Below are positions 1 to 64,000 of a stretch of 64,000 nucleotides of DNA, in pieces. The stretch lies in contig NZ_UGNW01000001.1 in assembly GCF_900452515.1 (NCBI RefSeq), forward strand, positions 2,604,001 to 2,668,000, in the 5' to 3' direction. Within the stretch, counting starts at the first letter, position 1. The number at the start of each line of letters is the position of its first letter. The stretch is from Legionella birminghamensis. Its GTDB lineage: Bacteria > Pseudomonadota > Gammaproteobacteria > Legionellales > Legionellaceae. Made by a program: the position numbers and the translations under genes. Under the pieces are notes generated by a model. That model was not told the DNA's origin. It did no database searches and was given only the letters and a program-made list of their open reading frames with translations.

Positions 1-1
1 T

Positions 2-40
2 CAATCCATCGTAGTTAGCCATGGCTGGTTTATGGAATAA
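2..40 (+). CDS. C-terminal end of a truncated CDS, probably SDR-type dehydrogenase
   Basis: The first 40 bases hold the last 12 codons of a frame entering from the left edge (QSIVVSHGWFME, stop TAA at 38-40). A short hydrophobic strand followed by a Gly-Trp near the very C-terminus is how short-chain dehydrogenases such as 3-hydroxybutyrate dehydrogenase end. The next gene, acetoacetate decarboxylase, begins 25 bp later, so a ketone-body operon would make sense. Only 12 residues are visible, so the family is an inference from the tail and the neighbour. Confidence 0.45.
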   Translation, partial: QSIVVSHGWFME

Positions 41-65
41 TAGCGTATAGCAAAAGGAGTTGAAC

Positions 66-803
66 ATGAAGGAATCTGACGTGAGGGACAAGGCATTTGC
101 CATGCCTTTATGCAGTCCAGCCTATCCCCGTGGACCCTATCGCTTTAATAACCGCGAATATTTAATCATCACTTATGAAACAGATATTGATTTGCTGCGC
201 GAATTTGTACCGGCACCACTGGAAGTTACCGAGCCCCTGGTAAAATTTGAAGTCATCCGCATGCCCGATTCTACCGGTTTTGGTGATTATACTGAATCTG
301 GGCAGGTTATTCCGGTAAGTTTTCGCGGGCGCAAGGGAGGCTATACGCATGCCATGTATCTGGATGATCTGCCGCCGATTGCTGCAGGGCGTGAAATCTG
401 GGGTTTCCCCAAGAAACTGGCGAATCCCAAGCTTTACGTAGTGCAGGAAACCTTGATGGGCATCCTTGACTATGAAACCACACGTATTGCTACCGCCACA
501 ATGGGCTATAAATATGAGAGCCTGAACCACAAGAAAGTCCATGAATCCATGGTTAGCCCCTGCTACTTACTGAAACTCATCCCCCATGTCGATGGCACAA
601 CCCGTGTATGCGAACTGGTCGAGTATGAATTACAGGATGTGGTCATCAAAGGCGCCTGGACAGGTCCTGCTCAGCTGGAGCTTTTCCACCACGCGCTGGC
701 CCCCATTGCCTTGTTGCCGGTCAAAAAAGTGGTTAGTGCAGTACATGTGCTTTCTGATTTGGTATTGCCTTACGGAAAAGTCGTATACGATTATTTGAAG
801 TAA
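66..803 (+). CDS. adc: Acetoacetate decarboxylase
   Basis: Predicted to decarboxylate acetoacetate to acetone and CO2 through a Schiff base on lysine. The 245-residue length matches the clostridial enzyme (about 244). The motif EIWGFPKK places the Schiff-base lysine and its pKa-lowering partner at K116-K117, at the position expected for the family. ATG at 66 is chosen over the in-frame TTG at 60 because AAGGAG (54-59) lies 6 bp upstream of it. The gene follows a probable dehydrogenase fragment, suggesting a role in hydroxybutyrate/acetoacetate turnover, relevant in an organism that stores polyhydroxybutyrate. Whether it makes acetone or acts on another beta-keto acid cannot be read from sequence. 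Confidence 0.88.
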
Positions 804-817
804 GGGGGAGTGCTTTC

Positions 818-1039
818 CCACGTATCCCCGTGGCGTAGACCCACGTATCCCCGCGGCGTAGTCCCACGTATCCCCGCGGCGTAGACCGCGGGGCCCATGC
901 AGGATGTGCCAGCTGAAGTGCTCAGCAAGGATTATTAGATGGGCCCCGCGGTCCTCGCCGCGGGGATTCGGGTACTTTACCGCGGGGATTCGGGTACTTT
1001 ACCGCGGGGATTCGGGTGCTTTACCGCGGGGATTCGTGG
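818..1039. repeat. GC-palindrome element with both arms tandemly expanded
   Basis: The gap between adc and motA is filled by one copy of the dispersed GC-arm element. The left arm is repeated three times with a 23-bp unit (CCACGTATCCCCGCGGCGTAG core, 818-886). A core bounded by GGGGCCCAT (890-898) and ATGGGCCCC (939-947) follows. The right arm is then repeated nearly four times with a 22-bp unit (CCGCGGGGATTCGGGTACTT, about 958-1037). No gene is visible here. Confidence 0.85.
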
Positions 1040-1083
1040 ATATCGTTGATCATAGATTATTTTAAGTGGAAATAAGGAAATAT

Positions 1084-1944
1084 ATGCTGATTTTAGTTGG
1101 ATATCTGGTTATTTTGGCGAGTGTATTCGGAGGATTTGCGCTAGCCGGTGGTCATTTGAAAGCCATATTCCAACCCGTGGAATTACTGATTATTGCCGGA
1201 GCAGCACTGGGTTCATTGATAGTGGGAAGCAGCCCGGCTGCTCTAAAATCGATTGCGAAAGCAATTCCTGCAGTTTTTAAAAGCCAGAAATCGCCAAAAG
1301 TAGTTTATATGGATCTGTTAAGCCTGATGTATGCCCTGCTCAATAAGGCCAGGCAGGAAGGGTTGATGTCTCTGGAAGCGGATATCGACGACCCCGAAAA
1401 TAGTGCCATTTTTAGCCAATACCCGCGCATTACAGCCAAGCATCATATCATCAGCTTCATTTGCGATTATTTCCGCCTGATTATTACTTCGAACCTGCAG
1501 CCATTCCAACTGGAATCGCTGATGGATGCTGAAATAGAAACACATCATCAGGAAGAAATGATTCCCGCGAATGCAGTCACAAAACTTGCAGATGGAATGC
1601 CCGCTTTTGGTATTGTCGCAGCTGTTCTTGGGGTAGTGCATACCATGGAGTCCATTAATCTTCCACCGGCACAGCTAGGCGTACTTGTCGCACAGGCTCT
1701 GGTGGGCACTTTTCTGGGTATTCTATTGGGCTATGGTTTTATTGGTCCTGTTGCGCAAGCGATGGAACAACGCGCCAATCAGACACAGATTATGCTGAAC
1801 TGCATTAAAGTCATCATCCTGGCCAGTTTGCACAATAACCCGCCTATCATTTCTTTAGAGTTTGGACGAAAAGTATTATTCAATGATGAACGACCTTCCT
1901 TCAATGAGCTCAGTGAGGAAATTAAAACGCCCAAAACGGCATAG
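1084..1944 (+). CDS. motA: Flagellar motor stator protein MotA
   Basis: MotA forms the proton-conducting stator with MotB and pushes on the FliG ring. With the start at ATG 1084 (AAGGA at 1074-1078) the protein is 286 residues and aligns by position with the E. coli protein. R90 and E98, which contact FliG in the cytoplasmic loop, and P173 and P222 at the channel are all present at the same numbers. Four membrane segments are visible (about 1-22, 32-50, 168-190, 197-222). A longer GTG-start form from 1066 would add six residues without a ribosome site and does not fit the MLILVGY start typical of the family. motB follows 8 bp later. Confidence 0.95.
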   Translation: MLILVGYLVILASVFGGFALAGGHLKAIFQPVELLIIAGAALGSLIVGSSPAALKSIAKAIPAVFKSQKSPKVVYMDLLSLMYALLNKARQEGLMSLEADIDDPENSAIFSQYPRITAKHHIISFICDYFRLIITSNLQPFQLESLMDAEIETHHQEEMIPANAVTKLADGMPAFGIVAAVLGVVHTMESINLPPAQLGVLVAQALVGTFLGILLGYGFIGPVAQAMEQRANQTQIMLNCIKVIILASLHNNPPIISLEFGRKVLFNDERPSFNELSEEIKTPKTA

Positions 1945-1952
1945 GAATTCAT

Positions 1953-2816
1953 ATGGCCAGCAAAGAAGAAACACCCCCCATTATTATAAAAAAGAACCGG
2001 GGCCATCATTCTGGCCACCATGGAGGCTCGTGGAAAATTGCCTATGCGGATTTCGTAACCGCAATGATGGCCTTTTTTCTGCTAATGTGGCTGCTGGCTT
2101 CCTTAAATAAAGCACAGAAAGAAGGCTTGGCTGAGTATTTCAAACAACCGCTCAAAATATCGTTGATTAGCGGTGACAGTATGGGATCCCGTGAACTGAC
2201 TGTACAAGGCGGCGGTGATAATCTGAAAAAAAAGGATGGCCAGGTTTCAGGGGATAACCAGCCTGCCAAGGAGGGTCAGCAATCGACTGCCGGCAATCTC
2301 CAGCAAAATGAAATGAAGCAGTTACAGGAACTGAAATCCAATATCATGCTCAGCATCGACAATGATCCTTCTTTGGCTGAGTTAAAAGATAGAATGTTGA
2401 TGGATGTCACTTCTGAAGGATTACGTATCCAGTTGATAGATAATGACGACAAGCCGATGTTTGGATTGGGCAGTGACGAAATCGATCCGGCCATGGCGCA
2501 AATCCTTGCGAAAATTACAGTGCTGTTGAACGAGGTTCCTAATAAAGTCACTATCCAGGGTCATACAGATGCCCACCCCTACCACAATCCCGAGGATTTG
2601 GAACAAACCAACTGGGAACTCTCAACGCAGCGGGCTAATACCGCAAGAAGGGCTTTGCTGAAAGCAGGCTTGAAGGAGGATAAGGTCATGCGCGTTACCG
2701 GCTATGCATCCACGGTGTTATTGGATAAAAAGAATCCGTTGAATCCAAAAAATCGGCGCATCAGTATCATTGTGATGAAGAAAAATGCATCCGCTAAACT
2801 ATTAGAGAATGATTAG
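1953..2816 (+). CDS. motB: Flagellar motor stator protein MotB
   Basis: MotB completes the stator and anchors it to peptidoglycan. The 287-residue protein has a basic His-rich N-terminus. One membrane helix (about 28-50) carries the proton-relay aspartate D33 in YADFVTAMMAF. A Gln/Lys-rich linker (about 85-125) leads to an OmpA-like peptidoglycan-binding domain with GHTD at 203-206, NWELSTQRA at 220-228 and NRR at 267-269. The start ATG 1953 has AGGA upstream, and the gene is coupled to motA. The N-terminal HHSGHHGG stretch is richer in histidine than usual. Confidence 0.95.
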   Translation: MASKEETPPIIIKKNRGHHSGHHGGSWKIAYADFVTAMMAFFLLMWLLASLNKAQKEGLAEYFKQPLKISLISGDSMGSRELTVQGGGDNLKKKDGQVSGDNQPAKEGQQSTAGNLQQNEMKQLQELKSNIMLSIDNDPSLAELKDRMLMDVTSEGLRIQLIDNDDKPMFGLGSDEIDPAMAQILAKITVLLNEVPNKVTIQGHTDAHPYHNPEDLEQTNWELSTQRANTARRALLKAGLKEDKVMRVTGYASTVLLDKKNPLNPKNRRISIIVMKKNASAKLLEND

Positions 2817-2825
2817 GGCAATCTG

Positions 2826-2911
2826 TTCAGCCTGAGCATAGTATAGCTCCGTCTCGAAGGCTTGAACACCGTACGAGCCTACGAGACGCCGCTTGGGCTC
2901 CTCAGGCCGAA
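2826..2911. repeat. Dispersed palindrome, TTCGGCCTGAG family, copy 1
   Basis: An 86-bp imperfect palindrome lies between motB and a convergent gene. Outer arms are TTCAGCCTGAG (2826-2836) and CTCAGGCCGAA (2901-2911); an inner stem pairs GTCTCG with CGAGAC around AGGCT/AGCCT. It could act as a bidirectional terminator for the convergent genes. A second, better-preserved copy is at 25941-26030. Confidence 0.7.
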
Positions 2912-2930
2912 GAACCACAATAAACACAAC

Positions 2931-3929
2931 CTATTGCAATTGCAGGTCTAAGTAAACTGATTCGTCAGGAACGACACTCTCCGCACGCTGCTCATTGCCA
3001 TCCGGTTGAAAAAAGGACGGCCGATTGTTCTTTTGTCGATCAATATTTATTACAACCAGTTTGGCCTTAGCCCAAGCTATTTCTTTATCAATTTGAGAAT
3101 ACAATTCAGTACTATTAATACACTCCTTATCTAGCCCTTTCTTGCTTATATTAAGATGAATATTGCTACCAGTTTGACTAATGTATTCTTGTAGCTTTTC
3201 TTTTTGCAAGGCTGAAACAGGAATAAGATCCATTCGCATTTTATTTTTAAACCAATCTATTAAGCCCAGCATCATAAGTCCAAATAATGGCGTCAGACAA
3301 CAAGCCCCGATCAACTGGTTTAAAGTCGTTTCCAAATTATGCCTGTTTGCATCGTCATCCATATACTGAAAGTCGGTTGAGTTTAAAATGTTACACATTG
3401 TGTCCATAATATTTAAACATACCTGAATATACAGGTCTGGGCATACTATATTTTCTAAAGGCGAGTAACCTGATTGGTTGCAATAAGCCATAGGATCTGA
3501 ACCAAAGTGAAGAAAGTTTGGATAGTAATCCATGCACCCAAAAGAAACTGGCCTGCATTCCTCACCCCTGTGTTGCATAAATACGAATCTTTGCTTATAC
3601 AAAAGGTCCTTCTGTTCCCAGTAAGGATTGAAGAACTTGTGATTTAAGCGGCCGATTACCGCTCCCAGTGCAGCCGTTAAAGTAACGCTGCCTAATACAG
3701 TTGAGGCTTGCCACCTGAAGAAGGGTTTCTTATATTGACTCTCCATTTCCTCGATTTCTGCTTTGAACTGTTTTAATTGATCAATTCGTATTTGCAATGC
3801 TTCTTGTTCAGAAATTACACTAGCCGTCTGTGTTTCAGGATTTATATCCGGATTTTCCACATTTATCTGATGAGAAAAACCATCACCTCTTTGAGGGAGT
3901 GAAAAAATACTAAAAACCTTACGAAACAT
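2931..3929 (-). CDS. Unknown two-helix membrane protein, possible effector
   Basis: No family was recognised. The 332-residue protein has a polar N-terminus, a predicted coiled coil (about 40-67, Glu/Gln/Lys-rich), a first membrane helix (about 74-94) and a Cys-rich segment with about seven cysteines (125-211). A second helix (about 204-226) is followed by a soluble tail ending in an acidic, hydrophobic stretch. The start ATG at 3929 has AAGGAAA upstream. An orphan membrane protein with coiled coil and an acidic C-terminus fits the general profile of Legionella translocated proteins, but this is only an inference. It is convergent with motB and shares no operon. Confidence 0.6.
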   Translation of the reverse strand: MFRKVFSIFSLPQRGDGFSHQINVENPDINPETQTASVISEQEALQIRIDQLKQFKAEIEEMESQYKKPFFRWQASTVLGSVTLTAALGAVIGRLNHKFFNPYWEQKDLLYKQRFVFMQHRGEECRPVSFGCMDYYPNFLHFGSDPMAYCNQSGYSPLENIVCPDLYIQVCLNIMDTMCNILNSTDFQYMDDDANRHNLETTLNQLIGACCLTPLFGLMMLGLIDWFKNKMRMDLIPVSALQKEKLQEYISQTGSNIHLNISKKGLDKECINSTELYSQIDKEIAWAKAKLVVINIDRQKNNRPSFFQPDGNEQRAESVVPDESVYLDLQLQ

Positions 3930-4068
3930 AGACTTTCCTTATAAACTAATCGCCTAGTCATTTTTTAGTCATTCTAGCCACAAAGGATATGTCTCGCAAT
4001 ACAAAATATTTGCTTGGTTTCTCGCCTTTTCTGGCAATAGATCTCTGCTTTGTACCTGCCAAGGCTAA

Positions 4069-5100
4069 TCAAATCCTCGCCTGCAATAATTCCTGCAAAG
4101 GTTTGGGAAGCAAGGATTGAAGTTTTATTCGTAACTTGTCTTCGTTTTTATGCCATAAGGTGCCCAGGTAAATGATAAGGAGGCCGATACAGGCCAAAGC
4201 CGCAGGGAATCCCAAACTGTCTTTAAATACATTGGATGCCAGATGTCCCAGATAAAAGGCCACACCTATTCCACCGAAGATAACAAACACTTTTCGGTTT
4301 AGAATCACACCAATAATGATCATCACTAGATTAATGCATAAATAGAAGAATTTTGACAGCTCACTGTCAGAACTCTGGCAGGTTAGCCCTCCCCAGAAGG
4401 CAATTACACCAAAAATATAAAGCCAGAATGCGTAATCAGCTGAGTGGCGCGAACGAACATCCACCCAAAAAGCAATCAGAACAGTGATTAGTCCGATATA
4501 CATGGAAATCATCGCCTTGAAATCAAAATCCATAGAATGCGGATCAACAATTAAAGCAGCCACATCCATGGAAAGATACCAGAGTGTTACGGCGATTGGC
4601 ATAATCATGAAAGGATATCGATACAGCCAGGCCATGATGACGCCGACTATTAGAGTGCCTAACTCCATATAAATCCAGTGCCAGTGCACCCAATAATGTA
4701 ATTCATTGTAGACACTGTCATCAGGCCACCACCCCATCCCTTTTTGTAAACCATAAATCGCAATTGGGGTTAAAACGATTACAAAAGTGGCACAGATCCC
4801 GGCGGGTATCGGGTAGTTTTTCTTGGCCATGATATTGGCCAAGCCAAGCCCAACCACTGCATAAAGTAAGGAGACATAGAATATACCCATGCCGCCATAA
4901 TGCTCCCAGCTGACATTCATGAACAAAGACATGGCACCAATGGCAATTAAGCCTCCCAGATAATAGAGGACATTGGTTAAATCAAAATGGGGTTCATGGG
5001 CTGATTCTACTTTGATGAATTCAAGTAACCGGGCTGCCTGAGTTTCATCAATGATTTTCTCTTCAACTGCTTTATGCAAAAGCCTGCTTGAAATTTTCAT
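4069..5100 (-). CDS. DUF2157-like polytopic membrane protein
   Basis: This 343-residue protein starts with a short soluble segment (about 1-35) containing the EEKIIDETQAARLLEF pattern. Nine or ten hydrophobic helices follow, and the C-terminal tail is basic. This layout matches the DUF2157 family of inner-membrane proteins, whose role is unknown. The start ATG 5100 follows GAGGGG. Aromatic clusters (HYWVHWHWIY) lie in a loop around residue 135. The next minus-strand gene upstream ends about 90 bp away, so the two could be co-transcribed. Confidence 0.65.
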   Translation of the reverse strand: MKISSRLLHKAVEEKIIDETQAARLLEFIKVESAHEPHFDLTNVLYYLGGLIAIGAMSLFMNVSWEHYGGMGIFYVSLLYAVVGLGLANIMAKKNYPIPAGICATFVIVLTPIAIYGLQKGMGWWPDDSVYNELHYWVHWHWIYMELGTLIVGVIMAWLYRYPFMIMPIAVTLWYLSMDVAALIVDPHSMDFDFKAMISMYIGLITVLIAFWVDVRSRHSADYAFWLYIFGVIAFWGGLTCQSSDSELSKFFYLCINLVMIIIGVILNRKVFVIFGGIGVAFYLGHLASNVFKDSLGFPAALACIGLLIIYLGTLWHKNEDKLRIKLQSLLPKPLQELLQARI

Positions 5101-5190
5101 AGCCCCTCAATCTAAACTGAGCTTGTTTAAATAAATTATAGGTGGCTTGAAAAAATCTGAGATGAAATCTAAAAAAATATTTTAATTGAA

Positions 5191-5601
5191 CTATTTAACG
5201 GTAAAGAGAATGCTGAAAAACAGCCATAGCACCAGGCAAATAAGCCAGGTATAGCGGAATGGCACTACGGTTTTACGCTTGCGCAGTGTAATGAAAATAA
5301 ATGGAGGAAACAGTGTCAGAAATAATAAAAACAGGATCTGCACGGTTTCAGCAGCGAACTGTTGAAAAGGAAACAGTGAAGCGATATAACTCATAGCTGA
5401 ATGGAAAACATATTTATTGGCAAGCAAAATCCATACGATCCAGTCTTCATATGCAGCAACAATAAATGATGCAATTAATAAGGGGAGAATCAATTTTACC
5501 CCGGGCAACGCAAAAATTTTCTTAAAAACACCGCCAAATTCTTCGGCAAAGAAAACGATAATTGCTGAGCACAATACAACCAAAGCCAGGGTTAACAACA
5601 C
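5191..5601 (-). CDS. Small inner-membrane protein, unknown
   Basis: This 136-residue protein is almost entirely hydrophobic, with four likely membrane helices (about 1-18, 33-58, 85-104, 116-135) and two short basic loops (RKRKT). The GTG start at 5601 is supported by GGAG eight bases upstream. No family was recognised. It lies upstream of the DUF2157-like gene on the same strand and diverges from the large orphan gene to its right. Confidence 0.55.
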   Translation of the reverse strand: MLLTLALVVLCSAIIVFFAEEFGGVFKKIFALPGVKLILPLLIASFIVAAYEDWIVWILLANKYVFHSAMSYIASLFPFQQFAAETVQILFLLFLTLFPPFIFITLRKRKTVVPFRYTWLICLVLWLFFSILFTVK

Positions 5602-5774
5602 AATTCGTTCTCCAGTGTCGAAATCTGCGAAAATTGCTATTGATCAAACTATAACCCTGATGGACTTTGCTTATCAAGTTAATTAACAAAGCCCGCCGGA
5701 AGTCGCTGCAAGGGTTTGATAGCACAGCAGCATGTGTTAATATTAAACAATTCGCCCTTGAGACATATCGGAAC

Positions 5775-8291
5775 ATGCTAACTGCCTTGCAATTGCTAGA
5801 ATACTTTTCAAATCATGTACAATCTCCCGTAATCGCCCACCCTGATTTAAATCCTGAGACTAAAAAAATCATGGAGGCGGAATCCACATCAACCTTTTTT
5901 TACTTTAAAAGCATCACAGTGGAATTAGCGCGGGGATTGAACCAACAAGAAGCAATTACTCAAATCAGGTATTTTCTAAAGCGGCGCTGGGAGTTCATAA
6001 AAAAAACCAATTGGGCTTACACAAGACATCCGTTTCTTCCGGCTAACCAGCTTTGCCTTCAGGTCGCTGAGCAAATAGCAGGCAAGGATGAGGCGGTTTG
6101 CCAAATCCTTATGCCAGGTACCCGCAAAATCAGCCGCAAGACAGATTCGCCTTTCTCTTTTAAAGATGAAACAGAGGAAGATGGACACTTTCCTGTCCAT
6201 AAATACCTCCTGGCCGCCTCAGAGGGGGAACTGCTTTCTCTTGAAGATATTTATTCAGCCGGGGTTGCCAATACGAACAGTATCTTTCCTGACTTTCAGG
6301 AGTCAACTGCAGAAATACAATATTTACTAAAAAGTATTGAGTTGTGGAATGTGAAACAGGCAGCCGGAAATTCCAGTATCAGACTGATGGACGAGCTATT
6401 TCGATTCCATAAACAGCAATATGATGACAGCACACTGGGCTTTGCCATCAAGAACCTGGCTCGGCATGCTTATAAAGCTTCAAAAGAGGATGCGGGAACC
6501 GAAACGGTCGCCGAGATGAAATTGCTTGAAGAGGCGATCAGAGAGTTTTATGCAATCTGGCGGGCACTTTCCAGAGAGACTAAAAAAGAACTGTTTCAGA
6601 TGAAACTGGAACACTATGGCAGTCCAAGGCCATTACCACTTTATTTCTTTGCATTATTTGTCAGACTATTGGATTGCCCTCTCACAAAAGCAGAGTTTTC
6701 TTCGCATAAAGGCGCCCAGATCCTTAATTGTGCGCATATTATTGCGAACACGCTTGAGGAGTTTCTAAAACAGCATCCCCGTTTGTTCAACATCCCAAAT
6801 CCCCTCAAAACCCACGCTGCGAACACTCAGCAAGGGGTTGAACCACTTTCAGACTTGCTCAGTCATTGTTTGGAAGCACTGGAAAAACGGGGACAAACGC
6901 TTGAAATCCAGGAGCCTAATTTATTCAAAGAACTTGCTTTCTCCATTTATTCAAATCAGCGAAATGACACATTTATGACGGCGAGAATTATTGCCTATTG
7001 TGTTTCCAGCTTTCAGGATTTAATTGACGTCATTGATTTATCGGAAGATTTATTTAAAGGGCTGATTCCTTTGATTCGACAGCGAACTCAGCAATTTAAA
7101 GATTCGGATAAGCTATTCAAACTTTTAGAGAAAATGACAGCGCAAGTGCAACAGTTACTCCTGACTGAAGAATTTTTTCCTCACATTTATAAACATATTT
7201 CATCCTACAGTAAGTTTACCAATATTTATTTTGCATTAGCCCCCAATCTCCAGGAGAAGTTCAAAACGGGTTTTGTTAAGGAGCTTATAAAAGAAGTTCA
7301 TGATGTCTCTTGTGTAGTGAGAATTGCCAACCAGTTTTCATCTACTCTGATAATTCCCCTTTTATTTGAGGAATTACAAACCTTTCTTAGCAACTTTTTT
7401 AATGGTAATGTGGATTCTTTTCTAGGCCTATACAAGCAGTTGCATTCGACCTCACAAAATTGTTTAGCAGAACTGTTTTTAGACTCTTTAAGCCAATGGC
7501 TTTCCCCTGACAATTTTAATGAATATAAGGATTTCCTGGATTTACCTTTGATAAGCCTGGCAAGGGTCTGGAGCGAAGAAGTTAATTCATTCACAGAATA
7601 TCTAGCACTATTGGATAAATGGTCCCGACATCCAGATTTAATTTCAGACTTCAATACAGTCAATGCCAGCAAGTTGGCAAGCTGGATTATGACAGAGGAA
7701 GATCTGGATCTATTATTAGAAAAGATGCCTGTCAAGAGCTGGATTCCCATTTTCAACTATGCGAAAGTGATATCCTCCTGGGCATCGTTTCAAACATACT
7801 GGCAGAAAATCTCTCCGTTTCACCGTTCTGATTTTCTGGATAGAGTTAATCTGAAAACATTTATCAAGACTATCGAAAATCTGCAGCTTTTACTGAATTT
7901 TGTGAACAAAGATAAACACAAGCAGCGGGTTTTAAGCCGCTTCAAAGCCAGTGATTTGAATTGTTCAGAAGAAGAGCTAGCCGCTCTTCGTCCACCATCC
8001 AGAATGGAACAACTCGAGCAATTGCTAAATAAGTTTTCACGATGCACTGATGCAAATGAAATGCTTGAAGCGGTAAGAAAACTCCAGAACAGTATAGCCA
8101 GTGAGTATCAACGCGGTCCGCGTCGTGGACAGATACAGCAAACGCTTCAGGGGGCATATCAAACGTTTCTGAGACGGGATGAACCCACGCACTGGCCATC
8201 AAATAGTCTTCATTCTTTTTGGAATACAGGTGGAACTCCGTCTACCCAAAGCGTTCTTGATGAGGTGGAGGACTTTCATCCCACGCCTTAA
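5775..8291 (+). CDS. Large orphan protein, candidate translocated effector
   Basis: The frame is open from a TTG at 5667. ATG 5775 gives 838 residues and is preferred because the extension is basic and has no clear ribosome site, but the start is uncertain. The protein has no signal peptide or membrane segment and appears all-helical, rich in Leu, Phe, Lys and Glu, resembling an alpha-solenoid. It ends in an acidic tail (LDEVEDFHPTP), similar in character to C-terminal Dot/Icm signals. No catalytic motif was recognised. It is monocistronic, bordered on the right by a palindromic repeat. Function unknown; effector status is an inference from size, composition and isolation. Confidence 0.6.
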   Translation: MLTALQLLEYFSNHVQSPVIAHPDLNPETKKIMEAESTSTFFYFKSITVELARGLNQQEAITQIRYFLKRRWEFIKKTNWAYTRHPFLPANQLCLQVAEQIAGKDEAVCQILMPGTRKISRKTDSPFSFKDETEEDGHFPVHKYLLAASEGELLSLEDIYSAGVANTNSIFPDFQESTAEIQYLLKSIELWNVKQAAGNSSIRLMDELFRFHKQQYDDSTLGFAIKNLARHAYKASKEDAGTETVAEMKLLEEAIREFYAIWRALSRETKKELFQMKLEHYGSPRPLPLYFFALFVRLLDCPLTKAEFSSHKGAQILNCAHIIANTLEEFLKQHPRLFNIPNPLKTHAANTQQGVEPLSDLLSHCLEALEKRGQTLEIQEPNLFKELAFSIYSNQRNDTFMTARIIAYCVSSFQDLIDVIDLSEDLFKGLIPLIRQRTQQFKDSDKLFKLLEKMTAQVQQLLLTEEFFPHIYKHISSYSKFTNIYFALAPNLQEKFKTGFVKELIKEVHDVSCVVRIANQFSSTLIIPLLFEELQTFLSNFFNGNVDSFLGLYKQLHSTSQNCLAELFLDSLSQWLSPDNFNEYKDFLDLPLISLARVWSEEVNSFTEYLALLDKWSRHPDLISDFNTVNASKLASWIMTEEDLDLLLEKMPVKSWIPIFNYAKVISSWASFQTYWQKISPFHRSDFLDRVNLKTFIKTIENLQLLLNFVNKDKHKQRVLSRFKASDLNCSEEELAALRPPSRMEQLEQLLNKFSRCTDANEMLEAVRKLQNSIASEYQRGPRRGQIQQTLQGAYQTFLRRDEPTHWPSNSLHSFWNTGGTPSTQSVLDEVEDFHPTP

Positions 8292-8414
8292 TTTTCCAGG
8301 TCGTATTCCGCACATTTGTCTCCACGCGCAGGCGGGATCCAGTGCATTGGTACACAAGTGACTATGTACTGCGCTTTATGCCTGAGAGATCCTCACAAAA
8401 TTTAACCCTCTTAT

Positions 8415-8605
8415 CAGTGCCTACATACCCAAAGCTCCTGGTACCACCAAGCTCCTGGTACCGCCAAGCTCCTACGTACCGCCAAGCTCCTACGTACCGC
8501 GCTTTATGCGCGGTAACCATAAACAGGATGGTGTATTTGTCATACTTTTTATCCACAGAAGCCCTGCATGGATACCGCGCATAAAGCGCGGGTACGTAGG
8601 CACTG
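8415..8605. repeat. Second palindromic repeat family with expanded arm
   Basis: The 330-bp gap between the orphan gene and uup holds a 190-bp element. Outer arms are CAGTGCCTACATACCC (8415-8430) and GGGTACGTAGGCACTG (8590-8605). Each arm adjoins a GC hairpin (TACCGCGCTTTATGCGCGGTA-type at about 8494-8515, and its counterpart at 8571-8594). The left arm is expanded to four 17-18 bp copies of CAAGCTCCTACGTACCGC (about 8430-8500). A decayed fragment is at 8349-8390. No gene is seen. Confidence 0.75.
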
Positions 8606-8622
8606 AAAGGGGAATACTTTTG

Positions 8623-10473
8623 CTACCCCTCCAGCTCCTCCCAGCGGGCATATAGCTTGGCCAGCTCGCTCTCATCCTGTTGCAACTGCTGGCCAAAGGC
8701 AGCAATTGCCTGGGTGTCTTGCTGGTAAAAATCAGCTTCTGTCATTTTCAGTTGTGCTTTAGCAATTTTTTCTTCCAGGGCTTCAATCTGCTGTGGTAAT
8801 TTCGCGAGTTCACGCTGCTCATTAAAGCTTAATTTAGTTGAAGCGGTGCTGCGTTTCGGCGCTGCTTTTGCTGCGGGTGTCGCGGTGGTCTGACGTTGCG
8901 ATTTTTTCTGCATGCGGTAATCATCATAGCCGCCCACGTACTCATGAAACTGCCCTTCGCCTTCCCAAACCAGCACGCTGGTGACCACCTGATTGATAAA
9001 CGCGCGGTCATGGCTGATCAGGATTAGCGTGCCGGGGTAATCAACCAGCATACTTTCCAAAAGCTCCATGGTTTCAATATCGAGATCATTGGTGGGCTCG
9101 TCCATCACCAGAAAATTAACGGGCTTGGCAAGCAGTTTTGCCAATAGCAGGCGATTTCTTTCGCCGCCCGACAGACTGGAAACGGGCTGGTTAAAACGTT
9201 CAGCGGGGAACAGGAATTCCTTGAGATAGCTGGCCACATGCTTTTGTTTGCCATTGATAGTGACATAATCAGCGCCTTCAGCCACATTAGCCATTACCGT
9301 TTGCTGTTCATCCAATTGCCGCCTTAACTGGTCAAAATAGGCAACCGCCAGAGATGTCCCCCGTTTAATGCTGCCAGAATCCGGCTGCAATTCGCCAAGA
9401 AGAAGGCGAACGAGCGTAGTTTTGCCACAGCCATTGGGCCCAATAATTCCCAGTTTATCGCCACGCGTAAGAAGCAGTGAAAAATCGCGGAGGATTGTTT
9501 TATCCCCTATTTTGTAATTCAGTTTCTCCGCTTCAACGACTACATTCCCAGACTGGGCGACCTCAAGATTGAGCGTTTTTACTTTACCAAGCTGGGTTCT
9601 TCGCGCTTTATATTGTTCGCGCATAGCCTTCAAAGCACGCACCCGTCCCTCATTACGCGTCCGCCTTGCCTTAATACCAGTTCGTATCCACACCTCTTCT
9701 TCTGCCAGGCGTTTGTCGAATAATTCATTATGGCGCTGCTCGGTAACCCGCATCGCCTCACGCCGATCAAGATAAGTTTCGTAATCGCATTCATGGGTGT
9801 AAAGTTTACCCCTGTCGATTTCAACTATACGATTCGATACTGCACTAAGAAATGCCCGGTCATGGGTAACCAGCAGCACTGCGCCCTGATAAGTTTTTAA
9901 ATAGGACTCCAGCCATTCAATGGCTTCCACATCCAGATGGTTGGTGGGTTCGTCCAGAAGCAAGAGATCAGGATTGGCGATTAAAGCAGCAGCCAGAAGC
10001 GCGCGCCTTTTCATTCCACCGGATAATTTATCCATCCTCGCTGATGGATCAATGCCAAGGCGCGTAGCCATGGTATCAACCCTGGGCAGGAGATCCCAGG
10101 CATGCAAATTATCCATTTTCTGCTGGCAACGGGCCAAGGCATCTAAATCCTTGCCTTGTGATAATTGATGAAACTCAGCAAGTACTTCGCCTGTCTCGCC
10201 CAGGCTTTTCACGAGAAAATGATACACGGTTTCATTATCATGAACCGGAACTTCCTGGGTTAATCCAGCAATTCGTAAACCGCTAAGGCGGCTGATTTGG
10301 CCGCCATCGGGAATTAATTCGCCTTGTAATAAGCGCAGCAAGGATGATTTACCAGCACCATTCCGACCTACCAGGGCAACGCGATCCTGGGGCTGGATTT
10401 GCCAATCGGCTTCATCAAGCAGCCGATTACCGCCCACATTCAAGATGACCCGATTCAATGTCACAATACTCAT
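8623..10473 (-). CDS. uup: ABC-F ATPase Uup
   Basis: A duplicated ABC ATPase without membrane domains (616 residues). The first cassette has Walker A GRNGAGKS (36-43), signature LSGGMKRR and Walker B LLLLDEPTNHLD. The second has GPNGCGKT, LSGGERNR and LVMDEPTNDLD. A linker of charged helices separates them, and a C-terminal coiled coil of about 80 residues, preceded by a Ser/Thr/Ala-rich hinge, matches the DNA-binding tail of Uup. ABC-F proteins act on ribosomes; Uup loss raises precise transposon excision in E. coli. The start is placed at ATG 10473 (MSIVTL) rather than the upstream GTG 10485. Confidence 0.92.
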   Translation of the reverse strand: MSIVTLNRVILNVGGNRLLDEADWQIQPQDRVALVGRNGAGKSSLLRLLQGELIPDGGQISRLSGLRIAGLTQEVPVHDNETVYHFLVKSLGETGEVLAEFHQLSQGKDLDALARCQQKMDNLHAWDLLPRVDTMATRLGIDPSARMDKLSGGMKRRALLAAALIANPDLLLLDEPTNHLDVEAIEWLESYLKTYQGAVLLVTHDRAFLSAVSNRIVEIDRGKLYTHECDYETYLDRREAMRVTEQRHNELFDKRLAEEEVWIRTGIKARRTRNEGRVRALKAMREQYKARRTQLGKVKTLNLEVAQSGNVVVEAEKLNYKIGDKTILRDFSLLLTRGDKLGIIGPNGCGKTTLVRLLLGELQPDSGSIKRGTSLAVAYFDQLRRQLDEQQTVMANVAEGADYVTINGKQKHVASYLKEFLFPAERFNQPVSSLSGGERNRLLLAKLLAKPVNFLVMDEPTNDLDIETMELLESMLVDYPGTLILISHDRAFINQVVTSVLVWEGEGQFHEYVGGYDDYRMQKKSQRQTTATPAAKAAPKRSTASTKLSFNEQRELAKLPQQIEALEEKIAKAQLKMTEADFYQQDTQAIAAFGQQLQQDESELAKLYARWEELEG

Positions 10474-10529
10474 GGCACTTCTCACTTACTGAAATCAAAA
10501 TTTGTTTGGAGGGAGGGACTTTTGCCCAG

Positions 10530-11018
10530 CTACTTCTCAATAACCAGCTTCTTATTCGTTTGCGTAAGGCTAAAATGGGATAACACGTTCATACCCATTA
10601 ATAAAGTATCTTCTTCGCTGCCCAGGATGATAACCGCTTTTACGTCATACAGGGTAAAGTTGCCAAAACTGAGTTTGCTAACCCGGGTTAAAGAGCCCTC
10701 CACCGTCCCTTTTGCAATTTGCATGGTAATCGGGTAGCGCCCGCTTAAGTTTAAATCCCGGGCGACTCTCTCGGGTATAGCCAACAGTGTTGCCCCAGTA
10801 TCCACAATAAAATGAACAGGTTTATCGTCAATCGTTCCATCGATACGATAATGGCCCTGTTCATCTGCGGTAATAATGACTTTACCAGGATGGCTTTCGA
10901 AGCTGCCCTCACCCGACTGGCCATGAAAATAAAAAAATACAAACAACAGGCCAAAAAAAAGGATCCAGGTGATAATAAACATACGACGCCCGGTATGGGC
11001 ATACTGATTATTATCCAC
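10530..11018 (-). CDS. Membrane-anchored retropepsin-like aspartic protease
   Basis: This 162-residue protein has one N-terminal membrane helix (about 13-31) and a single aspartic protease lobe with the catalytic triplet D73-T74-G75 in FIVDTGATLLAIP. A second hydrophobic-hydrophobic-Gly pair (LLMGMNVLS) follows near 145. It would work as a homodimer in the periplasm. The TIGR02281 family matches in size and layout. The GTG start at 11018 sits 6 bp after the ridA stop, with AGGA inside the end of ridA, so translation is probably coupled. An ATG at residue 13 lacks a ribosome site. Confidence 0.85.
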   Translation of the reverse strand: MDNNQYAHTGRRMFIITWILFFGLLFVFFYFHGQSGEGSFESHPGKVIITADEQGHYRIDGTIDDKPVHFIVDTGATLLAIPERVARDLNLSGRYPITMQIAKGTVEGSLTRVSKLSFGNFTLYDVKAVIILGSEEDTLLMGMNVLSHFSLTQTNKKLVIEK

Positions 11019-11024
11019 CCTTAA

Positions 11025-11417
11025 TTATTCCTGAGCTGAATTGTCAAGCACCATAATACCATCCATCTCTACCTGGGATCCCCGTGGTAAAGCAGATACC
11101 CCGATAGCCGCCCGTGCGGGAAAAGGCTCGACAAAATAACGGCTCATGGCTTCATTCACGAGAGGGAAATGATTTAAATCAGTCAGATAGACGTTCAATT
11201 TAACAATATTCGCCAGACTGCCTCCAGAGGCTTTACAAACAGCGGTCAGATTATTTAATACCTGATCAATCTGCAGTCGAATTTCATCACTACATATAAT
11301 ACCGGTTGCCGGATCCAGAGGGACCTGGCCTGAAAGATAGACAGTGCTACCGCAGCGAATAGCTTGGCTGTAAGTGCCAATGGCGGCTGGCGCCTGCTCC
11401 GTATGGATTGATTGCAT
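11025..11417 (-). CDS. ridA: RidA family enamine/imine deaminase
   Basis: RidA hydrolyses reactive 2-aminoacrylate-type enamines released by PLP enzymes. The 130-residue trimeric-fold protein shows YSQAI near the N-terminus, R102 in PARAAIGV (the carboxylate-binding arginine) and E117 in the C-terminal VEMDGI. The start ATG 11417 has AGGGGA upstream and lies 2 bp after the spoT stop. The spoT-ridA order occurs in many gammaproteobacteria. Confidence 0.93.
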
Positions 11418-11419
11418 TA

Positions 11420-13540
11420 TTATTCCCCTTGTTTCTTTCGATAAAGGCGCATGACCACATTGTTAGAACGAAGGCGCCGCATAACACGCGCCAAATGGGT
11501 TCTGTCACGCACACTGATTGAAAAAGTGACGGCATTATGACGCCCGTCGCGCGGATCCACATTAATGTTGCCGATATTGGACTCTGCTTCAGAAATAGCA
11601 GTCGCCAAGGCAGCAAGAACGCCTCGCTGATTGGCCACTTCAACCGTAATATCGACCCAGAATTCACCCTCAACCTGTTCATCCCAGCGCAGGGCGATGA
11701 ACTGCTCGGGGCTTCGTACATGATGAATCATCTGACAATCACTTGCATGCACGATAATGCCTCGCCCTTGCTGGAAACGACCGACAATGCTGTCGCCAGG
11801 TATAGGCTGGCAGCATTCTGCAAAATGGACCACCATCCCTTCGGTGCCTTTGATGGCCAGCGGGCGGCTTTTACCATTTTTATCAAGCTCGGCCGGTTCA
11901 GAGCGAACCACCAGGCGTTTGGCGATCACCATTGGCATTTGATTACCAATCCCAATAGCATAGAGTAATTCATCACTGGATTTATAATTCAAGTCATGAA
12001 GTATAGCCTGTAATGATTCGGGGGGTACTTTCGCATAATCGGATGATAATTCCGCAAGTGCCTGCTCTAACAGACGCTTACCCATTACAATGGACTCAGC
12101 ATGCTGCTGGCTTTTCAGAAAATGGCGGATATTGCTTCTTGCTTTTCCGGTAACGACAAAATTAAGCCAGGCCGGATTGGGATGCGCTCCCGGTGCAGTG
12201 ATAATTTCCACCGTCTGCCCATTGGTCAAGGGAATACTCAGCGGCACCAGCCGGCGGTTCACCTTGGCCGCCACGCAACTATTCCCTACTCCTGAATGCA
12301 CAGTGTAAGCAAAATCAACCGGCGTAGCACCCTTAGGGAGCTCCATAATATGGCCCTTGGGTGTAAAAACGTAAACCTCATCAGGAAATAAATCGATTTT
12401 GACGTTTTCAATAAATTCAAGTGAGCTGCCAGTGCTGCGCTGCATTTCTAACAAACGCTGTACCCACTCCCTGGCGCGCAGTTGGGCCTCATTGACTTCC
12501 AGGCCTGCAGATTTATAGATCCAGTGTGCCGCCACACCATTTTCAGCCACTTTATCCATATCGCGTGTACGAATCTGCACTTCCAGGGGAACACCGAAAG
12601 GGCCAAATAACGTGGTATGTAATGATTGGTAGCCATTTGCCTTGGGGATCCCGATATAATCCTTGAAACGCTGCGGAACAGGTTTATAAGTGCGATGCAA
12701 AGCACCCATCACGCGATAACAGGCATCAATATCTTCGGTGATCACCCGGAAAGCAAACACATCGGTAATTTCAGTAAACGAGGCCTTTTTCTGGCGCATT
12801 TTTCGATAAATACTGTATAAATGCTTTTGTCTGCCAAATACATGCTCATAGGGAATATTGAGCTGCCTAAGCGCTTCTTCCAAATCGTGTTCGATTTTTT
12901 GAGTCAGCTCCCGGCGATTTCCCCGTGATTTTTCAACTGCCGATTTGATGGCACGGCAACGCATTGGGTAAAGTGCCTGAAAGCCCAGATCCTCTAAACC
13001 GACATAAATGGCATGCATACCCAATCGATTGGCAATCGGTGCGTAAATCTCCAGGGTTTCAATAGCAATGCGCCTGCGTTTGGACGCTGGCATTGCCCCC
13101 AGAGTTTTCATATTGTGGTAACGGTCGGCTAATTTGACGATGATAACCCGAATATCTTTGACCATCGCCAGAACCATTTTGCGGAAATTTTCCGCCTGGG
13201 CTTCGGCGCGGGATTCAAATTTTATTTTTGTCAGCTTGGTAACGCCGTCAACCAGAGCGGTGACTTCTTCACCAAACAACTGGTTTAGCTCTTCCTTGCT
13301 GACTGAAGTATCCTCAACCACATCATGCAACAGGGTTGCCATAATGGTTTGATAGTCAAGACGCATCCGGGCAAGAATCAGCGCAGCTGCTACTGGATGG
13401 GTAATATAAGGCTCACCTGAGCGGCGCATTTGTCCGTGGTGAGCTTTTTCCGCAACCAGATAAGCCTGATGGCACTTTTCAACCTGCTGTTGCTCAAGAT
13501 AATGTTGAAGCTCCTCGTGTAACTCCTTAAAGTAGCTCAC
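11420..13540 (-). CDS. spoT: Bifunctional (p)ppGpp synthetase/hydrolase SpoT
   Basis: Controls the stringent-response alarmone. The 706 residues carry an HD hydrolase domain (HDVVED at 72-77), a synthetase domain with the basic RXKD motif (RFKD 291-294, characteristic of Mn-dependent bifunctional enzymes rather than RelA), a TGS domain (about 388-447) and a C-terminal ACT domain (about 630-704). The GTG start at 13540 has GGGAG seven bases upstream. In Legionella SpoT is known to sense fatty-acid stress and trigger transmission traits via LetAS. The yicC-gmk-rpoZ-spoT order supports the call. Confidence 0.96.
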
Positions 13541-13612
13541 AGAGCACTCCCTTCGCCTAAACCTGTAAAATATATTTGCAACTGATACCGCCGGTCAGGA
13601 CAAAAACATTAA

Positions 13613-13816
13613 TTAATCTTTATCCAGGATATCTGGTTTAACTAATCCCGCTGCAATTTCTCTTAAGGCAACGACAGTAGGTTTATCGTTTTCCCACTCA
13701 ACCAAAGGCTGCTCGCCGCGGACTGCAATTTCACGCGCTCTCTTGGTTGCAACCATCACTAATTCAAAACGATTTGCAACATGTTCCAAACAATCTTCTA
13801 CTGTGACACGTGCCAT
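13613..13816 (-). CDS. rpoZ: RNA polymerase omega subunit
   Basis: The 67-residue omega subunit helps assemble the beta' subunit and contributes to ppGpp binding. The start MARVTVEDC and the block [14 protein letters not shown] are diagnostic. It is slightly shorter than E. coli omega (91), lacking the C-terminal tail, as in several gammaproteobacteria. It lies between gmk and spoT in the conserved order. Confidence 0.95.
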
Positions 13817-13867
13817 AAATACCCCCTACGCAGTGCAAGTGTTAAGTTATAACCAAAACAGTCTATT

Positions 13868-14497
13868 TTACTTGGATGCCAGTAAGAAGGAAAGTAATTT
13901 TGCAATCTTTACAGATTGCCTCTGTATGTTTAGCCGATTGGCCAAGACGATAGCTCGCAGTTCCTGGGCAGCCAGATCAAAATTATCATTCACTATTAAA
14001 TAATCAAATTCAGCATAATGGCTTAACTCTTCCTGTGCCTGCTGCATGCGGCTGCCAATAACAGCTTCATTATCCTGTTTACGATTTTGCAGGCGCTGCT
14101 TTAAAATTTCCAGCGAGGGCGGAATAATAAAAACACTGACTGATTCCGGGAATAACCGTCTGATTTGCTGTGCGCCCTGCCAGTCAATATCCAGCACCAC
14201 ATCAATCCCGGATGCCAGCCTCTCCTTTATCTGGGCGACTGATGTCCCATAATAATGATTGAATACCCGGGCATATTCGATAAATGCCGACGCTTCAATC
14301 ATTGCCTGAAACTCGTTCTCGGAGATAAAAAAATAATCGACTGCATCTTTCTCACCGGGACGCATTAAGCGGGTGGTATGCGAAATAGATATCTCAATGT
14401 CAGGCAGGCTGGTAACCAATTCTTTCACCAGACTGGTTTTTCCGCCGCCAGATGGGGCGGCTACGATAAATAAATTTCCTGTGCCATCATTCGCCAT
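13868..14497 (-). CDS. gmk: Guanylate kinase
   Basis: Phosphorylates GMP to GDP using ATP. The 209 residues carry the P-loop APSGGGKT (14-21), the GMP-binding block [11 protein letters not shown] and a lid region followed by [11 protein letters not shown]. The start ATG 14497 lies 6 bp after the yicC stop, and rpoZ follows 51 bp later. The enzyme feeds the guanine nucleotide pool used by SpoT encoded downstream. Confidence 0.95.
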
Positions 14498-14503
14498 TTA
14501 TTC

Positions 14504-15370
14504 TTACTCTATATTTTGAATTTGTTCTCGCATCTGCTCTATGAAAACCTTCATTTCTACGGCAGACTGCGTCAGTTCAATTGAATCCGATTTGGAGCTT
14601 AAGGTGTTAGCTTCGCGATTCAATTCCTGCATTAAAAAATCCAGACGCCGCCCCGCAGGCTCTTTTGCGTTGAGGCTTTTGCTTACTTCCTGAACATGAA
14701 CAGTTAAGCGATCGAGCTCTTCAGTCACATCCATTTTACTTAGTAAAAGCGCCAATTCCTGCTCAAGCCGATTATTATCGACTTCAAGGTTTAAACTATG
14801 CAGTCGCGTAAGCAGCTTATCACGCGCCGACAAGGCATTTTTCTCGGCAAAGGTTTTGGCTTTGCCAATTTCAGCCTGCAATCCCGAAAGTCGTTTAAGC
14901 ACATGCGAGTGCAGTGCCGCCCCTTCTGTTGCCCGCATTTGCTCCAACTGTTTTAAAGTACTGCCAAACAAGTTTAGTATAGAAGGCGAAAATTGCTCTA
15001 AAACAGGTTGTTCAATTGTAACTATACCGGGCCAGGCCAATACCTTTGAAAGGCTCATATCATTCGCTAAATGCTTATCCCCTGAAAGCTTTTCGGCAGT
15101 TCCTATTAATGCATTTAAAAGGGGTTCATTAATCGAAATCGCTTTATCCAGGCCTGAGTTATCCTGGTGTTTTAACTGACACTCCAGCTTGCCCCGGCTA
15201 ATCTGACCACGAAGCATTGATCGCAAATCATTCTCAAGAAAACGCCATGATTCCGGCAAGCGAAAGGAAACATCCATATATCGGTGATTGACTGAACGGA
15301 TTTCCCAACAAAAAATCATGCCGTCTATTTCAATTTGCTCGCGTGCAAAAGCGGTCATACTACTAGTCAT
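14504..15370 (-). CDS. yicC: YicC family endoribonuclease
   Basis: The 288-residue protein begins MTSSMTAFAR, the hallmark start of YicC, and has the SVNHRYMDVSFRLP block and the C-terminal domain with LDFLMQELNREANTLSSK. Family members are metal-dependent endoribonucleases implicated in turnover of small RNAs. ATG 15370 is preferred over an in-frame TTG two codons upstream. It is probably the first gene of the yicC-gmk-rpoZ-spoT-ridA cluster and diverges from rph. Confidence 0.92.
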   Translation of the reverse strand: MTSSMTAFAREQIEIDGMIFCWEIRSVNHRYMDVSFRLPESWRFLENDLRSMLRGQISRGKLECQLKHQDNSGLDKAISINEPLLNALIGTAEKLSGDKHLANDMSLSKVLAWPGIVTIEQPVLEQFSPSILNLFGSTLKQLEQMRATEGAALHSHVLKRLSGLQAEIGKAKTFAEKNALSARDKLLTRLHSLNLEVDNNRLEQELALLLSKMDVTEELDRLTVHVQEVSKSLNAKEPAGRRLDFLMQELNREANTLSSKSDSIELTQSAVEMKVFIEQMREQIQNIE

Positions 15371-15492
15371 AATCAATTTACACTAATTATTTATGAGGAT
15401 GGCCGACTATAAACTAAATTTGTACAAATGCAAGTCTGCGTGCATCATCAGGAATAAAGGGTTATACTTGCACATTTTATCGAGGAGCAACC

Positions 15493-16200
15493 ATGCGTCC
15501 CAGCAATCGTGAGCCCAATCAACTTCGTTCTATTCAATTACATCGCAACTATACCCAGCATGCCGAAGGGTCAGTCCTTGTCGAGTTTGGCCAAACTCGA
15601 GTCATCTGTAATGCTTCAGTTGTAGACGGTGTTCCACGCTTTCTCAAAGGGAAAAACCAGGGCTGGATTACGGCAGAATATGGCATGCTGCCGCGGGCGA
15701 CCCACAGCCGCTGTGAACGTGAAGCCAGCAAGGGCAAACAAGGTGGGCGCACGCTGGAGATTCAACGCCTGATTGGCCGTTCTTTGCGCGCCTGTTTTGA
15801 TCTTAAAGTCCTGGGTGAAAACACCATAACCATCGATTGCGACGTACTTCAAGCTGATGGCGGAACGAGAACCGCAGCGATTACTGGCGCCTGCCTGGCT
15901 CTGCGCGATGCATTGAGCTGGATGGTTAGCCGTGAAAAGCTTAAAAGAATGCCTGCATTCACCTATGTTGCAGCGGTGTCTGTCGGTATCTACCGTGGAC
16001 AATCTGTTCTTGATCTCGATTATGCGGAAGATGTACTCGCTGAAACAGACATGAATGTAGTGATGAATGAGGCGGGTGATTTCATTGAGGTACAGGGCAC
16101 TGCTGAAGAAAACAGCTTTAACCGTGCTCAATTGAATAATATGCTCGACCTGGCTGACAGCGGTATCAGGGAATTAATTAACCTGCAAAAATTAGCTTAA
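15493..16200 (+). CDS. rph: Ribonuclease PH
   Basis: Phosphorolytic 3' exoribonuclease that trims tRNA precursors. The 235 residues show [11 protein letters not shown] at the N-terminus, the basic RSLRACFDL surface and the phosphate-binding/catalytic [18 protein letters not shown] block around residues 113-130. The full length matches E. coli (238), without the frameshift seen in strain K-12. The start ATG 15493 has GAGGAG. It is divergent from yicC, the order found in many gammaproteobacteria. Confidence 0.96.
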
Positions 16201-16297
16201 GCCTACCCGCCCTTCTCTTCCTGGAGCGGGGCGGCTTTGCAACTTGTATTAGTCCTGAGACTTTGTTACCCTGCAATTTTGACCTTCTGCCTAAAAA

Positions 16298-16636
16298 ATG
16301 GATACTCTGGAAATTAAAGCGTTAAAAATTGCCACCCGCATTGGAGTGCATCAATGGGAACAACAAATCAAACAAAATCTGTTTATCGATATTACTATCC
16401 CGTCTGATTTTAGCCAGTGCGAAGATGCTCTGGATAAAACCACCGATTATGATGCCCTCTGCCGCAGTGTTACAGACTATGTCGAATCGAATTCCTTTCA
16501 GCTGATTGAAACGGTTGCTGAACACGTCGCTGCTCTGGTTAAAAGGGAATTCAAGCTTGAGCAAGTATGCGTAAGTGTTAGCAAACCGCATTCGATTCCC
16601 AATGCAGGAGATGTGCGGGTAACCGTAAGCCGCTGA
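16298..16636 (+). CDS. folB: Dihydroneopterin aldolase
   Basis: Folate pathway enzyme that cleaves dihydroneopterin to 6-hydroxymethyl-dihydropterin. The 112 residues show the GVHQWEQ start region with the substrate-binding glutamate E21, TDYDALC in the middle, E72 in ETVAEHVA, and K96-P97 in the SKPHSIPNAG loop near the end. Length matches the family (about 120). No other folate gene is next to it; the right side is repeats. Confidence 0.93.
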   Translation: MDTLEIKALKIATRIGVHQWEQQIKQNLFIDITIPSDFSQCEDALDKTTDYDALCRSVTDYVESNSFQLIETVAEHVAALVKREFKLEQVCVSVSKPHSIPNAGDVRVTVSR

Positions 16637-16652
16637 AGCGCAAACCGTTCAA

Positions 16653-16932
16653 TGCCCGCGGCTTCGACCCATAGGGATCTACATACAAATGCATTAGCAA
16701 TCGAATCCCCGTGGCTGCGACCGCGGGGTCCATGTTTGGTGGCTGAGCATGCTCTTCAAATGAATCCAATGTTTCCATAAATAGCAAAAGCAGCTAAAAC
16801 AAGTCCTACAAACATTATCTTAAATTAGCAAAACCAATATTCTACATAGGCCTCCTGTGGGCCCCGCGGTCACAGCCGCGGGGATGCGAGTGTATTTGTG
16901 TAGAGCTATGGGTCGACGCCGCGGGGGTTCGA
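16653..16932. repeat. Nested palindromic element, GC arms with TATCTACA arms
   Basis: The 334-bp gap between folB and the GDSL gene is one composite element. Outer arms: CGACCCATAGGGATCTACAT at 16665-16684 against TTGTGTAGAGCTATGGGTCG at 16897-16916. Inner arms: AATCCCCG...CCGCGGGG ending in CCATGTTTGG (about 16703-16739) against GTGGGCCCCGCGG (16857-16869). The core (about 16730-16856) is nearly identical to the core at 38800-38911. A further GC arm follows at 16938-16950. No gene is seen. Confidence 0.8.
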
Positions 16933-16970
16933 TGGTCCATGCCGCGGGCCATCTTTAACCAGATCAATAA

Positions 16971-18353
16971 TCACATTCCCTTTCTCATCCCCTCTTTGGC
17001 CTCGGCAACCATCTTTGCCGCCTCCAGTGGAGGAACCTTCAAGGTAATATTCCCCTTCTTATCAATCCAGTTTAAATATTCAATACTGGCTCGCGTTCTG
17101 TGTCCTTTTTCATAAAGCGCATGATGGAAAATCTCTTCGAGACTTGCATTCTTATAATCAATATTGGAACGGGCGACCCCCCCAAAAAAACCATTTCTGT
17201 CCTTGGCCAGCCTTGCGCCATATTCCTGTATAAACTGGCGGCGTAATTCACTCATTGTTGAACTGGCTTCCTGGCGCTGGCTCTCTGAGAGGAAATCAGG
17301 CGCAATAAAATTATATTTAAACTGGTATCGCAAATAAAACTGATGGGCAAGTAAGGCATGCATATCAGCGGAGGGATGAATCTTGTCCCAGAAAATATAT
17401 CCTGTCGCTGGCGACACCCCGTCTTCAATATCAAAATCTTCAGAGTCGCAATAAGAATCGCTTACCTTTTCCGGATCAAATCCCCATTTTGCAGGATGCT
17501 GAATAATATCGGTAAACAAAGTGTTAATATCAAAACATTCTACAGAACAATAAGGATAGCGAACTTTTAACTCATTGCATGCAATTCTTAATTGCTCATT
17601 GAAATAAAGGGTACAGGACTGGGCATTACTTTGTTCATATTCATTCTTTTGCTGGTACATTGGGGTAAATGATAAATCAGGTAAGTTAAATAAAATAAAG
17701 TTTCGATACCCCTTCTTAACCAACTCTTCTACATTTCCGATTCTGGCCGCCAATGCCTTTTTGGCTTCACTGATTGTTGGACGCTCATTGACAGTAATTA
17801 AATCATTGGCGCCAGACCACTCAATGACAAGCGTCGCCTTCTTCTGCTCTTCCGATACCTGGTGTGCGGTATCATATTTCAACATTTTCTCCCGCATTTC
17901 TTCCAGCGTAGAAACAACCATGCGGTTAAAAAAAAGACTCAAGCTTGAAGTAGGCACCCAGCTGTAATCATGGGCACTTAAACCACCCTCACTATAATTT
18001 CTGACGAAATCGACCCCCTTGTAGCGGACAACCAAATCATCATCGAGATCATAACTGTTCTGCACATGCTCCCTAACCCGTCTGTCATGGCTTATTACCG
18101 CATCGCTGATATCGCTTGCATCCATTTTGTATTCTTTGCCGACTTCTCTGATGATGAAGTTTTCAGCAATACCGGCACTTAAATGATCACTCCAGGCATA
18201 TCCATTTGTAAAACGGCCATCCGGTGATTTCTTATCCAGACCAGTTATCCATTTCATGGGAATACATCCCCATAAATATTTATTATTAATAGTGCCTCGG
18301 TCAGTAAGGCTATCGCCCATTAATACAAAATGCGAAATCTTTTCCGGGATCAT
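16971..18353 (-). CDS. GDSL/SGNH hydrolase, cytosolic or translocated
   Basis: A 460-residue protein with the SGNH hydrolase blocks in order: block I GDSLTD (nucleophile S15), block III SGANDL (around 180) and block V WDKIHPSADMH with the catalytic Asp and His (around 328-338). Such enzymes are lipases, lysophospholipases or acyltransferases. Unlike the secreted Legionella enzymes of this family there is no signal peptide. A C-terminal extension of about 110 residues (about 350-460) has no counterpart in simple SGNH enzymes. These features allow, but do not prove, export by the Dot/Icm system. ATG 18353 is the start; no operon partners. Confidence 0.8.
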   Translation of the reverse strand: MIPEKISHFVLMGDSLTDRGTINNKYLWGCIPMKWITGLDKKSPDGRFTNGYAWSDHLSAGIAENFIIREVGKEYKMDASDISDAVISHDRRVREHVQNSYDLDDDLVVRYKGVDFVRNYSEGGLSAHDYSWVPTSSLSLFFNRMVVSTLEEMREKMLKYDTAHQVSEEQKKATLVIEWSGANDLITVNERPTISEAKKALAARIGNVEELVKKGYRNFILFNLPDLSFTPMYQQKNEYEQSNAQSCTLYFNEQLRIACNELKVRYPYCSVECFDINTLFTDIIQHPAKWGFDPEKVSDSYCDSEDFDIEDGVSPATGYIFWDKIHPSADMHALLAHQFYLRYQFKYNFIAPDFLSESQRQEASSTMSELRRQFIQEYGARLAKDRNGFFGGVARSNIDYKNASLEEIFHHALYEKGHRTRASIEYLNWIDKKGNITLKVPPLEAAKMVAEAKEGMRKGM

Positions 18354-18502
18354 TTTTTCTTCCTTGTTGTTATTTTAATTCAAAAATTCTGAGCGTCATG
18401 CCCAGAAGAACAGCAGCATGTCCTATAAATTTCATATCGACCGTTTTTCATTTCGCCTTAGTATTAGGGATAAAAAATCATAACAAAGCAAAGTGATCTA
18501 TT

Positions 18503-18532
18503 TTAGACCAATTTAAATTTACAGCTTATAAT
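18503..18532 (+). promoter_or_regulatory. Candidate sigma-70 promoter of ybdK
   Basis: TTAGAC (18503-18508), 18-bp spacer, TATAAT (18527-18532), in the 242-bp gap between the divergent GDSL and ybdK genes. Transcription would begin near 18539, about 57 bp before the ATG. The -10 is perfect, the -35 weak. Confidence 0.45.
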
Positions 18533-18595
18533 TTGATCATGGGGTTGAACTCCTTCTTTCCTGGCAATGGATTGCAGAAAATAACAGGATAAAAA

Positions 18596-19756
18596 ATGCG
18601 AAAATTACCATTTAAAAAGTCCGCCCTTGTTTCGATTGGGGTAGAACTGGAATTCCAGTTGATCAATCCAAAAACCTGGGGACATCGCTCCTGTTCGAAA
18701 GATTTAATCAGGGATGTTCCCGGAAGCGGCTTTGAAACACGTATCGTTCCTGAAATTACTCAAAGCATGATTGAAATTAACTCATCGGTTCACCAGTCAG
18801 CAAAAACAATGTTGGAAGAATTTTCGGAGCTTCAGGTCTTTCTTTTACAGGAGGCGGAGAAACTGGGCGCCTATATTTGCGGAGGAGGCTCCCATCCTTA
18901 TGAGCGCTGGACAAAACAGAAAATTTTCCCGGCAAAGCGCTATAAAAATCTGGCGCGGAAATATCGTTATCTTTCTAAAAGAGCGACCATTTTTGGTCAG
19001 CATATTCATATTGGCTGTTCCACTGCGGAAGATGCCTTGTACCTGACCCATGCGCTGGGACGTTATGTTCCACAATTTATCGCCCTGGCTGCCTCCTCCC
19101 CCTTCTATCAGGGCGTGGACACGGGCTATTGCTCTTCCCGCTCCAGTATTTTTAGCGCTTTCCCCTTAAGTGGAGTAATTCCCTATCTTATCAACTGGAA
19201 TGAATTGTCTGAGTACTACTATAAATTGCGCCGTCTCGGAATAATCGGCAGCATGAAAGATTTCTATTGGGATATTCGGCCAAAACCAGAGTTCGGTACT
19301 GTAGAAGTCCGCGTATGCGATACGCCTTTAACCTTGGGCAAAGCGGTGCAACTGGCTGCTTATTTACAAAGCCTGTCCCTTTATTTGCTGGAAGAACGTC
19401 CAACGCAGGTGAGCCATGATCTTTATTTTCTATACAGCTATAACCGCTTTCAGGGAAGCCGGTATGGCTTTGAAGGGGATATTATTAACTCGGATAATGG
19501 CCAACATTGTTTAATTCAGGACGACATCCTCAATACACTAAAAAAAATAAACCAGCAAATTGAGTATTTAGGAAACACAGCCATTCTTAATTCACTGCAA
19601 ACGGATACCCTCAATAAAGTAAATGATGCTTCCTTACTCAGAAAAGTATTTAAAGAAAGCGGTTCGCTGAATCAGGTAGTAAAATTGCAATGCGAATTAT
19701 GGAAGCAGCCACTTGATAAATATTCTCAAGAAGGTATTGATTCTCTCAGCCAATGA
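18596..19756 (+). CDS. ybdK: YbdK-type carboxylate-amine ligase
   Basis: This 386-residue protein belongs to the glutamate-cysteine ligase 2 family. It shows the GVELEFQLI start with the metal-binding glutamates, PEITQSMIEINS, GGGSHPYERW, FGQHIHIG and the C-terminal GTVEVRVCDTP block. Members have weak glutamate-cysteine ligase activity; the real substrate is uncertain. The gene is preceded by its own likely promoter and followed at 47 bp by malic enzyme. Confidence 0.85.
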   Translation: MRKLPFKKSALVSIGVELEFQLINPKTWGHRSCSKDLIRDVPGSGFETRIVPEITQSMIEINSSVHQSAKTMLEEFSELQVFLLQEAEKLGAYICGGGSHPYERWTKQKIFPAKRYKNLARKYRYLSKRATIFGQHIHIGCSTAEDALYLTHALGRYVPQFIALAASSPFYQGVDTGYCSSRSSIFSAFPLSGVIPYLINWNELSEYYYKLRRLGIIGSMKDFYWDIRPKPEFGTVEVRVCDTPLTLGKAVQLAAYLQSLSLYLLEERPTQVSHDLYFLYSYNRFQGSRYGFEGDIINSDNGQHCLIQDDILNTLKKINQQIEYLGNTAILNSLQTDTLNKVNDASLLRKVFKESGSLNQVVKLQCELWKQPLDKYSQEGIDSLSQ

Positions 19757-19803
19757 ACTAGCATAACATTTATAAGTTATAAATTGTTACCAGGGAGCAG
19801 GTT

Positions 19804-21474
19804 ATGAGTATCAGGATTAATGGACGCGGCCAGGAAATACTGCGTGATCCATTACTAAATAAAGGCACAGCCTTCACTGAAGCTGAAAAGGAATTATTTG
19901 AATTACATGGACTCCTTCCCTGCAATACAGAAAGTATCCTTGAACAGTTAAGACGCTGCCGCGATGCCTACGATGCCAAAGATTCTCCCCTGGAGAAACA
20001 TATTTATCTGCGAGCCCTGCAAGATCGCAATGAAGTGTTATTTTATCGCTTTGTTATGGATAATTTAATTGAAGTCCTACCCATTATCTATACGCCAGTG
20101 GTGGGTGAAGCCTGCCAGCAATTCCATCGGATTTACCGCCAGCCCCGAGGTCTGTTTTTAAGTTATCCCGAGCGGGATAAAATGGAAAAAATTCTTGCAT
20201 CCGTAGCCAAGCACCGTCGAATCGATGTCATTGTTGTCACGGATGGCGAGCGGATTTTAGGCTTGGGGGATCAAGGTGCCGGCGGCTTGGGAATCCCTAT
20301 CGGGAAACTATCGCTTTACACGGTCTGCGGTGGAATTCATCCAGCGCATACTCTCCCAATCGTATTGGATGTAGGTACCAATAACCAGGAAAAATTTAAT
20401 GACCCGGAATATCTGGGCTGGCGTCATGAACGGGTAACCGGTGATGATTATGATCAATTTATCGAACAGTTTGTTCAGTCAGTAAAAAAATGCTTTCCTA
20501 ATGTGTTATTGCAATTTGAAGATTTTGCCCAGCAGCATGCCTACCCAATTCTTGAAAAATACCGTGATCAGCTGTGCACCTTTAACGATGATATTCAGGG
20601 TACTGCGGCAGTCGCAGTCGCTGCTATTATTGCAGCGACCCGGGTTTCCGGAATGCCCTTGAAAGATCATCGCATAGCCTTACTGGGCGCAGGTTCGGCG
20701 GGATGCGGCATTAGTGAGCAACTGGTTCAGGCGATGATTAACCAGGGCTTGAGCGAAGCAGAAGCACGCTCCCGCTTTTATCTGGTAGACCGCATGGGTT
20801 TATTGCATGAAGGAATGGAAACTATTCTGCCCTTCCAAAAAGGATTTGTCCGGTCAGAAAATGCCTTAAAGACCTGGTCAGTAAATAATCGGCAGCAAAT
20901 TGGCCTTTTTGATGTGATTAATAATGCCAAGCCAACTATCTTACTCGGCGTTTCTGGCCAACCCAACCAGTTCACCGAACCGATGATCCGCGCCATGGCC
21001 AGTTACTGTGATCGTCCGATTGTTTTTCCGCTTTCCAATCCCACTTCAAGAGTGGAGGCAACCCCACATCAAATCCTGGAATGGAGCGCTGGCAGGGCGT
21101 TGGTCGCTACCGGCAGCCCTTTCGAGCCAGTAACGGTTGGCTCGCATCAGATTGAAATCTCCCAATGCAATAATTCCTACATCTTCCCTGGTGTGGGGCT
21201 GGGAGTTGTTGCTGGGAAAGCAAGACGGGTAAGCGATAAAATGATGATGGCAGCCGCAATGGCCCTGAGTGATTTATCCCCGGCAATGATTAAGGGAGAA
21301 GGCGCTCTTTTACCGGAGTTGAAAGTTATTCGCGATGTCAGCCGTCATATTGCCAAAGCAGTAATATTACAAGCAATTAAAGAAAAACATGCGGATAAAA
21401 TCAGTGATGCCGATATCGAAACCGCCATTAAAGAAACCATGTGGTACCCGGAATATCAGGTTTTCACCAGCTAG
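19804..21474 (+). CDS. maeA: NAD-dependent malic enzyme
   Basis: Oxidatively decarboxylates malate to pyruvate. The 556-residue size and eukaryote-like architecture match SfcA/MaeA. Visible are the catalytic tyrosine in IYTPVVGEA, the VTDGERILGLGDQGAGG block, the lysine in GIPIGKL, the metal-binding DDIQGTAAV and the dinucleotide fold LLGAGSAGCGI. ATG 19804 follows GGGAGC. The leader contains an AT-rich dyad (TTTATAAGTTATAAA, about 19775-19789). Pyruvate supply fits an organism that lives largely on amino acids. Confidence 0.95.
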   Translation: MSIRINGRGQEILRDPLLNKGTAFTEAEKELFELHGLLPCNTESILEQLRRCRDAYDAKDSPLEKHIYLRALQDRNEVLFYRFVMDNLIEVLPIIYTPVVGEACQQFHRIYRQPRGLFLSYPERDKMEKILASVAKHRRIDVIVVTDGERILGLGDQGAGGLGIPIGKLSLYTVCGGIHPAHTLPIVLDVGTNNQEKFNDPEYLGWRHERVTGDDYDQFIEQFVQSVKKCFPNVLLQFEDFAQQHAYPILEKYRDQLCTFNDDIQGTAAVAVAAIIAATRVSGMPLKDHRIALLGAGSAGCGISEQLVQAMINQGLSEAEARSRFYLVDRMGLLHEGMETILPFQKGFVRSENALKTWSVNNRQQIGLFDVINNAKPTILLGVSGQPNQFTEPMIRAMASYCDRPIVFPLSNPTSRVEATPHQILEWSAGRALVATGSPFEPVTVGSHQIEISQCNNSYIFPGVGLGVVAGKARRVSDKMMMAAAMALSDLSPAMIKGEGALLPELKVIRDVSRHIAKAVILQAIKEKHADKISDADIETAIKETMWYPEYQVFTS

Positions 21475-21481
21475 ACGGTAG

Positions 21482-21530
21482 GCTGGGCTGTAAAGCCCAG
21501 CAAAACGAACGCCGGGCCGTAAAGCCCACC
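21482..21530. repeat. Short GGGCT-GTAA-AGCCC hairpin repeats
   Basis: Two adjacent hairpins, GCTGGGCTGTAAAGCCCAGC (21482-21501) and GGGCCGTAAAGCCC (within 21511-21530), lie between maeA and the next gene. The same hairpin recurs after fabI (61065-61082). It could be a weak terminator or processing site. Confidence 0.6.
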
Positions 21531-21554
21531 TAACAGATTTATAAGGATTTTAGT

Positions 21555-23126
21555 ATGCGGCGTCAATGGTATATTGGATTTGGGCTAGTCCTGCTAAGCT
21601 TCGCTTTCTTTCTGGTAATGATGCACGATACTATCTGGTGCCTTTTTTTTCTGGTTCCAATTATCCTCGTAGGTATTTACGATCTGGTTCAGACCAAACA
21701 TTCCATCCTGAGAAACTTTCCTGTCCTGGGCCATTTCCGTTTTATTATGGAGTTTTTACGTCCTGAAATTCAGCAATATTTTATCGCTGATGATCAGGAG
21801 GAGCTCCCTTATAATCGCGAAATCCGAAGTATGGTCTACGAACGGGCTAAAAATGTCCGTGACACTATTCCCTTTGGCACCAGCCGTAATATCACTCAAG
21901 TGGGTTATACCTGGGTCTTGCACTCGCTATCTCCCAAACATGTATCAGAAGTTGAACCACGCATTGTCGTTGGCGGTCCTGATTGCAGCAAGCCCTATAG
22001 CGCTTCCCGCTTAAATATTTCGGCCATGAGCTTTGGCTCCTTGTCCCCCAATGCCCTTATGGCGCTTAACAAAGGTGCGAAAATGGGAAATTTTGCCCAT
22101 AATACTGGCGAAGGCGGACTAAGCCCCTATCATTTGCAAGGTGGCGACGTTATTTTTCAAATCGGCACTGCTTATTTTGGCTGCCGGGATGATAACGGCA
22201 ACTTTGATGAAAAAGAATTTACCAGTGAAGCGACGCGCGAAGAAGTCAAAATGATCGAAATCAAGCTTTCGCAAGGCGCAAAACCCTCCCATGGGGGGAT
22301 ATTGCCCGCCGCCAAGGTCACCCCTGAAATTGCAAAAGTCCGTAAAATTAAAATAGGCGGCGATATTCTTTCCCCGCCTGCGCATACAGCCTTCGATTCA
22401 CCCCGTACGCTATTAGAGTTTGTTAAACGTTTGCGGCAACTATCCGGCGGAAAGCCAGTGGGGTTTAAGCTTTGTCTGGGCAAACGCCATGAATTTCTGG
22501 GAATCTGCAAAGCCATGATGCTAACAGGCATAACGCCAGATTTCATTACAGTTGACGGTGCGGAAGGCGGTACAGGTGCGGCCCCTGTTGAATACACTAA
22601 CCGCGTAGGCGAACCTTTGGAAGCGGCTTTGGTCTTTGTCCATAATGCATTGGTGGGGACTAATTTGCGGGATAAAATTCGGATCATCTCAAGTGGAAAA
22701 GTGGCAAGCGGGTTTGATATGGTGGCCAATATTGCCATGGGTGCCGACATGTGCAATGCAGCGCGGGCGATGATGTTCGCGGTGGGCTGTATTCAATCAA
22801 AACAATGCAATGCCAATACCTGCCCTACAGGTGTTGCAACACAAAATCTTCGTCTTCAGCGCGGCCTTGTTGTTGAAGAGAAAAAATTTCGCGTGTTAAA
22901 TTTTCATAACAATACTGTAAGAAGTTTCCTTGAGATAGTCGGTGCAATGGGATTATGCAACCCCAGTGATCTCTCACCCGAATATTTAATGCGGCGTGTG
23001 AGTGCCGATTGTGTCAAACCTTTTAATGAGATCTATGACTATTTAAAACCAGGCCAGTTACTGGGGGAAGATATCCCCGACTGTTTTAAAAAGCATTGGG
23101 ATAAGGCGGATGCTGAAAAATTTTAA
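21555..23126 (+). CDS. Membrane-anchored FMN-binding glutamate synthase-like protein
   Basis: The 523-residue protein has two N-terminal membrane helices (about 5-42), then an alpha/beta barrel like the GltB FMN domain. It keeps the phosphate/FMN blocks (SFGSLSPNALMALNKGA; VDGAEGGTGAAP) and a C-x5-C-x4-C cluster motif (CIQSKQCNANTC) for the 3Fe-4S centre, but has no glutaminase domain. It is therefore unlikely to make glutamate by itself. Stand-alone members of this family are widespread and poorly understood. The gene lies 80 bp downstream of maeA on the same strand, separated by hairpin repeats. Confidence 0.85.
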   Translation: MRRQWYIGFGLVLLSFAFFLVMMHDTIWCLFFLVPIILVGIYDLVQTKHSILRNFPVLGHFRFIMEFLRPEIQQYFIADDQEELPYNREIRSMVYERAKNVRDTIPFGTSRNITQVGYTWVLHSLSPKHVSEVEPRIVVGGPDCSKPYSASRLNISAMSFGSLSPNALMALNKGAKMGNFAHNTGEGGLSPYHLQGGDVIFQIGTAYFGCRDDNGNFDEKEFTSEATREEVKMIEIKLSQGAKPSHGGILPAAKVTPEIAKVRKIKIGGDILSPPAHTAFDSPRTLLEFVKRLRQLSGGKPVGFKLCLGKRHEFLGICKAMMLTGITPDFITVDGAEGGTGAAPVEYTNRVGEPLEAALVFVHNALVGTNLRDKIRIISSGKVASGFDMVANIAMGADMCNAARAMMFAVGCIQSKQCNANTCPTGVATQNLRLQRGLVVEEKKFRVLNFHNNTVRSFLEIVGAMGLCNPSDLSPEYLMRRVSADCVKPFNEIYDYLKPGQLLGEDIPDCFKKHWDKADAEKF

Positions 23127-23226
23127 AGCAAAGAGAAATTATTAACTGTTTAGATCAGGATGTTTTTTTGTTAATCATTCTGAAATCTTCAGCGACAAAA
23201 ATTTTCAAAAATATGAAGAACATAGC

Positions 23227-23254
23227 TTGATCAAATGCGCGACTCTAATATAAT
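23227..23254 (+). promoter_or_regulatory. Promoter of the Cys-array peptide gene
   Basis: TTGATC (23227-23232), 16-bp spacer, TATAAT (23249-23254). Transcription from about 23261 would give a leader of about 128 nt. The leader includes the hairpin GCCAGAA/TTCTGGC near 23323-23343. The consensus -10 suggests strong expression. Confidence 0.65.
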
Positions 23255-23388
23255 TAAATTAACCTTTTGAAACTGTAAGCAAGCTTTGATGCGGCTGACA
23301 AAGTTCTGAAGGAGTACCGTGTCGCCAGAACACTTTTTCTGGCTTTACAAGTGTGTTTCATATAACTTTTTCGAAGGAAGGATTCATT

Positions 23389-23607
23389 ATGAAAAAATCG
23401 ACTTTAGCCGTGGCCGCATTATTGACTGCCCTTTCAGCTGCTTCTGTTGTTCCTGCAGCTTATGCTGATTCAACTACAACTCAAGCAAGCGGTTGCGCTG
23501 GTTGCAAAGGTTGTAAAGCTTGCAATGGCTGTAAAGGCTGCAACGGATGCAAAGGCTGTAAAGGTTGCAATGGCTGCAAAGGCTGTGGCGGCTGCAGCGG
23601 TAGCTAA
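23389..23607 (+). CDS. Secreted peptide with a perfect Cys-x-x array
   Basis: A 72-residue protein. Residues 1-26 form a Sec signal peptide (KKS, hydrophobic core, cleavage after AYA). The mature part, after a short linker (DSTTTQAS), is an array in which cysteine falls on every third residue: positions 36, 39, 42 and so on to 69, twelve in all. The intervening residues are only Gly, Lys, Asn and Ala. This suggests a periplasmic metal-binding or modified peptide. ATG 23389 is supported by GAAGGA upstream. The partner gene follows after a hairpin. It is not the bufferin fold and no DUF692 modification enzyme is nearby. Function unknown. Confidence 0.8.
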   Translation: MKKSTLAVAALLTALSAASVVPAAYADSTTTQASGCAGCKGCKACNGCKGCNGCKGCKGCNGCKGCGGCSGS

Positions 23608-23620
23608 TATTTTTTAAAAA

Positions 23621-23647
23621 GGAAGCGTTTTAACGCTTCCTTTCTTT
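23621..23647 (+). terminator. Intrinsic terminator inside the two-gene cassette
   Basis: GGAAGCG (23621-23627), six-base loop, CGCTTCC (23634-23640), then TTTCTTT, preceded by an A-tract. It separates the Cys-array gene from the next gene, which starts 15 bp after it. Partial read-through would give more peptide than partner protein. Confidence 0.8.
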
Positions 23648-23661
23648 AGTGTGTAATTCCC

Positions 23662-24390
23662 ATGTCTGAATTTTCATTCCCTGATTTAAGTAAAGCAAAA
23701 CAGGCTCGTCTTTTGGCTTATGCTTCCCAAATTTTGGAAGCCCAGCAACAAATGACAACTGCCAAAGGCAAAAACATCATTCATTACACGCTGCAAAAAA
23801 AACGCCGCCATGAGTCAATGAGTCATTATCCCAAAGGGGATCGCATTGATCGCCAAACGGGCGCCCAATATTTTTATCATTGCCATCGCGAAGATTTTGA
23901 CAATATGGAGCATGGACACTTCCATTGCTTCCTGCGCTACAAAGGGATCCCTGCCAGAATCAAGCCTAGTCCTTTACCCGATTGGGATAAGCACATGGAT
24001 AACCCGATGGCCCATATCGTCGCTATTTCGATGAATTGCTACGGCCAGCCCATCCGTTTATTCACTGTTAATCGCTGGGTATCATCAGAAATCTGGTATG
24101 ATGCCAAACATGTTTCAAGTTTTATCAAACAATATCAGATGACTCTGGAAGATGATCCTTATTGGCAAATTCTGGATCAATGGGTCGAAGGTATGCTGCA
24201 TTTATTCGAACCCCAGATTACCTGGTTGCATCAGGAAAGAGACCGGCAGATTGCCAGGATAAAGGCAGACAATCCGGGGGCGAATCCTTATGAGGATCAT
24301 CGCTTCGAAGAATTGTCTCAAATCGAAATTGACCTGCCTACACAAGTTCAGTGGGTGTTAAACTCTATAAACCAGGAAAATATTGCCTGA
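23662..24390 (+). CDS. His-rich protein partnered with the Cys-array peptide (unknown family)
   Basis: The 242-residue cytosolic protein has no signal peptide. Its central region is dense in metal-ligand residues: FYHCHREDFDNMEHGHFHCF (around 71-90), followed by HMDNPMAHIVAISMNCYG. The rest is helical. I could not assign a function; a DUF6969-like annotation is possible from memory but not verified. The gene begins 55 bp after the Cys-array peptide, behind a terminator, and has no promoter of its own that I can see, so it probably depends on read-through. A role in maturing, loading or sensing the peptide or its metal is an inference. Confidence 0.7.
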   Translation: MSEFSFPDLSKAKQARLLAYASQILEAQQQMTTAKGKNIIHYTLQKKRRHESMSHYPKGDRIDRQTGAQYFYHCHREDFDNMEHGHFHCFLRYKGIPARIKPSPLPDWDKHMDNPMAHIVAISMNCYGQPIRLFTVNRWVSSEIWYDAKHVSSFIKQYQMTLEDDPYWQILDQWVEGMLHLFEPQITWLHQERDRQIARIKADNPGANPYEDHRFEELSQIEIDLPTQVQWVLNSINQENIA

Positions 24391-24409
24391 TTACGTCCTA
24401 TGGCTCTAT

Positions 24410-24478
24410 GGCGAAGCCATCCAGATTGAATCCCCAACAAGGCATCGATCTGGATTGCTTCACTCTGTTCGCAATGAG
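24410..24478. repeat. GATCTGGATTGCTTC dispersed repeat, copy 1
   Basis: Inverted arms GGCGAAGCCATCCAGAT (24410-24426) and GATCTGGATTGCTTCAC (24447-24463), then TGTTCGCAATGAGG. The same repeat occurs at 26671-26741 and as one arm at 53011-53056. Its right end runs into the promoter for the leader/MFS transcript. Confidence 0.75.
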
Positions 24479-24527
24479 GTTTCTACTGTATAATACGAAT
24501 TTTTACACCTGCCAGAAGCGTACTGAA

Positions 24528-24551
24528 ATGAAAAAGATCGTCGTTGTTTAA
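24528..24551 (+). CDS. Putative leader peptide MKKIVVV
   Basis: ATG AAA AAG ATC GTC GTT GTT TAA. Seven residues ending in Ile-Val-Val-Val directly before the stop. The ribosome site is weak. Three consecutive valine codons could make translation sensitive to charged tRNA-Val, or the peptide could stall a drug-bound ribosome. It may also be chance; the evidence is its position between a -10 element and a terminator. Confidence 0.4.
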   Translation: MKKIVVV

Positions 24552-24582
24552 GAACAATAATAACTCAATCTGAACGGATCGA

Positions 24583-24616
24583 CTGCTTTAAACAAAGCAG
24601 CTGTTATTTATTTTTT
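24583..24616 (+). terminator. Intrinsic terminator before the MFS gene
   Basis: CTGCTTT (24583-24589), loop AAAC, AAAGCAG (24594-24600), followed by the T-rich CTGTTATTTATTTTTT to 24616. It lies 19 bp upstream of the MFS start codon, so it must be bypassed for expression from the upstream promoter. Confidence 0.75.
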
Positions 24617-24634
24617 GAAAACAATGAGGTTTTT

Positions 24635-25810
24635 ATGCATTTCAAGTTACCACCTGTATGGTTAATTGTGCTCATCGCTGGGCTTCCTCAGCTTTCTGAA
24701 ACAATATATACGCCTTCTTTACCTGATATTGCCCGAAGTTTACATACCTCGGCATCGATGATTGAATATACCCTTAGTATTTATTTATTCGGTTTTGCCA
24801 TTGGCACCCTGGTCTGGGGTAAATTTTCGGACAGATTTGGTCGAAAACCCGGCATACTAATCGGCTTGCTTATCTTTATTCTCGGCTGTATGGGATGCTA
24901 TTTTTCTACCACGATTGAGGGACTGATGCTGAGCCGTTTTATACAGGCTTTTGGAGGGAGCATCGGCAGTGTACTCGGCCAAGCCATTTGCCGGGATGCA
25001 TTTCAGGGAAGTGCCTTGGGTAAAGTCTACTCTGTGGTCGGCAGCGCCCTGGCCGTTTTTCCTGCGATAGGTCCTGTGGCAGGAGGGTTAATTGCTGAAA
25101 CTCTGGGTTGGCGTACTATTTTTATTGTACTGGCCTGTTTCTGCCTGTTTTTATTTTTTTTAATCACTCAGAAACTGCCGGAAACCCATCTGCCAGAAAG
25201 AAGAACAAACATCTCAATGAGAGCAGTCGCCAATCAGTTGGTTAGGAATAACAAAGTGATGGGATTTGCTTTTCTGGTCGCTGGATGTAACGGTATTTCT
25301 TTCAGCTATTTTGCAGAAGGCCCCTTCTACTTTATCAAGATGCTTGGTTTATCACCCAGTCAGTATGGTATGAGTTTTATTGCGCTCGCAATGAGTACCA
25401 TGATGGGCGGTCTGGTGTCCAAACGTCTGCATACCCATTACTCTTCCGACAAAATAATGCGATATGGTCTGCTTATTATTTTGATAGCGACAATTTCATA
25501 CAGCAGCTTTGCTGTGGTTTCCAATTTGCCGCCCGCAATAATGATTACGGCCAGTCTTATTATGCTAATGATTATTATGTTCGGAAGCTGCATGGTAACC
25601 AGTAATGCGCTGGCTTTGGCCCTGACTGATTTTAAATGGTGTATTGGAACAGCATCCAGCCTGTTCGGATTTCTATACTATTGTTTAATTTCTCTTTTTA
25701 CAGTAGGTATGGGCTATTTTCATAATGCTACATTATGGGCCATGCCGCTTTATTTTTTGGGAATTGGTCTGTTTATGTTTTTGGTCGACAAACTGATGAT
25801 TAAGTCTTGA
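24635..25810 (+). CDS. MFS drug-efflux transporter, Bcr/CflA-like
   Basis: A 391-residue protein with 12 membrane helices. MFS motif A is visible after helix 2 (GKFSDRFGRKPG), an aspartate-containing helix 1 (SETIYTPSLPDIA) is typical of the DHA1 Bcr/CflA group, and the helix-5 motif appears as FPAIGPVAGGLIAE. The substrate cannot be named; small hydrophobic drugs or siderophore export are known for relatives. The start ATG 24635 has GAGG. Its leader contains a mini-ORF and a terminator, suggesting induced expression. Confidence 0.85.
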   Translation: MHFKLPPVWLIVLIAGLPQLSETIYTPSLPDIARSLHTSASMIEYTLSIYLFGFAIGTLVWGKFSDRFGRKPGILIGLLIFILGCMGCYFSTTIEGLMLSRFIQAFGGSIGSVLGQAICRDAFQGSALGKVYSVVGSALAVFPAIGPVAGGLIAETLGWRTIFIVLACFCLFLFFLITQKLPETHLPERRTNISMRAVANQLVRNNKVMGFAFLVAGCNGISFSYFAEGPFYFIKMLGLSPSQYGMSFIALAMSTMMGGLVSKRLHTHYSSDKIMRYGLLIILIATISYSSFAVVSNLPPAIMITASLIMLMIIMFGSCMVTSNALALALTDFKWCIGTASSLFGFLYYCLISLFTVGMGYFHNATLWAMPLYFLGIGLFMFLVDKLMIKS

Positions 25811-25853
25811 ACTTAATCTGCAAATCACCATAGTCATAAATGTTTTTCCTTCT

Positions 25854-26077
25854 CGACTCCCCGCGGCTGCGACCATCCGAATCCCCGCGGCTGCGACCGC
25901 GGGGCCCATGTCTGAGTGAGCCTCAGCTTATATTAATCCGTTCGGCCTGAGGAGCCGCTTTAGCGGCGTCTCGAAGACTTCGCTTGGTGCCAAGCCTTCG
26001 AGACGGAGCTTTGCTCCGTCTCAGGCCGAACAGTGTTAATACAATTTGGGTATGGGCATCGACCGCGGGGATTCAAT
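25854..26077. repeat. GC-arm element carrying an inserted second repeat
   Basis: GC arms at 25854-25909 (two arms, CCCCGCGGCTGCGAC type, ending GGGGCCCATG) and the single right arm GACCGCGGGGATTC (26061-26074) enclose a core interrupted by the TTCGGCC palindrome at 25941-26030. This accounts for most of the 285-bp gap between the MFS and monooxygenase genes. Confidence 0.75.
25941..26030. repeat. TTCGGCCTGAG palindrome, copy 2, multi-branched
   Basis: A 90-bp element with outer arms TTCGGCCTGAG / CTCAGGCCGAA. Internal stems are GCCGC-TTTA-GCGGC, CGTCTCGAAG / CTTCGAGACG and GACGGAGC-TTT-GCTCCGTC. It would fold into a branched cruciform. Flanks TTAAT (25933) and TTAAT (26036) hint at a target duplication. 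It lies inside a copy of the GC-arm family. Confidence 0.8.
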
Positions 26078-26095
26078 CGTTGCCGCCCATGACGG

Positions 26096-26377
26096 TTAAG
26101 CAACGACCTCTGTAATTTTTTCATAAAATTGACCTGGTGAGATCTCATCAAGAAGACTCAACCATTGATCCCTAACCTCGTCAGGTATTTCCTTTACATG
26201 CTGTGTATGGCTTTCATGGCTATCCCAATACTCAACGCAGGTAAATCTGTTTTTATTAGACAAGTCCTGATACAGGGCGATACTTTGAAATCCGGGCACC
26301 GATTTCATCATTTCAAAAGAATGAATGAATTCTTCACGAGTGGACTCTTTTGTGACAACGGTAAACATAAAAACCAT
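26096..26377 (-). CDS. Antibiotic-biosynthesis-monooxygenase-like (ABM) protein
   Basis: A 93-residue ferredoxin-like-fold protein. The pattern MFTVVTKESTREEF, then PGFQSIALYQDLSNKNRFTCVEYWDS with HTQHV fits the ABM family, whose members include quinol monooxygenases and haem-degrading enzymes. The haem-ligand context of IsdG-type enzymes is not evident. The start ATG 26377 has AGAGGA. It stands alone between repeats and the small RNA. Confidence 0.8.
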   Translation of the reverse strand: MVFMFTVVTKESTREEFIHSFEMMKSVPGFQSIALYQDLSNKNRFTCVEYWDSHESHTQHVKEIPDEVRDQWLSLLDEISPGQFYEKITEVVA

Positions 26378-26465
26378 CTTTTCCTCTTTACTTCTATTAA
26401 TTCATCGGGCTTGATACGCTTAGCGAAGGATACTTCAATGCTTAAGTAATTTGCCAGACCTAAAT

Positions 26466-26479
26466 TGAGAAATATCTCA
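26466..26479 (+). promoter_or_regulatory. LetA-type (GacA-family) binding box
   Basis: TGAGAAATATCTCA matches the Legionella LetA consensus TNAGAAATTTCTNA at all specified bases but one. Its centre is about 66 bp upstream of the inferred start of the small RNA (26538), the usual placement of GacA/LetA upstream activating sites. The -10 would be TACACT (26526-26531), with no good -35, as expected for an activator-dependent promoter. Confidence 0.75.
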
Positions 26480-26537
26480 AGACATTCTAATAAAGTTTCT
26501 TAATGATTAATTGCATGCAATTAACTACACTTTAAAT

Positions 26538-26640
26538 TAAGGACAGTTGCAGATTCAGGAACAGGAGTTCCATGAAAAGGGAGCAGCGCAAGGATGCGCT
26601 GGGCCACAGGGAAGTGGGTTTGCAACTTCCACCCTCTTTT
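26538..26640 (+). ncRNA. RsmY/RsmZ-like CsrA-sequestering small RNA
   Basis: About 103 nt with six GGA motifs. Hairpin 1 is GGAAC-AGGA-GTTCC (26558-26571). Hairpin 2 is CAGCGCA-AGGA-TGCGCTG (26584-26601). A third possible hairpin is CCAC-AGGGAA-GTGG (26604-26617). Further AGGA/GGGA motifs are unpaired at 26540-26543 and 26579-26582. The two perfect AGGA tetraloops match the CsrA-binding consensus. The 3' end can form GGAAGT/ACTTCC followed by CTCTTTT, a terminator. Together with the LetA box this fits the Legionella RsmY/RsmZ family, which frees transmission mRNAs from CsrA. Which paralogue it is cannot be told here. Start and end are inferred. Confidence 0.82.
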
Positions 26641-26670
26641 AAATTTCTTCCATAATATTAATAGGCACAG

Positions 26671-26741
26671 TCTGGGTTGCTTCACTTCATGCGCAAAAAA
26701 CACCACCCGTCTTTGCGAGCCTTGGCGAAGCAACCCAGATC
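26671..26741. repeat. GATCTGGATTGCTTC dispersed repeat, copy 2
   Basis: Inverted arms TCTGGGTTGCTTCAC (26671-26685) and GGCGAAGCAACCCAGATC (26724-26741). It lies between the small RNA and the 3' end of murI and may end transcription of both. Together with the small RNA and its control region this accounts for the 393-bp gap before murI. Confidence 0.75.
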
Positions 26742-26770
26742 GAAGCTTTATCTAAGGCACATTCCTGGTT

Positions 26771-27616
26771 CTAGGCAGCTCGGGTTGAATTATCAGCTTC
26801 TACCGTTAAACAAGCATCGACTAGCTCGATATGATGATCCTTTAGCACCTCACCCAGAAAAATTTCGCCTACGTTCTGAAAGCGCCGAATCGAGTCAGTG
26901 ACTAGATACTCAATTCGCCCTGGAGAAGTCGAATCAGTTTGCAAATGATGCGAGTACAGAAGTTTCTGGAAAGCATAGGCAGTCGCTTCAGCAGAATCGA
27001 CAACCGCTACGGATTCTGGTAGCAGCGTAGCTAACAGAGGCCGGAAAACTGGGAAATGAGTACAACCCAGCAATAATGTGTCTTCATTTTTAAATTCAGA
27101 CAGATAATAAAGCAAGGCTTCCCGGGCCACTGCATTATTCACCATCCCCTCTTCGGCCAGTGCCACTAAAACGCTGCAGGCACGTGCACTGATAGAGGCC
27201 TGAGGCAACTGCTCGGTAATAAGCCGCTGGTAGGCATTGGATGCAATAGTCGTTTCAGTCGCAAACACGCTGATCTGCTGATTTCGTGTAGCCGCCACAA
27301 CGGCACCAGCACCAGGACGAACCACACCAATTACCGGGATTTCAGTAAACAGGGCTTGCAAATGCGGCAGAGCGGCTGTAGTCGCTGTATTACAGGCAAT
27401 GACTAATGCCTTAATGCGCCTCGCAATCAATAATCTGGCCATTTGTACGGCATATTGCTGGACTGTTTCTGCGCTTTTCGTACCATAAGGCAAACGTGCG
27501 GTATCACCCAGATAGATAAATGATTCTCTGGGCAATAAGCTTTTCAAGGCCCGCAGAACAGTTAAGCCGCCCATCCCTGAGTCGAATACGCCTACTGGCA
27601 AATTATTATTATTCAT
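26771..27616 (-). CDS. murI: Glutamate racemase
   Basis: Supplies D-glutamate for peptidoglycan. From ATG 27616 the protein has 281 residues. It shows the substrate-binding D12-S13 in GVFDSGMGG, the two catalytic cysteines C75 (ACNTATT) and C185 (LGCTHFP), and YGTKS. The frame is open further upstream into the previous gene, but AAGGA six bases before ATG 27616 fixes the start. Only 19 bp separate it from the stop of the large effector candidate on the same strand, so it may be read from that promoter. Confidence 0.95.
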   Translation of the reverse strand: MNNNNLPVGVFDSGMGGLTVLRALKSLLPRESFIYLGDTARLPYGTKSAETVQQYAVQMARLLIARRIKALVIACNTATTAALPHLQALFTEIPVIGVVRPGAGAVVAATRNQQISVFATETTIASNAYQRLITEQLPQASISARACSVLVALAEEGMVNNAVAREALLYYLSEFKNEDTLLLGCTHFPVFRPLLATLLPESVAVVDSAEATAYAFQKLLYSHHLQTDSTSPGRIEYLVTDSIRRFQNVGEIFLGEVLKDHHIELVDACLTVEADNSTRAA

Positions 27617-27635
27617 GTTGTCCTTAAAGTTGTTA

Positions 27636-30600
27636 TTAGCCGCCAACCATTGGGCTTGGAGGTCGGTTTCGTACTTCTTCCTCGAGTTTCTTAAGCTCAC
27701 GTCCTTGCTGAATACTATCTTTATAGGCTTGGGCAATTTCGGCTGCTGATTGTTCCACTTGATTAAATTCAGCCTGGGCTTTCACCTGTTGCGAAGCCAG
27801 ATTGCTAAATCCTCTGGTTAATGCTTTAAACTCAGGATGGCTTTTTACCTTTTTATAGGCGGTATTACTACCCCATGATCGGTCATCAGATGGAACATAG
27901 GAGGTCGTACCCATTTTAATGCATTTTTCATCAAACTTGAACTTGGGATGCATTTCACCCAGCGCCAATAACGCACCATACATTAGCCTGGTTTCTTTCG
28001 GGTCATCACCTGTCAATAGAAAGGGGCGTTCAGGCGTAGGGGCAGCAGCCAGACCCGAAATAATTTTCATAGCCATGAATATAGCGTCCTTAGTCATCTG
28101 TTCTTCTGTACGATTATCATTGGGAACCAGGGTCAGTGACATTGACGGCGAATAGACAGTTTGGCCGTTGCTGGTCTTCGCAGCCATATCCTGGGGGTAG
28201 CGCCGCTCCAGAATAGTGCTGGTAGTAACCAAAACGCTGCCATCCTTCTTTTTGGTTTGGTGCTCAATCACGTAGGGTCGAAATTTATTAATATCGACCT
28301 TTTTGGTCGTATCGTAATCTTTAACCTGAACGCCTACATCGACCTGCAGCGCCTGATTATAAGTAGCCTGTTGTCTTTGCCCGTCTTTTTGTTTAATCCG
28401 GTCATTAAACTCGCTGATATCACAATCCGCTTGAACCTTAACCTTGAAATCATTGAAGACGATCGTCTGCTTGCCTTCTTTTGCCTCTTCAACAGCAGCC
28501 AGTAATCCTTTTTGCATACGCTCATCCGCAGCATTGGGATTACCCTTTAATGCATCTTCTATTTTGAGATACATATTTAATTCGGCACTGACTTCATCAT
28601 GCGCTTTTTTAAGAAATTGCCTTTCTTTGGTAATTAAGTCCGCTTTTTTGCGGTTCGGCTCATTTTGTGGTAAAGATTTATACTGCTCCTCAATCAGAGC
28701 CAAATGCGCTTTAAGCGAAGGGATAACGATATTGCACAATTTTTCAGTATTTTTTAAATCTTCCTCAATTCGTTTTGCATTGGTTTTGCTTAATCCTTCA
28801 TTTACAGGATCAAGCCAGAGGGCTTCTTCCACTTCGCTAAAGGCTTTCAGTGCAGATCGCGTGGATCGTTGCTGGGCTTTCTGTAAATTGTGCAGCTTAT
28901 CCAGATTGGCCTGAATCTCAGCATGGCGGGTGCCTAAGGCAGCAGTCAAATTCTCAAGACTCATTCCCTTAAGCTGATCGCTCTTGAGATTTTGTTTTAA
29001 AGAATTATAAGTCCCCTCAGTTAATTGGCGTTTAAAATCTGCCGGCATAACTGCATCCAGAGCAGGATCGCCCTGAATCAGATTAAGCAACTCGTTTCGA
29101 TCTTTCGCAGCGTCTATATGCGCGCACAGGCTATCCAGCCGGGCAACAGGAAACTCCTGGGTTTTGCGAAGCCCCATAAGGAAAGCCGCCACCCTTCTTT
29201 TTCCATCAGGATTCGCTGGACTTACCGCCTTACGGTAAGCAATTAAGGGTTCGTTATGAGTATGCTGAGTTACGGCATCTATTTCTATAGCATTGTTAAC
29301 TAGATTAGTTCTATCGTCATTAAAGCCAAATGCGCGGTTAAGTGCTGCTTCATTGATATGGGTATTGGAACTGCCAAGCAGTCCCCATAGCCGATTAACT
29401 GACTCTTTTAAACCCAGTAGGCCATAAAGCTGGTTGGAAGTATCCTTGGAAGCGAGATAGTCATTGATGCGGCGAACCTGATCGGCGTCTACTTTAACGT
29501 TCAGATTTCTTAATACATCCGCCAGGGCCGGATTATGGATTTTATTAAGCAAGCGTTGATTGGTATTTTCCTTGCTTAATGCCTCCACGTCCAAATGCCT
29601 TTCCTGCAGCAACTCTTTAATTTGCTCAGGCTTGGTCCTGCTTGCCAGCAATGCAATTAACTCAGGTTTTGCCGCCAGAGAGGCCTGTTTGGCAGCTGAA
29701 AGGCTTTGCATCACTTTTTTCAATTCAGGCCTTGCATCCAATGGCACACCAATCGTTTTTTCAGTCTGAATCTGCATTGCCCGTTCACTGGCCGCCTTTT
29801 GCACCATTTGCATACGAGCAGGATTTACCCAATCCTGTCGTTGGATTCCCAGTCCAGTTAAGGCCACTTTGAATTCAGCTTCTGAAATACCGGGTTTGGA
29901 AAGATTAACCAGCAAGGTCAAATCCTGATCCGCGGGATATTGTTTGACCAGCGCCTGGATTAACCCAGCTTCCAGGTTTTGACTATCATTTTGATTTAAA
30001 CCATTAAGTAAAGTCCGCACTCCATCTTCAAAACCAGCCCAACCAGCCGCTTGGACAATACCTGACAGCTGAGCATAATCTTTACCAGCAAGGAGTTGCG
30101 GCATTAGATTAAGTTGGGCAGACGCACGAATTTTCAAGTTATAGTCTGATCCAAGGTCTGCATCGATTAAATCATTGGCATGCTGATTTCCCAAAACAGC
30201 CGCCACAGCCTGTTTCAATCCGCCCTCATCATTGGCCGTTGTTATCGCGGTTAATTGCTCTGGGCTTGCATTTTTTAGCACTATCGGCAGCAGGCTGGCT
30301 AATGCCATTTTACGGGCTTCATCCCTGCGTGCTTCGTCACGAAAATAATCTTTAAAGGGTTGCAGCTCCTCCGGTTTAGGATTGGCAGCCAAGAATTGAG
30401 AAGCATAGTTTGCGGCAGTAAAAGCGGGATCCAGCAAGGTGGCCAGTTTATCAGCGTGGGCAGTGGCCTGTTGCCATTCGGGCTCAGATTGCGGTGATCT
30501 GGGCAGTAAATTACTGCGGATGTGGGCGAGTGCGCTTAATTTTCTAATTTCATTGAGATCAGTGATTGCCTCGCGTGCCGGTTTGCCCGCGGGGTTGTCT

Positions 30601-31754
30601 AAACCAAAAGCATTGGATGCTGCTAGTAGCTGGGTGAGATCCTGAGGCGTTTTAACCCTCGCCATAGCATCAAGAGCGGCAGGATCATTCATTTCCGCAA
30701 TCTTATAGGCAAATGCCTTGCTCGCAGCGATTTGTCGAAAACTGTTTTTATTGGTCTCGGTTACAGCCTCTTTAAAATACTGGTTATGTGCTGCTTTATG
30801 ATCGGCATCCTGGCTGCCATATCGATTTGCCAAAGCATCTTGCAAGCCGTTCAGCTCTGTAATTCCAGCTATCTGCAATAATAAAACCTGTTGGCCTTTA
30901 ACTTCCGCATTCAATTTGGCTTTAATTAATTCGCTGCCGATTGTTCCCCGCAGGTGTGTTGAGTCTTCCGGAGTTACTTTTCCCTGATAGAGGGCTCCCA
31001 GATTATTTGCAAAATCAGCATCATCATTTCGCTGAAGTACAGTTGTTAACCGGACGTGCTCACCTGGATTAGCTGCCCAGTGGGGAGCAGCTGTCTCAAT
31101 GGCCTTGACAGCGAGCGAGCGGGCGATATGAGCGCCCACTTCTGCTGTGGTCATTTTATCAGCAATATTTTGAGGGATTTGCCAGGATACCAGCACTCGT
31201 CTAAATTCAGCATCATTATTGGCATCAATTGCCTGCAACATAGCATGCAAGTCTTGCGGATTTTTTGCCGCATCAATCTTCCTGATAAGATAAGCAGTCT
31301 GGGCAGCCAGGCTGATTTCTTTAATTTCATCATTGGAAAGGACAGCCTCAGTAGCTGGATCCCAGGCTGCAATTTTAGATTTGCTTAAATTACCAAAATG
31401 GTTTTTATGACCCTCGTTCTTAGTTAAGAACTTACGTATCTCAACAGGATTATCCAGAATGAGACTCGTAAGGTATGTTTCGTGGGTTTTTGGAAACATT
31501 GAAATCACACGCTGACGTGTGGCTAACTTATAAAGATCAATAAAACTGGGGGGGCCGTCTTTATTCAGATCATCAACCGGCTCGGCAACATTATACTTCT
31601 TCCATGTATTCTTATGCGCATTAACTGCTTGCTTAAACGCTGCTTCATCATTGGGATCAACAGCATAAATCGCTTCAAAGGCTGCTTTAGCCTCTTCATC
31701 AGCGAAAAATTTTGGGTTTTTAAGAGCTTGTTGTAACGCTACATTTTGAGGCAT
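27636..31754 (-). CDS. Very large helical repeat protein, candidate Dot/Icm effector
   Basis: A 1372-residue protein with no signal peptide or membrane helix. Roughly the first two thirds look like degenerate repeats of a leucine-rich pattern: PQDLHAMLQAIDANNDAEFR, PEQLTAITTANDEGGLKQAV, then YAQLSGIVQAAGWAGFED. Each is a helix pair with Phe or Leu at fixed places, suggesting an alpha-solenoid. Residues about 1010-1120 form a charged coiled coil. The tail KKLEEEVRNRPPSPMVGG has an acidic block near the end, as in Dot/Icm substrates. A PmrA-like box lies upstream and GGAG precedes ATG 31754. No known catalytic motif recognised. Confidence 0.7.
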   Translation of the reverse strand: MPQNVALQQALKNPKFFADEEAKAAFEAIYAVDPNDEAAFKQAVNAHKNTWKKYNVAEPVDDLNKDGPPSFIDLYKLATRQRVISMFPKTHETYLTSLILDNPVEIRKFLTKNEGHKNHFGNLSKSKIAAWDPATEAVLSNDEIKEISLAAQTAYLIRKIDAAKNPQDLHAMLQAIDANNDAEFRRVLVSWQIPQNIADKMTTAEVGAHIARSLAVKAIETAAPHWAANPGEHVRLTTVLQRNDDADFANNLGALYQGKVTPEDSTHLRGTIGSELIKAKLNAEVKGQQVLLLQIAGITELNGLQDALANRYGSQDADHKAAHNQYFKEAVTETNKNSFRQIAASKAFAYKIAEMNDPAALDAMARVKTPQDLTQLLAASNAFGLDNPAGKPAREAITDLNEIRKLSALAHIRSNLLPRSPQSEPEWQQATAHADKLATLLDPAFTAANYASQFLAANPKPEELQPFKDYFRDEARRDEARKMALASLLPIVLKNASPEQLTAITTANDEGGLKQAVAAVLGNQHANDLIDADLGSDYNLKIRASAQLNLMPQLLAGKDYAQLSGIVQAAGWAGFEDGVRTLLNGLNQNDSQNLEAGLIQALVKQYPADQDLTLLVNLSKPGISEAEFKVALTGLGIQRQDWVNPARMQMVQKAASERAMQIQTEKTIGVPLDARPELKKVMQSLSAAKQASLAAKPELIALLASRTKPEQIKELLQERHLDVEALSKENTNQRLLNKIHNPALADVLRNLNVKVDADQVRRINDYLASKDTSNQLYGLLGLKESVNRLWGLLGSSNTHINEAALNRAFGFNDDRTNLVNNAIEIDAVTQHTHNEPLIAYRKAVSPANPDGKRRVAAFLMGLRKTQEFPVARLDSLCAHIDAAKDRNELLNLIQGDPALDAVMPADFKRQLTEGTYNSLKQNLKSDQLKGMSLENLTAALGTRHAEIQANLDKLHNLQKAQQRSTRSALKAFSEVEEALWLDPVNEGLSKTNAKRIEEDLKNTEKLCNIVIPSLKAHLALIEEQYKSLPQNEPNRKKADLITKERQFLKKAHDEVSAELNMYLKIEDALKGNPNAADERMQKGLLAAVEEAKEGKQTIVFNDFKVKVQADCDISEFNDRIKQKDGQRQQATYNQALQVDVGVQVKDYDTTKKVDINKFRPYVIEHQTKKKDGSVLVTTSTILERRYPQDMAAKTSNGQTVYSPSMSLTLVPNDNRTEEQMTKDAIFMAMKIISGLAAAPTPERPFLLTGDDPKETRLMYGALLALGEMHPKFKFDEKCIKMGTTSYVPSDDRSWGSNTAYKKVKSHPEFKALTRGFSNLASQQVKAQAEFNQVEQSAAEIAQAYKDSIQQGRELKKLEEEVRNRPPSPMVGG

Positions 31755-31783
31755 GAGAATACTCCAATCGCAATTCTTCCATT

Positions 31784-31816
31784 ATTCTAGCTTTAAAACC
31801 TTAAGAAGTCCTTAAT
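31784..31816 (-). promoter_or_regulatory. PmrA-like box and -10 for the 1372-residue protein
   Basis: On the minus strand: ATTAAGGAC, TT, CTTAAGGTT, seven bases, then TAGAAT. Two TTAAGG half-sites repeat with an 11-bp period, the geometry of the PmrA box (published half-site is close to CTTAATATT). The -10 ends 29 bp before the ATG. The ankyrin gene has the same layout at 56093-56125. Confidence 0.55.
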
Positions 31817-31890
31817 AACATTATTTTTGCTACTTTTTTAACAAAATCATCTATCCTTATCATTATAGCAAGTGAATGGATAAAATAAGA

Positions 31891-32190
31891 ATGAAAACAA
31901 TAGCTATTTTGCTTGTTTTAATCCCCGCCTTGAGTATGGCTCAAGGCTGTATTATTGGTAATCCCCCTTCCAAAGCAAGATATGTTTGTATTGACGGACG
32001 CTCCCTTAGCTGTACGGGAAAAGGATTGGTGTGGAATGCCAAACGGGGTTGCTTTCTGAGCAGGCTGCCCTGCTGCGCCTATGAGGCAGAGCATTATGGT
32101 TATTATCCTAATCCTGCACGAATGTACAGAGCCTACGAACAATGCAGGGTCGATTATCCGTTTCGCCTGGGCGAGATGCAAACTCATTAA
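31891..32190 (+). CDS. Small secreted cysteine-rich protein
   Basis: From ATG 31891 the protein has 99 residues, beginning with a signal peptide (MKTIAILLVLIPALSMA, cleavage before QG). The mature part has eight cysteines, including an adjacent pair in LPCCAYEAEHYGYYPNP, so it is probably disulfide-bonded in the periplasm or outside. An ATG five codons upstream (31876) is possible. No family was recognised. It diverges from the effector candidate gene. Confidence 0.6.
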   Translation: MKTIAILLVLIPALSMAQGCIIGNPPSKARYVCIDGRSLSCTGKGLVWNAKRGCFLSRLPCCAYEAEHYGYYPNPARMYRAYEQCRVDYPFRLGEMQTH

Positions 32191-32224
32191 TGTGGCATTC
32201 CCTGAACTCCTGCGGCGCCAACCA

Positions 32225-32343
32225 TCGAATCCCCACGGCACGACCAGCGAATCCCCGCGGTCGAAGCCGCGGGGATTCGTATGCACAATAAACGCGGGGA
32301 TTCATACGGGCAAATAAACGCTAATATTCGTACGGGCAAATAA
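32225..32343. repeat. GC-arm repeats without core, decaying right arms
   Basis: One GC palindrome (GAATCCCCGCGGTCGAAGCCGCGGGGATTC, about 32249-32278) is flanked on the left by a decayed arm and on the right by two shorter arm copies with a period of about 25 bp (CGGGGATTCATACGGGCAAATAAA type). It lies between the secreted protein and the 3' end of pilU. Confidence 0.7.
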
Positions 32344-32364
32344 ATGCGAAGAGCCGGCGCAAAA

Positions 32365-33483
32365 TCAAACCCCCTCGGGGAAATCTTCCTGAATGCTTAA
32401 ATCCTGGATACCATCCAGGCCTTTCTCTTCAGTCAGACGAATCTGCAAGCCCACATTATTTTTTGAGTCAGCAAAACGGATGGCATTCTCCTGGCTGATT
32501 TTTCCTGCCTTGTAAAGGTCAAACAGTGCCTGGTCAAAAGTCTGCATGCCCTGCTCCCGGCTCCTACTCATGACTTCCTTAATTTCATCAATCTTCCCCT
32601 TTTCGATTAAATCAGAAATATAAGGGGAGTTTAACAATATCTCTACAGCGGGCACCCGCTGTTTCTCAAGGCCGGGAATGAGGCGAAGCGATACTACCGC
32701 TTTCAGGTTGAGGGAAAGATCGAGCAGTAATTGCTGTCTGGCATCATCGGGAAAAAAATTAAGGATACGATCCAAAGCCTGATTAGAATTATTGGCATGC
32801 AAGGTCGATAGGCAAAGATGACCGGTTTCAGCATAGGCTATAGCATGCCGCATGGTATTGCGATCGCGGATTTCGCCGATTAATATCACATCCGGTGCTT
32901 CCCGCATTGCATTTTTCAAAGCAGACTCATAGCTTAGGGTATCCAGCCCTACTTCACGCTGATCAACAATTGACTTTTTATGACGGTACAGATATTCAAT
33001 GGGATCTTCTATCGTCAAAATGTGCCCGCGCTGATTTTCATTGCGATAGTCTATCATTGAAGCCAGAGTGGTTGATTTTCCTGAACCCGTTGATCCGACA
33101 ACCAGTATAAGCCCGCGCAGTTCAAGAATAATTGATTTTAATACACTGGGAAGCTGCAATTCCTCAATACTGGGAATTACCCCTTTAATATAACGAACCA
33201 CCATGGCCACTTCGCCGCGCTGACGAAAAAGATTGATTCTAAACCGGCCGACTCCCGCCAGGGAAATTGCCATATTTAACTCCAGGGTGGCATCAAATTC
33301 CTTCCGCTGCTCATCATTCATAATCGATGCCGCAATTTCGGCCATTTGCTGGGATTTGAGAGGCGATTGACCAATTGGAGAAGTGATCCCCTCCATCTTT
33401 ATATGAGGGGGTGCACCGACACTGAAAAATAAATCAGAGGCACCCCGTTCGACCATTAATTTGAAAAAAGGCGTAATATCCAT
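32365..33483 (-). CDS. pilU: Twitching motility ATPase PilU
   Basis: A 372-residue hexameric ATPase for type IV pilus retraction. Visible are Walker A GSTGSGKST (about 130-138), the Asp box region TIEDPIEYLYRH, Walker B DVILIGEIRD and the HAN box STLHANN. The C-terminal extension beyond the ATPase core and the MDITPFFKLMVERGASDLFFSVG start resemble PilU rather than PilT. Start is ATG 33483; ATG 33489 is a near-equal choice. No other pilus gene is in the window. Confidence 0.88.
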   Translation of the reverse strand: MDITPFFKLMVERGASDLFFSVGAPPHIKMEGITSPIGQSPLKSQQMAEIAASIMNDEQRKEFDATLELNMAISLAGVGRFRINLFRQRGEVAMVVRYIKGVIPSIEELQLPSVLKSIILELRGLILVVGSTGSGKSTTLASMIDYRNENQRGHILTIEDPIEYLYRHKKSIVDQREVGLDTLSYESALKNAMREAPDVILIGEIRDRNTMRHAIAYAETGHLCLSTLHANNSNQALDRILNFFPDDARQQLLLDLSLNLKAVVSLRLIPGLEKQRVPAVEILLNSPYISDLIEKGKIDEIKEVMSRSREQGMQTFDQALFDLYKAGKISQENAIRFADSKNNVGLQIRLTEEKGLDGIQDLSIQEDFPEGV

Positions 33484-33652
33484 ATTCATCCGATTTTTCT
33501 TTTTTTATATTTTAAGTGTAGATAATGAAATGAATTTAACCAATTAGTCTAAAATTATAGATAAGGACTGGCGTCACTCTGCCTTAATTAATTAACTTGT
33601 CTCGGCTTTGGGACCTTGGCTGTTATCAGGTTTGTATCAGGAGACATTGCTA

Positions 33653-34198
33653 ATGAAGAAAAGCATAGACGATGCAATGTCATTGCATAATCCCCGCTTG
33701 CTAAGCGCTTCCTATTTCGCATTTCTCGCGATCATCGGTACAATTCTCATTGATACCCTTCTTGTTTTATTTGGCCTTGAGCAAATTCTTCCCGTGTTTG
33801 TCGCAGTAGTTCTTGCTGGTTTTACAGCCGGGGTCTTTGGTTTTCTTTTTGGAAAAAAAATCGTTCATTGCCCCAGGCCTTATCGATTGAGGGTGTTTCT
33901 TTACGGCCTGTTCATGACCCTTAGTGCCCTGCCCTTTTATGACTTTCTTTTTCTCTACATTTTAAAAGAATACGATACTTATCTGGAACTTATCCCTCAT
34001 TCACATAGTTTAATTTCTGTCTATTTATTTATTTTAATCAACAGTTTTATCATAGTAGGATGGTGGCTGGCCATTTTATCAGGACTTGCTGCTGTGTATT
34101 TACGCGGCCATTTGGTATACATTATCCTCCATAGCGAGCTCGAGCAGCATGACTTCTGCATCAAAAGAAAAACAATAACCAGACATAAGCGATTATGA
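33653..34198 (+). CDS. Four-helix membrane protein, tandem paralogue A
   Basis: 181 residues with four membrane helices. No family recognised. ATG 33653 has AGGAGA eight bases upstream; the frame extends further left without support. Its stop overlaps the start of the next gene (ATGA at 34195-34198), and the two proteins share layout: a GF.FG.K block after helix 2, then YR..VFLYGL, a polar loop, and a final helix ending A-V-Y. Confidence 0.6.
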   Translation: MKKSIDDAMSLHNPRLLSASYFAFLAIIGTILIDTLLVLFGLEQILPVFVAVVLAGFTAGVFGFLFGKKIVHCPRPYRLRVFLYGLFMTLSALPFYDFLFLYILKEYDTYLELIPHSHSLISVYLFILINSFIIVGWWLAILSGLAAVYLRGHLVYIILHSELEQHDFCIKRKTITRHKRL

Positions 34199-34686
34199 AT
34201 ACAAGCGAACAAAAACCAATTAGCCCCCGTTTTGCAGCAAGCATTTTCTTTGGCATTTTTGCCTTATTATTCCTGATTTTTACGCGTTATACATTATTAC
34301 CGCTTAAGGTGAACCAGGGATTTTCCCTGGGATATGCCTTGATTATTGTACCCCTTTTTGGAATGATACTGGGCGCATTGTTTGGCAATCAGCTGGTCAA
34401 ACCCTCTCGCTGGTGGCGTCCTTTTTTACTGGGCTTGTTATTGGCCATTGTTTACCTGCTTCTCATCAGTCTCGCTGTTTTAATTAATTCCTACTGGAAC
34501 GATCCTAACTTCAGCAAATTATCATTCCGTGATTACTGGGTTGTGTACGGGGCTATTTTTCTGTCTGTAACGTTCATTATTGGTCCTTGGCTAATGCCCG
34601 TTACTGCATTGATTGCTGTGTATTTTAATAAACATTTTTTTCCCGGTTTGCGTGATGTTGACAAACTCAGGCATAAGGAATCATAA
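34195..34686 (+). CDS. Four-helix membrane protein, tandem paralogue B
   Basis: 163 residues, four membrane helices, translationally coupled to the gene before it by an ATGA overlap. The block GALFGNQLVKPSRWWRPFLL mirrors the GFLFGKKIVHCPRPYRLRVF block of paralogue A, so the pair probably arose by duplication and may form a heterodimer. No function assigned. The nuclease gene starts 7 bp after its stop. Confidence 0.6.
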   Translation: MNTSEQKPISPRFAASIFFGIFALLFLIFTRYTLLPLKVNQGFSLGYALIIVPLFGMILGALFGNQLVKPSRWWRPFLLGLLLAIVYLLLISLAVLINSYWNDPNFSKLSFRDYWVVYGAIFLSVTFIIGPWLMPVTALIAVYFNKHFFPGLRDVDKLRHKES

Positions 34687-34692
34687 ATCGGA

Positions 34693-37188
34693 ATGATTGA
34701 TAGACAAACGCTATTTCCCTTAATGGCAGAGGGGGCTGTCGTAATAACACCGACCAAACGTCTTTCGATAGCGCTTTTAGAAGAATATTTTCAGTTTTAT
34801 AACTGTAAGACTGTCAAAAAACCCGTTTGCCTGCCTTTTCAGAATTTTTTACGCCTGCAGTACCATACGCTGTGTTTTAATAATTCGGAAAACAGGCATC
34901 CATTACTCTTAAACAGCAGTCAATACAATTACCTTTGGCAGAAAGTTCTCGGGCAACAGGAAATTCCTTTGCACGCAGGTCTGGTCGAGACAGTCAAAGA
35001 TGCATGGTCCAAATGCCAGCGCTGGAAGCTGGATACTAATTCCCCGGCTTTTTCCTATACGGAGCAGACCCAGGCATTTGCGAAGTGGTCAAAATTGTTT
35101 CAGAGGGAGCTGGATAACATTCCAGGGATTGTCGATGAACAGCTGGCAGAGTATCTGACTTCATCGCTTCTATGCCTTGATTTCACCACCAGCATTTGGG
35201 TATGTTTTGAAGAATATACCCCTCAGCAAAAAGCACTACACGATAAATTGACGGCACTCGGATGCAGGGTTCTCCATACGCCCCTAAACGTCACTATCGC
35301 CTCAACCCGTTTATACAAGGCTAAAAACGCCAGCGATGAATATGAGGAAATGATTCTGTGGATAAAAGAGAGACTGGCCGATTCAGCAAGTGTAGGTGTT
35401 GTTGTCCCCTCTTTGGAAACAGAGGGAACAACACTACAGCGCTTATTGCAGCGCAGGCTTCCTGAAATAGTGTTTAGCATTTCTCTGGGTCAACCTTTGA
35501 GCGATTATCCACTGATTGGCCATGCACTAAACTGGCTCAAACTGGATGGTTACTCGCTTGGCAACCATCAGGCGCGCTTACTGCTTCATTCACCTTATTT
35601 ATACAAGGCCAATGAAGAGTTTCTCAAGCGCGCGCAAATGATGCAAAACAGCCTTTCCCTCCAGGAGGAAGTGATTAACTGGGGTTACTTTTTAAATGAA
35701 CTTCGTGGATCTGCTCCGCAATTACACAAAGCACTTTCTTCAATCAGCGCTTATCCGGAAACTGCCTCTCCCTCAGAGTGGGCCAGTCATTTTCGCACAA
35801 GACTGAACACACTTGGATTTCCGGGCGATCTTAGCCTGAATTCCGAGGATTATCAGTGTTTTCAAAAGCTGCTAAATCTATTCTCTGAATTCAAGCAACT
35901 CCAGCTTCTTACCTGCAAAATGACCATGGTTGAAGCAATTGATGCTTTAACCGGCATTGCTTCCAACACCATTTTTCAACCCAAAGCAGAAAAAAGCAAT
36001 CTGCAGATTATGGGAATGCTTGAAGCAACAGGTATTCGTTTTGACGCCCTCTGGGTTACCGGAATGACCGATGTATGCCTTCCCAAAAAGATTAAACCCT
36101 CTCCCTTCATTCCATTAGAGTACCAAAGGGCTTATATCAGCTCGGAGCATGCATTGTTTTTAGCAGAGAAACAGTTTGAATCCTTTCTGCAGAATGCGCC
36201 AGAGATTATTTTCAGCTATGCCGCTATTGAGGAGGACAAACCGCAACTGCCCTCACCCTTGCTCAAGCACATGCCAGAGAGGACTGCCCTGGCCATAAAG
36301 GATATCCGCTCAGGTATCACCCTGGAGAAAATAGAAGAGACTTACCAGATTCCACAGAATAAAGAGTCTATCAAAGGAAGTACGGGTTTATTGGCAAAAC
36401 AATCGAAATGTCCCTTCCAGGCTTTTGCGGCGCACCGTCTTCATGCCCAGCAAGGCAATCCCGCCTTTGATGGTTTAAATCCCCTGGAACGGGGGCAACT
36501 GGTTCATAAAGCACTGGAATGCTTCTGGCAGCAGGTCATCGATCAGAAACGCTTACTTGCGATGTCAGAGGACGAATTAAGCGAGTTAATCAGCAATTCA
36601 ATCGATTTAGCCCTGGATCCTTATCGACAACACAGACATTACTCATTTTCCTCTTTAATACAACAGGTCGAAATTAAACGGCTATGCCGCCTGCTGAAAA
36701 CTTGCCTCGAATGGGAAAAAAGACGCCCTCCCTTTAAAGTGGAGGCACTGGAGAAAAGTTTCAAGTTAATGCTTGGCGGAATTGAGTTTAATATGCGTGT
36801 AGATCGCCTTGACCAGCTTGAGGATGGCAGTAAATGGGTGATTGACTATAAAACCAGTATCCCTGTCAGCCTTCCCTGGAACGAAGAACGGCCACGGGAG
36901 CCGCAGCTTCTGATGTATGCCTTGCTTGACGGGGCGATCGACACACTGGTGTTTTCAGCACTGAAAGAGGGGCAGCACCACTGCAAAGGGGTGAGCAGCA
37001 GTAATTACGAGATAAAAAACATTCAAAGCCTTCCGGAAGAAAACTCTTGGGAAAATGCCCGTCAAAGCTGGCAAAAAAGTCTTGAACAGCTGGCAAAGGA
37101 ATTTGCAGAAGGATTATGCGCCCCCCAGCCGCTTAATCGTTCTATCTGCCAACAGTGTAGCTATACCTCGCTTTGCCGGGTTAAATGA
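34693..37188 (+). CDS. AddB-like PD-(D/E)XK nuclease, probable DNA repair protein
   Basis: 831 residues. The N-terminal two thirds resemble the inactive helicase part of AddB-type proteins, starting with a P-loop-like ITPTKRLS. The C-terminal domain is a RecB-type nuclease: FNMRVDRLDQL supplies the first acid, and VIDYKTS the D-x-K pair. A cluster of cysteines (one in SKCPFQAF, then CxxCx5C in CQQCSYTSLC at the end) matches the 4Fe-4S staple of AddB. It fits the family annotated as probable DNA repair protein (TIGR03623). No AddA partner is in the window. Start ATG 34693, 7 bp after the membrane pair, so it may be co-transcribed. Confidence 0.8.
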   Translation: MIDRQTLFPLMAEGAVVITPTKRLSIALLEEYFQFYNCKTVKKPVCLPFQNFLRLQYHTLCFNNSENRHPLLLNSSQYNYLWQKVLGQQEIPLHAGLVETVKDAWSKCQRWKLDTNSPAFSYTEQTQAFAKWSKLFQRELDNIPGIVDEQLAEYLTSSLLCLDFTTSIWVCFEEYTPQQKALHDKLTALGCRVLHTPLNVTIASTRLYKAKNASDEYEEMILWIKERLADSASVGVVVPSLETEGTTLQRLLQRRLPEIVFSISLGQPLSDYPLIGHALNWLKLDGYSLGNHQARLLLHSPYLYKANEEFLKRAQMMQNSLSLQEEVINWGYFLNELRGSAPQLHKALSSISAYPETASPSEWASHFRTRLNTLGFPGDLSLNSEDYQCFQKLLNLFSEFKQLQLLTCKMTMVEAIDALTGIASNTIFQPKAEKSNLQIMGMLEATGIRFDALWVTGMTDVCLPKKIKPSPFIPLEYQRAYISSEHALFLAEKQFESFLQNAPEIIFSYAAIEEDKPQLPSPLLKHMPERTALAIKDIRSGITLEKIEETYQIPQNKESIKGSTGLLAKQSKCPFQAFAAHRLHAQQGNPAFDGLNPLERGQLVHKALECFWQQVIDQKRLLAMSEDELSELISNSIDLALDPYRQHRHYSFSSLIQQVEIKRLCRLLKTCLEWEKRRPPFKVEALEKSFKLMLGGIEFNMRVDRLDQLEDGSKWVIDYKTSIPVSLPWNEERPREPQLLMYALLDGAIDTLVFSALKEGQHHCKGVSSSNYEIKNIQSLPEENSWENARQSWQKSLEQLAKEFAEGLCAPQPLNRSICQQCSYTSLCRVK

Positions 37189-37212
37189 AAAACCTTAGTG
37201 CGCAGTGTCCAG

Positions 37213-37241
37213 CCTTGATAAGCATAGCGCGTCAAGGTTTT
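37213..37241 (+). terminator. Weak intrinsic terminator after the nuclease gene
   Basis: CCTTGA (37213-37218), 13-base loop, TCAAGG (37232-37237), TTTT. Short stem; it would separate the nuclease transcript from the cytochrome gene. Confidence 0.4.
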
Positions 37242-37318
37242 GAGGGGATCACCTGCCACTATTGCAAGTCTCTGATTTATCTTTTAAGCTCTTGATTTTT
37301 GGAAAAGGATTTTAACTG

Positions 37319-38692
37319 ATGCGCACTCCTGCCAAATGGCTTTTCCCATTACTTGTCGGCTTTGGCTCGACAGCTTACTCCGACCATCCTTCCAGTTACA
37401 TGCCTGTTGACATCAAAGAAGATTTTCAAACCATCATGAAACGCATGGTCGATCAGAAAGATGCGGTTGAAAAAAAACATGCTGACTTGCTTGAGCAGCG
37501 CTATGATCTTAGCAATAAACCGGCATCCGGCACCACCATGACGGGCGGCAAGGCGATTCAGGAAGGCGTCAGGGTGAAGCTGCCTGCAGGGATAACCTGG
37601 GATTCCTTATCGAAAATGACGCCTGAAGAAATTCAGGAAAAAGGTTTATATCCCGCAGGATTTCTGCCCTTGCCGCATCCTAACCATCCTGAGGGTGGCA
37701 TGTTGTTTCCCAAATTTGTCATTGACGAATTTAATAAACAGGAACAACGCGATTTAACCCGATTTGATTTGGACTTCGATATTCCCGATCATTTTCTTCC
37801 CATCTTCCCGGCACCAATTTTTCTCACAACCCGGCCTGATCTGGGCGATGTGTCGAAAGGCCAGTTAGTTAACATCAATAATTATTATGAACTGTTTAAC
37901 GGTCTCCTTAATCCCAAACAGCTCGAAGGCTTACGCTTACTGGTAACTCCTTTCCCGCAGCAGCAGTTTAATCAGACAGAAGACAGACGAACGGTGGCTC
38001 CCAGCCGCGGAGTGGCCTGCTTTGACTGCCATTCAAACGGCCACACCAACAAAGCGACGCATCTGGTCGGCGATATAAGGCCCCAGGAGTTTCGTCATCG
38101 GATTAATACGCCCAGTTTGCGCGGCGTGAATATTCAACGTTTATTTGGCTCACAAAGGGCTTTAAAAACTGTTGAAGATTTTACTGAGTTTGAGCAAAGA
38201 GCCGCTTATTTTGATGGCGATCCGGTTATTGCAACGAAGAAAGGGGTTAACATTCTTGAACGTGGCAGCCAGGTTCACTTCATGGCGGAATTTCAGGATA
38301 TCCTGGATTTCCCACCCGCTCCCAAGCTGGGAGTGGATGGTAAACTTGATCCTGCCAAGGCAAGCGCTGAAGAATTACGCGGCCAGGAACTCTTTTTCGG
38401 CAAAGCCCAATGTTCAACCTGCCATGTTCCTCCCTACTATACCGATAACACGATGCATAACCTGCAGACTGAACGATTTTTCAAACCGGTTATGATTAAT
38501 AACATGATGGCAGTTGGTGACGGGCCAATCAAAACCTTTCCATTAAGGGGAATTAAAGATTCGCCGCCCTATTTGCATGACGGCCGTCTGCTAACCCTGG
38601 ACGACAGCGTTGAATTCTTTAACCTGATTTTGAAGCTCCAGTTAAATGAGCAGGAAAAGAAAGATCTAGTCAGCTTTATGAAAGCGCTTTAA
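37319..38692 (+). CDS. Dihaem cytochrome c peroxidase/MauG-like protein
   Basis: 457 residues with an N-terminal signal peptide (cleavage near SDH) and two c-type haem motifs, CFDCH (234-238) and CSTCH (365-369). The C-terminal block PLRGIKDSPPYLHDGRLLTLDDSVEFF is typical of the CcpA/MauG superfamily. It would reduce peroxide or oxidise a protein or small substrate in the periplasm. The roughly 230 residues before the first haem are longer than in standard peroxidases, where the first haem is near residue 55-75; this region has a coiled-coil start. No electron-transfer partner is adjacent. Confidence 0.85.
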   Translation: MRTPAKWLFPLLVGFGSTAYSDHPSSYMPVDIKEDFQTIMKRMVDQKDAVEKKHADLLEQRYDLSNKPASGTTMTGGKAIQEGVRVKLPAGITWDSLSKMTPEEIQEKGLYPAGFLPLPHPNHPEGGMLFPKFVIDEFNKQEQRDLTRFDLDFDIPDHFLPIFPAPIFLTTRPDLGDVSKGQLVNINNYYELFNGLLNPKQLEGLRLLVTPFPQQQFNQTEDRRTVAPSRGVACFDCHSNGHTNKATHLVGDIRPQEFRHRINTPSLRGVNIQRLFGSQRALKTVEDFTEFEQRAAYFDGDPVIATKKGVNILERGSQVHFMAEFQDILDFPPAPKLGVDGKLDPAKASAEELRGQELFFGKAQCSTCHVPPYYTDNTMHNLQTERFFKPVMINNMMAVGDGPIKTFPLRGIKDSPPYLHDGRLLTLDDSVEFFNLILKLQLNEQEKKDLVSFMKAL

Positions 38693-38768
38693 CTTTAAAT
38701 AGAGAAGACCCCCAGATTTAAAATGGATCCCGCGGTCTCCGCCGCGGGAATTCGTGCTAGTCGACAGT

Positions 38769-38932
38769 CGAATCCCCGCGGCTGCGACCGCGGGGCCCAT
38801 GTTTGGTGGCCGAACATACTCTTCAGAAGAATCCAACGTTGCCCTCAATAGCAAAAGCAGTTAGGAACAAGTCTTTCAAACTTATCTTAAATTAGCAAAA
38901 ACCAATATCGTGTGGGCCCCGCGGTCGAAGCC
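38769..38932. repeat. GC-arm element with conserved core
   Basis: Left arm CGAATCCCCGCGG...CCGCGGGGCCCAT (38769-38800), core about 110 bp, right arm GTGGGCCCCGCGGTCGAAGCC (38912-38932). The core (GTTTGGTGGCCGAACAT... ATCTTAAATTAGCAAAA) is close to that at 16730-16856. A separate small GC palindrome is at 38724-38753. Confidence 0.85.
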
Positions 38933-38939
38933 AAGGCGC

Positions 38940-39449
38940 CTAGCCCAAGGTCACCCCTGGCGAATCGTCCGTTGGAAGAATACAGAATTTTTCATTGATG
39001 ATGGCTAATTCCTTGGCCTGGCGGCTAGCAGCTAACTTATCCGCTGCCTTTTTTATTTCCTGGCTAAAAAATGACATCGTTTCTATATTTGAAGGGCCTT
39101 CTGGTGGTTTTGGCAAAGGCTCCTGGACAACGGGCCATTTTCCTAAAACGCTTCCATCTGTTTGTACAAACAATTGAGAATGGGCGGTTTCTTTCAAATA
39201 GGCTGTCTGAAACGACTGGTTAGCACTTATTAAACCGGGATTTTCATCCTTGTGCAGGTAAGCGGTATTTCTTGCAATTTCCAATATAAACTGAGCATCG
39301 TTATACTGACTATCATCTGTCTTAATTTTAAACAACCATTGCAACAGGTGTTTGTGGAGATTCTTAAAATCATGATCCCCTGAACCTTTTTGCTGGTAAT
39401 CAATAATCATTTTTTCAAATAATTTACAGCACATATCACTGACAGGCAT
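38940..39449 (-). CDS. Unknown soluble protein, possible effector
   Basis: 169 residues, cytosolic, helical at the N-terminus with a paired cysteine (MCCKLF), a proline-rich middle (QEPLPKPPEGPSN, about 109-121) and a charged helix after it. No family recognised. Its upstream region is very AT-rich. The stop abuts a palindromic element. Single gene, no operon. Confidence 0.5.
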   Translation of the reverse strand: MPVSDMCCKLFEKMIIDYQQKGSGDHDFKNLHKHLLQWLFKIKTDDSQYNDAQFILEIARNTAYLHKDENPGLISANQSFQTAYLKETAHSQLFVQTDGSVLGKWPVVQEPLPKPPEGPSNIETMSFFSQEIKKAADKLAASRQAKELAIINEKFCILPTDDSPGVTLG

Positions 39450-39611
39450 TCCATTACTCCATCGATGTATTCTTTTTCATTTAATATCAATTTGTGTAAT
39501 TTTACAACCAAATAGCCTGATTTAATTAACAACTGTTCAAGAAATTAATCTAATCCCTTGATTTTTTATTATTTTATCCAATAATGAAAGGTTTTTCGAA
39601 CGCAGTAAATT

Positions 39612-40466
39612 ATGCATCATTTAATTTTAGGTTATGGCTATTGCGGATTCTATCTTGCGAAACATTTATTGGATGAGCATGAGCAGGTCACCGCTGTTTC
39701 CAGACATTATGAACCCTCCCTGGCGCTGCCAGGATTAAAACATATAGCCAGCGACTTGTGTAACCTTAACATCGCTCAAGAAGCGGATCTTGTTATTTAC
39801 TATCTTGTTCCCCCTGTTCCCGCAAGGGACACAGACAGCCTTCTTCATGAGTTTTTAAGCAAAACACTACTAAAACCCATGAAAATTGTATATTTCGGTT
39901 CAAGCGCTGTGTATGGAAATCATCAGGGAAAATGGATAACGGAACGTTCGAAATGCCGTATTCAGCACGCGCGGCAACTGAGACGTCTAGATGCAGAGGA
40001 ACAATGGAAGCAATTTGCAAAAAAAAACGGGGCAGCCTGTGTGCTCCTTCGTATTGCTGGAATTTACGGACCCAACCGCTTGCCCATTGAAGCAGCGCGC
40101 ACTCAAAATCCCCTTTTAATACCTCAGCAAGCCCCTTATACTAATCATATATTCGTTATGGATTTAGTGAAAATTGCTTCACAGCTTGCCATGAAACGCA
40201 GCGCAGAGGGAATTTTCAATATTGCAGACGGCCACCCGAAAAAGATGGGCGCTTTGCAGCAGCTGGTTGCCCATCATCTCGACTATCCGGCAGCAGTCTT
40301 TCAAACCTGGGATGAAATATGGAAAACAGCCAGTGAAATGAAACGGGAAATAATGGAAAGTTCAAAACGGTTAAGCATCGAATTACTTGAACATGAATTA
40401 GAACAGGTTCTACAGATTACTCCCATGACAGCAGGCGTTCTCAAAAGTCTTGCCCTAATGGCTTAA
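39612..40466 (+). CDS. NAD(P)-binding SDR/epimerase, YeeZ-like
   Basis: 284 residues with the dinucleotide motif GYGYCGFYLA (8-17), a YFGSSAVYG segment, LRIAGIYGP and a C-terminal helical part. These match extended SDR proteins of the YeeZ group; the canonical catalytic Y-x3-K is not obvious, so substrate and activity are unclear. The next gene, also an SDR, starts 8 bp after the stop, so the pair is probably an operon. Confidence 0.75.
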   Translation: MHHLILGYGYCGFYLAKHLLDEHEQVTAVSRHYEPSLALPGLKHIASDLCNLNIAQEADLVIYYLVPPVPARDTDSLLHEFLSKTLLKPMKIVYFGSSAVYGNHQGKWITERSKCRIQHARQLRRLDAEEQWKQFAKKNGAACVLLRIAGIYGPNRLPIEAARTQNPLLIPQQAPYTNHIFVMDLVKIASQLAMKRSAEGIFNIADGHPKKMGALQQLVAHHLDYPAAVFQTWDEIWKTASEMKREIMESSKRLSIELLEHELEQVLQITPMTAGVLKSLALMA

Positions 40467-40474
40467 GGATAAGA

Positions 40475-41428
40475 ATGAACATATTGATTGCAGGCGCTTC
40501 CGGACTTATTGGCAGGAAACTGGTTAAAGCCTTAGTCGCAGATCACCAAATATCTGTGTTAGGGCGAAATATTAAATTACTGCAAGCGATATTTTCTGAT
40601 CCTGTAAAACAGCTTGACTGGGATCATCTGGATACTATTGATCCCCGGTCATTCGATGCCGTCATCAATTTAAGCGGCAGGAATATTTCTTCACTGCGAT
40701 GGAATAATACAATCAAGCAGGACATTATTAATTCACGTGTTCACACGAATAAGGTCTTGATTGACTGGTTGCTTAAACACCAAGCCAGCCCCCATTTTTT
40801 CTGTGCAAATGCCGTTGGCATTTATGGAACACAGGCAGACAATGACAGCAACGCCTTCGATGAGAACAGTGCAATTGATGATGAAACACCCCATGATTTT
40901 CTCAGCAAAGTTGGTATTCTCTGGGAGCAATCCCTGCAACTAGCAATCGATGCCAATATACCAGTCACCATTACGCGTTTTGGCGTTGTACTTGATCGGG
41001 AAGGCGGCATGCTGGGAAAACTGGCTCCTGTTTTTAAATTAGGCATCGGCAGTATCCTGGGAAAAGGCCAGCAAATTATTTCCTGGGTCGATATGCAGGA
41101 CGTTATTGGCGCTTACCAATTCCTGTTAGCCAATCCCGGCCTGACCGGCCCATTGAATGTATGCGCCCCCGAACCAGTGACGCAGGAGATATTCGCCAGA
41201 ACACTGGCCCGTGTTCTAAAACGGCCGCTGCTATTTCGCATTCCAGGCTGGGTTATCAAATTACTTTTCGGCGAAATGGGAGAATGCCTCTTGCTCAGCG
41301 GCCAGCGGGTTCTCCCTAACCGCCTGATGGACAATGGCTATCAGTTCCAATATCCGGATCTCGAAGATGCGCTGGAACATCAGTTTGCCAACACAGAGCC
41401 CAGGCAACATACTAAATCAGGCCTATAA
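40475..41428 (+). CDS. TIGR01777-type epimerase, YfcH-like
   Basis: 317 residues: NAD(P) motif GASGLIGRKL (7-16), VINLSGRNIS, CANAVGIYGT, TRFGVVLDREGGML and a C-terminal domain with LPNRLMDNGYQFQYP. These are the signatures of the YfcH/TIGR01777 family, related to cell-division inhibitor SulA-like epimerases; the true substrate is unknown. The start ATG 40475 has AAGGA. The MITE begins 5 bp after the stop. Confidence 0.85.
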   Translation: MNILIAGASGLIGRKLVKALVADHQISVLGRNIKLLQAIFSDPVKQLDWDHLDTIDPRSFDAVINLSGRNISSLRWNNTIKQDIINSRVHTNKVLIDWLLKHQASPHFFCANAVGIYGTQADNDSNAFDENSAIDDETPHDFLSKVGILWEQSLQLAIDANIPVTITRFGVVLDREGGMLGKLAPVFKLGIGSILGKGQQIISWVDMQDVIGAYQFLLANPGLTGPLNVCAPEPVTQEIFARTLARVLKRPLLFRIPGWVIKLLFGEMGECLLLSGQRVLPNRLMDNGYQFQYPDLEDALEHQFANTEPRQHTKSGL

Positions 41429-41433
41429 GCCGT

Positions 41434-41574
41434 GGGTATCTACACACCACCCCTACGCCCTGCGGCTTGTCCGCAGGGTCCAGTGTTTTTCTATGAGTCT
41501 TATGGATCCCTCGGACAAGTGGTGGGACGTAGAAGCTAGGTGCAGACTGTGTTTTCAGAGATGTGTAGATACCC
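41434..41574. mobile_element. MITE-like element with perfect 13-bp inverted ends
   Basis: 141 bp with ends GGGTATCTACACA (41434-41446) and TGTGTAGATACCC (41562-41574). The interior holds GC hairpins (CCTGCGGCTTGTCCGCAGG at 41459-41477) and no coding capacity. The reverse-complement copy at 63435-63583 shares most of the interior. A decayed GC arm follows (GGTCGCAGCCGCGAGCATTCG from 41579). Confidence 0.85.
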
Positions 41575-41612
41575 ATAGGTCGCAGCCGCGAGCATTCGAT
41601 ATTTCTAATTCC

Positions 41613-42758
41613 TTAGTGTGTATAGCTATGTTTATTCTCTACGTCATTTAGATAGGGTCTGGCCAGCTCACACATCACAGAACATCGAGCCAGACGCACC
41701 GCGAGACTGACTTTGTGGGAAGACATGGTAAGGAGCCCATTACTGAGCGATTTATTAATTATTTGCTTGATCTCATCAAGCGTAACTGCATGATTAATTT
41801 TATCCATCAGCACTTTGGTATATTCCGCCTTGGTCGCAGTCAAGGCATGATTACGGAATAAGCGGGTAGCCAAAGAGGCTTGAAACTCGCCCTTTTTTAA
41901 AGAACCTCTCGAATAGAAATAGCGGGTTAACTCCCGAAGACAGCTCTCCTTGAGGTTATCCAGATTTATTTCTCGCTCATCCAACAGTACTTTGTTTCCT
42001 TTTTTTACAGCATCAGCCAATTTATCTTTAGCATTCAATTTAAAAGGAGGTAATGGATTTAGGGGATGAATTGCCTTGTGAGCCCTGTGGTCTACTATTT
42101 CAGCGGCCAGCAGACCTGGCGCTTTAAAGGATACGCGCTGCGCATCGTATGCAGCAGCTAATGTTTTCAACAGATTAGGCTTGTCTTTTAAAAAACTCAC
42201 ATCAAACATGTCAGGCCTGTTAGCCTTGATAAATAACAAGGCTTTTACCGTGTCAACTCCCTGTGGACGGGTAAAGCTGGCAATATAAAACCAGGAATCA
42301 TGGGGTGCTTGATAGGTATGCCAGTAAGACTGGCTGACGAGGCTTCTTCGCCTTAGCTTTTTATTAACAATGACTTCCTCTCTTTGTTCAAGCTGCACAG
42401 CGAGGCCTATGTCAATACAAACCAGCTCCCCATCTTTGGTTTTAAGAATATTTTTTTGGGTTACCGCATCTATAACAATACGGCCTGTACGATTGAAAAT
42501 GTCAATCACAGACTGACTGATTTCCTTATCACTTGCCTGCTTCCCTTCGATATAAGGGCAACACCAACCTTTGCCAAGTGGCGAATCTACGACTGTTGCA
42601 GAAGGCTTGATATGTGCGTTTATCTCGTTCCATATTCTTACAGAACGTTCCGGCTTATCGGTTGCGGAGCAGTCCTTCGCAATTTTGAGCACTGTGGTTT
42701 TATCGTCATTGACATAAACTGTATTAAAAGCCCCCTCACCTAATTTTTTCCACCCCAT
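41613..42758 (-). CDS. Atypical eukaryotic-like protein kinase, candidate effector
   Basis: 381 residues from ATG 42758 (a GTG seven codons upstream is possible). The N-terminal lobe has a glycine-rich loop GEGAFNTVY (7-15), the lysine K25 in VLKIAK and a likely helix-C glutamate E45. The catalytic segment reads IVIDAVTQKNIL, with D97 and N103 one residue further apart than usual and no His-Arg before the Asp. IDIG (115-118) replaces DFG. The small C-lobe is followed by a helical domain of about 200 residues. Legionella translocates several such kinases (LegK family and others). Not in an operon. Confidence 0.7.
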   Translation of the reverse strand: MGWKKLGEGAFNTVYVNDDKTTVLKIAKDCSATDKPERSVRIWNEINAHIKPSATVVDSPLGKGWCCPYIEGKQASDKEISQSVIDIFNRTGRIVIDAVTQKNILKTKDGELVCIDIGLAVQLEQREEVIVNKKLRRRSLVSQSYWHTYQAPHDSWFYIASFTRPQGVDTVKALLFIKANRPDMFDVSFLKDKPNLLKTLAAAYDAQRVSFKAPGLLAAEIVDHRAHKAIHPLNPLPPFKLNAKDKLADAVKKGNKVLLDEREINLDNLKESCLRELTRYFYSRGSLKKGEFQASLATRLFRNHALTATKAEYTKVLMDKINHAVTLDEIKQIINKSLSNGLLTMSSHKVSLAVRLARCSVMCELARPYLNDVENKHSYTH

Positions 42759-42908
42759 TTCAAACTCACAACAAATCACTTTGTCTAATTTTACGCCATC
42801 CTTAGATTAACTTAAAGCAATTTTTAACTGGACTTTTCATTGAAGAGCCTGGAACAGGCTTATCTACTCGCCTTTCCTCTCTTCCAAAGAAAAACCATAT
42901 TTGTTGCG

Positions 42909-42937
42909 TTGACAAGGATGTTAAATATTTATACAAT
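42909..42937 (+). promoter_or_regulatory. Consensus sigma-70 promoter
   Basis: TTGACA (42909-42914), 17-bp spacer, TACAAT (42932-42937), about 30 bp before the ATG of the small membrane protein at 42967. The -35 is perfect and the spacing ideal, stronger than any other promoter noticed in the window. Confidence 0.75.
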
Positions 42938-42966
42938 TGTGCAAAACTTACACATCACAGGACTTT

Positions 42967-43650
42967 ATGAAAAAGAGTTTTTTAGATATCTATTTTAGAA
43001 ATGCCCGAGGCGTTTTAAGAATTTCTTTTGATATCGAGCTATGGAAATATGCATGGCCAGTATGTATAGTTCTATTACCCTTTACTCTTAGTTTGGGTGC
43101 AGGAATAAAAACCTTAATCGATTTTTTTTCAAGAAAAAATATTCCCGAAACCAATCTTAAGGCTGTAGATAATCACATAGCCACTTTAGATTCAGATATT
43201 AATCCACTTCTTGAAACTATTAATACTTATTCTTCTCATGCAAAATCATTATCAAGCCAAAAGCTTTGTACATCATTAAATAAAATTGAGATAGAAGCAG
43301 ACTCGGATTTGGCAAAAGACATCAACAGAAAGAAGCAAATCTTACAATACGAACAATTAGGCATTGATAAAGATCCATCGCTTTTGGATAGGTATAGAAA
43401 AAGATTTATCGCTAATTTAAAACTTGATGAAAGCCGTCAAAAGCGTCTTGATGACTATAATACCCAACAGACAAGGCATCATATTACAAAAAGAAACAAT
43501 AATATGAAGGCGATCATTAGGGAGTACGTAAGTGCACCCCATAATTATGGTAAAGCAATGCAACAGACTATCTGTAACCATTTCTTCCCGTCAGAAAGGC
43601 CAACAATAGGGTTAGAATCTCCTGTAGAAAAGAAACAAGTCCTTCCTTAG
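42967..43650 (+). CDS. Membrane-anchored coiled-coil protein, unknown
   Basis: 227 residues from ATG 42967 (AGGAC six bases upstream). One or two hydrophobic segments at about 27-52 are followed by a long charged helical region (about 60-200) rich in Lys, Asp, Ile and Asn, and a Pro-rich tail ending EKKQVLP. Its codons are visibly more AT-rich than those of the neighbouring genes. No family recognised. It has a near-consensus promoter and no operon partner. Possible effector or acquired gene. Confidence 0.6.
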   Translation: MKKSFLDIYFRNARGVLRISFDIELWKYAWPVCIVLLPFTLSLGAGIKTLIDFFSRKNIPETNLKAVDNHIATLDSDINPLLETINTYSSHAKSLSSQKLCTSLNKIEIEADSDLAKDINRKKQILQYEQLGIDKDPSLLDRYRKRFIANLKLDESRQKRLDDYNTQQTRHHITKRNNNMKAIIREYVSAPHNYGKAMQQTICNHFFPSERPTIGLESPVEKKQVLP

Positions 43651-43659
43651 CAAGAAGCC

Positions 43660-43684
43660 TGCATACCGTTATTCATGGTATGCA
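43660..43684. terminator. Hairpin between convergent genes
   Basis: TGCATACC (43660-43667), nine-base loop, GGTATGCA (43677-43684). It lies between the convergent coiled-coil gene and greA. No long T-run on either side, so termination efficiency is doubtful. Confidence 0.4.
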
Positions 43685-43726
43685 AGTACTTGGAAATGCT
43701 TGACTTTTGTGAAAATATACTAGGGT

Positions 43727-44203
43727 TTAACTATAATCGACTTCAATAATGTCGTACTCAACCTTTCCGCCTGGTGTTTCAACCACGACCGTATCATCAA
43801 TCTGCTTGCCAATTAAGGCACGGCCAATCGGAGAACTATAGGAAATTTTGTTTAATTTGATGTCCGCTTCGTCTTCACCCACAATCTGGTAACTTAGTTC
43901 ATTGCCCGTCTCTGTATGGCAAATAGTAACTGTCGCGCCAAAAACCACCTTGCCATGGTTTTCCAGCTTGCTGATATCGACGATCTGCGCATGGGAAATT
44001 TTGGATTCCAGTTCTTTAATACGTCCTTCAGTGAAACTTTGCTGTTCGCGTGCAGCATGGTATTCGGCATTTTCTTTTAAGTCGCCGAGTGCCCTTGCTG
44101 TTGCAATCGCCTCTATAATCTGAGGGCGCACTACTGTTTTTAAATGAGCTAACTCTTTCTTCAGTGCTTCTGCACCTGCAATTGTCATTGGATGCTTATG
44201 CAT
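43727..44203 (-). CDS. greA: Transcription elongation factor GreA
   Basis: Rescues backtracked RNA polymerase by stimulating transcript cleavage. With ATG 44203 the protein is 158 residues, the E. coli length, and the catalytic acids of the coiled-coil tip fall exactly at D41 and E44 ([13 protein letters not shown]). AGGTGG (44209-44214) lies five bases before that ATG. Two earlier in-frame starts (44206, 44212) are too close to or inside the ribosome site. It follows carB by 11 bp, an operon found in many gammaproteobacteria. Confidence 0.96.
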
Positions 44204-44214
44204 CATATCCACCT

Positions 44215-47200
44215 CTAATGTAAATCTTGTAAACGAGTGACCGTTTCACGATCCTCATATTTCATTGCCAGGCAAGCTGCCTCAGCACCTGATAAAGTCG
44301 TAGTATAGCTAACTTTGTGCTGCAGGGCATTGCGACGAATTGCAAATGAATCCGCAGCAGCTTGCTTTCCCTCAGTCGTATTTACGATAAAATCTATTTC
44401 GTGGTTTTTAATAAAATCCACTACATGAGGTCTTCCCTCTGCTACTTTATAAACCCTGCGGCAATCAATACCGGCAGCATGCAATACCAGTGCCGTTCCG
44501 CGGGTTGCAATAATTTCAAACCCCAGTTGAATCAAGCGTTTTGCAATTTCGCCGATTCGGGTTTTATCCGCATCCCTTACAGAAACAAACGCCCGGCGCC
44601 TTTTAACAATATTACAGCCTGCCCCTAATTGGGCTTTAGCATAGGCCTGGCCAAATCGTCTGGCAATACCCATCACTTCACCCGTCGATTTCATTTCCGG
44701 CCCTAAAATAGAATCCACACCAGAAAATTTAATGAAGGGGAACACCGGTAATTTGATCGAGTAAAAAGCCGGCATCGGGTAATGTTGACTAAGACCTTGC
44801 TGTCTTAAAGTTTGCCCCAATTTGCAGCGCGCTGCAATTTTCGCTAAGGGAAGCCCGGTTGCCTTGGATACGAAGGGAACTGTACGCGATGCCCGGGGAT
44901 TGACTTCCAGGACATAAATATCATCTGCCTGAATCGCAAATTGCGCATTGATAAGTCCAACAACGCCCAGTTTTAAAGCCATTAGCCGCATTTGCTCAAT
45001 CAAGTCCTGCTGGACTACAGAGCTTAAACTAAAGGGCGGTAATGTACAGGCTGAATCGCCCGAGTGGACGCCGGCCTGCTCAATATGCTCCATAATACCG
45101 CCAATCATAACGTCATGGCCATCACAGACAGCATCAATATCGACCTCAATGGCATCATTTAGAAACTTGTCCAGCAATACAGGTGAGTCATTGGAAACAG
45201 CGACTGCATGCTCAAGGTAGTGGCGTAAGTCTTCTTCCTGATAAACCACTTCCATCGCCCGCCCGCCAAGGACATAGGAAGGTCTTACTACCAGGGGATA
45301 ACCGATGCGCTTGGCAACTTCAAGCGCCTCTGGCAGGCTTCGTACCGTGCCATTGGCTGGTTGATGCAGGTTCAGTTCAGCGACCATTTTCTGAAAACGT
45401 TCCCTATCCTCAGCCATGTCGATAGCGTCAGGCGAGGTTCCAATAATGGGTACGCCATTCTCTTCAAGCGCCTGGGCTAACTTCAAGGGAGTTTGCCCGC
45501 CATAATGCACAATCACGCCCATGGGTTGTTCAACAGCAACAATCGATAGCACATCTTCCAGCGTTACCGGTTCAAAATAAAGCCTGTCGGAAGTATCAAA
45601 ATCGGTTGAAACGGTTTCGGGATTGCAATTGACCATGATTGTCTGATAACCCTCTTCCCGCAGAGCCATAGCCGCATGGACGCAACAGTAATCAAATTCA
45701 ATACCCTGGCCAATTCGATTGGGCCCGCCTCCAAGAATAATGACTTTCTTAGCATTAGGCTCCGGGTTAGCCTCACAACTTCCCTCATAGCAGGAATATA
45801 AATAAGCAGTAGAACTAGGGAATTCGCCAGCACAGGAGTCTATCCGCTTGTAAACTGGCTTCACTCCCAATCTCAGACGATGTGCGCGCACCTGCTCTTC
45901 CCGGCAATAAAGGATCTTGGCAAGAAACGAGTCGGAAAACCCGTGGCGCTTCAACTGCAATAGGTGTTGTTTATCCAAATCAGTAATGGTTTTGCCATAC
46001 AGCGCTTTTTCCTGCATCACCAAATCCTGGATTTGGTGAAGAAACCAGGCGTCAATCTTGCTTTCCTGCTGGATCTCTTCCAGGGTCAGATCCTGACGGA
46101 AAGCATCAGCAATATACCAGAGGCGATCCGGGGTGGGTTCGCGCAGATGGCCTCTTAACCGGCTTAAATCCTCACCTTTCTTGAACAGGCTATTCAAACC
46201 ATTGCGACCGATTTCCAAACCCCGTATGGCTTTTTGCAATGATTCCTGAAAATTACCGCCAATCGCCATCACTTCGCCCACCGATTTCATCTGCGTTGTC
46301 AGTGTAGTCGGAGTCTGGGGGAATTTGTCAAAATTAAACCGTGGGATTTTTGTAACAACATAGTCAATACTGGGTTCAAAGGAAGCGGGCGTTTTGCCGC
46401 CAGTAATTTCATTATCCAGTTCATCCAGTGTGTAGCCAACCGCCAGTTTTGCTGCAATTTTGGCAATAGGGAATCCAGTGGCTTTTGATGCGAGCGCCGA
46501 ACTTCTTGAAACCCGTGGATTCATTTCTACTACGAGCATGCGCCCATCTTCCGGGTTAATGGCAAACTGGACATTCGAACCCCCTGTGTCCACGCCAACG
46601 GCCCTCAACACTTTGATAGCCGCATCCCGCATGCGTTGAAACTCTTTATCAGTGAGTGTCTGGGCAGGTGCAACTGTAATCGAATCGCCGGTATGAACGC
46701 CCATCGGATCAAAATTTTCAATGGTACATACAATAATGCAATTGTCTTTTTGATCCCTGACCACTTCCATTTCATACTCTTTCCAGCCAAGAACCGATTC
46801 ATCGAGCAACAGTTCATGAGTGGGCGACATATCCAGGCCGCGTGTACAAATTTCTTCGAATTCCTCGCGGTTATACGCGATACCCCCGCCGCTGCCGCCC
46901 ATGGTAAATGAAGGTCTGATAATCGTGGGGAAACCTAATTGTGCCTGTACCTGAATGGCTTCTTCCATGCTATGCGCAATGGCAGATCTTGGCATTTCCA
47001 GGCCTATTTTTTTCATCAACTGGCGGAAGCGCTCGCGATCTTCTGCCCGGTCGATTGCTTCCTTGGTAGCGCCAATCATTTCGACTGAATATTTTTCCAG
47101 GATTCCGTGCTTTGCCAAATCAAGCGCACAGTTCAAAGCAGTCTGCCCGCCCATGGTAGGCAGAAGTGCATCGGGCCGTTCTTTTTCAATAACCTTCGCC

Positions 47201-47421
47201 ACTTCCGGCCACAGTACAGGCTCAATGTAAGTAGCATCCGCCAATTCCGGATCCGTCATGATGGTGGCGGGATTGGAATTAACCAAAATAACGCGATATC
47301 CCTCATCTTTCAATGCACGCACCGCCTGCGTACCTGAATAATCAAATTCACAAGCCTGGCCAATAACAATCGGGCCTGCACCAAGAATCAAAATGGATTT
47401 AATATCTGTACGTTTTGGCAT
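44215..47421 (-). CDS. carB: Carbamoyl phosphate synthase large subunit
   Basis: Makes carbamoyl phosphate for arginine and pyrimidines. The 1068-residue length fits (E. coli 1073). It contains the duplicated ATP-grasp halves, with [10 protein letters not shown] starting the second at about residue 558. Both halves carry the [25 protein letters not shown] loops. A C-terminal allosteric domain follows (about 940-1068, with [10 protein letters not shown]). The small subunit gene carA, usually directly upstream, is absent: the 425 bp upstream hold only repeats. Confidence 0.97.
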
Positions 47422-47562
47422 GACAACTTAGAAAACAGTTTGAGTGACCTATTCTAACGATTTTAGTCAAAAGATCCTATCTTATCTTTCGTTTTATGTT
47501 GTAAGCCTGTGAATTTTCTGCGGCGCATATGGCTTTCGAAATTTCCCGGGCTTTAAGTGCAC

Positions 47563-47820
47563 CGAATCCCCGCGGCGTCGACCCATAGCTATCTACACAA
47601 ATGCATTAGCTATCGAATCCCCGCGGCAACGACCGCGGGGCCCACATGATGCCTATTCAGGGTATCAGTCTTGTGTCTTTTTACTCTCTATTTTTTGGCA
47701 ACATTGCAAACTCAAAGCGCATTTTCGGCCACCAGATATCCCTTGCGGTCGACGCCGCGGGGATTCGGAGTGAGAAACACATTTGTGTAGATACCTATGG
47801 GTCAAAGCTGCAGGAATTCG
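47563..47820. repeat. Nested palindromic element with both arm types
   Basis: The 425-bp gap between the ElyC-like gene and carB is mostly one element. Outer arms: CGAATCCCCGCGGCGTCGAC then CCATAGCTATCTACACAAATG (to 47602) against CATTTGTGTAGATACCTATGG (47780-47800) with AATTCG at 47815-47820. Inner arms: GAATCCCCGCGG...CCGCGGGGCCC (47613-47643) against GCGGTCGACGCCGCGGGGATTC (47745-47766). The core (47644-47744) differs from other copies. carB's own promoter should lie in 47422-47562. Confidence 0.8.
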
Positions 47821-47846
47821 AAAGGGTTCGCGGTTTGCCTAGAAGC

Positions 47847-48602
47847 TTACAGCAAACCGCTTAACCTCCCCCAGGCTAACCCCATCAACTCGTGCAGGGC
47901 GATATTAAGAAAGACCATATTCTGGGCATTGGGGATGAAGGTTTTTTGCCAGCGCTCATCACCCCAATACAAGGTGAAATCAGTCGGGGCGGCAATGGGA
48001 TGTAAACCCTGTGCCTGGCAAAGTGCCATTGCCCTTGGCATATGAATGGCTGAGGTGACCAGATAAAATGGCTTGTCCCCTACCCAGGTTTTTATGGCTT
48101 TTGCCTGATCCGCCGTATTTAAAGAACCCGTCTCTATCTGTAATCTGGATGAATCAATCGGGTACAGTAATGCGAGTTTACGCATGCGGAAGGCTTCAGC
48201 AGTTTCCTGGCCATAACCGCCTCCGGAAAGCAACAGGTTAGCTCCGGGAGTTTGCCGCCATAAACGCAAGCCCTCCAGGACACGCTTGACGGATGCTGCA
48301 TAAAGCAAGGATTGCGGCGGTAAATTTTTTACCTCGGTCTGTCCGCCGCTTAGCACCACAATCCATTCGATTTTGGGATCGGTTTTTTTAATTGGCGGGT
48401 ATTGCCTTTCAAGTGAATTGGTTATAAACCGAGGCAGCCAACCGGTACTAATAAGCAAAAGCAGCATTAAAAAAATACTAAAGCCGGTAAACAATCGCTG
48501 TGAGCCTTCCAGTTTTCGTAACTTGTACAGTAGAAAAATAAAAAATAATATCAAAAGAATGAATGGATTAATGACGGCTTCAAGTAGATGGCGAACTATC
48601 AT
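47847..48602 (-). CDS. ElyC/YdcF (DUF218) family membrane protein
   Basis: 251 residues with two N-terminal membrane helices (about 10-28 and 38-56), then a periplasmic DUF218 domain: IVVLSGGQ, LLLSGGGYGQETAEA, ETGSLNTADQA and VTSAIHMPRAM. The first helices and size resemble ElyC/SanA-type proteins involved in envelope integrity and enterobacterial-type lipid carriers. The ATG overlaps the lptG stop (TAATG), so it is coupled to lptF-lptG. The frame is open upstream through lptG but has no start support there. Confidence 0.85.
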   Translation of the reverse strand: MIVRHLLEAVINPFILLILFFIFLLYKLRKLEGSQRLFTGFSIFLMLLLLISTGWLPRFITNSLERQYPPIKKTDPKIEWIVVLSGGQTEVKNLPPQSLLYAASVKRVLEGLRLWRQTPGANLLLSGGGYGQETAEAFRMRKLALLYPIDSSRLQIETGSLNTADQAKAIKTWVGDKPFYLVTSAIHMPRAMALCQAQGLHPIAAPTDFTLYWGDERWQKTFIPNAQNMVFLNIALHELMGLAWGRLSGLL

Positions 48603-49666
48603 TATCTTACCCGCTTCATAAGATACAGGCCTAAAAAGGCAAATAAAACGGTCGGCCCCAGGGCGGCAATAATCGGCGGCCATTGGAGCACCTGGCTTAC
48701 CGGCCCAAAAAATCGATTGATGATATGAAAGCCGAAGCCCATTGTAGCGCCGGCCAGCAATTTGGAGCCCATGGTTGAAGAACGCAGCGGTCCGAAAATA
48801 AATGGTATCGCCAGAATCATCATGACCACTGTGGTAAAGGGTTGAACAATTCGTTGCCAAAAGGCCAATTGATAATTCAATGCAGTCTGATGGTTTTGTT
48901 TCTGTGCCCGCAAATATTGCCTGAGTTCCTTTAAGGTCATCTCATCCGGCTCACTGCTGCTTACATTGAGAATGGAAGGTTTCACTGAAACATCCCAGGG
49001 CATTTTATCAATATGCTGTGTGAGTGTGCGCTCCTTCTCAATGATGGTTTGGGAAATATTTTCCGCCCACCAGCCGTTATTCTCGAATTTAACCGTCCAG
49101 ATTTGACGGGCAAAAACCATCTGGTGGTTTTCATCAAAATGATACTGGCGCACATCAACCAGTGTATTATCCTGCTGCACCGTTCCTATGGTAATAAAAT
49201 CATTCTGATAACGGAGCCAGACTCCATGCGATGTTCTTAAAGCCTGGCCGCCGCTGATGGCCTGTACCTTGACATCATTGGCATAATAAGCGAGCCGCGG
49301 CACCACTGTTTCCCCTATGAATGTCACCAGTACAATCAAAATCAGCGAGGCTTTTAAAACTGCTGTTGTTATTTGCCCGATGGACATCCCGGCTGCCCGC
49401 ATCACCACTAACTCGCGGTTATTGGCCATAACGCCAAGGCCAATCAGGGAACCCAGAAGACTTGCCATTGGGAAAAAAAGATAGACCTGATAAGGCATTT
49501 GTAAACAGACATAAATGGCCGCCTGAATAATACCAAAGTCGCCCCGTCCCAGATCCTCCAGTTGATTAACCATGAGAATAAATATCTGTAAACCTGCTAA
49601 CAGCAGTGTGACCAAACCAATGGCCAGGAGAACGTTATTGGCAATATAGCGATCGAGTAGTTTCAT
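48602..49666 (-). CDS. lptG: LPS export ABC permease LptG
   Basis: With LptF and the ATPase LptB2 it extracts LPS from the inner membrane. From ATG 49666 it has 354 residues: membrane helices at about 13-33, 63-84, 98-118 and three more in the last 90 residues flank a periplasmic beta-jellyroll. MKLLDRYIANNVLL is the standard start. It overlaps the lptF stop by ATGA. The longer frame upstream lies inside lptF and is not used. Confidence 0.95.
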   Translation of the reverse strand: MKLLDRYIANNVLLAIGLVTLLLAGLQIFILMVNQLEDLGRGDFGIIQAAIYVCLQMPYQVYLFFPMASLLGSLIGLGVMANNRELVVMRAAGMSIGQITTAVLKASLILIVLVTFIGETVVPRLAYYANDVKVQAISGGQALRTSHGVWLRYQNDFITIGTVQQDNTLVDVRQYHFDENHQMVFARQIWTVKFENNGWWAENISQTIIEKERTLTQHIDKMPWDVSVKPSILNVSSSEPDEMTLKELRQYLRAQKQNHQTALNYQLAFWQRIVQPFTTVVMMILAIPFIFGPLRSSTMGSKLLAGATMGFGFHIINRFFGPVSQVLQWPPIIAALGPTVLFAFLGLYLMKRVR

Positions 49667-50742
49667 GCCAGCTTGATCCTGTTTCGCCAGATTAATAGCA
49701 ATCCGATGCCGGCAACAATCAAATGCAGCCACCACATGCCAACCCAAACCGGTAACTTCCCTGCAGCAATCCAGTCACGGGCCACGAACATAAAATTGGC
49801 ATAGATAATAAAGAGCACAATAGCCGGTAATAATTTGGCATATTTACCAGATCGCGGATTCACCCGGCTTAGAGGGACAGCAACCAGCGTCAGTGTCAAT
49901 ACCATAAGCGGTATGGATATCCGCCATTGCAGTTCAGCCGCTTTTTTGAGATCAGAATTAAACCAGGGGAATAGTGAGGCAGTCGTTGCGGTGCGCATGT
50001 CATTGTCAATTTTAATATTGGGATGCGGTAACCTTGCCTTGTATTCCTTAAACTCTGCGACCTGATAATCCGCATGCCCCGGCTGTCCCTGATAAATGCT
50101 GCCATTCTGTAAAATCAAATAATCTTCCATGGTTTCCGGATCGGTTTGTGCATAAGCTTGTTCGGCCCATAATATATCCCACTGGAACTGATAATCCTTG
50201 ATGGTCTGTCTCGCCAGAAAGATATTTTTTGCCTTGCTGTGGTTCCTGCTCATTGACTCCACATAAAACACTTCCTTTCCTCCGGAAATACCGCGGAAGC
50301 GTCCTGGCACAATGGTTTGAATCAGGGTTTGGACGCCCGTAGTTCGCAGCAACTTGCCTCTTTCAGTAGCAATTACCGGACTAACCCACATCGTCAGGGT
50401 GGTGACAACGGCCATAACAATGATGGCAAGAATAAAACTGTGCTTCAGTAATTGCGAATTCCCATAACCGCAAGCCTGAAGGACAGTCATTTCGCTTTCA
50501 GCATAAAGACGTCCATAGGCGACTAGCAGGGCCACATAAAACCCTAAAGGCAGGAGCAATCCCATGAGGTTAGGCAACTCCAGCATCATTAGCTTCATGA
50601 TGATAACAATGGGGATTTGTCCACTGGCAGCCCGATTCAAATAGCGCACAAACTGATTACTCATAAATATGAGCATTAAAATGCTGGTAAGCGACGCCAG
50701 TGTAATAAAAACTTCTTTAGCAAGATAACGGAATATTAACAC
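49663..50742 (-). CDS. lptF: LPS export ABC permease LptF
   Basis: 359 residues, beginning with LIFRYLAKEVFITL, with six membrane helices and a periplasmic jellyroll domain (about 125-260). The coupling-helix segment ESEMTVLQACG contacts LptB. The start is GTG at 50742 with AAGG ahead of it. It diverges from pepA across a 94-bp gap, the conserved gammaproteobacterial arrangement. Confidence 0.95.
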   Translation of the reverse strand: MLIFRYLAKEVFITLASLTSILMLIFMSNQFVRYLNRAASGQIPIVIIMKLMMLELPNLMGLLLPLGFYVALLVAYGRLYAESEMTVLQACGYGNSQLLKHSFILAIIVMAVVTTLTMWVSPVIATERGKLLRTTGVQTLIQTIVPGRFRGISGGKEVFYVESMSRNHSKAKNIFLARQTIKDYQFQWDILWAEQAYAQTDPETMEDYLILQNGSIYQGQPGHADYQVAEFKEYKARLPHPNIKIDNDMRTATTASLFPWFNSDLKKAAELQWRISIPLMVLTLTLVAVPLSRVNPRSGKYAKLLPAIVLFIIYANFMFVARDWIAAGKLPVWVGMWWLHLIVAGIGLLLIWRNRIKLA

Positions 50743-50779
50743 GACCTTCGGTCTCTATAGGCAGAATAATTAAAACCAT

Positions 50780-50807
50780 TTGAATGATATTCAAGATTGG
50801 GTAAACT
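50780..50807 (+). promoter_or_regulatory. Candidate promoter of pepA
   Basis: TTGAAT (50780-50785), 16-bp spacer, TAAACT (50802-50807), 29 bp before the pepA ATG, in the gap shared with the divergent lptF. Confidence 0.5.
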
Positions 50808-50836
50808 ACCAGTTTTTGCGACTTATAGGAAGTCAA

Positions 50837-52288
50837 ATGAATTACGGATTAATCCAAACATTGCAGGATGCATCAAATGAATGCCTGGTACTGGGTATTT
50901 TTTCAGAAACCAAGCCCCAGGACTTCTCTTCTATTGATGATGCTCAATTGCTCGATCTGCTGCCGCGGCTAATGGCTAAAATGAATGAAGCAGGAGACAG
51001 TATCTGGCAAAGCGACATTAACGGACGCGCTTTATTTCTTGTACATTGCGGTAAACGGGATGAGTTTAAAGCCTCCTCACTGCGCAAGCGGGTGGAAGAG
51101 GTAACTCTCGCCCTGTTAAAACAGAAAATCGGCAAGGCCTGCATTGCCCTGCCCCCTGTTGGCAAACAGGATCCTGACTGGCAACTGACTCAAATGTTGC
51201 TGGCGGTGGATAGCCTCTGTTATCAGCTGACTGATTATAAAACTCAGCAAAAGAAACCACGCAGTTTGCAAGCGATTGACTTTTACTTACCCAATACCAG
51301 CGATGCTGCCCTGTCAACTGCACAATCAATTGCCGAAGGGATACGCCTAACCCGACGCCTGGCCGATTTACCTGCTAACCACTGCACCCCCAGCTTTCTG
51401 GCACAACAGGCAGAGGTGCTTGCTGGTGATTTTTCGCAGATTAAGACACGAGTCCTTGGCATTCCTGAAATGACAGAGTTGGGTATGGGTGCCTTGCTGG
51501 CTGTCAGCAAGGGCAGTGCAGAGGAACCCCGCCTGATTGAAATTGCCTATAATGGCAATGGCAATCAGGCTCCCATTGTTTTGGTTGGCAAAGGGATTAC
51601 CTTTGATTCTGGCGGATTATCCATCAAACCGGCCAATGCCATGGATGAAATGAAATACGATATGTCCGGCGCCGCCAGTGTCCTTGGCACTTTAAAAGCC
51701 TGCGCCCTGTTGAAATTACCCGTTAATGTTATTGGTCTGATTGCAAGCGCCGAAAATATGCCCAGCGGGACTGCTGTTAAACCGGGGGATATTGTTACCA
51801 GTATGTCCGGCCAGACTGTGGAAATATTAAATACTGATGCGGAAGGCAGACTGGTACTAGCAGATGCCCTCACTTATGCAGAACAGTTTAACCCTGAACT
51901 GGTGATTGATATTGCCACGCTAACCGGTGCAATGGTTGTCGCGCTCGGTACGGTTACCACGGGATTTATGACCCAGGATGAAGCGCTTGCAGAGGATATC
52001 ATTGCTGCGTCTTTAGAAAGCGGTGATAAATGCTGGCGTATGCCTCTTGACGATGAATATCAGGAAGCCTTGGACAGCCCGCTGGCGGATATGATTAATG
52101 CATCCTTTGATCGAAGTGCCGGAGGTATTACCGCTGCCTGTTTCCTGTCCCGCTTTACTAAAAAATATCGCTGGGCGCATCTGGATATCGCAGGAACTGC
52201 CTGGGTTTCTGGCAAAAAGCGAATCGCAACCGGCCGTCCTGTTCCTTTACTCATTCAGTTTTTAAGCCATGTCGCCAATTCGCGTTGA
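50837..52288 (+). CDS. pepA: Leucyl aminopeptidase PepA
   Basis: Dizinc M17 aminopeptidase; the E. coli protein also binds DNA in Xer recombination and carAB control. From ATG 50837 (AGGA upstream) it has 483 residues. Active-site blocks: [16 protein letters not shown] (metal-binding Lys and Asp), the arginine and metal ligands in [14 protein letters not shown]. The frame is open 19 codons further left, but the MNYGLI start and the ribosome site decide. It overlaps holC by 20 bp. Confidence 0.95.
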
Positions 52289-52700
52289 TTTTTATTTATT
52301 AGGGGAGACTGACAGGCAAGCAGCAAAGCTGCTTGCCTGTCGTCTATTGGAAAAAGCCTATCTACGCGGGCACCAGGTTTTCGTTTACTGCAATAACCGT
52401 CAGGAAGCAGAGAGCCTGGATGAGTTACTGTGGACTTTCAAGGATGACAGTTTTATCCCGCATAATTTACAGGGCGAAGGTCCCGAGCCGCCGCCGGCTA
52501 TCCAAATCGGCTATCAGCAGGAACCGCGAGGTTTTCGCGACATTTTACTTAATCTTAGTGATGAAGTGCCGCCTTTCTTCACAAAGTTTAAACGCGTTAT
52601 TGAATTAGTCGTCAATGAAGAAAATGCCAAAACGCTAAGCCGTTCGCATTTTCGCCACTATCGGGGGGCAGGATGTGAGATTAACACGCATAATGTTTAA
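52269..52700 (+). CDS. holC: DNA polymerase III chi subunit
   Basis: Chi links the clamp loader to SSB. The 143-residue protein shows [10 protein letters not shown], a conserved [13 protein letters not shown], then [16 protein letters not shown] and a C-terminal [11 protein letters not shown]. It starts inside the end of pepA, the usual pepA-holC overlap. valS, often next, is not here: a convergent gene lies 1 bp beyond. Confidence 0.93.
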
Positions 52701-52701
52701 A

Positions 52702-52974
52702 CTAAATATACTCATTATTCAAAACAATCTGCAAACCGGAAGCCGTCAACGATAAAAACTTATAGCCAGGATCAATTGTTGTTCGCTCAAGCCATTCATT
52801 GGCAATACATGCATCCGCCAATCGCTGCATGTCTTCTACTGAAACCGGCTTACCTAATTTGTCGCTTAATTTTGCGGCAGCCTCTTCTTCAAGATCAAGA
52901 AACACCTGTTCGCGAGTCACCCCCCTGTCAACCATCTCGTCGTAAAACATTTTTAAAATATCCACTTCGTTCAT
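52702..52974 (-). CDS. Small conserved-looking protein, unknown
   Basis: 90 residues, acidic, predicted winged-helix-like: helix (EVDILKMFYDEMVDRG), helix (VFLDLEEEAAAKLSDKLG), short helix (VEDMQRLADACIAN), then two strands (KFLSLTASGLQIV). It might bind nucleic acid or a partner protein; no family recognised. It is convergent with holC, with 1 bp between stops, so transcripts overlap. ATG 52974. Confidence 0.6.
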   Translation of the reverse strand: MNEVDILKMFYDEMVDRGVTREQVFLDLEEEAAAKLSDKLGKPVSVEDMQRLADACIANEWLERTTIDPGYKFLSLTASGLQIVLNNEYI

Positions 52975-53010
52975 GATTGCTTTTCCCTTTTATTAGGTTT
53001 CCGTCAAGGC

Positions 53011-53056
53011 TCCGATCTGGATTGCTTCACTGCGTTCGCAAAGACGGGATGACGAC
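53011..53056. repeat. GATCTGGATTGCTTC repeat, single arm
   Basis: GATCTGGATTGCTTCACTG (53014-53032) followed by CGTTCGCAAAGACGGGATGACG: one arm of the repeat seen at 24410 and 26671. Confidence 0.7.
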
Positions 53057-53172
53057 TAACAAATATAATTTAATTTTAGCAAACATTTCTCAAGCTTGAA
53101 GAAAGAAAACTTGTCTGTCTGTTTAGATTGATCCAAACTGTTAAATTGAACATTAAAATTAAGGTAGATCAC

Positions 53173-53487
53173 ATGAAAAAGGATAATCTTGTTGATGGTC
53201 GTTCCAGCCAGTCCTCTGCCGGTTTTTTTAGCCACTCAGCCAATGCTAGCCAACCCTCATTACTGATTAGCGATACCTACCAATCTATCGTAATGCAATA
53301 TTATCAAGCGAGCCATTACCTGACTAAAGCTTATATTCTCCGGCAACTCTCTGAATTACGCACACAGGAGCATGAATCCGCGCAGCCCTATCTGGAATGG
53401 TTTGAGAGCAATATTGAAAAGCTGTCCGCGCAGGATTTTGGTGAAATGGCGCTTTATACTCCCGAATTGCAAAAAACCATTTTATAG
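53173..53487 (+). CDS. Small soluble protein, unknown
   Basis: 104 residues from ATG 53173 (AAGGT eight bases upstream). A Ser-rich N-terminus (RSSQSSAGFFSHSANASQPS) precedes a helical region (about 35-100) with aromatic residues. No family recognised. It lies 36 bp before the S15 hydrolase gene, which has its own ribosome site, so the three genes 53173-56060 could form one transcript. Confidence 0.55.
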   Translation: MKKDNLVDGRSSQSSAGFFSHSANASQPSLLISDTYQSIVMQYYQASHYLTKAYILRQLSELRTQEHESAQPYLEWFESNIEKLSAQDFGEMALYTPELQKTIL

Positions 53488-53523
53488 TCAACCATTAAAG
53501 CAAAGGGAAACAGAGAAACTTTC

Positions 53524-55191
53524 ATGGGCGAATCTCGTCTAGCTTATATTTTAAAGCGGATTAAGCGTATTTTTCTGCCGCCAACGGATGTCCACGAGCC
53601 GCAGACGCCGATGATTATTGAAAAAGATAGAAGAATACCTCTTCGTGATGGAGTTCATATCAGCGTTAATATTTATCGCCCGGATGATAACCAATCCCAT
53701 CCGGTCATTCTCTGCTTCCATCCTTATAATAAAGATCAACTGCCCAAAAAATCTTTTCTGGGAAAGTACCAGCCTTTAAAACCCTATCGCTTCATGCGTC
53801 AGCCATCCAGCTCAAGCTTCTCTTCCCTAACCGGCTGGGAAGCGCCTGACCCTGATTTCTGGGTAAAAAATGGCTATGTATTGATTAATGGTGATATGCG
53901 TGGCGCAGGTAAATCAGAGGGCAAACTCGACTTGCTCAGCGATACCGAAGCGATGGATTATTATGAACTGATCGAATGGGCAGCTGATCAACCCTGGTCC
54001 AATCGAAAAGTGGGCTTAAATGGTGTGTCTTATCTTGCACTAAGCCAGTATCGGGTTGCCGCTTTACATCCACCCCATCTCGCCGCCATTTGTCCCTGGG
54101 AGGGATTTAGCGATATCTATAAAGACCTCGCCCGCCCAGGAGGAATCCGTGAGGACGGCTTCTACCTTTTTTGGACAAAAATGCTAAAACCAGAAATGCG
54201 GGACATGCAGCTCAAACAGATTACCCGGGACAGCTGGTGGCAAAGCCAGGTACCGGATATCAAACGCATTGAAGTGCCCGCCCTCATCTGCGGCAGTTTT
54301 TCGGATCAATCACTGCACACCCAGGGTTCATTCCGCTTATATCAGGAAATCCAGTCAAGACATAAATGGTTATATACGCATCGCGGGGGTAAATGGTCGA
54401 CTTATTACAGTACGGATGCTTTAAAAACACAACTGGATTTTTTTGATTATTTCCTGAAGGATAAAGCCAATGGCTGGATGTCCGCACCGCGTGTCCGGCT
54501 TGAAGTACGGACAAGCCGCAATAAGATACATAGTATCACCCCGCATAGCGATTGGCCCTTAAAGGAAACCCAGTGGCTGCCTCTGTATCTGCAACCTCAA
54601 CTGCAAATACTTCAAGTCAATGAATTGGAAACTAAGCAGTTACAGGAGTTTTCACTGACAGACGGTAATCTGCAATTTAGTTATACCATACCCTTTGATT
54701 TACAGATTATTGGGCCCATGAAGCTTAGGCTTTGGTTAGAGTTAATCGATTGCAAGGATATGAATCTTTTCGCAGGGATCCGCAAATTTCATCAGAATGA
54801 AGAAGTGTTTTTTGAAGGAAGTTATGGCTTTGGTCTCGATATAGTAAGTAAAGGCTGGCAGAAAGTATCCCTTCGCAAAATTAATGAAGAAGAGAGCCTT
54901 CCCTGGCAACCTGAGCATCGCTTTCTGGAGCAGCAATTTCTAAAACCGGGTGAAGTGGTCTGTGTTGAACTATCTCTTCTTCCTTCTGCTACGTTTTTTC
55001 ATAAGGGGGATGAGCTGCGGCTTGAATTACGGGGAAACTGGTTTTTTAAACAGAATATTCTTTTATCACAATTGAGTAAATATGAACCGAGCCAGGCAGG
55101 GATCTGCCGCATTCACTGCGGCGAGGAGTATGACAGTTGTTTATTAATTCCCTTGCTCAAACCCTTTAAATCTAAAGATAGTGGAGAATAG
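53524..55191 (+). CDS. CocE/NonD (S15 family) alpha/beta hydrolase
   Basis: 555 residues, no signal peptide. The N-terminal alpha/beta-hydrolase domain has IPLRDGVHISVNIYRP, the oxyanion region NGDMRGAGKSEG and the nucleophile in GVSYLALSQ. Likely catalytic Asp and His are in SFSDQSLH and YTHRGGKW. The C-terminal jellyroll (about 320-555) is typical of CocE and X-Pro dipeptidyl peptidases. The substrate is probably an ester or peptide bond; unknown. The next gene starts 2 bp after the stop. Confidence 0.85.
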   Translation: MGESRLAYILKRIKRIFLPPTDVHEPQTPMIIEKDRRIPLRDGVHISVNIYRPDDNQSHPVILCFHPYNKDQLPKKSFLGKYQPLKPYRFMRQPSSSSFSSLTGWEAPDPDFWVKNGYVLINGDMRGAGKSEGKLDLLSDTEAMDYYELIEWAADQPWSNRKVGLNGVSYLALSQYRVAALHPPHLAAICPWEGFSDIYKDLARPGGIREDGFYLFWTKMLKPEMRDMQLKQITRDSWWQSQVPDIKRIEVPALICGSFSDQSLHTQGSFRLYQEIQSRHKWLYTHRGGKWSTYYSTDALKTQLDFFDYFLKDKANGWMSAPRVRLEVRTSRNKIHSITPHSDWPLKETQWLPLYLQPQLQILQVNELETKQLQEFSLTDGNLQFSYTIPFDLQIIGPMKLRLWLELIDCKDMNLFAGIRKFHQNEEVFFEGSYGFGLDIVSKGWQKVSLRKINEEESLPWQPEHRFLEQQFLKPGEVVCVELSLLPSATFFHKGDELRLELRGNWFFKQNILLSQLSKYEPSQAGICRIHCGEEYDSCLLIPLLKPFKSKDSGE

Positions 55192-55193
55192 TC

Positions 55194-56060
55194 ATGTCCT
55201 ATGCACAACGCTTCCAGGCCGGCTGGCAATTTCTAAAGGCCTGTTTTCGTTTTCTGGTAAAAAACCCCAGCCTGCTTATCCTTCCAATTTTCAGCATGCT
55301 GGCTGTCATTATTGCTATTGCCAGCCTGTTCATCAGTTCATTTTTTGAACTCAATATTGTTGTTCACCTTTATCAGAATGAAAAGCCGCTGTTCTTTGCC
55401 TGCCTTATTCTTTTTTACTTTTTATTGACCTTTATCATTATTTTTTTCAATGCCTCTCTAATAGACTGCGTCCTTCAGCGCCTGCAGGGTCAAAAGATGA
55501 ATATTTTTCAGGCCATGGCCAGCACGCTTAAAAAAATAGGACCTTTACTGGGTTGGGCTTTGATTAGCGCCACCATTGCCGCCTTTTTCAATTTCCTCGA
55601 ACGAAGCCACAGTACAATCGCTGATATTCTGAGCGCTATTTTTGGATTTTCATGGTCAGTGGTTACCTATTTTGTCTTGCCTGTTATGGTTGCTGAAAAT
55701 GTGGGACCGATTGCCGCCATTAAGCAATCGATTCATCTTTTGGGCAAAGGATGGCGCAAATTACTAATCGTCAACTTTCTCCTCTTTCTGATTATTGCTG
55801 TAATCGTTGCTATCAGTTGTTTTCTGGCCGAGCTTTTCAAACTGCAGATTCAATCAGGCGGCGGATTCACCTTGGCAGCGGGACTGATTTTTTTCGGATT
55901 ATGGCTGATTATCAACACCACCTTTAATGCCATTTTTAATAGTGCTTTATATCTCTATATTAAAGGTGAACACCCTATTAATTTTGACGGTAGTGTCATA
56001 CGGGACATGATAATCAATAAAAATAATAATAAATTGCCTGAAGATCTTAAACGGTCCTAA
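55194..56060 (+). CDS. DUF6159-like polytopic membrane protein
   Basis: 288 residues with six membrane helices. The start YAQRFQAGWQFLKACFRFL and LIDCVLQRLQG, then the MVAENVGPIAAIKQSIHLLGKGW block resemble DUF6159 integral membrane proteins of unknown role. It sits 2 bp after the S15 hydrolase stop, so the two are translated together; they may act on the same lipid or peptide substrate, which is an inference. Confidence 0.75.
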   Translation: MSYAQRFQAGWQFLKACFRFLVKNPSLLILPIFSMLAVIIAIASLFISSFFELNIVVHLYQNEKPLFFACLILFYFLLTFIIIFFNASLIDCVLQRLQGQKMNIFQAMASTLKKIGPLLGWALISATIAAFFNFLERSHSTIADILSAIFGFSWSVVTYFVLPVMVAENVGPIAAIKQSIHLLGKGWRKLLIVNFLLFLIIAVIVAISCFLAELFKLQIQSGGGFTLAAGLIFFGLWLIINTTFNAIFNSALYLYIKGEHPINFDGSVIRDMIINKNNNKLPEDLKRS

Positions 56061-56092
56061 ATTTACAAAACTGAACTCATTCCGTTTGTCAA

Positions 56093-56125
56093 ATTAATAA
56101 TCTGTTAAGCTTCTTTAGGTAAAAT
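56093..56125 (+). promoter_or_regulatory. PmrA-like box and -10 for the ankyrin gene
   Basis: ATTAATAAT (56093-56101), CT, GTTAAGCTT (56104-56112), seven bases, TAAAAT (56120-56125). TTAA half-sites repeat with 11-bp period. The same layout, with the same 7-bp gap to the -10, occurs before the 1372-residue effector candidate. Confidence 0.5.
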
Positions 56126-56156
56126 TCACTGGTATTGTTAATTAGTGAGTTCGACA

Positions 56157-58142
56157 ATGCCTAAATCCATCCTTGTTTTTGCTCAATGTGCCAATCCTAA
56201 TGCCAAAGGTGATTATATGTTGGCAGTGCAGATTGTCCAGGATCTGGCCCGTGAGCTAGTTCATAATAATCCGGAAAATTTCGAATTGGTGCTCACCTCA
56301 ACGCGCGAAAACATGCATCATTATGAAAAATTGCGCGGCACTATTATGGATAATAAAATAACCTTGGTAGGGATGTTGCAAGCCACCGCTATTCCATTGG
56401 AAGATCTGGTTGGATCCGAAAGGCAGGTAGTCGCTTTTATTGACGCCAATCGCTGCAAAGTTGCCCCCGATGAACTGATGCTGGAAATTATTGATCCGGA
56501 ATCAAAATATGTCTATGCAGGAGCAGCCAACAAACCGGATTTCTCAGATCTATTCACACAGATTGCAATTAGAGAAAAAGTCCGTTTAAATCAGCCTAAA
56601 TTATTCAATTATATTCCTTCGTCACAACAGCTTTTTAATTCCTGCGGAATGAGTACTAGCAGCCTGGGTTTACCTTCCATACCCAATAAGGATGAGCTTG
56701 CCCCTCTCACCTCAGACCAACAAACCCTGATTCCCAAAACGGCTTATGGATTTGCCTATCTTAATAGTTTGGGGGATGATCAACAGAACCTCGGAATAAT
56801 CCGCAATTATCTTGAAATAACCGGCCATCACAATTTTGTATTAATAGGCAATTTTTCCTATATGGACATTTCCACTTTTCAAAAGGAAATGAAGTACATT
56901 TTATCAAAAAACGGCTCAACCTATATAGGAACTATTCACACCTATCAAAGTATTGAGAATAATGTAATGAGGGAGATGGTATCCAATACTCATGGAGATT
57001 TAGTAGCCACTACAGGCGTTCAAAGTACGCTTGAGGTTATTGCTGAGCAGAAACTGCCTTTTTATCAGGATTTATCAGGTAATGAGCGTTTTGTCGCCAG
57101 TTATCTGGCTGCCATAAAATCACTTTTAACCAGAGAACTGATTGAACCCAATTATTTAAAACTGGCTATTGAAGTCACAGAACTGCTTTTTGCTGATAAA
57201 CCTCTAAATATTGCAAATCAACAGAAATTGCAGTCTCATCTGGCTATCAACTCACTCTGTAACCGCATCAAGAATGCTAACAGTCAACTGCTTGCCAATG
57301 CCCAAGGTAAACTGGCTCCTCGTTTGCTAAGCTTCATCACGCAATCGAATCCAGACCAATCGAAAGACTTACAGGCTCAATGTGACAGCGCCCGCCTTAA
57401 TCTGCGGAAAACTGGCGAGGCGGTCAATCCCGTTACCGATCAGGCATTGCGACGCGCAGCCACCTGGGGCAAGACATTTGAATTAAAAGTATTGCTAAAA
57501 TCCCTGAGATCCCAACCGGCTCTCATCGATGCAGCAGATCCACAGTTTCAACGCTCAGCCCTGCTTTGGGCAGTTGTAAAAACCAATGCCACTTGCATGC
57601 GTTTATTGTTGAAGTCTGGAGCCAATGTTAATCATCAGGATGCTGATCAATTAAGCGCGGCTCATCATACAGTTAACTTGAAAAGAAAAGATTTGCTTGA
57701 AATTTGTATCAAGGAAGGGGCTAACCTCAATCTGAAAGACAAGAAAGGATGGAGCCCTCTTCATTATGCGGCTTCCAAGAATTTCGAAGAAATAATTGCA
57801 TGCCTTATCAAAGCCGAGGCGGATCTGAATATTGCAGACATTAATGGCGATACGCCGCTTCATTTAGCATCAAAAGGCAGACGAAAACAAGCAATTAAAC
57901 TGCTGGCCGAAGCAGGCGCTGATTTGCATTGCAGGAATGCCGAAGGCCTTTCTATTTCCGACGACTCCTGGACAGTCACCTTTATGGCCGACAATTGCAT
58001 TCTGCCAGTTAAACCGTCTGCCACAGTCCCGACTATGTTCAGTGAGGGCGAGCCGGAAGAGGATGTGAATGACGAGTTCTTCGACGATTTAGAGCCTGTT
58101 GAGCAACGTAAGAATTGTGAGGTTAAGTGTTTGATTCAGTAA
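56157..58142 (+). CDS. Ankyrin-repeat protein with C-terminal CaaX box, candidate effector
   Basis: 661 residues from ATG 56157 (a GTG four codons upstream is possible). The N-terminal ~400 residues resemble no family I know; they contain Rossmann-like strands (SILVFAQCANPNAKGDY; FVLIGNFSYMD). Residues about 428-598 hold five ankyrin repeats, clearest in GWSPLHYAASKNFEEIIACL and GDTPLHLASKGRRKQAIKLL. The acidic tail (DEFFDDLEPVE) ends in C-L-I-Q, a CaaX motif with Gln last, the pattern for host farnesylation. Legionella AnkB is lipidated this way. No signal peptide; a PmrA-like box lies upstream. Confidence 0.8.
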   Translation: MPKSILVFAQCANPNAKGDYMLAVQIVQDLARELVHNNPENFELVLTSTRENMHHYEKLRGTIMDNKITLVGMLQATAIPLEDLVGSERQVVAFIDANRCKVAPDELMLEIIDPESKYVYAGAANKPDFSDLFTQIAIREKVRLNQPKLFNYIPSSQQLFNSCGMSTSSLGLPSIPNKDELAPLTSDQQTLIPKTAYGFAYLNSLGDDQQNLGIIRNYLEITGHHNFVLIGNFSYMDISTFQKEMKYILSKNGSTYIGTIHTYQSIENNVMREMVSNTHGDLVATTGVQSTLEVIAEQKLPFYQDLSGNERFVASYLAAIKSLLTRELIEPNYLKLAIEVTELLFADKPLNIANQQKLQSHLAINSLCNRIKNANSQLLANAQGKLAPRLLSFITQSNPDQSKDLQAQCDSARLNLRKTGEAVNPVTDQALRRAATWGKTFELKVLLKSLRSQPALIDAADPQFQRSALLWAVVKTNATCMRLLLKSGANVNHQDADQLSAAHHTVNLKRKDLLEICIKEGANLNLKDKKGWSPLHYAASKNFEEIIACLIKAEADLNIADINGDTPLHLASKGRRKQAIKLLAEAGADLHCRNAEGLSISDDSWTVTFMADNCILPVKPSATVPTMFSEGEPEEDVNDEFFDDLEPVEQRKNCEVKCLIQ

Positions 58143-58227
58143 TATTTCACGATAAGCTCTCACGAATCCTTGCGGCATGCGATCACGAGTGCATTGCCCA
58201 AAGATTCTAAGGAACGGCGCCGACCGC

Positions 58228-58384
58228 CGAAGCCCCGCGGCTTCGACCGCGGGGCCCATGCCTGTTGAAGTAGCATGGTCGTCAGACAAGTTTCAATGTT
58301 GCTATAACAGGTAGTCATAAACAAGTGTCCTTAACATTAAATTGGCTTCGTGTGGGCCCCGCGGTCGAAGCCGCGGGGATTCGA
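58228..58384. repeat. GC-arm element, complete copy
   Basis: Left arm CCGAAGCCCCGCGGCTTCGA then CCGCGGGGCCCATG (58227-58260), core 58261-58350, right arm GTGTGGGCCCCGCGG then TCGAAGCCGCGGGGATTCGAT (58350-58385). The core keeps the AACAAGTG..TTAA..ATTAAATTGGC pattern in diverged form. A remnant TTGTGTAGATACTTTGGGTC arm follows at 58403-58422. It fills the 327-bp gap before the GNAT gene. Confidence 0.85.
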
Positions 58385-58469
58385 TAGCTTTATTTCAAAT
58401 GCTTTGTGTAGATACTTTGGGTCTTAGACTTGGGATGGACTGACCGCTTGAAGCGGTACGTGTAGGATA

Positions 58470-58889
58470 TCAAAAGTCCTTCCGCAGATAATACCGATCA
58501 TGCTTTAAAAGATAGGCCTTGATTTCTGCAATCAACTGATAACCTTGCTTTAAGTAAAAATCCAAAGCCTGAAAATCAAAGGTATCGACAAACACAGCGG
58601 CAAGCTTCTGCTGGCGCGCATACTCATCAACCACACGCATAATGCCCGACCCTACTCGCTGTTGTCGAAATGACTCTTCAACCCATAAAATATCAATATA
58701 AGCTGCATCACTATGAACCCAAAGGGTAGCGCCGCCAATAACTTTATTGTTCTCATCTCTAGCAAAAACACTGCAATTAACTGCTTTTTCGCCCAAATGC
58801 GCCACATTAAAATCAATGATGCCCTTTCTCAAAACACTATTATCGACTTCTGAGGGTTTAAGTTCCAAATCAATGCTAATATTCGCCAT
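58470..58889 (-). CDS. GNAT family N-acetyltransferase
   Basis: 139 residues. The strand-helix order, GGATLWVHSDAAYIDILWVEE and the acetyl-CoA-binding RQQRVGSGIM (about 83-92) identify the fold; AVFVDTFDFQALDFYLKQGY is the usual C-terminal block. The substrate is unknown. It diverges from the Smr gene over a short AT-rich gap. Confidence 0.88.
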   Translation of the reverse strand: MANISIDLELKPSEVDNSVLRKGIIDFNVAHLGEKAVNCSVFARDENNKVIGGATLWVHSDAAYIDILWVEESFRQQRVGSGIMRVVDEYARQQKLAAVFVDTFDFQALDFYLKQGYQLIAEIKAYLLKHDRYYLRKDF

Positions 58890-58993
58890 ATAAACCCTGT
58901 ATAATTAAAGAGTAATAAAACAAGAATACTCTTGGTAGCTTATAGATATCAAGCGCAGAAAACCCCTAAGACGTATCCGGCGAGGCTTAATCC

Positions 58994-59548
58994 ATGGCTG
59001 AAGACAATTTATCAGATGAAGACAAGGAACTGTTCCGAAAAGCAATGCAATCAGTTAAGCCGCTTCGTCAATCGAATAAAAAAATCAGCACTTACAAAAA
59101 ACCAGCACCTGTGCCCTCAAGGCCCCAAGCCCCCTTTACCCGAGCCGAACCAACTGTTTTCCTGTCGGATTCCTATCGGGAAGAATTACCAAGCGACGCA
59201 GTTTTATCCTGGACTGCCCACCCCATCCCCGCAAAACGGATGCGCGAATTGAAAAGCGGGCTTATCAGTATTCAGGGAAGGCTCGACTTGCATGGCAAAA
59301 GCCCTGATGCAGCCCGTGAAGCATTAATAGAATTTATTAGGAGGCAAACTCAATCAGGGCATCGCGGCTTATTGATTATTCATGGAAAAGGGGGTTTACG
59401 TGGAGAAAAGCCGATATTGAAAAATCTGGTCAACTACTGGCTGCCGCAGCTGCCCACAGTACTGGCTTTTCATAGTGCCCTGGCAAAAGATGGCGGCCAT
59501 GGCGCAGTCTATGTACTGTTGAAAAAAATGAGTAAGTCTCAAAATTAA
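58994..59548 (+). CDS. Smr-domain protein
   Basis: 184 residues: a charged, proline-rich N-terminal half, then a Smr (MutS2 C-terminal) domain with LDLHGKSPDAAREAL (about 97-111), LIIHGKGG (130-137) and a final GGHGAVYVLLK. Stand-alone Smr proteins nick DNA or cleave RNA; the E. coli relative SmrB acts on collided ribosomes. The assignment SmrA versus SmrB is not secure. Confidence 0.85.
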   Translation: MAEDNLSDEDKELFRKAMQSVKPLRQSNKKISTYKKPAPVPSRPQAPFTRAEPTVFLSDSYREELPSDAVLSWTAHPIPAKRMRELKSGLISIQGRLDLHGKSPDAAREALIEFIRRQTQSGHRGLLIIHGKGGLRGEKPILKNLVNYWLPQLPTVLAFHSALAKDGGHGAVYVLLKKMSKSQN

Positions 59549-59615
59549 TACACTAATCATTGAATTTATATTGATAAACGCTTACCATCAGCCCAAAGTT
59601 ATAAATCCTGACATC

Positions 59616-60251
59616 ATGAGTAAACAACCCATAATTATTGGCATTTCCGGACCCTCTGCTTCCGGTAAAAGCCTACTTGCAAATACTATTGTAAATGAAC
59701 TTGGATCCGAGCAAGTGGTCGTTATTTCTGAGGATGCTTATTATAAAGATAATAGTCATCTGCCGTTTGCCGAACGCGAAAAAATTAATTACGACCATCC
59801 GGATGCATTTGATCATGCCTTGCTTTGCGAGCATTTAAAACTGTTACGCCGATCAGAAACGGTTAATATTCCTATTTATTCGCACTCCAAACACATCCGT
59901 TTGCCAGAGACCAGACATGTTGGCCGACATGCCATTATTGTTCTCGAAGGGATATTATTATTTTCGGACAAAGCGCTGCGTGAAATTATGGACATCCGTA
60001 TTTTCATGTCGACCCCGCTCGATGTTTGCCTTACCCGCCGGCTAAAGCGTGATGTGGTCGAACGGCATCGTTCATTTGAGTCAGTGGTTCATCAATATGA
60101 AACCACGGTCAGACCCATGTATTTGCAGTTTATAGAACCGTCCAGCCGTTATGCTGACATTATTGTTCCCCGCGGCGGAGAGAATCGAATTGCAATCGAT
60201 ATGATTCAGGCAAAAATGCGTGAGCTGCTGGCCATGCATAATAATGAATAA
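59616..60251 (+). CDS. udk: Uridine kinase
   Basis: Phosphorylates uridine and cytidine in pyrimidine salvage. 211 residues from ATG 59616 (E. coli 213). P-loop GPSASGKS (12-19), ISEDAYYKD, the [10 protein letters not shown] substrate block and [17 protein letters not shown]. The upstream in-frame start at 59571 has no ribosome site and adds residues not found in the family. fabI follows 11 bp later. Confidence 0.95.
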
Positions 60252-60262
60252 AGGAGAGTCTT

Positions 60263-61051
60263 ATGGGTTTTTTAAACGGCAAAAAAGCATTGATTGTCGG
60301 CCTCGCCAGTAATCGCTCGATCGCCTATGGAATTGCCAAAGCATTTCATGAGCAGGGAGCCGAACTGGCTTTCACCTACCAAAATGAAAAACTGCAGGGC
60401 CGCGTAGAGTCCATGGCTGCTGAGTTCAACTCGAAATTAACTTTCCCCTGCGATGTAGCCAATGACGTACAGGTCAATGCCGTATTTGAGCAATTGGGCA
60501 GTCACTGGGATAAGCTGGATATTCTGGTTCATTCAGTTGCTTTCGCACCTGCGGATCAGATTAGCGGTGATTTCATTGAGTCCTGTAATCGGGAAGGCTT
60601 TCGTATTGCGCATGATATCAGCGCCTACAGCCTCGTAGGTCTTGCAAAAGCTGCCCTGCCGATGATGGAAGGTACACAGGGATCCATTATTACCCTGAGC
60701 TATTATGGCGCCGAAAAAGCAGTACCTAATTACAATGTAATGGGCATTGCCAAAGCCAGTCTGGAAGCTTCCGTACGTTATCTGGCTGCCAGCCTGGGCC
60801 GTCGAGGGCTAAGGGTGAATGCCATTTCTGCCGGTCCAATTAAAACCCTGGCAGCAGCGGGTATCAAGGACTTTCGCAAGATGCAGAACGCTTATGCGAA
60901 TACAACCCCGTTAAAGCGAAATGTAACTGCTGAAGAAGTAGGTAATACAGCCGCATTTTTAGCCTCCTCCTTATCTTCAGGTATCACTGGTGAAGTGATC
61001 CATGTAGATGCCGGCTACCATGCGGTTTCAATGTCAAACCTGGAAGAATAA
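60263..61051 (+). CDS. fabI: Enoyl-[acyl-carrier-protein] reductase FabI
   Basis: Last step of fatty-acid elongation. 262 residues with [13 protein letters not shown] at the NAD site, SVAFAP, the active-site pattern Y-x6-K in YNVMGIAK (with [11 protein letters not shown] before it), and [14 protein letters not shown]. The start ATG 60263 has AAGGAG. It is probably co-transcribed with udk. A hairpin repeat follows the stop. Confidence 0.96.
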
Positions 61052-61064
61052 ATCCTATCGTAGC

Positions 61065-61082
61065 CTGGGCTGTAAAGCCCGG
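61065..61082. repeat. GGGCT-GTAA-AGCCC hairpin after fabI
   Basis: CTGGGCTGTAAAGCCCGG, the same hairpin as at 21482-21530. Possible weak terminator. Confidence 0.6.
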
Positions 61083-61119
61083 CATTATCGTCACCCTCCT
61101 CCCCCAATTGTAAAGAATG

Positions 61120-61147
61120 TTGTATTTTTCTTCATCTTGTGTAAAAT
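61120..61147 (+). promoter_or_regulatory. Candidate mltA promoter, near-leaderless
   Basis: TTGTAT (61120-61125), 16-bp spacer, TAAAAT (61142-61147). The transcript would start around 61154, next to the ATG at 61155, which has no ribosome site, so the mRNA may be leaderless. Confidence 0.4.
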
Positions 61148-61154
61148 TACCACG

Positions 61155-62495
61155 ATGAAAAGAAAGCTAATTTATATAATTGTTACAACACTTGGTGTTT
61201 TTGGAAGTGCGCTTGGTTTTTTACCCCACAAAGGGCTGCGGGATCTCTCATTTGTAACACAGGCGAGCTTTATCCTGCCTATTCCCGATACCAAATTTTC
61301 CACCCACATGCCCTTGATTAAAGCACCGCTGGCCAAAGCACAGGCCAATCAAAAGCCTGCTATCCCTATGGTCGTTAACAAGCTGGCAATCAAGCAAATT
61401 CCCTTTCACCAATTACCCGGCTGGGAAGATGCAGATGTCAAAAAATCACTGACCGCTTTTAAAAAATCCTGTGAAACATTTCTTAAGAAAGACCCGCAAC
61501 ATCCGGTAGGGTCAACACAGATTGATTTGAAAGCCAAAGACTGGCAACCGGCCTGCAGAGCGGCACTGTCTATCGATGCCGCCTACGAGGAAGACGCTCG
61601 GCAGTTTTTCGAAAAATGGTTTTATCCCATTGAGTTTGGCAAAAAAGAACCCGTAAAAGGGGTATTCACCGGTTATTACACACCACAGGTAAAAGGAAGC
61701 CTCACCCGCTCCCAAAAGTATAATACTCCTATTTATGGTCTACCCAATGATTTACGATGGAAACGAAATACTTATTATACCCGTGAACAAATTGATAAAG
61801 GGGTATTAAATCACAAAGCGCCAGTCATTGCCTGGATTAACAGCCCTGTTGATCGCTTGTTTTTGGAAATTGAAGGAGCGGCAGTTGTCAAATTAAATAC
61901 CGGTAAGGATCTTTATCTCAGCTATGCAGGCGAAAATGGCGCACCCTATACCTCTGTAGGCAGTGTCCTGATAAAAAAAGGTATTATGAATAAGGATAAT
62001 GCCTCCAAAAAAGCAATTAAGCGCTATCTATCCAACAACCCGAATAAGGTCAATCCGATTCTTCACCAGAATAAGTCTTTTGTATTTTTTCAGAATCTGA
62101 AAAAGAAAGCTGCGCTTGGCGCTCAGGGGATGGCATTGACACCGGGCTATTCACTGGCAATTGATCGCAAATGGATCCCGCTTGGCGCCCCCCTGTGGTT
62201 GGTAACCAAAGTACCTGATCAAAATGAACAGCAACAGAAACAATTCAAACGTTTAATGATTGCACAGGACACTGGAGGAGCAATTCGCGGACTCGTGCGA
62301 GGGGACATTTACTGGGGAGCCAGTGAAAAAGCTGCTTATCTCGGTGAGCACATGAAAAACCAGGGCCGCTATTGGCTGCTGCTGCCTAAACACGCAGTGC
62401 ATAAAATACAGTACAATTATTTTTCTACCAAAGTTAAATTAGTTGTCCAGGCTTTAAAGCATTGGCCTGCATGGATTAAGCACTCAATAAGATAG
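61155..62495 (+). CDS. mltA: Membrane-bound lytic murein transglycosylase A
   Basis: Cleaves peptidoglycan to 1,6-anhydro-muropeptides. 446 residues from ATG 61155: an N-terminal membrane segment (about 5-22) without a lipobox cysteine, unlike the E. coli lipoprotein. The MltA domain (GVFTGYYTPQVKGS, EIEGAAVVKL, SYAGENGAPYTSVG) and a C-terminal 3D domain with the catalytic Asp in AQDTGGAIRG complete it. The frame is open back to 61008, inside fabI, but this is not used. Confidence 0.93.
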   Translation: MKRKLIYIIVTTLGVFGSALGFLPHKGLRDLSFVTQASFILPIPDTKFSTHMPLIKAPLAKAQANQKPAIPMVVNKLAIKQIPFHQLPGWEDADVKKSLTAFKKSCETFLKKDPQHPVGSTQIDLKAKDWQPACRAALSIDAAYEEDARQFFEKWFYPIEFGKKEPVKGVFTGYYTPQVKGSLTRSQKYNTPIYGLPNDLRWKRNTYYTREQIDKGVLNHKAPVIAWINSPVDRLFLEIEGAAVVKLNTGKDLYLSYAGENGAPYTSVGSVLIKKGIMNKDNASKKAIKRYLSNNPNKVNPILHQNKSFVFFQNLKKKAALGAQGMALTPGYSLAIDRKWIPLGAPLWLVTKVPDQNEQQQKQFKRLMIAQDTGGAIRGLVRGDIYWGASEKAAYLGEHMKNQGRYWLLLPKHAVHKIQYNYFSTKVKLVVQALKHWPAWIKHSIR

Positions 62496-62500
62496 GGAAT

Positions 62501-62800
62501 GGACCCCGCGGTCACGCCGCGGGGATTCGGGTTTTCTTAGGCTGCGGGGATACGGATATTCTTAGGCTGCGGGGATACGGGTTTTCTTAGGCTGCGGGGA
62601 TACGGATATTCTTAGGCTGCGTGGATTCGGGTTTTCTTAGGCCGTGGGGATACGGGTATTCTTAGGCTGCGGGGATACGGGTATTCTTAAGCCGCAGGAT
62701 ACGGGTATTCTTAGGCCGCAGGATACGGGTATTCTTAGGCCGTCAGGTATACGCGCTGTGCGGCATTGTATCCCCGCGGCATCGACCGCGGGGCCCATTC
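62501..62800. repeat. GC-arm element with a 24-25 bp tandem array
   Basis: The 328-bp gap after mltA starts with a GC palindrome (GGACCCCGCGGTCACGCC, GCGGGGATTC; 62501-62529). The right arm then repeats about nine times as GGCTGCGGGGATACGGGTAT-TCTTA (62516-62737, unit 24-25 bp, partial tenth to 62752). The first five units alternate TTTT and ATATT variants, giving a 50-bp higher-order period. A closing arm CCCCGCGGCATCGACCGCGG is at 62772-62791. No spacers, so not a CRISPR array; no gene. Confidence 0.85.
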
Positions 62801-62823
62801 TTCTAAATCAATTAAACCTCATC

Positions 62824-63369
62824 TCAAGAAACCTTCGTAAAAGTACAAGATCCCTTAAAAGTTTCGCCAATAGAGTTTGTGTTATTATATAACACAGCCT
62901 TAATTTTCATCACCAGCATATTATCATTCAGTGATAAAGTGGCTTCTGAAATAAGTGTTATAAGGTTTTTATCATCATTGCCAGTATGGACGGTTGTTGC
63001 ATTTGCAGTTAATTTGGTTTTAGTTGGATTCCAGGTAAAACGCACTTGTGTATTATCATAAGTAGCTTTACTTGAAGAAGCCATTGTAGTCATGGCTCCG
63101 TATATAAATTCCTGGCCGTCCAGAGAAATGTACTCATCAGATTGATCTATTTCCATTGGTACCGATCCATCGATATCGCTGCATGTCCCTATCCAATTTC
63201 CAGAGAAGTTCGCAGCTTTAATTTGCGAGTTAGCTGATATAGCAGTTTGCTCTTTGGATTTTAACAAATTTTTATTTGCAAATATTAGACTCTGCAATGC
63301 ACTACCCGCATTGGCTGTGCTGACGACAGCTGCTCCCAAGAGAACAGTCGCAATGGTTTTATGTAACAT
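62824..63369 (-). CDS. Secreted or periplasmic protein, unknown
   Basis: 181 residues from ATG 63369 (GGAG seven bases upstream; a TTG one codon earlier is unlikely). Signal peptide MLHKTIATVLLGAAVVSTANA, then a mature part rich in Ser, Thr, Asn and Asp with two cysteines (GTCSD near 62 and GSCTF near the end) that probably form a disulfide closing a beta-barrel-like domain (FSGNWIGTC... resembles lipocalin-like starts). No family confirmed. Confidence 0.65.
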   Translation of the reverse strand: MLHKTIATVLLGAAVVSTANAGSALQSLIFANKNLLKSKEQTAISANSQIKAANFSGNWIGTCSDIDGSVPMEIDQSDEYISLDGQEFIYGAMTTMASSSKATYDNTQVRFTWNPTKTKLTANATTVHTGNDDKNLITLISEATLSLNDNMLVMKIKAVLYNNTNSIGETFKGSCTFTKVS

Positions 63370-63434
63370 CAAAATCTCCAGTGGTTATGTTTATTGCTTA
63401 AATGTGATGGAGGGAGTGGACCCCGCGGTCGCAG

Positions 63435-63583
63435 CCCATAGGTATCTACAAATCTCTGAAAACACAGTCTGCACTAAGCTTCTACGTCCCTCGGCTTGTC
63501 CGAGGGAACCAGAAGACTCATAGAGAAACACTGGACCCTGCGGACAAGCCGCAAGGCGTAGGGCATGTGTAGATAGCTATGGG
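63435..63583. mobile_element. MITE-like element, inverted second copy
   Basis: About 149 bp with ends CCCATAGGTATCTACAAA (63435-63452) and TGTGTAGATAGCTATGGG (63566-63583), matching at 16 of 18 positions as inverted repeats. The interior is the reverse complement of 41434-41574, with hairpins CCCTCGGCTTGTCCGAGGG (63488-63506) and CCTGCGGACAAGCCGCAAGG. It is flanked by GGTCGCAG and CTGCGACC, that is, inserted inside a GC-arm palindrome. Confidence 0.85.
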
Positions 63584-63617
63584 CTGCGACCGCGTGGCCC
63601 ATTTCCCCAGGAACAAC

Positions 63618-64000
63618 TTATTTAGAGCCCATCCCATAATTTGCAGGAGGCGCAGAAGGGGTCGGTCCCGTGTATAGATTGGGATATAAGCTATAGGGCG
63701 TTGGCTCAGAAGAACCACCTAGAATATGCTGATCATCCCGTACCTCTCCTGTGGCCGTATAAGGCTGGGGCTGAGCACTAAAGAAATGTGTCTGCCCTCC
63801 TCCTGTTGAAGGATGATGGTGATGATGCGTTGGCGCTTGACCATATGGCTGAGAATAGCCGTTGTAAGGGCCTGAATAATGTTGTTGAGGTTGTGCCCTC
63901 AATGAATACAATACACCATTCAATTCAAACTGGGTGGCTTCGCCGTTACGCAAGCGGCTAATTTGTTCGAAGTAGTAATCATGACTGACATAACGATTCT
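63618..64000 (-). CDS. C-terminal part of a low-complexity protein (runs off the right edge)
   Basis: The frame is open from the window edge to a stop at 63618, giving at least 126 residues: a folded-looking start (YVSHDYYFEQISRLRNGEATQ), then a low-complexity tail of Gln, Pro, Tyr, Gly and five consecutive histidines in PTHHHHHPSTGGGQ, ending APPANYGMGSK. Such Pro/Gln/Tyr tails are unusual in metabolic enzymes. The N-terminus lies outside the window, so no function is given. Confidence 0.6.
   Translation of the reverse strand, partial: NRYVSHDYYFEQISRLRNGEATQFELNGVLYSLRAQPQQHYSGPYNGYSQPYGQAPTHHHHHPSTGGGQTHFFSAQPQPYTATGEVRDDQHILGGSSEPTPYSLYPNLYTGPTPSAPPANYGMGSK

What the first reader, a model, noticed from the sequence alone, without database searches (positions are those of the whole stretch)
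23227..24390. Two-gene cassette: secreted twelve-cysteine periodic peptide plus His-rich partner
The mature peptide places Cys at every third residue from 36 to 69 without a single break, separated only by Gly/Lys/Asn/Ala. Such regularity is rare and implies metal clusters, a multi-thioether product or a redox polymer. The gene has a consensus -10, a signal peptide, and is followed by a terminator that lets a fixed fraction of transcripts reach a His/Cys-rich cytosolic protein. No methanobactin or bufferin enzymes (DUF692, DUF2063) are next to it. It could be a new metal-storage, metal-sequestration or modified-peptide system. Seen: the array, signal peptide, hairpin, neighbour motifs. Inferred: metal role and partnership.
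Basis: partly seen in the sequence, partly recalled or inferred. Interest (0 to 1): 0.8.

Follow-up and report, generated by a model that had tools for sequence, protein, structure and literature searches.

The report
Cysteine-array peptide with dedicated DUF6969 partner
A small exported bacterial peptide with a cysteine at every third position travels with an uncharacterised, probably metal-using protein (DUF6969), and where relatives have lost that protein the peptide has often lost its cysteines too, which suggests an undescribed peptide-processing system.

Summary
In detail: a 72-aa peptide (23389-23607) with a signal-peptide-like N-terminus and Cys at every third residue from 36 to 69, a hairpin, then a 242-aa cytosolic protein (23662-24390) of Pfam DUF6969 (PF22308, 253 bits). 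The partnership is well supported. Cys-repeat ORFs lie within 700 nt upstream of the DUF6969 motif in 26 of 52 loci (0.71/kb; 0-0.01/kb beyond 4 kb). In Legionellaceae, 23 of 23 peptide homologues in DUF6969+ genomes keep at least 3 mature Cys; 4 of 6 in DUF6969- genomes have none, the other two 3 and 5. A flanking-gene tree shows three supported sister pairs of this kind. DUF6969 has an invariant YHxH...EHGHFH...H set, no conserved Cys, and a confident model (pLDDT 91) without a PDB match. Outside Legionella several pairs sit with YeeE/YedE-type transporters, rhodaneses, SoxA/TsdA-type cytochromes or a BigR-like regulator. Best reading: a RiPP-like pair in which a cytoplasmic metalloenzyme acts on the cysteines of a Sec-exported precursor, giving a periplasmic carrier of sulfane sulfur or a soft metal. 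It works like bufferin/MNIO but is not one. Catalysis, cofactor and product are inferred.

The parts
23227..23254 (+). putative promoter TTGATC-16-TATAAT of the peptide gene
   Evidence: not above shuffles by count; both boxes invariant in G003 and G008
23389..23607 (+). exported Cys-array peptide, 72 aa
   Evidence: ORF, ribosome site, homologues in 29 Legionellaceae genomes, this one included
23389..23466 (+). signal peptide / probable leader, residues 1-26, ending AYA
   Evidence: sequence; A3 alignment; 0 nonsynonymous against 27 synonymous changes over 7 close, non-independent pairs
23494..23595 (+). Cys array, residues 36-69, Cys every third residue
23618..23643 (+). intergenic hairpin, 11-bp stem, terminator/attenuator-like
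23662..24390 (+). DUF6969 protein, 242 aa, no signal peptide seen, putative metalloenzyme
   Evidence: Pfam PF22308 E 1.9e-75; model pLDDT 91
23875..23931 (+). His motif YHCH...EHGHFHCF (residues 72-90)
   Evidence: Y72 H73 H75 E83 H84 G85 H86 F87 H88 invariant in A1 (25 sequences) and A2 (48 sequences); F90 nearly invariant

Best explanation
The two genes form a RiPP-like pair. The first encodes a precursor whose conserved Sec signal peptide probably also serves as the recognition leader and whose variable, low-complexity tail carries the cysteines. The second, DUF6969, is a cytoplasmic His-site metalloenzyme that acts on those cysteines before export. The exported product is a periplasmic polythiol-type carrier for a thiophilic cargo: sulfane sulfur, or a soft metal. 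The hairpin between the genes keeps peptide output above enzyme output. Shown: the pair, its conservation and spread, the linked loss of enzyme and cysteines, the invariant His set, sulfur-gene neighbours outside Legionella. Inferred: catalysis, metal, modification before export, the cargo, and the role of the hairpin.
For: Partnership: Cys-repeat ORF upstream within 1.5 kb on the same strand in 28 of 36 Legionellaceae-type loci, and within 3 kb on either side in 53 of 98 others; 0.71/kb within 700 nt upstream of the DUF6969 motif, 0.02-0.12/kb in the bins between 700 nt and 4 kb upstream, 0-0.01/kb beyond 4 kb. The pair keeps together in different gene surroundings in Legionellaceae. Dependence: mature Cys 3-15 in 23 of 23 homologues with DUF6969, zero in 4 of 6 without (Fisher p 6e-4, not corrected for kinship); in G021, G011, G042 and G015 the next gene after the peptide is YbeY, where several relatives have DUF6969 in between; PHP-gene tree of 11 rows with three sister pairs at 100/99, 97/96 and 96/94, one with and one without, needing at least 3 changes. 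Enzyme-like: Y72 H73 H75 E83 H84 H86 H88 H118 N137 W139 invariant across 25 divergent members; no conserved Cys. Leader-like: signal peptide conserved, core variable. Sulfur context: divergent SoxA/TsdA-type cytochrome, then Sulf_transp, peptide, DUF6969, rhodanese and a BigR-like ArsR (below the BigR cut-off) in one locus; sulfurtransferase-YeeE/YedE-peptide-DUF6969 in Sinorhizobium; NPC-repeat cytochromes with P460 (L095) or SoxA-TsdA (L110) domains over cut-off.
Against: No chemistry is shown. In the window the neighbours are a glutamate-synthase-like gene and an MFS transporter, not sulfur genes. G026 and G015 keep 5 and 3 Cys without DUF6969. L. bononiensis (L072) has DUF6969 without an adjacent peptide, and 45 of 98 other loci show no Cys repeat within 3 kb by the strict scan. 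Sixteen of those 45 were taken further (one was not held): of 15 genomes searched, 10 have a Cys-repeat match elsewhere and the five Azospirillum genomes gave none. NPC arrays occur in 2 of 339 DUF6969- class genomes. Some peptides carry His as well as Cys (L075, Burkholderia glumae, G026), which suits metal binding. One of the tree pairs (G047/G021) is not recovered by the Sua5 tree, where G021 is placed elsewhere with weak support (29/77).
Confidence: 0.55

Rival explanations
1. Unmodified periplasmic metallothionein-like peptide; DUF6969 is a metal loader or metallochaperone, with no covalent chemistry.
For: Dense Cys, His added in some members; a His-rich partner; Burkholderia glumae copy beside arsenosugar genes; a DUF2282 bufferin gene beside one pair.
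Against: Among the neighbours scanned, sulfur genes recur and no metal transporter was seen, but most neighbours were not scanned. DUF6969 is cytosolic by sequence while the peptide is exported. The invariant Y, E, N and W around the His set look catalytic (inference).
Confidence: 0.25
2. DUF6969 keeps the Cys-rich precursor reduced or export-competent (chaperone or antidote); loss of DUF6969 makes the cysteines harmful, so they are lost.
For: Explains the linked loss without any modification.
Against: No conserved Cys for thiol redox; a strictly invariant polar/His set would be unusual for a chaperone (inference).
Confidence: 0.1
3. A bufferin-type RiPP modified in trans by an MNIO (DUF692) enzyme encoded elsewhere.
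For: The genome has two MNIO genes; Sec-exported Cys-rich precursors are typical of MNIO systems (PMC12452194, section 15 read).
Against: 12 of 28 DUF6969+ genomes have no PF05114 match, nine of them at least 90% complete. BufA2 model 9.9 bits against a cut-off of 60.
Confidence: 0.04
4. Low-complexity repeat drift with no function.
For: Repeat number varies between close relatives.
Against: Signal peptide under purifying selection; linked loss; wide spread with DUF6969.
Confidence: 0.03

Closest known systems
Bufferins and other MNIO (DUF692)-modified RiPPs (PMC12452194: passages and section 15 read)
   Same: Cys-rich precursor with a Sec signal peptide, a separate cytosolic partner gene next to it, repeated Cys motifs, many lineages
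   Different: No MNIO; partner is DUF6969, with no match to MNIO models and no fold match; sulfur rather than copper genes recur among the neighbours scanned
SoxYZ sulfur carrier with YeeE-type SoxT importer (PMC12423496: passages read; the GGCGG arm of SoxY is recalled)
   Same: periplasmic Gly-flanked Cys; YeeE/YedE-type transporter and an ArsR-type regulator in some loci
   Different: no SoxY domain; many Cys in a short peptide; dedicated DUF6969 partner
Bacterial metallothioneins and copper storage proteins (recalled)
   Same: many Cys, possible metal binding
   Different: strict i+3 low-complexity array, exported, tightly linked partner gene

Membership tests
Pfam DUF6969 (PF22308) | profile score over the curated cut-off | tested here: met
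   253.3 bits against 27
Bufferin / MNIO RiPP | MNIO (PF05114) gene beside the precursor | tested here: not met
   nearest MNIO of the genome over 200 kb away; none in 12 of 28 DUF6969+ genomes
Bufferin / MNIO RiPP | precursor matches DUF2282 or BufA models | tested here: not met
   no DUF2282 hit at E<=5; BufA2 9.9 bits against 60
Bufferin / MNIO RiPP | DUF2063-type partner | not tested
   not searched genome-wide; the three window neighbours scanned besides the pair are other families
Bufferin / MNIO RiPP | Sec signal peptide and Cys-rich core in the precursor | tested here: met
   sequence and A3 alignment; no dedicated signal-peptide predictor was available
RiPP in general | post-translational modification of the core | not testable with these tools
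   needs mass spectrometry
SoxY carrier | SoxY Pfam domain | tested here: not met
   only a sub-threshold collagen hit for the peptide at E<=5
Heterocycloanthracin-type bacteriocin | TIGR03601 over the cut-off | tested here: not met
   20.6 bits against 35
Known fold for DUF6969 | match in the PDB | tested here: inconclusive

The most novel reading that the evidence does not exclude
DUF6969 founds a new class of RiPP-maturing metalloenzyme with a new fold. Across Pseudomonadota it converts the cysteines of Sec-exported Cys-repeat peptides (and of cytochromes bearing the same repeats) into a modified thiol form that carries sulfane sulfur between the periplasm and YeeE/rhodanese pathways; Legionellaceae keep a stripped-down two-gene version.
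Probability: 0.35. Interest if true: 0.9.

Novelty: new variant of a known kind. Interest (0 to 1): 0.75.

Why it matters
That gives DUF6969 a testable substrate, suggests a RiPP-like class outside MNIO, and may reveal a periplasmic sulfur or soft-metal carrier in rhizobia, other Pseudomonadota and Legionellaceae.

Tried and rejected
Bufferin in trans rejected. Collagen, bacteriocin, phage tail-fibre and adhesin hits of the peptide look like composition matches; those of Pfam and NCBIfam are below their cut-offs. Defence system: no PADLOC hit at E<=0.1. Phage origin: no DUF6969 match in 50,697 phage records. Rfam: only two sub-threshold matches, both covering the hairpin. PDB sequence and fold searches found no relative; a missing match does not prove a new fold. 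Greedy ORF calling in GC-rich loci mixed in antisense frames, so the association count rests on the later scan, whose distances are counted from the EHGHFH motif, not from the gene start. Catalytic geometry could not be measured because the model's coordinates were not readable in the script box; strand assignment puts most of the His on two neighbouring strands, which is inference. The hairpin was compared with shuffles only for the window copy. No control set of ordinary signal peptides was run.

Literature. Seen inside: PMC12452194 (passages, section 15) and PMC12423496 (passages); all other papers in search listings only.

Full report
What is there. The window lies in a 3.79-Mb genome of the GTDB genus that includes G005, whose contig has the same length (580,697) as Legionella rubrilucens NZ_LNYT01000022.1. 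The peptide gene 23389-23607 encodes MKKSTLAVAALLTALSAASVVPAAYA followed by a short linker and twelve Cys at residues 36-69, every third residue. The longest such run in 200,000 shuffles of the mature part was 8. A hairpin (23618-23643) separates it from a 242-aa gene, 23662-24390, that scores 253 bits against Pfam DUF6969. No NCBIfam model at E<=5 and no PHROG or PADLOC model at E<=0.1 matches that protein.

The partner is a family, and the peptide goes with it. Upstream lies, in many loci, an exported small ORF with repeated Cys whose motif differs by lineage: GCKGC in Legionellaceae; NPCAAKNPC in other Gamma- and Alphaproteobacteria; SPCGL/SPCSL next to YeeE/YedE-type genes; APCAAGAPC in Sinorhizobium; GCCAAEGCC in lipoprotein-like forms; CAPKCAPKC in Burkholderia glumae. 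A uniform scan over 146 distinct DUF6969 loci, 134 of them with at least 1.5 kb upstream of the motif, found a Cys-repeat ORF upstream on the same strand within 1.5 kb in 28 of 36 Legionellaceae-type loci (L001-L022, L059-L082), and within 3 kb on either side in 53 of 98 others. In 52 loci with 5.5 kb on both sides the rate was 0.71/kb within 700 nt upstream, 0.02-0.12/kb in the bins between 700 nt and 4 kb upstream, 0.00-0.06/kb downstream, and 0.00-0.01/kb beyond 4 kb. The scan is strict: several loci that it scores as empty carry irregular or short Cys peptides on inspection (L047, L053, L081, L209). Sixteen of the 45 empty non-Legionella loci were taken further, one of them not held: of 15 genomes, six carry Cys-repeat P460 cytochromes and four more an NPC-repeat match elsewhere; the five Azospirillum genomes gave none. 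In Thalassospira the distant NPC peptide again sits beside a YeeE-like ORF (by eye, not scanned). Specificity: NPC-type arrays were found at E<=1e-5 in 5 of 30 DUF6969+ and 2 of 339 DUF6969- class genomes (Fisher p 5e-5).

A natural experiment. An alignment search found 29 Legionellaceae genomes with a clear peptide homologue (weaker matches in G006, G017, G018, G023 and G062 were left out, and so at first was a second copy in G043). All 23 in genomes with DUF6969 have 3-15 Cys in the mature part (two are cut by contig ends); the second copy in G043, also a DUF6969+ genome, has 3. Of six without it, four (G011, G021, G033, G042) have none, G015 has 3 and G026 has 5 with added His (Fisher p 6e-4). 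In one set of genera the order is Sua5-PHP, then peptide-DUF6969-YbeY-CorC; in G011, G015, G021 and G042 YbeY is the next gene after the peptide. A tree of the flanking PHP gene (11 rows) pairs G020 (10 Cys) with G033 (0), G047 (13) with G021 (0), and L082 (10) with G011 (0), at 100/99, 97/96 and 96/94, and needs at least three changes. The YbeY and Sua5 trees are less resolved: Sua5 keeps the first and third pair (86/81, 90/94) but places G021 elsewhere with weak support (29/77), and makes G026 (5 Cys) sister to L080 (12 Cys) at 100/99. So loss of DUF6969 was repeatedly accompanied by loss of all cysteines while the signal peptide stayed, with two partial exceptions. This is the strongest evidence that the cysteines are what DUF6969 acts on.

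Anatomy of the peptide gene. The signal peptide is more conserved than the core: 0 nonsynonymous against 27 synonymous changes over seven close, non-independent pairs, as in RiPP leaders, although a control with ordinary signal peptides was not run. A stem of at least 9 bp lies between the genes in 28 of 40 rows with clade-specific sequence, which fits a maintained attenuator. Several different genes flank the pair within Legionellaceae, so the two genes stay or move together.

Function. In the window itself the neighbours are uninformative. Elsewhere: a divergent SoxA/TsdA-type cytochrome, then split Sulf_transp, peptide, DUF6969, two-domain rhodanese, ArsR regulator closest to BigR (110 bits, cut-off 155) and a YgaP-like membrane protein (L207); Sulf_transp, SPCGL peptide, DUF6969, rhodanese (L208); a metallo-beta-lactamase-type protein related to SoxH (below that cut-off), sulfur-transporter-like ORFs (by eye), peptide, DUF6969, rhodanese (L209); sulfurtransferase, YeeE/YedE, unannotated Cys peptide, DUF6969 in Sinorhizobium meliloti and S. 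medicae. By clustering, 11 of 108 loci have the Sulf_transp-type neighbour, 9 the rhodanese and 14 an FGE-sulfatase-like gene (one member of each cluster scanned). Longer proteins with the same NPC repeats carry cytochrome domains: P460 in L095 and SoxA-TsdA in L110 over cut-off, CCP_MauG over cut-off in L130, SoxA-TsdA just under in L116. I therefore rank a thiophilic carrier role with sulfane sulfur slightly ahead of metals; His-containing members and the arsenosugar and bufferin neighbours keep metals open.

Comparison. The closest known systems are MNIO-modified, Sec-exported, Cys-rich RiPPs; the 2025 survey describes small ORFs with signal peptides and 1-18 Cys preceding MNIO genes (PMC12452194, section 15 read). 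The logic is the same, the enzyme is not: MNIO is absent from 12 of 28 DUF6969+ genomes. It works like that kind but is not a member. No paper was found that mentions DUF6969, PF22308 or the two repeat strings searched (one open-access library only).

Verdict. Real, widespread, with strong genetic evidence for partnership and a plausible but unproven enzymatic mechanism.

Noticed in passing
L217:5607-5971 and L220:5610-5953 (Sinorhizobium): The Cys-repeat peptide between the YeeE/YedE gene and DUF6969 is not in the listed annotation of these two records; DUF6969 is called hypothetical protein.
   Followed up: partly
L219:5403-5753 (Burkholderia glumae plasmid): A Cys/Lys/His-rich exported peptide and DUF6969 sit among arsenosugar biosynthesis, CcdA/thioredoxin, sigma-70/zf-HC2 and MFS genes.
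   Followed up: no
L102, L116, L138 and others: Long NPC/GAC-type Cys arrays (52 NPC-type motifs in L116) fused to what are, where scanned (L095, L110, L116, L130), cytochrome-like domains, near DUF6969; the meaning of arrays on cytochromes is open.
   Followed up: partly
L101:4962-5849, L102, L108, L121, L123; L230 (G115): FGE-sulfatase-like genes recur beside DUF6969 (one scanned), and a similar ORF (by eye) lies beside an NPC-repeat cytochrome-like ORF in G115, where no DUF6969 was found; a possible second Cys-acting partner.
   Followed up: partly
L033:2324-2635: A DUF2282 (bufferin) gene lies next to an NPC-peptide/DUF6969 pair.
   Followed up: no
L166 (G026): Peptide homologue without DUF6969 that has become His- and Cys-rich, as if converted to a metal binder.
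   Followed up: no
L216 and Azospirillum loci L094, L119, L124, L129, L135: DUF6969 without a detected Cys-repeat peptide; beside Mla-type ABC genes in A. lipoferum 4B (L216).
   Followed up: partly
L072 (Legionella bononiensis): DUF6969 with no peptide gene directly upstream.
   Followed up: no
window 24635-25810: Bcr/CflA-type MFS transporter downstream of the pair; a related ORF also follows it in G003 and G008.
   Followed up: no
window 25857-25905: Short direct repeat CCCCGCGGCTGCGACC after the MFS gene (by eye).
   Followed up: no
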